37,927 nucleotides of DNA from Clostridia bacterium (GTDB lineage: Bacteria; Bacillota; Clostridia; Peptostreptococcales; Acidaminobacteraceae), in the NCBI GenBank assembly GCA_016938815.1, contig JAFGTX010000413.1, forward strand, positions 1-37,927, written 5' to 3'. The translations under genes were made by a program, and so were the position numbers. The notes beneath the pieces were generated by a model, which had not been told where the DNA came from, ran no database searches, and was given only the letters and a program-made list of their open reading frames with translations. Below, one piece after another: positions 1-37,927 of this stretch (its first letter is position 1; every line of letters begins with the position of its first letter).

Positions 1-6
1 GCGGCC

Positions 7-402
7 ATGCATTTGGCCAAGAAAGAATATATTGGCGTTTATACGGTGCAAAAAGATGGCTTTCGATATCTCTTTGAATATAAAAAACCACATTTGATGA
101 TGAATATTCATAGAAACGGCAGTTTGTATACGGAGTTCAACACGACAAACGCCCATGTGGAACTGCCAGTTTATTATTTGAATGGGGATATTTATGCGGT
201 CTATTATCTGACGGACTCTGACCAGTTGGTGGTATCAACTTTCGATGAAGTCAATCTCGATAGCGTCGAAGCTTTCTTTGACCAATCCGGCTTGTCGGAT
301 TACCTCGCATATGAGGGTGCCTTTGAAGCGGATACCTCTTTGATTTATGAATTTGTAAACAGTGGCTATGAAAGCTTTTACGATTTTTTGAATAGAGTTT
401 AG
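7..402 (+). CDS. hypothetical protein, possibly the 3' part of a longer ORF
   Basis: Open frame, also open back to base 1. No family recognised. Confidence 0.5.
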   Translation: MHLAKKEYIGVYTVQKDGFRYLFEYKKPHLMMNIHRNGSLYTEFNTTNAHVELPVYYLNGDIYAVYYLTDSDQLVVSTFDEVNLDSVEAFFDQSGLSDYLAYEGAFEADTSLIYEFVNSGYESFYDFLNRV

Positions 403-413
403 GATGTGGGATT

Positions 414-1352
414 ATGGTTGGCGTTAATCAAGTGACGATGTTGTTTCTGTTGATTGTAACGGGCTATTTCGTTAAAAAAAGAAAAATGGTTTCAGACGTT
501 GTGGTAAAAGATCTTTCGTCTTTGGTAATCAATGTCGCTCTACCGGCCTTTATCGTGACTTCTATGACCTTTGATTTTTCCATGGAAGTGTTGATCAATA
601 GTGGTGTATTGCTGCTGATTTCCTTTTTTGTTTACGCAGGTGCGATTCTGTTTTCTCGCCTCTATACGAGGTTGATTGGCGTAGAGGGTAAATCCCGGGA
701 TATCCATCGTTTCATTTGCGTTTTTTCAAATGTAGGTTATATGGGTTATCCGGTAGTCTATGCGGTGTTCGGTGACCTCGGCGTTTTTTATGCGGCCATC
801 TATAATCTGAGTTTCAATCTTTTGACGTGGAGTTATGGTGTGCATTTGCTGGATCGCGAAGGTCGGGAAAACGGCAAGAATGCCCATGTGCCCCTCTATA
901 AACGGTTGCTGAATCTTTTCAATCCATCACTGGTTGCAGTGGTTATCGGCTTTACCCTCTTCTTAACATCACGGAGCTTACCGGCGATTATTTTTGATAC
1001 CTGCAAGATGATTGGTGCGACGGTAACGCCATTATCTATGATGTGTATCGGATTTATACTGTCAGAAGTCGATACCAGTGATATCGTTAAAGATTATAAA
1101 GTTATGTTGACTTCGCTGATCAGGCTGGTTGTGATTCCGATGGTGGTCTTTCTTGCTTTGAAACTGCTGGGCAAGGAAGGTTTCTTGATTACTATTCCGG
1201 TCTTGCTTACGGCCATGCCGGCTGCTGCCAACACGGCAATTATAGCTGTGCGCTATAACAGCGATTACAAATTGGCCTCCAAGGCGGTATTTGTTTCGAC
1301 GCTGATGAGCATTGTGACCATTCCGTTCCTGATTCAGCTACTTTTACGTTAG
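414..1352 (+). CDS. AEC family transporter (auxin efflux carrier-like permease)
   Basis: 312 aa, strongly hydrophobic, with AEC-like C-terminus (PVLLTAMPAAANTAIIAVRYNSDYKLASKAVFVSTLMSIVTIP). Confidence 0.85.
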   Translation: MVGVNQVTMLFLLIVTGYFVKKRKMVSDVVVKDLSSLVINVALPAFIVTSMTFDFSMEVLINSGVLLLISFFVYAGAILFSRLYTRLIGVEGKSRDIHRFICVFSNVGYMGYPVVYAVFGDLGVFYAAIYNLSFNLLTWSYGVHLLDREGRENGKNAHVPLYKRLLNLFNPSLVAVVIGFTLFLTSRSLPAIIFDTCKMIGATVTPLSMMCIGFILSEVDTSDIVKDYKVMLTSLIRLVVIPMVVFLALKLLGKEGFLITIPVLLTAMPAAANTAIIAVRYNSDYKLASKAVFVSTLMSIVTIPFLIQLLLR

Positions 1353-1387
1353 CAATTGGGAAAGGAAAAACTATAAAAAACGAATAA

Positions 1388-1424
1388 GGGCTATGCTTTC
1401 TCAGTTTGAAAGCATAGCCCTTTT
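1388..1424. terminator. bidirectional intrinsic terminator between convergent genes
   Basis: Perfect inverted repeat GGGCTATGCTTTC-tcagttt-GAAAGCATAGCCC followed by TTTT, between convergent ORFs. Confidence 0.85.
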
Positions 1425-1437
1425 GATTTTCACTGAT

Positions 1438-4065
1438 TTATTTTGAACTCGCTTGTGTTATGTGCTTCAGTTCAAAGGAGAGACTGTCGCCAAGCTGCAT
1501 CGCCAGTGCGCTGGATTTTGAAGCCGTTTCGATGCCGATGAGTTCGATGCCGCGTTCCATGCGGTAGCTGTTTTGACCGTTCGGAAAGACAATGGCAATG
1601 GGGCGCTTGGAAGCGACTTTTTCCAGTTGGCTATAGAAGAGTTCTTCTTCCAATTTGTCCGTAAAATCTGGTGACGATGCCATAACGAGCAGTAGTGGGT
1701 GTGTCGTATTGGGTTTTAGGACTTCCAGTAGGGTGAGCCATTGCTTGTAGTCGTTTTTCCTGATGCCGTTATTACGGTTGTTGATTTTCAAAATCGTCGT
1801 ATTGCCAACACTTTCTTTAGAACAGGTGTCGATGGCAAAGGTGGTCGGATTGATTTCATAATTCGATTTGCCAAAGAGCATGAATTCTTCTAAGCTTGCG
1901 ACTTTGCTGATGTTTTTTGGTACTTCCCCGCTAAAGGTCGGTTGGAAAACGCCTTTCAAATTATCGATGACGATGGCGCCCGTGTCCTTCAGTAGCGGAT
2001 CGGTCTCTACGAGGTAGATTCTTTCGATGGTCAGGGGTGTCGATAAGCCGTCTGGGATGACTGCTTCAACCGTTTTCCACCCCTCCCAGCTGACATTTTG
2101 CTGGAAGTTGACGGTGACTTCTTTGCCACTGCCGTCTTTTAGTCGTGCTCTTAGCCAGTGGTTGTTACCGTAGTTGCCGAAGACAGAGAGGGAAAGCTTG
2201 TCGGGCATATCCTTTAATACCAAGCGCTCGCCAAAATCGATATAAGCCGCTCGCGTCGCATCGCTATTCTTGAAGTTGAATTCCAGTTTGCCGGACATAG
2301 AGCCGTCTTCGCCAAATTTAAGGGTGCTGTATTTGCCGGTTACTTCTGCCGGATAAGCGACAAAGCTACCCAGTTGCTCTTCGAAATCGTGAATGAGACG
2401 GGTTTCTGTACCGACCACGACGGGTACATAGGTTTCAAGGTCGTGGAAGGAGGCTCTGATGATGCCGCTGCCGTTCTCATTGTTGGCTGTATAGACACCT
2501 GCTTCTGTCAAGGTACCTGTGTTGCCGGTCATGAGCCAAGTGATATTTTCTGCCTTAATGGGTGCGTAATAGCCATCTGATGACACGCCGTTTGCAGAGA
2601 GACTAACCGTAGCACCTGGCTTAAGTGTCAGGGTCTTTGGCGAGATGCTGAGTGCTGCTATCTCCTTTAGGACGTGGACGCTTGTTTCTCCCTTTGCCTC
2701 ACCGACACTCAGGGAAAGCTTATGCACGCCAGAAGTGGTTGGGTAATAGGTGTTGCCGACGAAATGGCCTTCGCCTTCTAAAACCGTCCACTGGGCGCCG
2801 CCCGCAAGCGTGCTATCTGATAGCCTGTTGTTGCTGATATCGTAGGCAATCGTCGTAAGTGCTACGCTGTCGTTGACAAAGACCCTAGGATAGGCGGGTG
2901 AGACATCGATATGGTCGAGTCCGCTAAGTGGGTAGTTGCCTTTAAAGCCGATGGCGTTCTGTACACGACGTTCCTGTCCATCGGAAGGGCGGTTGACGAT
3001 GGCGTTGCTACCGGTTAATAAATTACGTTTGATCATGGCAGTAGAACCACCGCCATCGAGGTTCACTGCATCTGTTGCGCCGAGTTTAAGCATGATGTTG
3101 GCCAGTTCCAGCTGTGTTACGCCTGGATAGGAGGTGCTTCTGCCATCTACGGTGACTAGGAGCACTTCTCTGTTGGCGGTGTAGCCAAGAGCTGTTCGCG
3201 GGTGTCGTCCGGTAATGCCGAGGGTGAAGTTATCAACGACTGCGCTGTTTGTTAAGAGTCTTGTGCCAGCACCAACAGAAAAATCAATGGCATCAAAACT
3301 GTCATCTGTGACGAAGGTCACTTCATCGAAGAGATTGAAATTATTTTTGATCACGTCAATTTTATTACCGACGGCTGCGATGACATAGCCGTTGTCTGGG
3401 ATAATCTTTGGTCCACCGTTGAGGGTGATTTCTCGTACTTCACCGTCAACCACCAGCATTTCCAAAATATCGCTGGTGTGGGTGTTGCCTCGAGTTTTAG
3501 CCGCCCAGTCATTGTTGAAAAGAATGACTTTGTCGCCGTCGAAGTAGGGCTTGTTGACGTAATCTATCGGGAGCTTGAAGCCCTTTTTCTCTAATCTAAA
3601 AAAAGTTTGCGTCCAGTTATGGATCAAAAATTGGCCTGTTTTGGTAATGTTGAAGGACGAAAATTCCGGGTCATTGATCGGTGAGGAATAAACGATGCCA
3701 TCTTCGACCATAGGACCGATGGTTGTATGGTAATCGTAGTTGAAATAATCCCCGTTGACAGCGCCATAGAGGGTCGGTTCACTTTTAGCGAATTCTGTGA
3801 GCGTTTCCCTATTGGAGATGCTTTCATCGGATTTTAATAAGTCCATGGATACATTTGGGTCATCGTAATTCATGCGCAGCACGTTGATGTTGATGAAGCC
3901 CTTATCCGTAAAATCGATTTGGTGTTCATATTTGATGCCGGGTGCCAATTGCTCTATATTTTTTTCGCTGGTAATCACTGTGTAATCTGCAAACGATGCC
4001 AGTTGGCCTACATACAGCGATACGCCAACGATAAGGAAGATAACGGGTTTTATGTATTTATTCAT
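1438..4065 (-). CDS. secreted phosphodiester glycosidase family protein (NAGPA-like) with Ig-like linker and C-terminal extra domain
   Basis: 875 aa with N-terminal signal/TM segment. NAGPA-type core: GAVNGDYFNYD, GRHPRTALGYT, LVTVDGRS, VNLDGGGSTAM. Confidence 0.85.
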   Translation of the reverse strand: MNKYIKPVIFLIVGVSLYVGQLASFADYTVITSEKNIEQLAPGIKYEHQIDFTDKGFININVLRMNYDDPNVSMDLLKSDESISNRETLTEFAKSEPTLYGAVNGDYFNYDYHTTIGPMVEDGIVYSSPINDPEFSSFNITKTGQFLIHNWTQTFFRLEKKGFKLPIDYVNKPYFDGDKVILFNNDWAAKTRGNTHTSDILEMLVVDGEVREITLNGGPKIIPDNGYVIAAVGNKIDVIKNNFNLFDEVTFVTDDSFDAIDFSVGAGTRLLTNSAVVDNFTLGITGRHPRTALGYTANREVLLVTVDGRSTSYPGVTQLELANIMLKLGATDAVNLDGGGSTAMIKRNLLTGSNAIVNRPSDGQERRVQNAIGFKGNYPLSGLDHIDVSPAYPRVFVNDSVALTTIAYDISNNRLSDSTLAGGAQWTVLEGEGHFVGNTYYPTTSGVHKLSLSVGEAKGETSVHVLKEIAALSISPKTLTLKPGATVSLSANGVSSDGYYAPIKAENITWLMTGNTGTLTEAGVYTANNENGSGIIRASFHDLETYVPVVVGTETRLIHDFEEQLGSFVAYPAEVTGKYSTLKFGEDGSMSGKLEFNFKNSDATRAAYIDFGERLVLKDMPDKLSLSVFGNYGNNHWLRARLKDGSGKEVTVNFQQNVSWEGWKTVEAVIPDGLSTPLTIERIYLVETDPLLKDTGAIVIDNLKGVFQPTFSGEVPKNISKVASLEEFMLFGKSNYEINPTTFAIDTCSKESVGNTTILKINNRNNGIRKNDYKQWLTLLEVLKPNTTHPLLLVMASSPDFTDKLEEELFYSQLEKVASKRPIAIVFPNGQNSYRMERGIELIGIETASKSSALAMQLGDSLSFELKHITQASSK

Positions 4066-4203
4066 GGCAAACGCTCCTTTTGTCTTATTATCCTTATCAT
4101 AGCAAATGGATGTGTTTTTGTGGTTACCAATGTATTAATGTAAGATGACAAATTGTTACAAACCGCTGTATTGGCGCTGCGAAAAAAAATATTAAATAAA
4201 GTA

Positions 4204-4232
4204 TTGTATTTATAGATAGACCGTGATATAAT
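4204..4232 (+). promoter_or_regulatory. sigma-A-type promoter for the SAM riboswitch/metK transcript
   Basis: TTGTAT - 17 nt - TATAAT just upstream of the riboswitch. Confidence 0.7.
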
Positions 4233-4271
4233 CCATTTGTCGTCGAATGTACGGCATAATTTAATATTGGA

Positions 4272-4368
4272 CCTTATCAAGAGAGGTGGAGGGACTAGGC
4301 CCTATGAAACCCGGCAACCGGCAGAAGACACGGTGCTAATTCCTACAGTATAACTGGTAGATGAGGAA
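4272..4368 (+). ncRNA. SAM-I (S-box) riboswitch
   Basis: S-box core CTTATCAAGAGAGGTGGAGGGACTAGGCCCTATGAAACCCGGCAACCGGC...CACGGTGCTAATTCCTACAG upstream of metK. Confidence 0.95.
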
Positions 4369-4383
4369 GCTAGAGGATTATTT

Positions 4384-4416
4384 AAGCTGCTTCGTCATAA
4401 GAAGCAGCTTTTTTTC
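4384..4416 (+). terminator. riboswitch-controlled intrinsic terminator
   Basis: AAGCTGCTTC-gtcataa-GAAGCAGCTT followed by a T run. Confidence 0.9.
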
Positions 4417-4561
4417 GTTAAAAGGACAGCAGCGTATGGAAGATATTATCTGAATCAAGCGTCTGTATGTGAGATGTTCTTCTAATGGATCGGGATCAAA
4501 CAATAGCGATAGGGAACAATAAGCGATGAAAATACAGAAAACAATATTAGGAGGTATGAAA

Positions 4562-5749
4562 ATGAAAAAGAGACTGTTTACTTCGGAATCAGTAACAGAG
4601 GGTCATCCAGATAAAATGTGTGACCAAATTTCGGACGCAATTTTAGATGCGATTTTTACAAATGACCCACAGGCGAGAGTTGCTTGTGAAACAAGTGTGA
4701 CAACAGGTTTGGTACTTGTTGCAGGTGAGATTACAACAAGCTGCTATGTGGATATTCCAAAAGTAGTGCGTAAAACAGTAGAAGAAATTGGCTATACAAG
4801 AGCTAAATACGGCTTTGATGCGACTACTTGTGCGGTTCTTACATCAATCGACGAGCAATCAGCGGATATCGCATTAGGTGTAGATGAAGCGTTAGAGCAC
4901 AAAGAAGGACATTATACAGATGATATCGAAGCAACAGGCGCTGGAGACCAAGGTATCATGTTTGGTTTCGCTTGTAACGAAACACCTGAATTAATGCCAT
5001 TACCAATCGCTTTATCACACAAATTGGCAAAAAGACTTTCAGATGTTCGTAAAAACGGTACATTGACTTACCTGAGACCAGATGGTAAAACTCAAGTAAC
5101 AGTAGAGTACGAAGGAGACAAAGCGGTTCGTATCCATACTGTTCTTATTTCAACACAACACGATCCAGAAGTGACAAGAGAGCAAATCCAAGCAGATTTG
5201 ATCGAGCACGTTATTAAAGCAATCATCCCTGCTGAGTTACTTGATGACGAAACAAGATACCTAGTAAACCCTACAGGCCGTTTCGTAATCGGTGGCCCTC
5301 AAGGTGATGCTGGTTTAACAGGTAGAAAAATCATCGTAGACACTTACGGTGGTTACTCAAGACACGGCGGCGGCGCTTTTTCTGGAAAAGATCCAACAAA
5401 AGTTGACCGTTCAGCAGCTTACGCAGCAAGATACGTTGCAAAGAACATCGTTGCAGCTGGTCTTGCAGACAAATGTGAATTAGAGCTTGCTTATGCGATT
5501 GGTGTTGCTGAGCCTGTTTCGGTATTGGTTGAAACATTCGGAACATCTAAGGTAGAGGAAGAAGTGATTGAAGAACTTGTTAAAAAGCACTTCGACCTTC
5601 GTCCAGCAGCGATCATCAGAGATCTTGACTTAAGAAGACCTATCTACAGACAAACGGCAGCATACGGTCACTTCGGAAGAACAGATGTTGAGTTGCCTTG
5701 GGAAAAGACAGACAAAGCTGAAATTCTTAGAAAAGAAGCTGGTTTATAA
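4562..5749 (+). CDS. metK: S-adenosylmethionine synthetase
   Basis: [78 protein letters not shown] at 4549-4554 favours ATG 4562 over the ORF-track start 4526. Confidence 0.98.
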
Positions 5750-5787
5750 ACCTAGCATTTAATTGAATTAGAGTGATGACTAATAGA

Positions 5788-5819
5788 GCCGATGAGCGCA
5801 GTGCGTTCATCGGCTTTTT
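5788..5819 (+). terminator. intrinsic terminator after metK
   Basis: GCCGATGAGCGC..GCGTTCATCGGC followed by TTTTT. Confidence 0.85.
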
Positions 5820-5916
5820 ACGCGAAAAGTGGGCCAATGAACGTGATGGCGTTCATGGTCATTCTTGTTGTGTGTTTTAAAAATGACCGTATTGCGCCAG
5901 TCGAACAAACACACGT

Positions 5917-5944
5917 TTGCCGACTGGGATAAATTTGATATAAT
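5917..5944 (+). promoter_or_regulatory. sigma-A-type promoter upstream of recD2
   Basis: TTGCCG - 16 nt - TATAAT about 30 nt before the ATG. Confidence 0.55.
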
Positions 5945-5974
5945 GGTGAGAGAAGAAAAAGACTAGGAGATAAC

Positions 5975-8194
5975 ATGTCGGTTGAAATAAGAGGCACAGT
6001 TGAAGAAATCATTTATAAAAATGAAGATAACGGCTATGTCATTGCGGTCGTTGACCATGATGATATGCCGGTTTACATAAAAGGCACCATCCCCTTTATT
6101 TCCGAAGGGGAGTCTATGATTTTTCGAGGTCACTATGTGGTCCATAAGACCTATGGCGAGCAGCTGGAGGTTGAAAGCTGTGAAGTGATTACGCCGAGCA
6201 GCGTCGAAGATATTGAACGTTATCTTGCGTCTGGTCTCGTTCGCGGCATCGGTCCTGCGACGGCCCACCGGATTGTAGAAAAGTTCGGAGATGCTGCCTT
6301 GGATGTTATCCAGTATAATCCGGAACGCCTTACGGAGGTTGCTGGTATTGGTGGATCGAAAGCTCAGGTGATCGCGGAATCCTTTATCGATCAGCGGGTC
6401 GTGAAGAACGTAATGCTTTTTTTGCAGAAATACGGCATTTCTGTGGTTTATGGTATGAAGATTTACAAGCTTTATGGTCAAGAGGCCATTCGACTGATCA
6501 GTGAAAACCCTTATTGCTTGGCAGAGGACATCGACGGCATTGGTTTCAAGAAGGCAGATGAAATTGCACAGAAGATGGGTGTGGTCAAAGCTTCGCCTTA
6601 TCGCCTGTCGTCGGGTATTAAATATGTGCTGCATCAGTACGTAGGCAGCGGTCATACCTTTATCGGAAAAGATCAGCTGACGCTTCTTGCTTCGGAGCAA
6701 CTGGGTGTCGAATTGGCGACTGTAGAGGGAGTGCTGAGCGACATGATCATCAAGGGGGATGTTTTCTTTACGACTATGCAAGGGCAGAATGTCATCTTTC
6801 CGACACAGCTATATGAGGCTGAGAAAGGTGTTTTTACTCAGTTGTTAGCGCTGAATGATGCACCCTATAAACTGATAGAGGACAACTTGGAAAAGCTTAT
6901 AGAATCCTTTGAGGAAGAGGAGGGTATTGCACTGGATACGCTTCAGGCAGAGGCAATTAAGCATTCGGTGCAGAATGGTGTCATGGTCATCACCGGTGGC
7001 CCGGGAACGGGAAAAACGACGATTATTAAAGGCATTATCAAGTTGTTTGAAACATATAACTTTAGTTTGATGTTGGCTGCTCCGACGGGACGCGCGGCAA
7101 AGCGTATGACGGAGGCGACACACCGGGAATCCAAGACGATTCACCGATTACTGGAATATGCTTTTGTAGAGGGTATAGGACAGGGTTTCAATAAGAATCA
7201 GGACAACCCCCTGGTGACCGATGTCGTTATTATAGATGAGCTGTCCATGGTGGATATTGTACTGATGAACCATCTGCTCAATGCCATTCCGCTGGGGACG
7301 CGCCTGATTCTAGTGGGTGATGCGGACCAGTTACCATCAGTAGGTGCAGGCAACGTTTTAGGTGATATCATCCGTTCTGAAATGATTTATACGACTTGGT
7401 TGGAGGAAATCTTCAGACAGGGTCAGGAGAGTATGATCGTCACCAATGCCCACCGAATCAATAGGGGGGAAGCGCCGCTACTGAATGAAAAAAATCAAGA
7501 TTTCTATTTCATTCATCGAAAGAGTCATAAAGACATCGTAGAGACTATTAGGGATCTTTGCTTCGAACGGTTGCCGGACTACTATCAAGTAGATCCCATC
7601 AAGGATATTCAGGTTTTGTCGCCCATGAAAAATAGTGACATCGGTACGCTGAATCTCAACAGGGTCTTACAGGAGCGCTTGAATCCTAAAAGTGGCATCA
7701 AAGAAGAAAAAGTGTTTCCTTCTCGAACCTATCGAGAGGGGGACAAGGTCATGCAGGTAAGAAACAATTATGAACTCTCTTGGCAATTGGCAAATGGCAC
7801 TCAGGGCAAAGGTGTCTACAACGGTGACATTGGTCTTATAACTCTGATTGACAACAAGGAACGGGTCTTGGAGGTCCTTTTTGATGATGGGAAACGCTGT
7901 CTTTACACCTTCGATCAGCTGGATGATTTGATTCTCGCTTATGCGGCGACTGTTCACAAAAGTCAGGGTAGTGAATTCAGAGTTGTGGTGATGCCAATCA
8001 GCTATGGGCCACCGCTGCTACTCAGTCGTAATGTGCTTTATACGGCGATTACCCGGGCGAAGGAATTGGTAGTGCTCGTTGGAGATGAACGTTATCTACA
8101 CGAAATGATCCGAAACAACAACAATCGAGAGCGTCATTCGGCATTGGGCGAATTTTTTAGAATGTATAGGGAGGAATTGGAGCTGCTAACCTAG
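5975..8194 (+). CDS. recD2: RecD2-like ATP-dependent DNA helicase
   Basis: 739 aa; OB-like N-terminus, HhH region, Walker A ITGGPGTGKTTI, DELSMVD, ATVHKSQGSEF and YTAITRAKELVVLVG. Confidence 0.95.
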   Translation: MSVEIRGTVEEIIYKNEDNGYVIAVVDHDDMPVYIKGTIPFISEGESMIFRGHYVVHKTYGEQLEVESCEVITPSSVEDIERYLASGLVRGIGPATAHRIVEKFGDAALDVIQYNPERLTEVAGIGGSKAQVIAESFIDQRVVKNVMLFLQKYGISVVYGMKIYKLYGQEAIRLISENPYCLAEDIDGIGFKKADEIAQKMGVVKASPYRLSSGIKYVLHQYVGSGHTFIGKDQLTLLASEQLGVELATVEGVLSDMIIKGDVFFTTMQGQNVIFPTQLYEAEKGVFTQLLALNDAPYKLIEDNLEKLIESFEEEEGIALDTLQAEAIKHSVQNGVMVITGGPGTGKTTIIKGIIKLFETYNFSLMLAAPTGRAAKRMTEATHRESKTIHRLLEYAFVEGIGQGFNKNQDNPLVTDVVIIDELSMVDIVLMNHLLNAIPLGTRLILVGDADQLPSVGAGNVLGDIIRSEMIYTTWLEEIFRQGQESMIVTNAHRINRGEAPLLNEKNQDFYFIHRKSHKDIVETIRDLCFERLPDYYQVDPIKDIQVLSPMKNSDIGTLNLNRVLQERLNPKSGIKEEKVFPSRTYREGDKVMQVRNNYELSWQLANGTQGKGVYNGDIGLITLIDNKERVLEVLFDDGKRCLYTFDQLDDLILAYAATVHKSQGSEFRVVVMPISYGPPLLLSRNVLYTAITRAKELVVLVGDERYLHEMIRNNNNRERHSALGEFFRMYREELELLT

Positions 8195-8228
8195 AAATAA
8201 CCAATATATGGTATTTTGGAGGTCGAGT

Positions 8229-8951
8229 ATGAAAAAATTTCTCTTGGAATTACTTTTTCCTGATGGTGTAGAATGTGTCTTGTGTGATCGCTTGATTGAT
8301 CACCAGCATCCCTTTCTATGCCGAGAATGTTTGTCACAATTTGATTTTATCTCGGGGAAAAGCTGCGATGGTTGTGGTAAAATTTTACCCCCTATGTATG
8401 ATGGTGCCTTTTGCTCAGAGTGCATGGCACATGATCAACCCTACAAGCGTATGATTGCATGCGTGACCTATAATGATTTTGCAGCAGAAGCGGTTTGGAA
8501 ATTCAAATACCATCACAAAAGGTACATTGGCAGGATGATGGGACTTTGTATGGCTGATTTGTTGAAAGCTACTTATATTGAAGACGTAGACATCCTTGTT
8601 CCTGTACCGATTCACAACAGCAAAGAGACGGTGAAAGGCTATAATCATAGCGCCATTGTCGCCAAAGAAATGGCAAAGATTTGCGACAAGTCTTGCTTTG
8701 AAGATTTATTGGTTAGGACGAGGGCAACTCGGCCGTTAAAAGACTTGACGCGACAAGAGCGATTTAAAGAGCTAGAAACAACTTTCCGTGTCAAGGAAGG
8801 CTATGAAGTCTTGGCACCTGCTGGGAAAAGAATTCTGCTGATAGATGATATATTTACAACGGGAACCACGGCCAGAGCCTGCTCAGAGGCACTCGTAGAA
8901 GCGGGATTCACAGACATTACGGTGATGACCTTTGCAACGGGTCTCTTGTAG
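8229..8951 (+). CDS. comF: ComF family protein (phosphoribosyltransferase-like)
   Basis: N-terminal CxxC zinc motifs, PRT motif RILLIDDIFTTGTTARACSEAL, VPIHNSKETVKGYNHS. GGAGG precedes ATG 8229. Confidence 0.92.
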   Translation: MKKFLLELLFPDGVECVLCDRLIDHQHPFLCRECLSQFDFISGKSCDGCGKILPPMYDGAFCSECMAHDQPYKRMIACVTYNDFAAEAVWKFKYHHKRYIGRMMGLCMADLLKATYIEDVDILVPVPIHNSKETVKGYNHSAIVAKEMAKICDKSCFEDLLVRTRATRPLKDLTRQERFKELETTFRVKEGYEVLAPAGKRILLIDDIFTTGTTARACSEALVEAGFTDITVMTFATGLL

Positions 8952-9008
8952 CATATTTGACTCAGTATGTGTTATACTATAAGTAATAAAGGAACCAAGG
9001 AGGACGAG

Positions 9009-9416
9009 ATGGGAGAACTTAAAAATTGTAAAAAATGCGGAAGAATGTTTTCTGCTGAGAATGGACAGCTTTTTTGTTCAAAGTGTAGAACGAACGATGA
9101 AGACGACTTTAAAGTTGTAAGAGAATATATTTATGATAATCCAAACAGCACGGTGCACGACGTACACGAAGCTACTGAGGTTTCTGAAGAAAAAATTCTG
9201 AAATTTTTGAGACAGGGGCGCTTGATCCTTAAAGGCGAAGGTGTTGGTCTCGAATGTGAACGTTGCGGCAAATCCATCAACACTGGTCGCTTCTGCGATA
9301 AATGCGCACATGAATTGAAATCAGGTTTTCAACAGGCATTTGGTGGTGAAGAGAAAAAGGAAGCTCCGGCTTCAAATGCTAAAAAAGGTGCAGGCATGCA
9401 TATAAAAAAATACTAA
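9009..9416 (+). CDS. flagellar operon protein of the YvyF/TIGR03826 type
   Basis: MGELKNCKKCGRMFSAENGQLFCSKCR and second zinc-ribbon-like CERCGKSINTGRFCDKCAHEL; located between comF and flgM as in Bacillus. AAGGAGG before ATG 9009. Confidence 0.85.
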   Translation: MGELKNCKKCGRMFSAENGQLFCSKCRTNDEDDFKVVREYIYDNPNSTVHDVHEATEVSEEKILKFLRQGRLILKGEGVGLECERCGKSINTGRFCDKCAHELKSGFQQAFGGEEKKEAPASNAKKGAGMHIKKY

Positions 9417-9423
9417 TTAAAAC

Positions 9424-9450
9424 TAAAGTTATCCTCAGGGATGCCGATAA
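9424..9450 (+). promoter_or_regulatory. sigma-28 (SigD)-type promoter for flgM
   Basis: TAAA - 15 nt - GCCGATAA, matching the Gram-positive SigD consensus. Confidence 0.9.
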
Positions 9451-9486
9451 TTATAATAAGAAATCGGCTGAACTGGGGGTTTTTTT
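9431..9486 (+). terminator. terminator-like hairpin overlapping the sigma-28 -10 element and the flgM SD
   Basis: Inner stem GCCGAT(9443-9448)/ATCGGC(9463-9468); outer stem ATCCTCAG(9431-9438)/CTGGGGGT(9473-9480) with G-U pairs; T7 run 9480-9486 directly before ATG 9487. Confidence 0.65.
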
Positions 9487-9777
9487 ATGAGGATTAATAG
9501 TAGTCAGAACGTTCAACAAATGCTTAAAGCATATAACAAGAACGTATCTAAGGTTAAGGAAACAGAGAAAACAGCATTCAAATCAGACAAAATTGAAATT
9601 TCCGAATCTGCAAAGGATTTTCAAGTCGCAATGAAGGCATTTTCAGATCTTCCTGAAGTGAGAGAAGAAAAAGTAGACGATCTCAAGAAGAAGATTGCGG
9701 ATGGAAATTATCAACCTTCAGCTAAGGACATCGCGAAGAAAATGTTAAGTGACATGAAGACAAATAATGTGGGGTAA
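9487..9777 (+). CDS. flgM: anti-sigma-28 factor FlgM
   Basis: Short protein with KSDKIEISESAKDFQVA and C-terminal VDDLKKKIADGNYQPSAKDIAKKML typical of FlgM; downstream of a sigma-28 promoter. Confidence 0.93.
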   Translation: MRINSSQNVQQMLKAYNKNVSKVKETEKTAFKSDKIEISESAKDFQVAMKAFSDLPEVREEKVDDLKKKIADGNYQPSAKDIAKKMLSDMKTNNVG

Positions 9778-9846
9778 TGCCGAGCCCCGATTATTTGTCT
9801 TATCCATTGTAGGCAGAAATTAGAATGATGTGGAGGAGTAGATGAC

Positions 9847-10341
9847 ATGAGAGAATTAGTGTCCACACTTATTTTGACTTTGGAGAAGGAAGAACAGATA
9901 TACAAGGATGTATTGGAACTGGCAAAGGAAAAGAAAAGTGTGCTGGTTGATGGAAAAATGAAAGAATTGGAAGCTATCACGAAGAAAGAACAGAATTATG
10001 TGGTTTCTCTGATTAAGGTAGAAGAGGCGAGAGAGAAGACGGTTCAGGCATTGCTTAAAGAATTGAATGTCTCGTCAGTTGAAAGCATTGCTGAATTGAT
10101 GGGCTTGCTATCGGATGAAGAAAAGCTTGCGGTTGGTAGTGCTAAAAGATCATTGCAGCATGTGCTGAAATTTGTAGATATTGAAAATCAGTTTAATCAA
10201 AAGTTGATTCAACAATCTTTGGATTTGTTGGAATTGAATTTAGAGATCTTTACCGATTATTCGAAATCAGGTACGAATTATCAAGGTAGCGGTGTAGATC
10301 AAGACAAAGAGAAGAAAAGTATTTTCGATGTCAAAGTATAG
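9847..10341 (+). CDS. flgN: FlgN family flagellar export chaperone
   Basis: Helical ~164 aa protein between flgM and flgK (MRELVSTLILTLEKEEQIYKDVLELAKEKKSVLVDGKMKELEAITKKEQ). Confidence 0.88.
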   Translation: MRELVSTLILTLEKEEQIYKDVLELAKEKKSVLVDGKMKELEAITKKEQNYVVSLIKVEEAREKTVQALLKELNVSSVESIAELMGLLSDEEKLAVGSAKRSLQHVLKFVDIENQFNQKLIQQSLDLLELNLEIFTDYSKSGTNYQGSGVDQDKEKKSIFDVKV

Positions 10342-10389
10342 GGATAGAAAATTTATTGCAAGGATGCACTTAATTAAGGAGTGTAAAGT

Positions 10390-12051
10390 ATGTCATCATC
10401 ATTTTTAGGACTAAATATTTCCCTTTCGGGATTGTTTGCCAACCAAATGGCGCTAAGTGTGACGTCTCACAACGTGGCCAATGCGAATACAGAAGGTTAT
10501 TGTCGTCAAAGATTGGACATGACCCAATTTAGACCGGATATGGTCGCGGGTCTTGGGACGCTTGGTGTCGGTGTTGACGTTACTGCAGTCCAGCAAATTA
10601 GAGACGAATATACAGATGCCAAACTAAGAGACGAAACCTCTATGCTTGGAGAATGGGCTGCCAGAGCGGATACCCTAGCTCAAATAGAGGCGATTTTCAA
10701 CGAGCCATCCGACAGCTCCATCACACAGTTGATGGAGGATTTTTACTCAGCTATTCAAGAGCTCAGTGTCAATCCTGAAAACTTGACGGCGAGAACTTTG
10801 GTAAGACAGAGTTCCATTGCTTTAACGGATGGTGTTAATAGTATGTCTACATCCTTAAAGGAATTGCAGACGGATTTGAACTATGAATTCAACAACGCGG
10901 TGGAAGACATCAACCGAATTGCCGAAGAAATAGTAGGCATGAATAAGATCATTTACGAGTCTGAATTAGGGGTCGAAGGCAAAAACAACGACGTCAGAGA
11001 TCAAAGAAACGTGTTGATTGATGAACTTTCAGAATTTGTAGAAGTGGATTATTACGAGGACAACGAGGGACGTTTCCATTTGTCTGTTGGTGGTCATCTT
11101 TTGGTATCTCATTTTAGAGCGGATTCCTTAGAGGTGACGCAGCGTTCTTCTGACGCTAAAATAAATGAAAATGATGCAGATCAGCTGTATGAAGTACGTT
11201 GGTCTGATGGCAATAAATTAGTTTCCGGATCAGGAAGGTTAAAAGGCCTTCAGGATATGCGGGATAATATTGATGGAGATTATAAAGGCATTCCATACTA
11301 CGTGGATCAATTAGACAACTTCGTCGATACCCTTTCTGCTGAGATGAACAGAATTCATCAAGAGGGTTATGGTTTGGATGGAAGTACCGGCGTTGCCTTT
11401 TTCACCATCGACGGTATGAGTACCGAAGAGTTTGAAGACTATTTAAGGACAGAAGGCCTTGATGGTGGTGCTGGTGTCGATGTCACCAGTGCGGTGCTTG
11501 ATGGCGTGACTGAGGACATGGATTTTGATGAACGGTCAGAACTGATTCGAGACAACATGGATGCCATCCTAGCAGCCAATGAAGCTTATGAAAATAAATC
11601 GATCCGCCTTGTAGGAGACCAGTATTTGGTTGTCGATAAAATCAAGGCAGATCAACTTAGCATTTCTTCGGATATTTCAGATTTAAACAAGATTGCTTCT
11701 GCAGAGACGGAAGATGAAGAGCCTGGAGACGGCAGAAATATGCTGAATTTGTTGAACACCCGTCATAATGTTAAGCTGTATGACTGGGGTGCACCTGAGG
11801 ACTTTGTGAAGTCACTGGTTTCTAACTTAGGTGTTGATGCCAACCAAGCGAATAATGTGGTCAGTAATCAAGAGTTGTTGGTCAATTATTTTGAAACAAA
11901 GAAAGAATCGGTTTCAGGTGTTTCGCTAGATGAAGAGATGACCAATATGATCAAGTATCAAAATGCTTATAGTGCAAATGCACGTATGACCAACGTTTTT
12001 GATGAAATGTTGGATTTGGTTGTTAATAGATTAGGTACCGTAGGACGATAG
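10390..12051 (+). CDS. flgK: flagellar hook-associated protein FlgK (HAP1)
   Basis: LNISLSGLFANQMALSVTSHNVANANTEGYCRQR N-terminus and LDEEMTNMIKYQNAYSANARMTNVFDEMLDLVVNRLG C-terminus. Confidence 0.97.
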   Translation: MSSSFLGLNISLSGLFANQMALSVTSHNVANANTEGYCRQRLDMTQFRPDMVAGLGTLGVGVDVTAVQQIRDEYTDAKLRDETSMLGEWAARADTLAQIEAIFNEPSDSSITQLMEDFYSAIQELSVNPENLTARTLVRQSSIALTDGVNSMSTSLKELQTDLNYEFNNAVEDINRIAEEIVGMNKIIYESELGVEGKNNDVRDQRNVLIDELSEFVEVDYYEDNEGRFHLSVGGHLLVSHFRADSLEVTQRSSDAKINENDADQLYEVRWSDGNKLVSGSGRLKGLQDMRDNIDGDYKGIPYYVDQLDNFVDTLSAEMNRIHQEGYGLDGSTGVAFFTIDGMSTEEFEDYLRTEGLDGGAGVDVTSAVLDGVTEDMDFDERSELIRDNMDAILAANEAYENKSIRLVGDQYLVVDKIKADQLSISSDISDLNKIASAETEDEEPGDGRNMLNLLNTRHNVKLYDWGAPEDFVKSLVSNLGVDANQANNVVSNQELLVNYFETKKESVSGVSLDEEMTNMIKYQNAYSANARMTNVFDEMLDLVVNRLGTVGR

Positions 12052-12068
12052 GGAGCAGGTGACAGATT

Positions 12069-15000
12069 ATGAGGATTACGAATAATTTACTCATTCAGAA
12101 TATGCTGTGGAATATGAATAATAACCTTGTTTCTATGAACGAACAGCAAACACAGCTTGCAACGGGTAAAAGGATTTCAAAACCTTCTGATGACCCGGTT
12201 GGAACGACACGCGTGATTAAAGTGAAATCGGATATCGCTGAAAACGAACAATACAAAGAAAATGTTAGTGACGCACAGTCGTGGTTGGATGTCAGCGAAA
12301 ACTCCCTCATGGACACGAAAGATATTTTACAGAGAATCAGGGAGTTGGCTGTTCAAGGCGCCAACGATACCTATACCGATGAGGAGACCGACAAGATTGC
12401 TAATGAAGTTAATCAATTATTGGAAGAACTGATTGTTAACGCAAATTCAACTATGGCAGGTCGATATCTATTTTCAGGTTTTAAAACGGATACAGAATTG
12501 ATGAATGAAGATGGCACCTATAAACTTGATATCACATCAGAGAAATTAAGCGACTTTGAAGCGATTGCTTATGAGATTGCGGTAGGTGAATATCTGGAGG
12601 TTGGTACAAATTACCTAGATGTCTATGGCATTGTACAAAATGATACAGCGCTTATGGACGCCTTTATATTTGATACTAAAAGTACGGGCAATGTTCAGTA
12701 TGCCGAAGCGACAGGGGATGCAGCGACGCATTCGAAAGCCCAGTTTCCCTTTAATTACAAACAAGACTTGCAAGCGGCGACAACAGAGGTAACGCTAGAT
12801 GGCGTAACATACACTTTGGAAGCCTCAAAATTGACGGGTAGAATCACCCAGTCTGAATTCATAGAAATTCTTTCGGATGCAAAACAGACGCTTCCAGCGC
12901 CTCCGGGACCACCGGCACCGACACCGACTTTAGGTGATGTAGCGGAAGTCTATTATGTGGCATCTGATGATCCGACCAATACGGCTGGTGAACTAGTCAT
13001 AGAAGCGAAGGCCTTTGGCCCGATAGTGATTGATATTTCAAATATGATTCCGGCAGCGACAACGCTCAGCTATGATGCGGCTTTGCCAGAAGTGGTCAAC
13101 GGTGTTGCAGAGAGCGTTCCTGTACATGGAAAAATTGAAGGCTATTTTGATTATAGCGTGAATCTTACTTCGGATAAAGATTTAGCCTTTACCATGGGTG
13201 GAATAACCTATAAGGTGGATACATCTGAATTTGATGGTACACTGACTGAAGCGGATTTTCTGGAATTAATTGATAACGCATCAGATAGTGCTGGCAATTT
13301 ACTGAAGGATTTTGTCAACGTCAATTTTGCATCTAAATTTGGCACCGTTGGCGTATTAACGTTAGAGACCAAAGTGCCATCTACTAGTACAACTTTGATA
13401 AAGGATAATGGGAATGCTTTCCCAGATTTCCCTAAAGTGACGGCTGGGGTAGATGGAGATGCGGGTGTAAGAGCTAGAATCAAAGGTGGCATTGATATCA
13501 CCCAAGATATCTCAGGTTCTGCAGTTGGTGATTTGTCCTTTACAATTGCTGGGAAAACCTATAGTGTAGACACGAGTACGATGGATGGCACACTAACTTC
13601 GGATCAAGTGTTGACTCTAATTGAAAATGCGAAAGATGCTAGTGGCAATCTGCTAAAGGATGCAGCGGAAGTAACTTATGTGAATGTATCCAATCCGTAT
13701 GAGCTTGTTATAGAAGCCAGGACACCAGCGGATGAGGTTCCAGAACTTGTTGACAACAGTGCTTTATTCGTGACAGGACCTTATTTAAGAGAAGGACAAG
13801 CTATTGAAGAAAATGCTTCGAGTGTTAATGCAAAATTGGAAGGTCCGATTGACCTTACTAAAGATATTTCTGCAGGAGCAGCTGACAGTTTGTCATTCAC
13901 CTTTGGAGACGAAACTTATACAGTCAATGTGTCCACGATGGATGGTACTTTGAGTGAAGAGGATTTCTTGAATGTTATCGAAGCAGCAAGTGACGGTCTA
14001 GGTGGCACGTTGAGTGATATAGCCTATGTTAGCTTTGGTAACGATGCGAATCCCTATAACCTAATTATTGAAGCGAAGAATCCAGATTCCTATTCGCCAA
14101 GTGCTGTGGATGCCAATGGGCTCTATATGGGAGGTACAACCTTAACTGATGGCGTCGCAGATATCGATCCAGTGACGACAAAAATTACTGGCACTTTGGA
14201 TATAGAAAAGGACATCACGGGAGCAACATTGAGTTATGCTATTGGTGGTGAGGTCTATACTGTGGATACATCTACCATGGATGGTACATTGACACTTAAT
14301 GATATTCAATCCTTAATAGAAAATGCGCCTGGTGGTGGTGGGGGGATATTGAGTGACGTGGCAACGGTAACAGTTAATACGACACTGAATCCCTATGAAT
14401 TTATCATTGAAGCAAAAGATGCACTGGATGATACAACGGTTGAAATCATAGATACCGGTAATATATATGTAAAAAGTCCTTATACCATAGGTGTAGGGAC
14501 GGTTGAACCTATAAAAGCTAAGATTGAGGGTACCTTTGATTATAGTGTGGATATTTCGGGAGAGTCGTTGACCTATACGGTAGATGGGACAACTTATACA
14601 GCAGATTTATCCAGTATGGATGGTACTTTGACAGAAGCTGAATTTTTAGAAGTTCTTAAGAATGCTTCGGATGGTTCGGATGGTAAGTTGAGCGATTGGA
14701 TGACGGTATCCTTTAGTTCGGTATCGGGAACAACGGGCACGTTGACCATTGAGCAGAAGACAGGCGCTGATGCGGTCGTTTCTGCAGGTGGGACTGTTGT
14801 TACAACGCCGACGGGTTATTCTGTAGCGCCAACCCTTACAGATGGCGTGGATGGTGTCATTGATACCAAAGCTATTGTGACCGGAACGGCTAAGATAACA
14901 GATGAAATGTTATCGGATCCTGTAACGGGTGTAGGGACTCAATCCTTTGTCATTACCTACAATGGAGAGACGGAGCGTATAGATATAGATTTATCTGAAA

Positions 15001-15536
15001 TTAATACGACAGAAGAATTAAAAGCGGCTATTGACTTGGAATTAAAGACAACCTTTGGTGACGACGGTGGTTCGCCGCCAATTAACAACGTAACTTTTGA
15101 TGTTGTTTTTGACGGTAGCAATGATGTGATTCAGTTTACAGCTGCAGGTAGAGATGATGGTAGTCAAGTATCTTTGAAAGTGGATGTCATCGTGTCGTCT
15201 AAGCCAAAATTAATGAAGGATATAGAGGATTTCACAACTGCTTTAACCAATAAAGATGATGAGGGTATCAATGAGTTTATCGGGAAATTGGATGAGCATT
15301 TAGACAATGTCTTATCGGTACTAGCGGGCATTGGTGCAAAAACAAACCGTTTAGATTTTGTTGAAAATAGGATTGACGATAATAACTTATCCATGACGGA
15401 GATTCTCAGTAAAGTTCAAGATATTGATTATGCCGCAGTGACTATCAAATTTAAAAGTTTAGAAAGTATCTATAAAGCTTCTTTATCGGTTGGCGCCAAA
15501 GTAATACAGCCAACATTGATTGATTTTCTCTCATAA
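12069..15536 (+). CDS. flgL: giant flagellar hook-associated protein FlgL (HAP3) with repeat-expanded insert
   Basis: N-terminal MRITNNLLIQNMLWNMNNNLVSMNEQQTQLATGKRISKPSDDPVGTTR...MAGRYLFSGFKT and matching C-terminal helical domain; 1155 aa with about 820 aa of repeats in between. Confidence 0.95.
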   Translation: MRITNNLLIQNMLWNMNNNLVSMNEQQTQLATGKRISKPSDDPVGTTRVIKVKSDIAENEQYKENVSDAQSWLDVSENSLMDTKDILQRIRELAVQGANDTYTDEETDKIANEVNQLLEELIVNANSTMAGRYLFSGFKTDTELMNEDGTYKLDITSEKLSDFEAIAYEIAVGEYLEVGTNYLDVYGIVQNDTALMDAFIFDTKSTGNVQYAEATGDAATHSKAQFPFNYKQDLQAATTEVTLDGVTYTLEASKLTGRITQSEFIEILSDAKQTLPAPPGPPAPTPTLGDVAEVYYVASDDPTNTAGELVIEAKAFGPIVIDISNMIPAATTLSYDAALPEVVNGVAESVPVHGKIEGYFDYSVNLTSDKDLAFTMGGITYKVDTSEFDGTLTEADFLELIDNASDSAGNLLKDFVNVNFASKFGTVGVLTLETKVPSTSTTLIKDNGNAFPDFPKVTAGVDGDAGVRARIKGGIDITQDISGSAVGDLSFTIAGKTYSVDTSTMDGTLTSDQVLTLIENAKDASGNLLKDAAEVTYVNVSNPYELVIEARTPADEVPELVDNSALFVTGPYLREGQAIEENASSVNAKLEGPIDLTKDISAGAADSLSFTFGDETYTVNVSTMDGTLSEEDFLNVIEAASDGLGGTLSDIAYVSFGNDANPYNLIIEAKNPDSYSPSAVDANGLYMGGTTLTDGVADIDPVTTKITGTLDIEKDITGATLSYAIGGEVYTVDTSTMDGTLTLNDIQSLIENAPGGGGGILSDVATVTVNTTLNPYEFIIEAKDALDDTTVEIIDTGNIYVKSPYTIGVGTVEPIKAKIEGTFDYSVDISGESLTYTVDGTTYTADLSSMDGTLTEAEFLEVLKNASDGSDGKLSDWMTVSFSSVSGTTGTLTIEQKTGADAVVSAGGTVVTTPTGYSVAPTLTDGVDGVIDTKAIVTGTAKITDEMLSDPVTGVGTQSFVITYNGETERIDIDLSEINTTEELKAAIDLELKTTFGDDGGSPPINNVTFDVVFDGSNDVIQFTAAGRDDGSQVSLKVDVIVSSKPKLMKDIEDFTTALTNKDDEGINEFIGKLDEHLDNVLSVLAGIGAKTNRLDFVENRIDDNNLSMTEILSKVQDIDYAAVTIKFKSLESIYKASLSVGAKVIQPTLIDFLS
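12744..15200 (+). repeat. tandem ~115-aa coding repeats within flgL
   Basis: In-frame units starting at about 12744 (degenerate), 13122, 13467, 13824, 14172, 14511 and 14859 (degenerate), 339-357 nt each for the clear ones. Shared motif [VI]xxKI.G..D...DISG...LS[FY]T..G.TY[TS]VD[TV]STMDGTL(T/S)... Confidence 0.9.
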
Positions 15537-15578
15537 TAATGGGTAAGGATAGTATGTAGAGCGAGTGGAGGTGTTCGT

Positions 15579-16151
15579 ATGAAACTGATGATTAGAAGTC
15601 AGCCCGCTATTTTAGCCTGGGAAACTAAGAATGCTCAGCAAACAACACCTTCTATGCCCAAAGAACCTCTTAATTTAGAAATTGAAGAACCACAAATGGA
15701 GATGGAAACGACGAAATCGGTTATCCATATCGATCAAGATCAGTGTTTTAACGAGTCTGGATTGAAGAACAACAGTGCCTTTCTAGAAGACATGGTAGCA
15801 CGCAGCAAGCAAGCGGTCATGGAAGGTATCGCGCATCGGGTGGAGGAAGGTAATCAGATGATGGCCATCGAGACTGGTCAGGATGCCATTGCAGAACAAG
15901 CTTCTTACAATGCGTGGGAACGATTTTATCATGAATTTGGGCTGGTAACGATGCCTATGAGTCGGCCGATTATTACGGTGGAAGAGGGCGATGTCAGTTA
16001 CAATTTCAAACGGGGTTCTGTACGGGTGCTCAATGGGCCTTTCCAAATTGATCGTGGGACCTATGAGCCTGGAAAAGTTGAGTATTACATGAAACAAAAA
16101 AATTCAATTACAATTACTCCTGTTGGAGATGAGGTAGATATAACTTTATAG
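15579..16151 (+). CDS. DUF6470 (YviE-like) family protein
   Basis: Position between flgL and fliW; MKLMIRSQPAILAWET and central helical segment resemble YviE-type proteins. Confidence 0.75.
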   Translation: MKLMIRSQPAILAWETKNAQQTTPSMPKEPLNLEIEEPQMEMETTKSVIHIDQDQCFNESGLKNNSAFLEDMVARSKQAVMEGIAHRVEEGNQMMAIETGQDAIAEQASYNAWERFYHEFGLVTMPMSRPIITVEEGDVSYNFKRGSVRVLNGPFQIDRGTYEPGKVEYYMKQKNSITITPVGDEVDITL

Positions 16152-16166
16152 TATGGAGGCGTTTAA

Positions 16167-16610
16167 ATGGAATTAAAAACAAGTGGCTTTGGTGTAATTA
16201 GTTACTCAGAAGAAGATATCGTTCAATTTAATGCGGGCCTATACGGTTTTGAAAGCAATAAGTCTTTCTTGTATATCCCAAGCGAGGATAGCCAATTTCA
16301 GTTCAGTTGGTTACAGTCTATCGATGATCCAGATTTGGTATTCATTGTGACAGACCCCTTCCTATTCGTTGAAAATTACGATTTCAATTTAGATGAAGAC
16401 GTGGTGGATCAATTGAAAGTGGAAAAGCCAGAGGAATTGTGCATCCTTTCGATTGTAAATATAGGAGAGGAAGTAGAAAAGACAACCGTGAACATCAAGG
16501 CGCCAATCGTTATCAATATTGGTACGAAGGTCGGCAGACAAGTGATTTTGACGGAAGAATACCCTTATAAGTATTATATTTTCAATAAAGAACTTAATGA
16601 AGGGAAATAG
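16167..16610 (+). CDS. fliW: flagellar assembly factor FliW
   Basis: ISYSEEDIVQFNAGLYGFESNKSFLYIP...FSWLQSIDDPDLVFIVTDPF; followed by csrA. Confidence 0.96.
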   Translation: MELKTSGFGVISYSEEDIVQFNAGLYGFESNKSFLYIPSEDSQFQFSWLQSIDDPDLVFIVTDPFLFVENYDFNLDEDVVDQLKVEKPEELCILSIVNIGEEVEKTTVNIKAPIVINIGTKVGRQVILTEEYPYKYYIFNKELNEGK

Positions 16611-16613
16611 TAT

Positions 16614-16841
16614 ATGTTGATTTTAACGCGTAAAAAGGATGAGAGTTTAATAATTAACGGTAATATTGAAATACAAGTCGTGGCGCTTGATGATGGCAAA
16701 GTGAAGCTTGGGATCAGTGCACCGAAGAGTGTTGAAATACACCGTAAGGAAATTTTTGAAAAGATACAAGAGGAAAACAAGTCTTCAATCATCCAGAAAA
16801 AGAATCTGGATGAACTGAAAAAATATATGAAAAAAGAGTAA
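16614..16841 (+). CDS. csrA: carbon storage regulator CsrA
   Basis: [48 protein letters not shown]. Confidence 0.98.
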
Positions 16842-16866
16842 AGTATTTTTATCGTTTGACCGATAA
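16839..16866 (+). promoter_or_regulatory. sigma-28 (SigD)-type promoter for fliC
   Basis: TAAA - 16 nt - ACCGATAA; the -35 overlaps the csrA stop codon. Confidence 0.7.
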
Positions 16867-16927
16867 CTATTATGTATACCACAATGGTCTCTACGGCCGA
16901 GAGATTGTTGTTGGCTATAAATGTCAA

Positions 16928-16945
16928 AATGGCAAGGATGCCATT
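16928..16945 (+). promoter_or_regulatory. putative CsrA-binding hairpin in the fliC leader
   Basis: AATGGC-AAGGAT-GCCATT: perfect 6-bp stem displaying GGA in a hexaloop. A second GGA-rich site is CAAGGAGGA at the SD (16965-16973). Confidence 0.75.
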
Positions 16946-16979
16946 GATTTTTCTTATTTTTATTCAAGGAGGAAGAGTT

Positions 16980-19208
16980 ATGAGAATTAATAACAACTTA
17001 ATGGCGATGAACACTCATCGTGCGATGAATTCAGTATTGGGCTCTCAGTCCAAATCAATGGAAAAATTATCATCAGGTTATAGAATCAACCGTGCTGGCG
17101 ATGACGCTGCTGGTTTAGCTATTTCCGAAAAAATGAGAGGCCAAATCAGAGGTTTGAACCAAGCTTCTAGAAACTCTCAAGATGCTATCTCAATGGTACA
17201 AACTGCTGAGGGTGCATTAAACGAAACTCAAAACATTCTACAAAGAATGAGAGAGTTAGCAGTACAATCTGCCAACGATACTAACGTAAACGCTGACCGT
17301 GATGCGATTCAAAACGAGATTGACCAGTTAGCTACAGAAATCACTAGAATTTCTACTACAACTGAGTTCAACACTCAAAAATTATTGGATGGTTCATTAC
17401 AAAACGTTCAGTTCCAAATCGGTGCTAATGAAAGCCAAAACATGAGAATGTCTGTTGGTGACATGAGTGCAGCTTCGCTTAAAGTCGTAACAGATTCTGT
17501 TGTAATGGGCGAACATGGTGATGCTATCACTGATGTTGAAGCAGATCTTGACTTTGATATCGAAAATGCTGTATTGACTGCAACTTCAGGTGGCGCAGTA
17601 GCTGCTAAGTTAAACGCAACTGCAAGTGGCGTGACTACTACTGGTTTTGTACCTGATATTACTATGCAATTTGCTGAAGGTGTTTCAAACCCTAACAGCG
17701 TAACATTCAATGGCGCTAACGAAATCGCTTTCTCTACAAGTGGCGACATTAACTGGGATCAATTGGTTATCTCAGGTGTGGCTTCAGGTAGCGCAGGTAT
17801 TACTATTTCGAATAATGGTGATACATTGACTATTGATATTGTAGTTATTGCTGCAAGTGGCGCGGCTGGTACAACTACTCATACAATTTCTGATGAGATT
17901 CAAGCGAATTCAGGCGGTGGCTACGTATACGAAGCTCACGGTATGAAATTTGAATTGACAGCGGAAGATTTCGCGTTATTAAGTAGTGGTGGCGATGTAA
18001 CAATCAATTTTGCAGCATCTGGACTTGGTGTTTCTGGTTCGGTACTTGACGTAACTGGTGATGTTGCAACAGCAAGTAATTTCAAGAATAATAACCTTAC
18101 TGGTTCAGGTAGTACTTACACTGCATTTGCAACTGATATTACGTTTACTGAATCTGATCCACAGTTTGATGCAGCGATTACAAACATCAGAATCTCTGGT
18201 GCAAACCTGTACGATTCAGGTGGTACAATTACAGTAACAATTTCAGGCGCAAATGGAACCATTTCTTCAGATGTATATACTATCAGTAGCGGTGGTAACT
18301 GGTCTGGTAACACATTCACTTACGACAACCACGGGGTATCATTTACAATCAATATTAATCATGCTTCTGGATTCGCTGTGGATCAAGACGTAACTTATGC
18401 TGCTGAGTCATACACTGTAGGTAATGCTAACCCATTAGCTTTTACAATTACTGATGATGCGGGCACAGATATTAACCTAAGCGTAACAATGGACGCTGGC
18501 GAATACTCACTTCAAGATATCGCAGACGCGATCAATGCAGCGGGTTCTGGATCTGCAGGTACATTTGGATCTGATATTGCTGTTGTGGACAGTGGTACAA
18601 TCAAATTGAGATCACAATCCACAGGAGCAGATTCTATTATCAACGTTACTGCAGCTGGTGGTTTCTCAGGTATCTTCGATGCAGCGAAAGACGGTGCTGG
18701 TGCTGACACTAGTATCAAGTTAACACTGACTATTGATGGAACAGAGACAATCGTTCAGTCAGGTATTGCACCTACTGCAACTTCTGTAACATTTACTGAA
18801 TCAGGTGGCGCAACTGCTACATTCACTTTAGCAGGCAACATCAATTTAGATAACATTGACATCAGTGATGAATTCAGCGCTTCGTCAATCACTAGAGAAG
18901 TAACTGGTATTGATATTTCTTCTAGAGATGCAGCTTCTTCAGCGATTACTGTAATCAACAATGCGTTGACTACTGTTTCTACTGAAAGATCTAAGTTAGG
19001 TGCTATCCAAAACAGACTTGAGCATACAATTGCTAACCTTGATACTTCTGCCGAAAACTTACAAGCATCAGAATCAAGAATTAGAGACGTAGACATGGCT
19101 AAAGAAATGATGGAATTCACTAAGAACAACATCCTTCAACAAGCTGCTCAATCTATGTTGGCACAAGCTAACCAAGCACCTCAAGGCGTGCTTCAATTGC
19201 TTAGATAG
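16980..19208 (+). CDS. fliC: flagellin
   Basis: [80 protein letters not shown] and matching C-terminus. AAGGAGGA precedes ATG 16980; the ORF-track start at 16872 lies in the leader. Confidence 0.97.
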
Positions 19209-19220
19209 TTAAGTAATGTC

Positions 19221-19257
19221 TAGGGTTGATAGGATTCCTATCAACCCTACTTTATTA
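19221..19257 (+). terminator. intrinsic terminator after fliC with an imperfect T tract
   Basis: TAGGGTTGATAGG-att-CCTATCAACCCTA then CTTTATTATT. Confidence 0.8.
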
Positions 19258-19359
19258 TTAAGATAAAATTTTACATAGAGAGTGGTTTGGTAGCGGACGA
19301 TTGTCTATATGAAATTTTTAAACATAGAAAGGGGCGTGAGGAGCGAAAGCTCCATTCTT

Positions 19360-19968
19360 ATGAGAGTATTATTGAATAGCAACGAGTTTATGCAGGTGGA
19401 TAGTGGCAATTTGAGTTATTTTTTTGAGAAACTGGCACTCATCAATCGCTTATTTTCTGATTATAAGATTTATTTAGAGTGTGATGGTGAGGTTGTTGAG
19501 GATGACTACAATGTCTATCTTTCCAAAAACATCGGCCAAAAGGAATACCTTTATATTAAAATTTTTGATGAATTTGACAACGCTGTCAACATGACAGAAG
19601 TATTGACAGAAGCATTGACGATTTTAGAAAATGACATACTTCAGCTCGCAGATGAGTTCTATCTCAACGACTCATCGACTCTATGGAATGCTCTGATAGA
19701 TGTTCTTGGCGGTTTGGATCGCGTATTCTCCATGGTAGATATCACGTCTCATACGATGACCAAGGAAGTGAATTTTACACAATTATTCGAGGGAATCAAC
19801 GCTTATGTGTCAACCTTGAATGAAAAGTTTCTCTTATTGACGGATTACATGAAGATAAAGGATACGGTTGCCATTGCGGACATGCTAAAATGGGAGGTTG
19901 CGAAAACCTTAGAAGCCATGAACAACTTATTTGCAGACGTTTTAATGGGAGGTAGTTATGAAGAATAG
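19360..19968 (+). CDS. uncharacterised protein paired with the downstream Maf gene (start uncertain: 19309, GTG 19336 or 19360)
   Basis: Predicted helical ORF whose end overlaps the maf start by 11 nt. No family recognised. Confidence 0.65.
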   Translation: MRVLLNSNEFMQVDSGNLSYFFEKLALINRLFSDYKIYLECDGEVVEDDYNVYLSKNIGQKEYLYIKIFDEFDNAVNMTEVLTEALTILENDILQLADEFYLNDSSTLWNALIDVLGGLDRVFSMVDITSHTMTKEVNFTQLFEGINAYVSTLNEKFLLLTDYMKIKDTVAIADMLKWEVAKTLEAMNNLFADVLMGGSYEE

Positions 19969-21829
19969 TAACGCAATCATTTTGAAAGAACAACATCCTA
20001 ATATTTATAAAGCGGTTATGGAAATTTCGACTGAACATTCTCGCTACCATGTGACCAAAGAAAGCGACAATCTTGTGATTGAATATGAGGGTGTGGCGCG
20101 TCATGTCCATAGTAGTTATTCAGTGGATTATGAGTGTGAAGTGATTTTTGGAGACCATGATGATATCGATAAATATGAAAAAGTGATTTTTTTAGGCGTC
20201 GGCCTCGGTCATCAAGTGGATTACTTGGTTAATCATTATAAGAAAAAAGATATTTTTCTTTATGAGCCAAATCTAGAGGTTTTTAATGCGTATTTGGATA
20301 CAAAAGATATACCATATAAATGGGTTAAAGGTATTTGTGTCGGCCCTGCGGAAGGCGGCATTGTAAGGTTTCTAGAGACTATAGTTAGAAACAATAATGA
20401 ATCTGTCTTGATTATAGAATTGCCAACTTATAAAAATATTTTTAGAGAAGAAGTCGAACGATTCTACTCGATTTTTCAAAAAGCAGTTGGTGAAAAAAGA
20501 CGTAACATTCACACCAACTATGCTTTTCAGAAAAAGTGGATTGCTAATAGTTTGATTAATTTTTGTGATGTTATAGACACGCCTAATTTCATGGACCCAT
20601 CTATTACCATGTTTAAAAATAAGCCCGTCATCATTGCGGCTTCAGGGCCTTCTATTACCGATGAGATTGATAATCTCAAAAAAATTAAGGCAGAGGGTTT
20701 GGCCTATATCTTTGCGGTGGGTTCCGCTATTACTATTTTAATGAAGCATGGTGTGAAACCAGATGCAACTTTTTCTTATGATCCCGGTGAGACGCAACAT
20801 TTAAATCATGATATTTTAAGAGAAAACAAAATTACTGATATTCCTTTGGTGTTTGGTAGTTCGGTAGGAACTAAGGTTGTCAATCAATATCCAGGCCCCA
20901 AAATTCATATGGTTACCACACAAGATACAACCGCTTTTTATTATCTGAATAAAAATAAGGCGGAACTGATGTCTGATGCACCCTCTATTGCGGTTATTTG
21001 TTTGCAGCTGGTATCAAAATTGGGGTGCAATCCAATTGTATTCGCAGGTCAGAATTTGGCTTATAGAGACAAAAAATGGTATGCAGAGGGTCAAAGAAAA
21101 GGTTATGAGCGACTTAATCAGGACAATCAAGCTCAAAATAACATATTTACAGTGACCAACGTTTATGGAGAAGAAGTGAGCACAACAGGTTCTCTGTTAA
21201 ATTTCAAGCAAGCTTTGGAATTTGTCATTGCAAGACATAAGGGTCCGGATTATTTGAATACGACCAAATACGGTGCACAAATTGAAGGAACCACTTATGT
21301 TGAGTTGGATCAAATCATAGAAGAGCGTTTGACGGTGCCAGTGGTTGATCCGGACTGGTATAAGAAAATCCCTTACGAGTCTTATGGGGTAGACCAAATC
21401 AAAGAGAAAAATGACATTATGTTCCAAGCGATGCCAAAGTTTGAGCAGACGGTGGTTGATATTCAAAAGGGTATTAAAAAACTGGAACGACTGATTAAAA
21501 ATAACAATATGAAACAGGCGGAAAAATCCTTTAAGGACTTAGACGATCTGTTCGATCAATTGAAAAAGAATAGAATTTATAATGTTTATATTGTTCCGAT
21601 GAACCGCGTGCATTACGAAAAGTTGGGTAGCGAAATTGCACGGGCGAAAGCCAAGAGTGTCGATACGGCCAAAGCAAAGATGATGTTAGAGTCGTATACA
21701 AAGTACATTAATATTTGCAAAGTGGATTATATGAAGCTTAGACCGATACTTTTCAAATTCATTAAGCATCTTCACAACATTTTAGGTTTACTGGAGAAAA
21801 AGCAGCAAGCACGAAGTCAACAAGCCTAG
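19958..21829 (+). CDS. motility accessory factor (Maf)/DUF115 glycosyltransferase, likely a flagellin nonulosonate transferase
   Basis: 623 aa; KVIFLGVGLGHQVDYLVNHY, PVIIAASGPSITDEIDNLKKIKAEGLAYIFAVGSAITILMKHGVKPD, VFAGQNLAY are Maf/MptE-like motifs. Confidence 0.92.
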   Translation: MKNSNAIILKEQHPNIYKAVMEISTEHSRYHVTKESDNLVIEYEGVARHVHSSYSVDYECEVIFGDHDDIDKYEKVIFLGVGLGHQVDYLVNHYKKKDIFLYEPNLEVFNAYLDTKDIPYKWVKGICVGPAEGGIVRFLETIVRNNNESVLIIELPTYKNIFREEVERFYSIFQKAVGEKRRNIHTNYAFQKKWIANSLINFCDVIDTPNFMDPSITMFKNKPVIIAASGPSITDEIDNLKKIKAEGLAYIFAVGSAITILMKHGVKPDATFSYDPGETQHLNHDILRENKITDIPLVFGSSVGTKVVNQYPGPKIHMVTTQDTTAFYYLNKNKAELMSDAPSIAVICLQLVSKLGCNPIVFAGQNLAYRDKKWYAEGQRKGYERLNQDNQAQNNIFTVTNVYGEEVSTTGSLLNFKQALEFVIARHKGPDYLNTTKYGAQIEGTTYVELDQIIEERLTVPVVDPDWYKKIPYESYGVDQIKEKNDIMFQAMPKFEQTVVDIQKGIKKLERLIKNNNMKQAEKSFKDLDDLFDQLKKNRIYNVYIVPMNRVHYEKLGSEIARAKAKSVDTAKAKMMLESYTKYINICKVDYMKLRPILFKFIKHLHNILGLLEKKQQARSQQA

Positions 21830-21839
21830 TGGGGGTTTT

Positions 21840-22388
21840 ATGAGTCAATTGAGAAAGCATTTAAAAAGAACACTAGGAACACGCCTCCGGTCCGCGGTGG
21901 CACGGCGAAAATTGGGGCAGTTTGGTGAGGGTATTTTTATTGAAAAAAACGTTCAATTTATGCGTTATCCTCAAAACATTACCATTGGCGGAGATGTTAT
22001 TTTAAAAGAAGGTGCTAAGATTTGCCCCTGTAATGAAAAAGCAAAAATTAGTATAGGGGAGCGAACTACGATTGGCTACCACACCTTTCTTTTTGCATCC
22101 GAACACATATCGATTGGGTCTGACTGCATGATTGCGCCTTTTGTGTACATTGTCGATAGCGATCATCGTACAAAGAAAGGGATCAACATGAACTTACAGG
22201 GCAATGAAACGGCGCCCATTCATATTGGTAATGATGTATGGATTGCCAGTAATGTTACTATCTTAAAAGGTGTTACGATTCATGATGGAGCTGTAATTGC
22301 AGCGAATTCTGTAGTGACTAAGGATGTACCATCCAATAAAATTTACGGTGGAACGCCGGCAAAGGAGATTGGGGAAAGAAATGAGTAG
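21840..22388 (+). CDS. hexapeptide-repeat (left-handed beta-helix) acyltransferase
   Basis: GERTTIGYHTFLFASEHISIGSDCMIAPFVYIVDSDHRT and HIGNDVWIASNVTILKGVTIHDGAVIAANSVVTKDVPSNKIYGGTPAKEIG. Confidence 0.9.
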   Translation: MSQLRKHLKRTLGTRLRSAVARRKLGQFGEGIFIEKNVQFMRYPQNITIGGDVILKEGAKICPCNEKAKISIGERTTIGYHTFLFASEHISIGSDCMIAPFVYIVDSDHRTKKGINMNLQGNETAPIHIGNDVWIASNVTILKGVTIHDGAVIAANSVVTKDVPSNKIYGGTPAKEIGERNE

Positions 22389-23091
22389 AATTGGAGCAAT
22401 TGTTTTATCCAGATATTCTTCCACAAGGCTTCCGGGAAAAGCTTTGATGGAAATAGAGAACAAGAAAATCTTGGAGTATATTATCGAACGTCTACAGACG
22501 GTTTTACCACTTCATGATATTGTCATAGCGACATCAGACGAAGATTCGGACAATCAGATTGAGTGTTTTTGTCAAGAACGCGGCATTCGCTGCTATAGAG
22601 GTGATTTGGATGATGTGGCAAAACGGTTTTACGATGCCGCAAGGTTTGGTGGATTTGATTACGCGATTCGTATCAATGGAGACAACGTTTTAATAGATAC
22701 GGATGTTTTAAAAGATATGATTGATATATGCAAAACGAAGGCCTATGACTTTCTTTCCAATGTCAAAGGCAGAACCTTTCCAAAGGGTATGAGCGTTGAA
22801 ATTGTCAATGTGCCTTACTATGAAGCTTTGCTGGATGTCATCGAGACTTCGGACTATTTTAAAGAACATGTGATGGTGTATCTGTATGAACACGGATCGC
22901 AAGAAAGGCATTATTATTACATGAATACAACTTTTCCTGAGGCTGCAGGCATCCAGTTTGCGCTGGATACAAAGGAAGATTTTGAGAATATACGGCGTAT
23001 TATTTCTAAGTTTAAGAGACCGCACTTTGAATATAATATGAAGGAAATCTTTGAAATCTGGAAGGAGAATACTTGTGACCATAAACTTTAA
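22381..23091 (+). CDS. SpsF-like cytidylyltransferase (putative CMP-nonulosonate activation)
   Basis: MSRIGAIVLSRYSSTRLPGKALMEIENKKILEYIIERLQ...DIVIATSDEDSDNQIECFCQERGIRCYRGDLDDVAKRF...AIRINGDNVLID. ATG 22381 overlaps the previous stop. Confidence 0.88.
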   Translation: MSRIGAIVLSRYSSTRLPGKALMEIENKKILEYIIERLQTVLPLHDIVIATSDEDSDNQIECFCQERGIRCYRGDLDDVAKRFYDAARFGGFDYAIRINGDNVLIDTDVLKDMIDICKTKAYDFLSNVKGRTFPKGMSVEIVNVPYYEALLDVIETSDYFKEHVMVYLYEHGSQERHYYYMNTTFPEAAGIQFALDTKEDFENIRRIISKFKRPHFEYNMKEIFEIWKENTCDHKL

Positions 23092-24091
23092 AGGTAAGCA
23101 TGGCCCCTTGTTGATTGCTGAAATCGGTGGTAATCATGAAGGGGATTTTGAGTATGCCAAGAGATTGACGCAATTGGCGATTGATACAGATGTTGATTAT
23201 ATTAAATTTCAACTTTATAGTGGTGATACATTGGTTTCTTCCGTGGAGAATCCAGATAGGAACAAACATTTTAAAAAATTTGAATTGACTAAGGCGCAAA
23301 ATATTGAATTGGCGGAGATGGTAAAGGCTGCTGGTATTGGTTATATGGCGTCGGTGTGGGATGAAGAAGTATTGTCGTGGATTGATCCTTACATGGATAT
23401 TTACAAAATTGGAAGCGGTGATTTGACGGCTTTTCCGGTGTTGAAAACAACGAGTCTCTATCGCAAACCGATGATTGTCTCGACGGGTCTTTCAACAGAG
23501 GGTGATGTTTTAGAAGTGGTAGATTACATCCGTTCATTGGATGATTATTATAAGTCAGAGGATAGTTTGGCGTTGTTACAGTGTACTAGCATGTATCCGA
23601 TTGCCATGTCGGATGCCAATCTTGACGTCGTTCAGCGCTTAAAAGATCTGACGGGTTTACCGGTAGGGTATTCAGATCATACGGTTGGCAGTCAGGCGCT
23701 CAAATACGCCTATGCGATGGGTGCTCAGATTTTAGAGTTTCACTTTACAGATACCAGAGAGGGCAAACTCTTTAGAGACCATCAGGTGTCGTTGATTCCG
23801 TCGGAAGTCAAAGGTTTGATTGAGGAGCTGGCGATGATTCAGGTGTTGAAGGGCAATCCGGTTAAAGAACCACTGGAAATCGAGAAGGAAGCCAATCATG
23901 TGGAGACCTTTAGAAGAGCGGTTTATCCGAGTCGAGATATCCAAGCTGGTGAAATCTTGACAAAGGAAAATTTAACGGTGCTTAGACCCAATCGAGGTAT
24001 TGATGCTCGGGCATTTGACCAAGTTTTAGGCAAAGTTATCAAGGAAGACGTGAAGAAGCACCAACGCTTATCCTGGGAGATGATGAAATGA
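23075..24091 (+). CDS. neuB: N-acetylneuraminate/pseudaminate/legionaminate synthase family protein (NeuB-like)
   Basis: LLIAEIGGNHEGDFEYAKRLTQLAIDTDVDYIKFQLY, YKIGSGDLTAFPVLK, GYSDHTVGSQALKYAYAMGAQILEFHFT, C-terminal SAF-like domain. GTG 23075 follows AAGGAG with 7-nt spacing. Confidence 0.93.
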   Translation: MTINFKGKHGPLLIAEIGGNHEGDFEYAKRLTQLAIDTDVDYIKFQLYSGDTLVSSVENPDRNKHFKKFELTKAQNIELAEMVKAAGIGYMASVWDEEVLSWIDPYMDIYKIGSGDLTAFPVLKTTSLYRKPMIVSTGLSTEGDVLEVVDYIRSLDDYYKSEDSLALLQCTSMYPIAMSDANLDVVQRLKDLTGLPVGYSDHTVGSQALKYAYAMGAQILEFHFTDTREGKLFRDHQVSLIPSEVKGLIEELAMIQVLKGNPVKEPLEIEKEANHVETFRRAVYPSRDIQAGEILTKENLTVLRPNRGIDARAFDQVLGKVIKEDVKKHQRLSWEMMK

Positions 24092-24723
24092 TTTTTCCTT
24101 TAACACAATTTTACATTAAAACATGGCGGCCAAGTTTTAATGGTTTTTTGACGAGAATGCTTTACTCGGGCAAACGCGTTAAAATAGGTAAAAATTTCAA
24201 AGCGGCAACCGTGCCTAAAATGATTGTCGATGCCAATTGCCAATTGATTATTGGAGACAACGTAGAATTTAGACGTCATGTGGAGGTGCGGAGTCATGGG
24301 CAATCTCAAATCCAGATTGAAGACAACGTAAGAATCGACAGAGGTGTACGTTTGCTGGCAGCCAATGATTCTAGAATCACCTTAAAAAAGGGTGCGCGTG
24401 TAGGACTTTATACCGTCTTTAACGGTGGTAGTTCCATTACCATCGGGGAGAAGGTCCTAATATCGGGTTTCGTTTATCTACAAACCAGTATGCATGCGTT
24501 TGAAGATAAGAAACGCTACATTCAGGATCAAGGCTATCATCATGCGCCGATTACGTTGGAGGATGGTGCGTGGCTGGGGACGCATGTGGTGATTATGCCG
24601 GGTGTTACCCTTGGAAAAGGCACCGTTGTGGGCAGCAATGCGGTTGTGACAAAGTCATTTGATGATAATGAAGTGGTTATAGGTATTCCTGGAAAAGCAT
24701 TGGAGAAAAATTATGAAGAATAG
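24088..24723 (+). CDS. hexapeptide-repeat acyltransferase (second, divergent)
   Basis: Hexapeptide repeats (ITIGEKVLISGFVYLQTSMHAFEDKKR, LEDGAWLGTHVVIMPGVTLGKGTVVGSNAVVTKSFDDNEVVIGIPGKAL). Confidence 0.9.
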   Translation: MIFPLTQFYIKTWRPSFNGFLTRMLYSGKRVKIGKNFKAATVPKMIVDANCQLIIGDNVEFRRHVEVRSHGQSQIQIEDNVRIDRGVRLLAANDSRITLKKGARVGLYTVFNGGSSITIGEKVLISGFVYLQTSMHAFEDKKRYIQDQGYHHAPITLEDGAWLGTHVVIMPGVTLGKGTVVGSNAVVTKSFDDNEVVIGIPGKALEKNYEE

Positions 24724-26101
24724 TCCTGTGGTTACAATCTATATTACCAATTATAATTATGCCAAATATATTCAGCAGAGTATTGAAAGTGTGCTGAAAC
24801 AGACTTATAAGGATTATGAACTCATCATCATTGATGATGGGTCAACGGATAACAGTAAGGAAATCATTGAACAATACCGTGAATATCCCAATGTCCGGAT
24901 TGTTTATCAAAAGAATAAAGGGCTTAATATCACTAATAACATTGCTATGCGTTTGGCTTCGGGTCAGTATCTCGTTCGGTTGGACGCGGATGATTATTGG
25001 GATATAGAATACTTGGAAAAAGTGGTGGAGAAAATGGAATCAGACCCTGAAATCGGTTTGGTGTTCCCTGACTACTACTACGTGGATTCAGATGGTAAGA
25101 TGACAGGTGTAGAAAAGCGTTTTAACTTTGAAGAGGAAGTCACTTTGTATGATTTACCGGCGCATGGCGCCTGTACGCTTATTAGACTTGAGTTTCTCAG
25201 ACGTCTTGGTGGATACAATGAAAGTTTTGCATGTCAAGATGGATACGACCTGTGGCTGAAATTCATCAGTAGCCATAAAGTGGCAAACGTCAATACACCT
25301 CTATTCTATTACAGAAGGCACGGCAATAACCTTACGACAAATGAAGAGCGTATTTTGAGTACTCGTAAAAGGATAAAGCAGACGTTCTTAGAAGATCATA
25401 TAGGTGATATACCTAAGACGGTAGCGATTATTCCGATTAGAAGTAATTATATTGGTAAAGAGAATTGGCCGCTATTTCAAGTGGATCACCAAACGGTGGT
25501 TGAGAAAAAGGTGGCTATGCTTGAACGCGTAAAGGGTATTGAGAAAATTGTCGTTACCAGTTCTGAAAAGGTTTTACTGGAGACGTTGACAGACTTGTTT
25601 AAAGATAACTCGCGTGTTGTAATTTCGGAACGTCCAAGCAGTTCATCGCAATATAATGAATCATTGGTGGCGACACATCAATATTTATTGAGCAAATACG
25701 CCTATGATTTTGACGATATCAAACATGTGTTGACGGTTTCTCTAGAATATCCTTTGGTAAAAGAAGATACGGTGGAAGAACTTATTAACACGATGGTCAT
25801 TTTTGGTGCAGATGCAACCATCAGTGTAAGACCAAACAGTCAAATGCACTACCAGCATACTGGTAATGGCTTGCAACCGATTTTAAATCAAGAGCGATTT
25901 ACCAAGTTGGAGCGTGAAGCACTTTATACAGGTTCGGGTGGATTGATTCTCACGAACAAAGAAATGCTGATTCGTCAAAATAAATTGATTGTTGGACGGA
26001 TTAGTCATGTTATTGTAGAGGAAAAGGCGGCACTATGTATTAATAGTGCGTTTAATTTTGAGATTTATAAAATGCTTATTGGTACGGGAGATAAATTGTA
26101 A
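24713..26101 (+). CDS. fusion: GT2 glycosyltransferase + C-terminal NeuA-like (CMP-sugar synthetase-like) domain
   Basis: N-terminal GT-A: VTIYITNYNYAKYIQQSIESVLKQTYKDYELIIIDDGSTDNSKEII, VRLDADDYWD. C-terminal (from about 25410): VAIIPIRSNYIGKENWPLFQVDHQTVVEKKVAMLERVKGIEKIVVTSSEKVLLETLTDLF...VISERPS. Confidence 0.82.
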   Translation: MKNSPVVTIYITNYNYAKYIQQSIESVLKQTYKDYELIIIDDGSTDNSKEIIEQYREYPNVRIVYQKNKGLNITNNIAMRLASGQYLVRLDADDYWDIEYLEKVVEKMESDPEIGLVFPDYYYVDSDGKMTGVEKRFNFEEEVTLYDLPAHGACTLIRLEFLRRLGGYNESFACQDGYDLWLKFISSHKVANVNTPLFYYRRHGNNLTTNEERILSTRKRIKQTFLEDHIGDIPKTVAIIPIRSNYIGKENWPLFQVDHQTVVEKKVAMLERVKGIEKIVVTSSEKVLLETLTDLFKDNSRVVISERPSSSSQYNESLVATHQYLLSKYAYDFDDIKHVLTVSLEYPLVKEDTVEELINTMVIFGADATISVRPNSQMHYQHTGNGLQPILNQERFTKLEREALYTGSGGLILTNKEMLIRQNKLIVGRISHVIVEEKAALCINSAFNFEIYKMLIGTGDKL

Positions 26102-26116
26102 AATTGGAGGCAACGT

Positions 26117-27436
26117 ATGGATTTGTATTCTGAATTGTTAAGTAAAAAAACAAAAATATCAATTGTTGGATTGGGTTATGTGGGTTTGCCTATTGCGGTG
26201 GCGTTTGCAAAAAAAGTGGATGTTATTGGATTCGACATCAGTAAGGAAAAAGTAGAATTATACCAATCGGGAGTTGATGTCACCCAAGAAGTCGGTGATG
26301 CGGCTATACAAGCATCTACTGTGCATTTTACATACGAAGAACACGATTTAAAGGAAGCGAATTTTCATATCGTTGCGGTGCCAACACCGGTGAGCACCGA
26401 TCGCACACCGGACCTAGGCGCTGTAAAGTCGGCGACGGAAATTGTCGGTCGGAATTTAAAAGAAGGTGCGATTGTTGTATTTGAATCCACTGTTTATCCG
26501 GGTGTTACAGAAGATGTGTGTATTCCTATTCTAGAAGCAGCATCAGGACTTGTGTGTGGCAAATCTTTTAAAGTGGGTTACTCTCCAGAGCGGATTAATC
26601 CAGGGGACCAGATTCATCGCTTGGAAACAATCGTTAAAGTTGTATCGGGTATGGATGAGGCGTCTTTAGATCAAATTGCTAAAGTTTATGAAATTGTAGT
26701 AGAAGCGGGTGTTTACAAAGCGGAGTCTATCAAGGTGGCAGAGGCGGCAAAGGTCATTGAAAACTCTCAAAGGGATATCAACATTGCATTTATGAATGAA
26801 CTCTCGATTATATTCAATAAAATGGGCATAGATACAAAATCGGTACTAAAGGCATCGGCAACCAAATGGAATTTTTTGAACTTTACACCAGGACTTGTCG
26901 GTGGACATTGTATTGGTGTCGATCCCTATTATTTGACTTATAAGGCGGAGCAATTGGGCTATCATTCTCAAATCATTTTGTCTGGAAGACGGATTAATGA
27001 TGATATGGGGAAATATGTGGCAGAGAATATTATCAAACAACTGATCAAAGCTGGTATTTCTATTGCTGAAGCGAAGGTGGCTGTTTTAGGCATTACTTTT
27101 AAGGAAAATTGCCCAGATATCAGAAACACAAAAGTAATCGATATCATTGAGGAATTAAAAGAATATGGCATTCGGCCCATTGTAGCAGATCCGCAAGCAA
27201 ACCCAAAAGATGTTATGGAGGCCTATCGGTTGCAATTAATCGCTTTTGATAGGGTGGAAAATATGGATGCTGTTGTGATTGCGGTAAATCATCAGGAATT
27301 TACATCTATGGACAAGGTAGCCGTTGGCAAAATGTTTGGTGAAAAGCCTCACAATAGGAAAGTGCTAATAGATGTTAAGGGTATGCTTGATAGAAATGCG
27401 TATGAAGCATTAGGATATAACTATTGGCGACTATAG
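26117..27436 (+). CDS. nucleotide sugar dehydrogenase (UDP-GlcNAc/UDP-GalNAc 6-dehydrogenase, WbpA/TviB-like)
   Basis: ISIVGLGYVGLPIAVAFAKKVDVIGFDIS, FESTVYPGVTEDVCIPILE, GLVGGHCIGVDPYYLTYKAEQLGYHSQIILSGRRINDDMG, VAVLGITFKENCPDIRNTKVIDI. Confidence 0.95.
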   Translation: MDLYSELLSKKTKISIVGLGYVGLPIAVAFAKKVDVIGFDISKEKVELYQSGVDVTQEVGDAAIQASTVHFTYEEHDLKEANFHIVAVPTPVSTDRTPDLGAVKSATEIVGRNLKEGAIVVFESTVYPGVTEDVCIPILEAASGLVCGKSFKVGYSPERINPGDQIHRLETIVKVVSGMDEASLDQIAKVYEIVVEAGVYKAESIKVAEAAKVIENSQRDINIAFMNELSIIFNKMGIDTKSVLKASATKWNFLNFTPGLVGGHCIGVDPYYLTYKAEQLGYHSQIILSGRRINDDMGKYVAENIIKQLIKAGISIAEAKVAVLGITFKENCPDIRNTKVIDIIEELKEYGIRPIVADPQANPKDVMEAYRLQLIAFDRVENMDAVVIAVNHQEFTSMDKVAVGKMFGEKPHNRKVLIDVKGMLDRNAYEALGYNYWRL

Positions 27437-27454
27437 AGGAGATGAAATAGAAAC

Positions 27455-28438
27455 ATGTTAGAAGAACTAAAATTTAGTAAAGATGCCGTGTTCTTAGTGA
27501 CAGGTGGTGCTGGTTTTATTGGTTCAAATCTTTGTGAAGCACTTTTGAATATGAATTGTCGTGTGAGGTGCTTAGATAACTTTTCCACTGGATTTATGGG
27601 CAATGTTGAGCCTTTTCTTTCGAGTGAAAAGTTCGAATTGATTAACGGGGATATTCGCGATTATGATGTTTGTTTGAAGGCGTGCACAGATGTGACTTAT
27701 GTCTTGCATCAAGCGGCATGGGGCAGTGTTCCTAGAAGTATTGAAATGCCAATTTTGTATGATGATATCAATATAAAAGGTACACTAAATATGATGGAAG
27801 CGGCACGTGTACAAGGGGTTTCAAAATTTGTTTATGCTTCTAGCTCATCGGTTTATGGCGATAATGACACTTTGCCCAAAGCAGAGGGCCATGAAGGACA
27901 AGTATTAGCCCCTTACGCATTGACGAAAAAGGTAAATGAGGAGTATGGTCGTTTATATAAGTCACTTTATGATTTGGATACTTATGGCCTTCGATACTTC
28001 AATGTTTTTGGTCGCAAACAGTCACCTGATGGCGCATATGCAGCGGTTATTCCTAAATTTATTCAGATGCTGTTAAGAAATGAATCGCCAACGATTAACG
28101 GCGATGGAAAACAATCACGAGATTTCACCTATATAGATAATGTTATAGAAGCTAACCTTAGAGCCTGCTTAGCATCAAGTGAAGCGGCGGGTCAAGCATA
28201 TAATGTCGCTTATGGTGGCAGAGAATATCTGATAGATGTATACCAATTGATTTGCAAAGCGCTGGATAAAGATTTAGAACCGCATTTTGGACCGGATAGA
28301 GCAGGAGATATTAAACATAGTAATGCTGATATTTCAAAGGCGAGAAAATATTTGAAATACAATCCAAAGTGGGATTTTGAAAGAGGTATTCAAGCGGCTA
28401 TCGATTGGTATGTTGAGGCACTTGGTCAAAACAATTAA
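27455..28438 (+). CDS. NAD-dependent epimerase/dehydratase, SDR family (TviC/WbpP UDP-GlcNAc 4-epimerase-like)
   Basis: FLVTGGAGFIGSNLCEALL, VLHQAAWGSVPRSIEMPILYDDINIKGTLNMMEAA, SSSVYGD, YALTKKVNEEYGRLY. Confidence 0.93.
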   Translation: MLEELKFSKDAVFLVTGGAGFIGSNLCEALLNMNCRVRCLDNFSTGFMGNVEPFLSSEKFELINGDIRDYDVCLKACTDVTYVLHQAAWGSVPRSIEMPILYDDINIKGTLNMMEAARVQGVSKFVYASSSSVYGDNDTLPKAEGHEGQVLAPYALTKKVNEEYGRLYKSLYDLDTYGLRYFNVFGRKQSPDGAYAAVIPKFIQMLLRNESPTINGDGKQSRDFTYIDNVIEANLRACLASSEAAGQAYNVAYGGREYLIDVYQLICKALDKDLEPHFGPDRAGDIKHSNADISKARKYLKYNPKWDFERGIQAAIDWYVEALGQNN

Positions 28439-28439
28439 C

Positions 28440-28466
28440 TAAAGTTTTTAAAGAATGTGCCGATAT
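28440..28466 (+). promoter_or_regulatory. sigma-28 (SigD)-type promoter for fliD
   Basis: TAAA - 15 nt - GCCGATAT, a full consensus match. Confidence 0.92.
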
Positions 28467-28503
28467 TAATAGTAAGAATATGAATGGAAGTTGAGGTGTG
28501 AGT

Positions 28504-30435
28504 ATGTCTGTAAATAGAGTAACGGGATTGACAACTGGTATGGATACGGATCAGTTGGTTCAGGATTTAATGGAGATTGAACAGGCGCGTTATGATAAAA
28601 TTGATATTCAGAAAACCTACGCAGAGTGGCAACAGGAAGCCTACCGTACAACGATAAATACCATTGATACATTCTATGGAAAATACTTTGACGTTTTGAA
28701 TCAGGATAATTATTTGATGTCGGTTTCTTCGTTTTCGGCTTTTTCTGCAACGACTTTGGTTGCTGGCGAGTCCAAAAATTATGTGTCGGTTGAGGGTTCT
28801 GCAAATGCGAGAAGTTTGACTCATACAATTCAAGAAGTGACTCAGTTGGCGACAGAAGATGAATGGCGTAGTTCTGTTACCAGTCTTGCTGCAGTCAATT
28901 CAGGAAAAATAACAACGGGTGCCGGTGGTACGATTGAATCACTTCAATCACAGGGATTGAAATTTGAATTGTCGATTGATGGTAATACAGAAACCATTGA
29001 AATAATAGATCCAGAGTTGGCGGCAATTGCTACCGTAGATGATTTGGTTGCAGCCCTGAATACGGAAATTGAAAATGTTTTTGGTAGTGGCTATGGTGAT
29101 GTTGTCAAGAAGACTACAGATGGTACAAACGAGTATATCCAGTTTGACCAGCCAGGTGCAACGGTAGGTGTCTATAGTTCAACGGATTCTACGACATTGA
29201 CAGAACTAGGCATTACTTCAGGAAGAACCAATACTTCTTACGAGTCCAATACTTTGAAGCAACTATTCGGAATTACCGATGCTGATTTAGACGATTTTTC
29301 TATCAATGGCGTTTCGGTGTCAGGTTTATCTTCAAGTGACACATTAGATGAATTTATGGAAAAAGTGAATGATGCCAATACCGGGGCTGTTTTATCTTTT
29401 GATTCGCTGGAAAATAGATTTGTGATCAAGTCAGATGGCACAGGTGCGGTCAACAATGTTGATTTTTCAGATTCGGAAGATGCAACCACCATTTTTACTG
29501 CACTAGGTTTTGCAGATGTTGAAGGTGATGGCACAACTGACGATGCTTATAGGGTGTCTGGCAAGAATGCTATTTTCATATTGGATGGACAAACTATTGT
29601 AAAATCAGAAAACTCGTTTCAAGTAGAAGGTGTCAAGTATACACTGAATGAAGTTTACACAGGCGATGACCCGATTAAGGTCACTATAGAAAATAATACA
29701 GATGCAATATATGATAAGATTGTCAGCTTTGTAGACGACTATAATGCTTTGATTACAACGTTGAATGCCATTGTGGACGAAGATAAAAACGATGACTATG
29801 AGCCGTTGACGGATACACAGAAAGAAGCCCTTAGTGACGACCAAATCGAAAAATGGGAGACCGAGGCGAAAAAAGGTATTCTTCGTCGAGAAAGTAATAT
29901 TTCCAGTATGTTGGATGAGATGCGTCGGGTGATGTATGACTCTGTTGAAGGATCTAGTATTCTACTTTCTCAGATGGGGATAACCACCTCCTCGGATTAT
30001 ACAGAAAACGGAAAACTTATTATTGATGAGGATGAACTAAAGGATGCGCTGGAAAATCGGTTTGAAGACGTAGTGACATTTTTCACTCAATCATCGGACA
30101 ACCCATATTTGCAAACTGGTACGGCCAGTGAACGTTACAGTGAAAATGGCTTAATGCAACGTTTGGACGATATTATTTCTAATCAGATTCGGACCTCAAG
30201 GGACACTTTGGGGAATAAGGGCTATTTAATTGAAAAGGCTGGTATTGTTGGTGATACGTCAGCTACTTTAAATACCCTATCTAAATTAATTTCAGATTAT
30301 GAGGATCGTATGGATGTGATGTTGGATATTCTTGCTGATAAAGAGGAACGTTACTATTTACAATTTTCTAATATGGAAACAGCGCTTGCAAAATTGCAGA
30401 GTCAATCATCATCGCTAGTGTCGATGCTTGGCTAA
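28504..30435 (+). CDS. fliD: flagellar filament capping protein FliD (HAP2)
   Basis: VTGLTTGMDTDQLVQDLMEIEQARYDKIDIQKTYAEWQQEAYR and C-terminal helical domain. SD GAGGTG before ATG 28504. Confidence 0.95.
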   Translation: MSVNRVTGLTTGMDTDQLVQDLMEIEQARYDKIDIQKTYAEWQQEAYRTTINTIDTFYGKYFDVLNQDNYLMSVSSFSAFSATTLVAGESKNYVSVEGSANARSLTHTIQEVTQLATEDEWRSSVTSLAAVNSGKITTGAGGTIESLQSQGLKFELSIDGNTETIEIIDPELAAIATVDDLVAALNTEIENVFGSGYGDVVKKTTDGTNEYIQFDQPGATVGVYSSTDSTTLTELGITSGRTNTSYESNTLKQLFGITDADLDDFSINGVSVSGLSSSDTLDEFMEKVNDANTGAVLSFDSLENRFVIKSDGTGAVNNVDFSDSEDATTIFTALGFADVEGDGTTDDAYRVSGKNAIFILDGQTIVKSENSFQVEGVKYTLNEVYTGDDPIKVTIENNTDAIYDKIVSFVDDYNALITTLNAIVDEDKNDDYEPLTDTQKEALSDDQIEKWETEAKKGILRRESNISSMLDEMRRVMYDSVEGSSILLSQMGITTSSDYTENGKLIIDEDELKDALENRFEDVVTFFTQSSDNPYLQTGTASERYSENGLMQRLDDIISNQIRTSRDTLGNKGYLIEKAGIVGDTSATLNTLSKLISDYEDRMDVMLDILADKEERYYLQFSNMETALAKLQSQSSSLVSMLG

Positions 30436-30456
30436 AGTTGGTGCTTGGAGGCGGAG

Positions 30457-30825
30457 ATGTCAAATCATAAAGAACTTTTGAAAGCCTTATTTCAGCATAC
30501 AAAAATTATGCATGAGGCGTTAGAAAACAAAAATATGGACGTCGTATTCGAAATGCTTCGAAAAAGGGACGATCTGATTGAACGTTATCGAGCTTTAGGT
30601 GTTTTTGAACCGGATAAGGATGATCAAGCACAGATTGACGAATTACTCCAACTGGATCATGATAATAATGTCCTCTTAGAGGTGATGGTTGAAAAAGAAT
30701 ATGAGAAGATTGCTCAGGCGAGTAAGAAGAAAAATGAAGCTAAAAAAAATTCTTCAGCTATAAAAAAATATGTGTATGGAACATTTGACGCAAAGTCGTG
30801 TTCCAAGTTCAATAAAAAGACATAA
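30457..30825 (+). CDS. FliT-like flagellar chaperone
   Basis: Short helical protein between fliD and fliS (HTKIMHEALENKNMDVVFEMLRKRDDLIERY). GGAGG before ATG 30457. Confidence 0.7.
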   Translation: MSNHKELLKALFQHTKIMHEALENKNMDVVFEMLRKRDDLIERYRALGVFEPDKDDQAQIDELLQLDHDNNVLLEVMVEKEYEKIAQASKKKNEAKKNSSAIKKYVYGTFDAKSCSKFNKKT

Positions 30826-30856
30826 ACATTTAAATCGTAGTAAAGGAGGACTAGTT

Positions 30857-31315
30857 ATGACGATGTTGAATCCATACAATTATTCGAGACCGAAAGGCCC
30901 TATGAAGGCGCCGGTCAAAGTACCGGCTAAAACTCAGCAAAGAGCTCAAAGTAGCAACACCAATAAGGCGGACACTTACTTAGAGCAGAAAGTCATGTCA
31001 GCTAAACCAGAGGAATTAACCCTTATGCTTTATGAAGGCATCATTAAATTTGTGAAGCAGGCAAAATTCTTTAATGATAAGAAAGACATGGAACAATCTA
31101 ATTATGCGAACCTTAGAGCACAAGCCATCATTCAAGAATTGCGTGCAACACTGGATATGTCCGTAGAAATTAGCGGAAATTTTGAAAGTTTGTATATATT
31201 TATGAATGAGAGACTGGTGGATGCCAACATGAAAAAAGACAATACCATACTAGATGAGGTACTCGATCTGGCAACGGAGTTCAGGGATGCATGGAAGCAG
31301 GCGATGAAACTCTAA
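30857..31315 (+). CDS. fliS: flagellar export chaperone FliS
   Basis: YLEQKVMSAKPEELTLMLYEGIIKFVKQAKFFNDKKDMEQSNYANLRAQAIIQELRATLDMSVEISGNFESLYIFMNERLVDANMKKD. AAAGGAGG before ATG 30857. Confidence 0.95.
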   Translation: MTMLNPYNYSRPKGPMKAPVKVPAKTQQRAQSSNTNKADTYLEQKVMSAKPEELTLMLYEGIIKFVKQAKFFNDKKDMEQSNYANLRAQAIIQELRATLDMSVEISGNFESLYIFMNERLVDANMKKDNTILDEVLDLATEFRDAWKQAMKL

Positions 31316-31321
31316 GTGTAG

Positions 31322-31351
31322 TTGATTTTAAGGTGTGTGCTAGGATATAAT
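31322..31351 (+). promoter_or_regulatory. possible sigma-A promoter upstream of flaG
   Basis: TTGATT - 18 nt - TATAAT. Confidence 0.45.
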
Positions 31352-31384
31352 TGGAAGAGGCTCAAAAATCCAAGGAGGGATATT

Positions 31385-31768
31385 ATGAAAGTTGGAAGTA
31401 TCAATTCAACAGCAATATCTGAGTTATCATCAAGACGCAATATTTCAGCAGAAACCGCTCAGGTGAAAGAAGCAGTTGGAAATGGGGACCCTGTCCAGAC
31501 CAATATGGAGAAGAAAGTGCAAGTGCACGAACCGGGACAGGTCGATGATGAAGTTTTGGAAAAAGCCGTAGAACAAGCCAATAAGACACTCGAAAAGCAT
31601 AACCGTTATATTGAAAGAAATATTCATGAGGTGACCAAGGCGGTTATGTACAAATTGAAAGATTCGGAGACCAATGAAGTTATTGCGGAGTTTCCGCCAC
31701 AGAAAGTGCAAGACATGATTGCAAAGATGTGGGAGTTAGCAGGTTTATTTGTAGACGGACGTGGGTAA
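31385..31768 (+). CDS. flaG: FlaG family flagellar protein
   Basis: LEKHNRYIERNIHEVTKAVMYKLKDSETNEVIAEFPPQKVQDMIAKMWELAGLFVDGRG is a typical FlaG C-terminus. Confidence 0.92.
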   Translation: MKVGSINSTAISELSSRRNISAETAQVKEAVGNGDPVQTNMEKKVQVHEPGQVDDEVLEKAVEQANKTLEKHNRYIERNIHEVTKAVMYKLKDSETNEVIAEFPPQKVQDMIAKMWELAGLFVDGRG

Positions 31769-31810
31769 TAATAAGGTATACTAGAGTAACGTTATAGATT
31801 GGAGGTTGCT

Positions 31811-31984
31811 ATGCAAATATCGTCTTATCAGTCAGCTAACCTAGCAAGCCTTAAGCAGGCTATCGGCATGGCAAACATACAGAGAGCCATGAAACAGGAT
31901 GCACAGTCCATGGAGACGATCATAAAGTCTATGGAACAGTCGGTGACGCCACATAAAGGCGGGTCTATTGATGTGAAAGTTTAA
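31811..31984 (+). CDS. YjfB family putative motility protein
   Basis: 57 aa, MQISSYQSANLASLKQAIGMANIQRAMKQDAQSMETIIKSMEQS; GGAGG before ATG 31811. Confidence 0.75.
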   Translation: MQISSYQSANLASLKQAIGMANIQRAMKQDAQSMETIIKSMEQSVTPHKGGSIDVKV

Positions 31985-32011
31985 GCTCTTTAATTAGGGC
32001 TTATTTTTTTT
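31982..32011 (+). terminator. intrinsic terminator at the end of the flagellar block
   Basis: TAAGCTC-tttaatta-GGGCTTA then a T run. Confidence 0.7.
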
Positions 32012-32330
32012 CGTGAAAAGCAAGAATAGTAGCCTATATCATAAAATGAGCCAAGCGATCCGGTGAATGCGCAGCATTCATAACTGTCCCTACCGAATGT
32101 ATTAAAATAGTCTTAATATCAATATCCGAACAAAATTATGCAAAAAATTACCATAAAAAAGCATAAACCAAACACAATCTGTATGTTTAAATATTAACAA
32201 TACGAATACTTCAAAGAGTTTTATGGTTTTTTCTTTTGTATGAAAATAAATAATCAAAAATGTATTGTTTTCATAAAGAACCTATTGTAAAATGAAAAAG
32301 TCGTGTGACAATTGCATATGTGGATGAAGA

Positions 32331-32520
32331 CCGTTGGAGAGTGAAGTGTGCATATAACTTCTACCGTAGGAGAAAGGTTGTTGTGCTGTTGAAACAGCAA
32401 CTGAAGCTTTCAGGTAAGGCACAATGGTTGGACACACCCCTGGAGAGACCACTTAGATGAGGCATCAAAGGAGAAAGCTTTACGATAGGGTAAAGTGAAA
32501 CTTTCAGATAAAAGGACAGG
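32331..32520 (+). ncRNA. probable tandem glycine riboswitch (divergent)
   Basis: Two glycine-aptamer-like units: GGAGAGTG...CTACCGTAGGAGAAAG...GAAGCTTTCAGGTAAGGCACAATGG, and CTGGAGAGACC...GGCATCAAAGGAGAAAGC...GAAACTTTCAGATAAAAGGACAGG. Confidence 0.78.
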
Positions 32521-32563
32521 GCGCAGACAGCATTATTTTTGTGCTGCACTGCGTTCTTTTTTT
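32521..32563 (+). terminator. riboswitch expression-platform terminator
   Basis: CGCAG-a-CAGCA ... TGCTG-ca-CTGCG followed by a T run, directly after the second aptamer. Confidence 0.8.
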
Positions 32564-32620
32564 ATGCATTTTAGGGTTGTGCATTGTACAGGATACTCAA
32601 TAAATAGGGGGATAATTAAA

Positions 32621-33967
32621 ATGCAACAAGATAAGTTGAAAAAGGAAATAGGATTGCTAGAGGCAATGACTATGGTAATCGGTGTCGTTATTGGATCGGG
32701 GATATTCTTTAAGGCATCCATTGTATTTGCACAAGCAGAAAACGCGTTCATGGGTATCATGGCATGGATTCTAGGAGGCTTAATCACAATGGCATCCGCT
32801 TTAACAGTAACAGAAATTGCAACAGCAATTCCGAAAACTGGCGGTGTATTTGTTTATTTGAAAGAATTATACAACGAAAAAGTTGCCTTTTTATTTGGAT
32901 GGATGCAAAGTTTCATCTATGTACCAGGCGTAGTGGCAGCTTTGGCAATCATTCTCGTATCACAAGCAACATTTTTTGTTGATATCGCGCCAACAATGCA
33001 GAAGGTACTTGCAATCGCACTTATTATTTTTATCATGACCATTAACGTCTTATCAACAAAATTAGGTAGTAAAGTACAGCTTGTTTCAACAATCGCTAAA
33101 CTTGTACCAATCATCGGTATCATCGTATACGGCCTTATGAGCGGTACAGCAAAAGGTTACGATGCGATCTTCACAAGTGCAGTGACACTTGGACAACAGC
33201 CGATGAATTACGCAGGTCTTGGTGCAGCGATCTTAGGAACACTTTGGGCTTACGATGGTTGGGTTGGCGTTGGTAACATGGCAGGCGAACTTAAAAACCC
33301 ACAAAAGGACCTACCAAGAGCTATTATTATTGGTTTATTGATTACCATCGTTGTTTACATTGCAATCAACGTAGCTTTAATTAACGTTATGCCTTTTGCC
33401 GCGGTAACGGCTTCAAGCCAAGTAACGTCTGACGCAGCGGTTATTTTATTCGGTAACATCGGCGCCAGCATCATTGCGGCAGGTATCATCATTTCTATTT
33501 TCGGTGCGCTTAACGGCTACATCTTAACGGGTGTTCGTGTACCTTTCGCTATGGCACAAGACGGTTTAATGCCTTTCGCATCTGTTATTGGAAAAGTAGA
33601 TAAAAAATTCGGAACGCCAACAAATGCCTTCATTTTCCAAGGTGCTTTGGCTTCAGTTTATGTATTGAGTGGTTCTTTTGAAATGCTGACAAACCTTGCT
33701 ATGTTCATGGTATGGGTATTCTTCGTAATGACAGTTGCAGGCATTTTCATTTTGAGAAAATCACACGAACCAAGCACATACAGAGTACCGCTTTATCCAG
33801 TAGTGCCACTTGTTGGAGTGTTAGGTGGCGTGTACGTTATCATCAGTACGCTAATGACACACTTTGGCAGCTCGGTACTGGGTATTGGTATTACGCTAAT
33901 CGGTTTACCGGTATACTACATCATCAAGAAAAAATCAGTAGAAAAAGGCACATTGGTAACAGAATAA
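32621..33967 (+). CDS. APC superfamily amino acid permease (SteT/LAT-like)
   Basis: EIGLLEAMTMVIGVVIGSGIFFKASIVF, ALTVTEIATAIPKTGGVFVYLKELYNEKVAFLFGW, LWAYDGWVGVGNMAGELKNPQKDLPRAIIIG. SD and ATG 32621 lie inside the 32495 ORF. Confidence 0.93.
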   Translation: MQQDKLKKEIGLLEAMTMVIGVVIGSGIFFKASIVFAQAENAFMGIMAWILGGLITMASALTVTEIATAIPKTGGVFVYLKELYNEKVAFLFGWMQSFIYVPGVVAALAIILVSQATFFVDIAPTMQKVLAIALIIFIMTINVLSTKLGSKVQLVSTIAKLVPIIGIIVYGLMSGTAKGYDAIFTSAVTLGQQPMNYAGLGAAILGTLWAYDGWVGVGNMAGELKNPQKDLPRAIIIGLLITIVVYIAINVALINVMPFAAVTASSQVTSDAAVILFGNIGASIIAAGIIISIFGALNGYILTGVRVPFAMAQDGLMPFASVIGKVDKKFGTPTNAFIFQGALASVYVLSGSFEMLTNLAMFMVWVFFVMTVAGIFILRKSHEPSTYRVPLYPVVPLVGVLGGVYVIISTLMTHFGSSVLGIGITLIGLPVYYIIKKKSVEKGTLVTE

Positions 33968-34039
33968 AAAGAATCAAGACTTTGACCTTATCTTCTAAAT
34001 GGAAACTTGGTAGAATAGAAGAAGAAGGGTGGTGCGGCG

Positions 34040-34438
34040 ATGGATGGTACAGCATATGTCGAACATATGATTTTATTGACACAAAGAAAGCAAGAGGCGC
34101 TGGCGTATTTATGTCGGTGTCTCGAATCTGACGAGGAGCACAATCAATCGTCAAAGCAGAAGTGGTATTTCGATCAAAAAAATAAGGTCGAGAAAGCCAT
34201 CTTGAAAGTAGATATAGAATTTTTAGACGCGTATCATCATTTGCTTGCACAGGAAAAGGTTGCACATCTGGATGAACTTCCAAAAGAAAAATTCGCTACG
34301 ATTGCATTATTGCAGCAGGAAATCTCAAAAATTCAAACTTTGGAAAAACGGATAGAAGCGGGAGAAAATACGCTTCTAGAGGCATCGAAACACATGGCTC
34401 CGCGTGCTATAGCCGCTTATAAAAAGCTAAAAAAGTGA
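34040..34438 (+). CDS. hypothetical helical protein (possible flagellar chaperone-like)
   Basis: 132 aa charged helical ORF between the permease and hpf; no family recognised with confidence. Confidence 0.6.
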   Translation: MDGTAYVEHMILLTQRKQEALAYLCRCLESDEEHNQSSKQKWYFDQKNKVEKAILKVDIEFLDAYHHLLAQEKVAHLDELPKEKFATIALLQQEISKIQTLEKRIEAGENTLLEASKHMAPRAIAAYKKLKK

Positions 34439-34586
34439 TAAAAGTATGTTTTAGCCAGGTTAAGTCGGGTATCATAACAATAATCAAAAATGGATTTTCC
34501 AAATTTATTGAAAAGGAGAGATGGTAATTAGTCGTATCGAAAAATAAGTTTAGCGAAAGCTAATAAATTTGGAAGGAGCTGTATTT

Positions 34587-35123
34587 ATGAAAGTAATCGT
34601 AAGTGGAAGAAACATTGACGTAACAGACGCTATTAGAACTCAAATTGAGACTAAATTGGAGAGATTCGATAAATTCTTTAGAAGTGACATCGAAGCATAT
34701 GCGACGGTGGGTTCTATAAAAGGCACAGGCAGCATCGAAATTACGATTCCGTTAAAGAATGGCGCAATTATCAGAGCTGAAGAGAAGGATAATGACTTAT
34801 ACGCTGCACTTGATATGGCAGTAGATAAGTTAAGCAAACAGATTAAAAAGCATAAGACAAAATTGGAAAAACAATATCGTTCTCATGACACTATCAAATT
34901 TGAAGCTATTCCGAATCTTGGCGCTGGTGAAGCAGAAGACTCACATGAAATTGTGAAAACAAAGAGTTTTCCGGTGAAACCGATGGCACCAGAAGAAGCG
35001 GTTCTTCAGATGGAGCTTTTAGGACATAACTTCTTTGTATTCCTTAATGGCGAAACTGATGAAGTCAACGTGGTTTATGCAAGAAAAGACGGCAAGTTTG
35101 GTCTGATCGAACCACAAGTATAG
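34587..35123 (+). CDS. hpf: ribosome hibernation promoting factor (long HPF)
   Basis: MKVIVSGRNIDVTDAIRTQIETKLERFDKFF and C-terminal FPVKPMAPEEAVLQMELLGHNFFVFLNGETDEVNVVYARKDGKFGLIEP. Confidence 0.97.
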   Translation: MKVIVSGRNIDVTDAIRTQIETKLERFDKFFRSDIEAYATVGSIKGTGSIEITIPLKNGAIIRAEEKDNDLYAALDMAVDKLSKQIKKHKTKLEKQYRSHDTIKFEAIPNLGAGEAEDSHEIVKTKSFPVKPMAPEEAVLQMELLGHNFFVFLNGETDEVNVVYARKDGKFGLIEPQV

Positions 35124-35132
35124 ATGAAATTC

Positions 35133-35161
35133 AACCGAGTACACAGTACTCGGTTTTTTTG
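35133..35161 (+). terminator. intrinsic terminator after hpf
   Basis: AACCGAGTA-cacag-TACTCGGTT followed by TTTTT. Confidence 0.9.
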
Positions 35162-35322
35162 CGCTTAAAAATAAAACCGTTGATTCAAGTTATTGCTGGA
35201 TTCTTACGACACTATTAATAATCTGTGAATTATCCCAATATCGCTAGTAATAAAATTCACAATATTATATAATTAGGATTGGAATATTCTACACATAACG
35301 AATAAAAATTGGGGGCTTTAAA

Positions 35323-35916
35323 ATGTTTATAGAAGCGTTGTTGTTAGGTGCCATTGTGGGTTTGATAAGAAAAGGACGCGTATCGAATTTATCAGAAATG
35401 CAGATTCGCGGCTGGGTGCTTGTCGTCATCGGTGCCCTGATTCAATTTGCTCCAATTTTACTTAATAAATTTGATCTTTTGCCGGAATACCACGTATTTT
35501 TCCCGTTTGCGGCACTTGTCATCATGATCGGTGTAGCGCTCATGAACTTGGAGAAAAGCGGTTTGTGGATGATTCTTGCAGGAGGCGTTCTCAATGGTGT
35601 AGCCATTGCCCTAAATGGTTTTAAAATGCCGGTAGATTTAGCTGGACTGAAGTATGCAGGACTGGATGCGGTTGCGGAAACCATCGTGGATGGATCGGTA
35701 ATCAATTATGTAGATGCGAACACCGTCGATAATTTTTCCAGTTTTTTAGGCAAGATTGTTGCGGTACCGAGCCTATATCCTTTTGCGAAAGTCTTAAGCG
35801 TGGGAGATATATTGATGATGGTGGGTATTGTTCTATTCATATCGGGTCAAATGACCAACAATTATTTTAGAAGACATGGTCAACAGCTCAGATATTCGTA
35901 CAAGTCCAAGTATTAA
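35323..35916 (+). CDS. DUF5317-like integral membrane protein
   Basis: Hydrophobic ~197 aa; LLGAIVGLIRKGRVSNLSEMQIRGWVLVVIGALIQFAP and GGVLNGVAIALNGFKMPV. Confidence 0.75.
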   Translation: MFIEALLLGAIVGLIRKGRVSNLSEMQIRGWVLVVIGALIQFAPILLNKFDLLPEYHVFFPFAALVIMIGVALMNLEKSGLWMILAGGVLNGVAIALNGFKMPVDLAGLKYAGLDAVAETIVDGSVINYVDANTVDNFSSFLGKIVAVPSLYPFAKVLSVGDILMMVGIVLFISGQMTNNYFRRHGQQLRYSYKSKY

Positions 35917-36059
35917 TTATGAATGCGTGCTATCGACTCGAAGGGCTTTGCTCTTCGAGTTGTTAATGATTAAGCAAGCGGTTATCGTGATGAATCATGC
36001 GGTCGTCTTTGAGGCAACCGAGTAACTGATAGATATGTAAAGTGAGAGGATGAGAAAGA

Positions 36060-37927
36060 ATGGGTTTTTTAGAAAAGATATTAGGTGATCCGAACAAAAA
36101 AGAAGTCAAGAAAATCGAGAGAATCGTGGATCAGATTGAAGCACTGGATGGAGAGATGCAAGCCTTGTCTGACGAGGCTCTTAAGCAAAAAACAGAGGAA
36201 TTCAAGAAGCGTTTATCTGAAGGCGAAACAGTGGATGATATTTTGGTAGAGGCTTTTGCCGTAGCAAGAGAAGCTGGTGTAAGAACTTTAGGCTTAAAGG
36301 CTTACCGTGTTCAATTGATCGGCGGTATTGTACTCCACCAAGGCCGTATTACAGAGATGAAAACTGGTGAAGGTAAAACCTTGACGGCAACTTTCCCACT
36401 TTATTTGAATGCCCTTGAAGGCAGAGGGGCCCACCTTGTCACTGTCAACGACTACTTGGCAAAACGTGACAAGGAGTGGATGTCAAAGCTTTATAACTTC
36501 CTTGGCTTATCCGTAGGTTGTATCATCAACGGCGTTAGGGGTCAAGAACGTGTTGATGCCTATAGAGCAGATATCACTTACGGCACCAACAATGAATTTG
36601 GTTTTGACTACTTGCGTGACAACATGGTGGTACAGGAAGCCAACATGGTTCAAAGAAAACCCCACTATGCCATTGTCGATGAGGTGGACAGTATCTTGAT
36701 CGACGAGGCGAGAACGCCACTGATCATTTCGGGTGAAGGCGCTAAGTCGACAGACCTTTACAGCATCGCTAATACGTTTGTAAGAACATTGAAGGCAGAA
36801 GTGGATTACACCATAGATGAAAAAGCCAAATCGGCTGTTCTTACAGATGACAGCGGTGTGGTTCGCGCAGAAAGATTTTTCAGCATCGAAAACTTAAGTG
36901 ATCCAGAGCATATGGAGATCAGTCACCACATCAATAATGCCTTGAAAGCCAATACATTGATGAAGAGAGACGTGGATTATGTCGTTAAAGATGGCGAAAT
37001 CCTAATTGTCGACGAGTTCACGGGCCGTCTTATGTTCGGTCGTCGTTACTCTAATGGCTTGCACCAAGCGATTGAAGCCAAAGAAGGCTTAGAGGTTCGA
37101 AAAGAGTCTCAGACGCTAGCGACCATTACGTTGCAAAACTACTTCAGAATGTACACAAAACTATCAGGCATGACAGGTACAGCTAAGACGGAAGAAGATG
37201 AGTTCAGACATATCTATAACATGGATGTTGTCGCTATTCCAACCAATAGACCAATTGCACGTCAAGATTTACCGGACTCTATCTACAAGTCGTTGGAAGG
37301 TAAATTCAGAGCGGTGCTGAAGGATATCGTAGAACGTCATGCGACGGGACAACCGATTTTGGTAGGTACTATTGCCATCGAGACATCGGAATACATTTCT
37401 CAACTCTTGAAGCGTCAAGGTATCAAGCATGAAGTGCTTAATGCCAAGCAGCATGAGCGTGAGGCGGAAATCGTTGCACAGGCAGGTCGTTTTGGCGCTG
37501 TAACGATCGCAACCAACATGGCTGGTAGAGGTACGGATATCGTTCTGGGCGGTAACCCAGACTTTATGGCGAAACACGAATTGATCAAAAAAGGTTATAC
37601 AGAAGATCAGATTTACAGTGTCGTTAGTCCATTGGAATCAGATGATCCGGAAATATTAGAAGGACGCGAACTTTACAACAAATATTACACTGAATTCAAG
37701 GTGATTACCGATGCAGAGGCGGAGAAGGTAAGAGATGCAGGAGGTCTTCATATCATTGGTACAGAACGTCATGAATCTAGACGTATTGATAACCAGTTAC
37801 GAGGCCGTTCCGGTCGTCAGGGTGACCCGGGTTCCAGCCAATTTTACATCTCTTTTGATGACGATTTGATGCGCCTTTTCAGTAGTGACCGTGTAAAAGA
37901 GATGGTCAGCAAATTAGGTATGGATGA
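36060..37927 (+). CDS. secA: preprotein translocase subunit SecA, truncated by the window end
   Basis: [120 protein letters not shown]. Open to the last base. Confidence 0.98.

Follow-up and report, generated by a model that had tools for sequence, protein, structure and literature searches.

The flgL gene of a Fusibacter-type bacterium encodes a hook-filament junction protein almost four times the usual size, whose outer region contains six ~115-aa domains repeated in tandem and in frame (aa ~226-930, ~705 aa). The reading frame is uninterrupted over its 1155 aa. We think it probable, though by no means assured, that this is a functional FlgL with a stepwise-amplified D2 coat on the junction ring, the bulk of this coat matching that of the flagellin surface. 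The window analyzed, 37,927 nt in length, is contig C173 of a 438-contig draft genome; its relevant features are collected in Table 1.

Table 1. Features of the flgL region, in window coordinates
Feature	Position	Strand	Description
flgN	9847 (start)	+	start of cluster; adjoins flgK
flgK	10390..12051	+	553 aa, normal length; TIGR02492 E 5e-106; partner ring
flgL	12069..15536	+	1155 aa; hook-filament junction protein; outer region tandem-expanded
D0-D1 N-terminal helices and start of D1 beta region	12069..12668	+	aa 1-200; PF00669; model
unit 1	12741..13061	+	aa 225-331; divergent; family unit HMM iE 3.8e-20
unit 2	13122..13466	+	115 aa; HMM iE 4.6e-26; BLASTP vs units 3-6
unit 3	13467..13823	+	119 aa; BLASTP, unit HMM; modelled alone
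unit 4	13824..14171	+	116 aa; BLASTP, unit HMM
unit 5	14172..14510	+	113 aa; BLASTP, unit HMM
unit 6	14511..14858	+	116 aa; BLASTP, unit HMM
D2b	14859..15206	+	separate outer domain; beta-beta-alpha-beta-beta-beta in model (DSSP, 957-1043)
C-terminal D1-D0 helices	15207..15533	+	aa 1047-1155; TIGR02550, PF00700; model helices 1047-1154
DUF6470 gene	15579 (start)	+	between flgL and fliW
fliW	16167 (start)	+	precedes flagellin gene
flagellin gene	16980..19208	+	~742 aa from in-frame ATG at 16980; large outer region
Maf-type glycosyltransferase and nonulosonate/sugar genes	19958-28438	+	downstream of flagellin gene
fliD	28498 (start)	+	same cluster
fliS	30770 (start)	+	same cluster
flaG	31322 (start)	+	same cluster

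A preliminary description of this DNA had named the protein as FlgL and placed helical FlgL-type domains on either side of its insert, and profile searches uphold both points. The FlgL equivalog model TIGR02550 is the best-scoring model for the product, at twice its cut-off (E=2e-78, 264.2 bits vs a curated cut-off of 127.2), with a second matching stretch at 14934-15530. PF00669 (Flagellin_N) matches aa 3-140 (E 3.5e-25), while PF00700 matches aa 1072-1153 below its cut-off in the protein scan (E 5e-4, 20.8 vs 23) and above it in the genome scan. Together with the helices of the structural model (N-terminal helices at 2-32, 43-98 and 104-125), these profiles enclose the insert between flagellin-like helical regions. 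The gene lies in an ordinary flagellar late-gene set on the + strand, in the order flgN-flgK-flgL-DUF6470-fliW-flagellin; the flagellin (PF00669 E 7e-46, PF00700 E 2e-30) contains no FlgL-type unit detectable with the unit HMM at E<=10. Large size is not in itself new for FlgL, since NCBIfam includes FlgL models 510 to 827 positions long.

The repeat is clearest in units 2-6, which align pairwise at 32-46% identity (BLASTP E 7e-12 to 1e-32, best segment per pair), unit 2 matching units 3-6 at 32-44% (E 1e-26 to 7e-12). With unit 3 as query, the remaining core units scored 86, 76, 54 and 47 bits, against 6.1 for the top-scoring of 500 shuffled versions of the insert. A whole-protein self-BLAST returned no off-diagonal matches, because of the way BLAST reports a full-length self match, and the comparison was made unit-against-unit instead. 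A unit profile built by iteration on FlgLs of the family matches aa 225-331, 356-460, 471-576, 591-695, 706-805 and 819-926, and nothing else significant in the bacterium's own genome. The five clear starts originally proposed (13122, 13467, 13824, 14172 and 14511) proved correct, each keeping the reading frame and together marking the bounds of units 2-6, and the degenerate unit suspected at about 12744 is a genuine divergent copy (profile iE 4e-20), with a branch length of 1.53 in the unit tree and a position matching that of the single unit in 1-unit relatives (aa ~215-318). Thus the tandem array stands, over six units and ~705 aa in place of the ~820 aa first estimated. It adds ~73 kDa per subunit, with a net charge of -75, no cysteine and 20% Ser+Thr. 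An EF-hand match at aa 851-865 (E 0.06) was dismissed as chance, the loop spacing being off by one (by eye) and the motif absent from the other units.

A further degenerate unit had been placed at about 14859, and this did not hold. The domain there, D2b, has no match with the unit HMM and an hhalign probability of 6.6%, which rules it out on sequence as a seventh repeat copy. D2b is common to the compared unit-bearing FlgLs of the family, where it closes the outer region, and bears a very weak resemblance to Flagellin_IN at 14943-15035 (PF07196 E 0.49, own genome). In the model its order of strands and helix is similar to that of the unit, and the two may share an ancient fold.

AlphaFold2, applied to unit 3 with 30 units, predicts a confident, compact domain (pLDDT 91.6, pTM 0.84) of three strands, a helix and four strands. 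No Pfam family was found for the unit in a scan of 30 units, nor any significant sequence relative of known structure. PF07196 gave no match at E<=1 over the 30 units and, when the bacterium's own genome was scanned, none at E<=10 within the array; no adhesin, Ig-like or carbohydrate-binding family rose above cut-off in the 30, single units giving isolated sub-cut-off matches to Big_2 and Big_3_5 (E about 0.01). The scans thus gave no support for assigning the units to Flagellin_IN, Ig-like or adhesin families. In a Foldseek search of 350,542 PDB chains, by contrast, ranks 1-7 were all flagellar cap or junction chains, FliD outer domains among them, each individually sub-threshold (E 0.016-0.094, TM 0.39-0.49; none at E<=0.001); seven such chains at the top of the predicted fold's matches would be hard to ascribe to chance in a set of that size. 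The full-length model (pLDDT 69.5, pTM 0.47) is confident at its helical ends and contains a recurring beta-beta-alpha-beta-beta block, with inter-domain confidence too low for the arrangement of domains to be read. Its best matches are a Geovibrio flagellin and two 744-750-residue chains of Campylobacter jejuni 9gsx, these FlgL-length chains both in the top three (E 8e-10 and 6e-9). The suggestion that the insert is beta-rich is borne out by structure prediction, and its surface exposure appears likely from the same models and from comparison with solved junction structures.

A survey of FlgL length and repeat number among relatives in the Fusibacteraceae recovered a ladder of forms, with 0 units (~300 aa), 1 (526-550 aa), 2 (645 and 767 aa), 3 (802 and 805 aa) and the 6 of the present protein. 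A single-protein query over the named genomes gave no match; an alignment query did. The first unit always lies at aa ~208-226, next to D1, and units of different species are 20-35% identical. The FlgL of Fusibacter paucivorans has one unit and that of Fusibacter sp. 3D3 two, and the 975-aa FlgL of F. ferrireducens Q10-2 has one intact unit, its unit 1 being apparently split by a ~300-aa insert. Main-cluster FlgKs of the family are unexpanded (~525-596 aa), which rules out FlgK expanding together with FlgL.

In the unit tree, units 2-6 of the 1155-aa FlgL form one clade (100/99) apart from the units of other species, and therefore arose within this lineage; grouping unit 1 with them was not rejected (p 0.26). 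Units u2 and u3 of a second genome (G011) likewise form a clade (98/97). In a FlgL core tree built without the repeats, a third multi-unit protein (G055) is nested within the 1-unit clade (99/93), and G011, G004, F. ferrireducens and the pair formed by the present genome and Fusibacter sp. 3D3 lie apart. Given this scatter of multi-unit proteins, tandem amplification happened several times in the family, and is well supported in three cases (the present genome, G011 and G055). The typical FlgL of the family (~530 aa) has, besides its helical D0-D1 ends, an outer pair of domains, D2a (the unit) and D2b. The present lineage raised the number of D2a copies to six, all preceding D2b, and the D2 of a probably functional FlgL would so have grown through tandem copying of one surface domain that was already in place. 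The outer coat of the joint thus seems to have been grown step by step.

Tandem domains duplicate easily and an exposed site tolerates them, so the expansion could be near-neutral, or might serve only to vary the exposed surface, as in evasion of flagellotropic phage or predators. The independent gains within the family and the loose identity of units between species are in keeping with this, as is F. ferrireducens, which enlarged its FlgL differently. We nevertheless regard such an origin as unlikely, if the strongest of the alternatives. The six copies have each stayed intact and in frame for long enough that their similarity in DNA is gone, the export of ~700 additional residues carries a lasting cost, and FlgK has undergone no comparable drift. 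In every unit pair pN is below pS (pN/pS 0.51-0.72), although pS is near saturation (0.63-0.81) and the ratio is hence a weak sign of constraint.

The unit reaches beyond the family. In 397 genomes of the order its profile matched FlgL of a second family (G083, G091), FlgK in two genomes (G239, G198) and flagellins in two (G239 and G130), each of the latter with two near-identical copies, in addition to further, weaker flagellin matches; a transporter match (G149) is probably false. Because the profile matches FlgL, FlgK and flagellins across the order, the unit is, as judged from sequence, an outer domain in general use among the order's flagellar axial proteins, and one that is duplicated in flagellin too. 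In a wider phylum sample most FlgLs among the matches listed are ~290-480 aa. Of four long frames examined in it, only two are truly enlarged FlgLs, G473 (660 aa) and G487 (559 aa); the others (G580, 862 aa; G624, 774 aa) are overlong stop-to-stop frames around FlgLs of 289 and 297 aa. In the FlgL of G473 three domains lie in tandem and resemble one another (E 4e-15 to 2e-7), which suggests that the tandem route may not be unique to Fusibacteraceae. A supposed fused double flagellin (G024) is instead two separate genes.

In other species FlgK and FlgL are each arranged as a layer of 11 subunits whose D2 points outward (PMC12221982), the FlgL ring being known from Salmonella and C. jejuni, and in Xanthomonas the outer D2 of FlgL is joined to D1 (PMC6155364). 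If this stoichiometry carries over from other phyla, eleven subunits of the giant FlgL would form the distal junction ring. The protein would be exported unfolded via the flagellar channel, its helical ends building the ring and its small contiguous units folding one by one outside. The array returns to D1 at both of its ends and each unit is contiguous, so the seven outer domains would have to loop or fold over neighboring subunits, as opposed to forming a single radial spoke. The result would be a thick, acidic, beta-rich collar of ~0.8 MDa in total per ring. Its likeliest role would be mechanical, as a coat that extends the outer-domain surface of the filament over the joint and makes it stiffer or shields it.

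What favors a coat fitted to a bulky filament is that FlgL length follows flagellin length. Over 24 genomes the Spearman correlation is 0.62 (p 0.0014), with flagellin lengths taken from stop-to-stop frames and thus slightly too long, and the median flagellin is 720 in multi-unit genomes vs 430 in single-unit genomes (p 0.014). Independent contrasts gave r 0.41 (p 0.049; other choices p 0.07-0.13), only four independent pairs being available on supported branches, and there are counter-examples: F. paucivorans-type genomes pair ~840-870-aa flagellins with a 1-unit FlgL. The association is therefore suggestive. It is tempting to speculate further that FlgL unit number is a size dial co-evolving with the outer-domain bulk of flagellin, the outer diameter and stiffness of the joint being matched to the filament by gain and loss of units, but we hold this only tentatively.

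Among the roles proposed in the preliminary description (adhesin, glycan scaffold or structural collar), the collar fits best. The array might otherwise serve as a binding surface, an adhesin or a glycan scaffold glycosylated by the nearby Maf/nonulosonate system, for attachment or recognition rather than mechanics. Small tandem beta domains are common in adhesins, the array is rich in Ser and Thr and strongly acidic, and the genes downstream encode a Maf-type glycosyltransferase, NeuB, a cytidylyltransferase, acetyltransferases and nucleotide-sugar enzymes. Against this, none of the 30 units matches a family of the adhesin, Ig-like or carbohydrate-binding kind above cut-off, which gives the adhesin reading no positive support; the FlgL core is acidic too; Maf systems act mainly on flagellin; and just 11 FlgL copies per flagellum are expected, near the cell, vs thousands of flagellins. 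A glycan scaffold is thus only circumstantially possible, and we judge a binding role improbable, slightly more so than a near-neutral origin.

Far less plausible is that the giant FlgL is a specialized or accessory protein, the main junction being built from a second FlgL of normal size. The genome does encode one: on two other contigs (C356 and C278) there are FlgL2 (325 aa), a FliD-like ORF (630 aa), a flagellin (474-482 aa) and a second FlgK, and G024 holds a similar second set whose FlgL is a 100/100 sister. This looks like a second flagellar system, contamination (1.76%) being less likely. The giant gene, however, lies within a complete canonical cluster (FlgN chaperone, FlgK, FliW, flagellin, FliD, FliS), and the main-cluster FlgL is of the enlarged type in most relatives. 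As for the array being an artefact of assembly or annotation, which the fragmented draft might invite and the preliminary description had allowed for, we give it next to no credence: Tandem Repeats Finder detects no DNA-level tandem array in flgL, the longest exact repeat is 16 nt and the units are 42-53% identical in DNA, differing enough that short reads would not confuse six copies, the frame is open throughout, and the domain and its copy ladder recur in independently assembled relatives, including isolates.

Among the closest counterparts of a FlgL with an amplified D2 coat are the giant flagellins of Bermanella and Oleibacter, which grew by duplication of outer domains, tandem DE domains in that case (PMC6248924). 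As there, D0-D1 is conserved and the exposed middle has grown stepwise by tandem duplication through intermediate copy numbers; tandem homologous domains in an exposed middle, with lower-copy relatives, are what marks a giant axial protein built in this way, and both are found here. In those bacteria, however, it is the filament protein that carries two DE copies, whereas here a different domain reaches as many as six copies in FlgL, a protein expected at 11 subunits per flagellum. The 750-aa FlgL of C. jejuni (PDB 9gsx) likewise has an oversized outer region at the junction, but the text of PMC12221982 consulted here describes one 'bulky D2' in the junction-cap structure and not a repeat array, and the unit profile found no sequence match in the FlgL-length chain of 9gsx. 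Canonical FlgLs with a D2 (Xanthomonas, Legionella; PMC6155364, 5ZIZ, 7C7Z) share the D0-D1 plan and carry their outer domain at the corresponding place, but it is one small D2 without tandem units. Flagellin_IN of FliD and flagellins is similar in its strand-strand-helix-strand-strand plan and its insertion in axial proteins, but the units have no PF07196 match, and only D2b approaches the family. Outer-domain sheaths of flagellin (EHEC H7 and others) form a packed surface coat that changes waveform and tumbling (PMC8931119); that coat is filament-long, whereas the collar proposed here would be a single junction ring. The preliminary description held a repeat-expanded FlgL to be much less described than large flagellin inserts. 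This is sound for the tandem expansion, since no repeat-expanded FlgL with a graded copy series was found in the open-licence literature searched, but not for large FlgL inserts, which are already known from C. jejuni (PMC12221982). Within that literature, then, the tandem-amplified FlgL is new, and giant flagellins and a bulky FlgL D2 are not.

The common view of FlgL is of a thin adaptor that does not vary. An outer region that steps from 0 to six domains indicates that the hook-filament junction can itself be an evolvable surface, and cultured Fusibacter species with differing copy numbers offer a natural series in which to study the role of these outer domains, be it mechanical matching, shielding or display.

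Downstream of flgL, the sugar genes that follow a Maf-type glycosyltransferase encode NeuB, a cytidylyltransferase, two hexapeptide acetyltransferases, glycosyltransferase 2 and a nucleotide-sugar dehydrogenase/epimerase, a set that likely serves nonulosonate glycosylation of flagellin. The same draft genome carries a second set of flagellar axial genes on two contigs, C356 and C278, which probably represents a second flagellar system, and similar sets occur in two compared genomes (G024:C116 and G011:C30); these contigs may instead be contamination of the draft.

Features near flgL and in the second axial set
Feature	Location	Size	Remark
DUF6470 protein	window 15579-16151		between flgL and fliW; E 1.5e-42
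Maf-type glycosyltransferase, then sugar genes	window 19958-28438
Second axial set	L069 (G000:C356:1-6565), L192 (G000:C278:24000-29157)
Short FlgL	C356/C278 set	325 aa	N-terminus missing because the contig ends there
FliD-like ORF	C356/C278 set	630 aa
Flagellin	C356/C278 set	474-482 aa
Second FlgK	C278 (L192)

Other FlgLs are also enlarged. The 975-aa protein of F. ferrireducens (L053:3073-5997) seems to have grown by nesting rather than tandem copying, its first unit apparently interrupted by ~300 aa inserted within it (profile positions 2-56 match aa 215-275, and 21-84 match aa 580-645). FlgL of G473, from the phylum sample, belongs to another family (L190, 660 aa) and has three tandem outer domains that resemble one another at 22-36% identity; a GTDxLExxLGI motif closes two of the three.

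Within the order, the unit lies in two nearly identical long outer-region copies in each of two flagellins, those of G239 (L094:187-2745, 853 aa) and G130 (L097, 617 aa), pairs that are recent internal duplications. FlgK of G239 (L095:851-2896, iE 1e-11) and of G198 (L096, iE 1e-9) each contain one unit within the outer region; one order employs the FlgL-type unit in FlgK, FlgL and flagellin alike.
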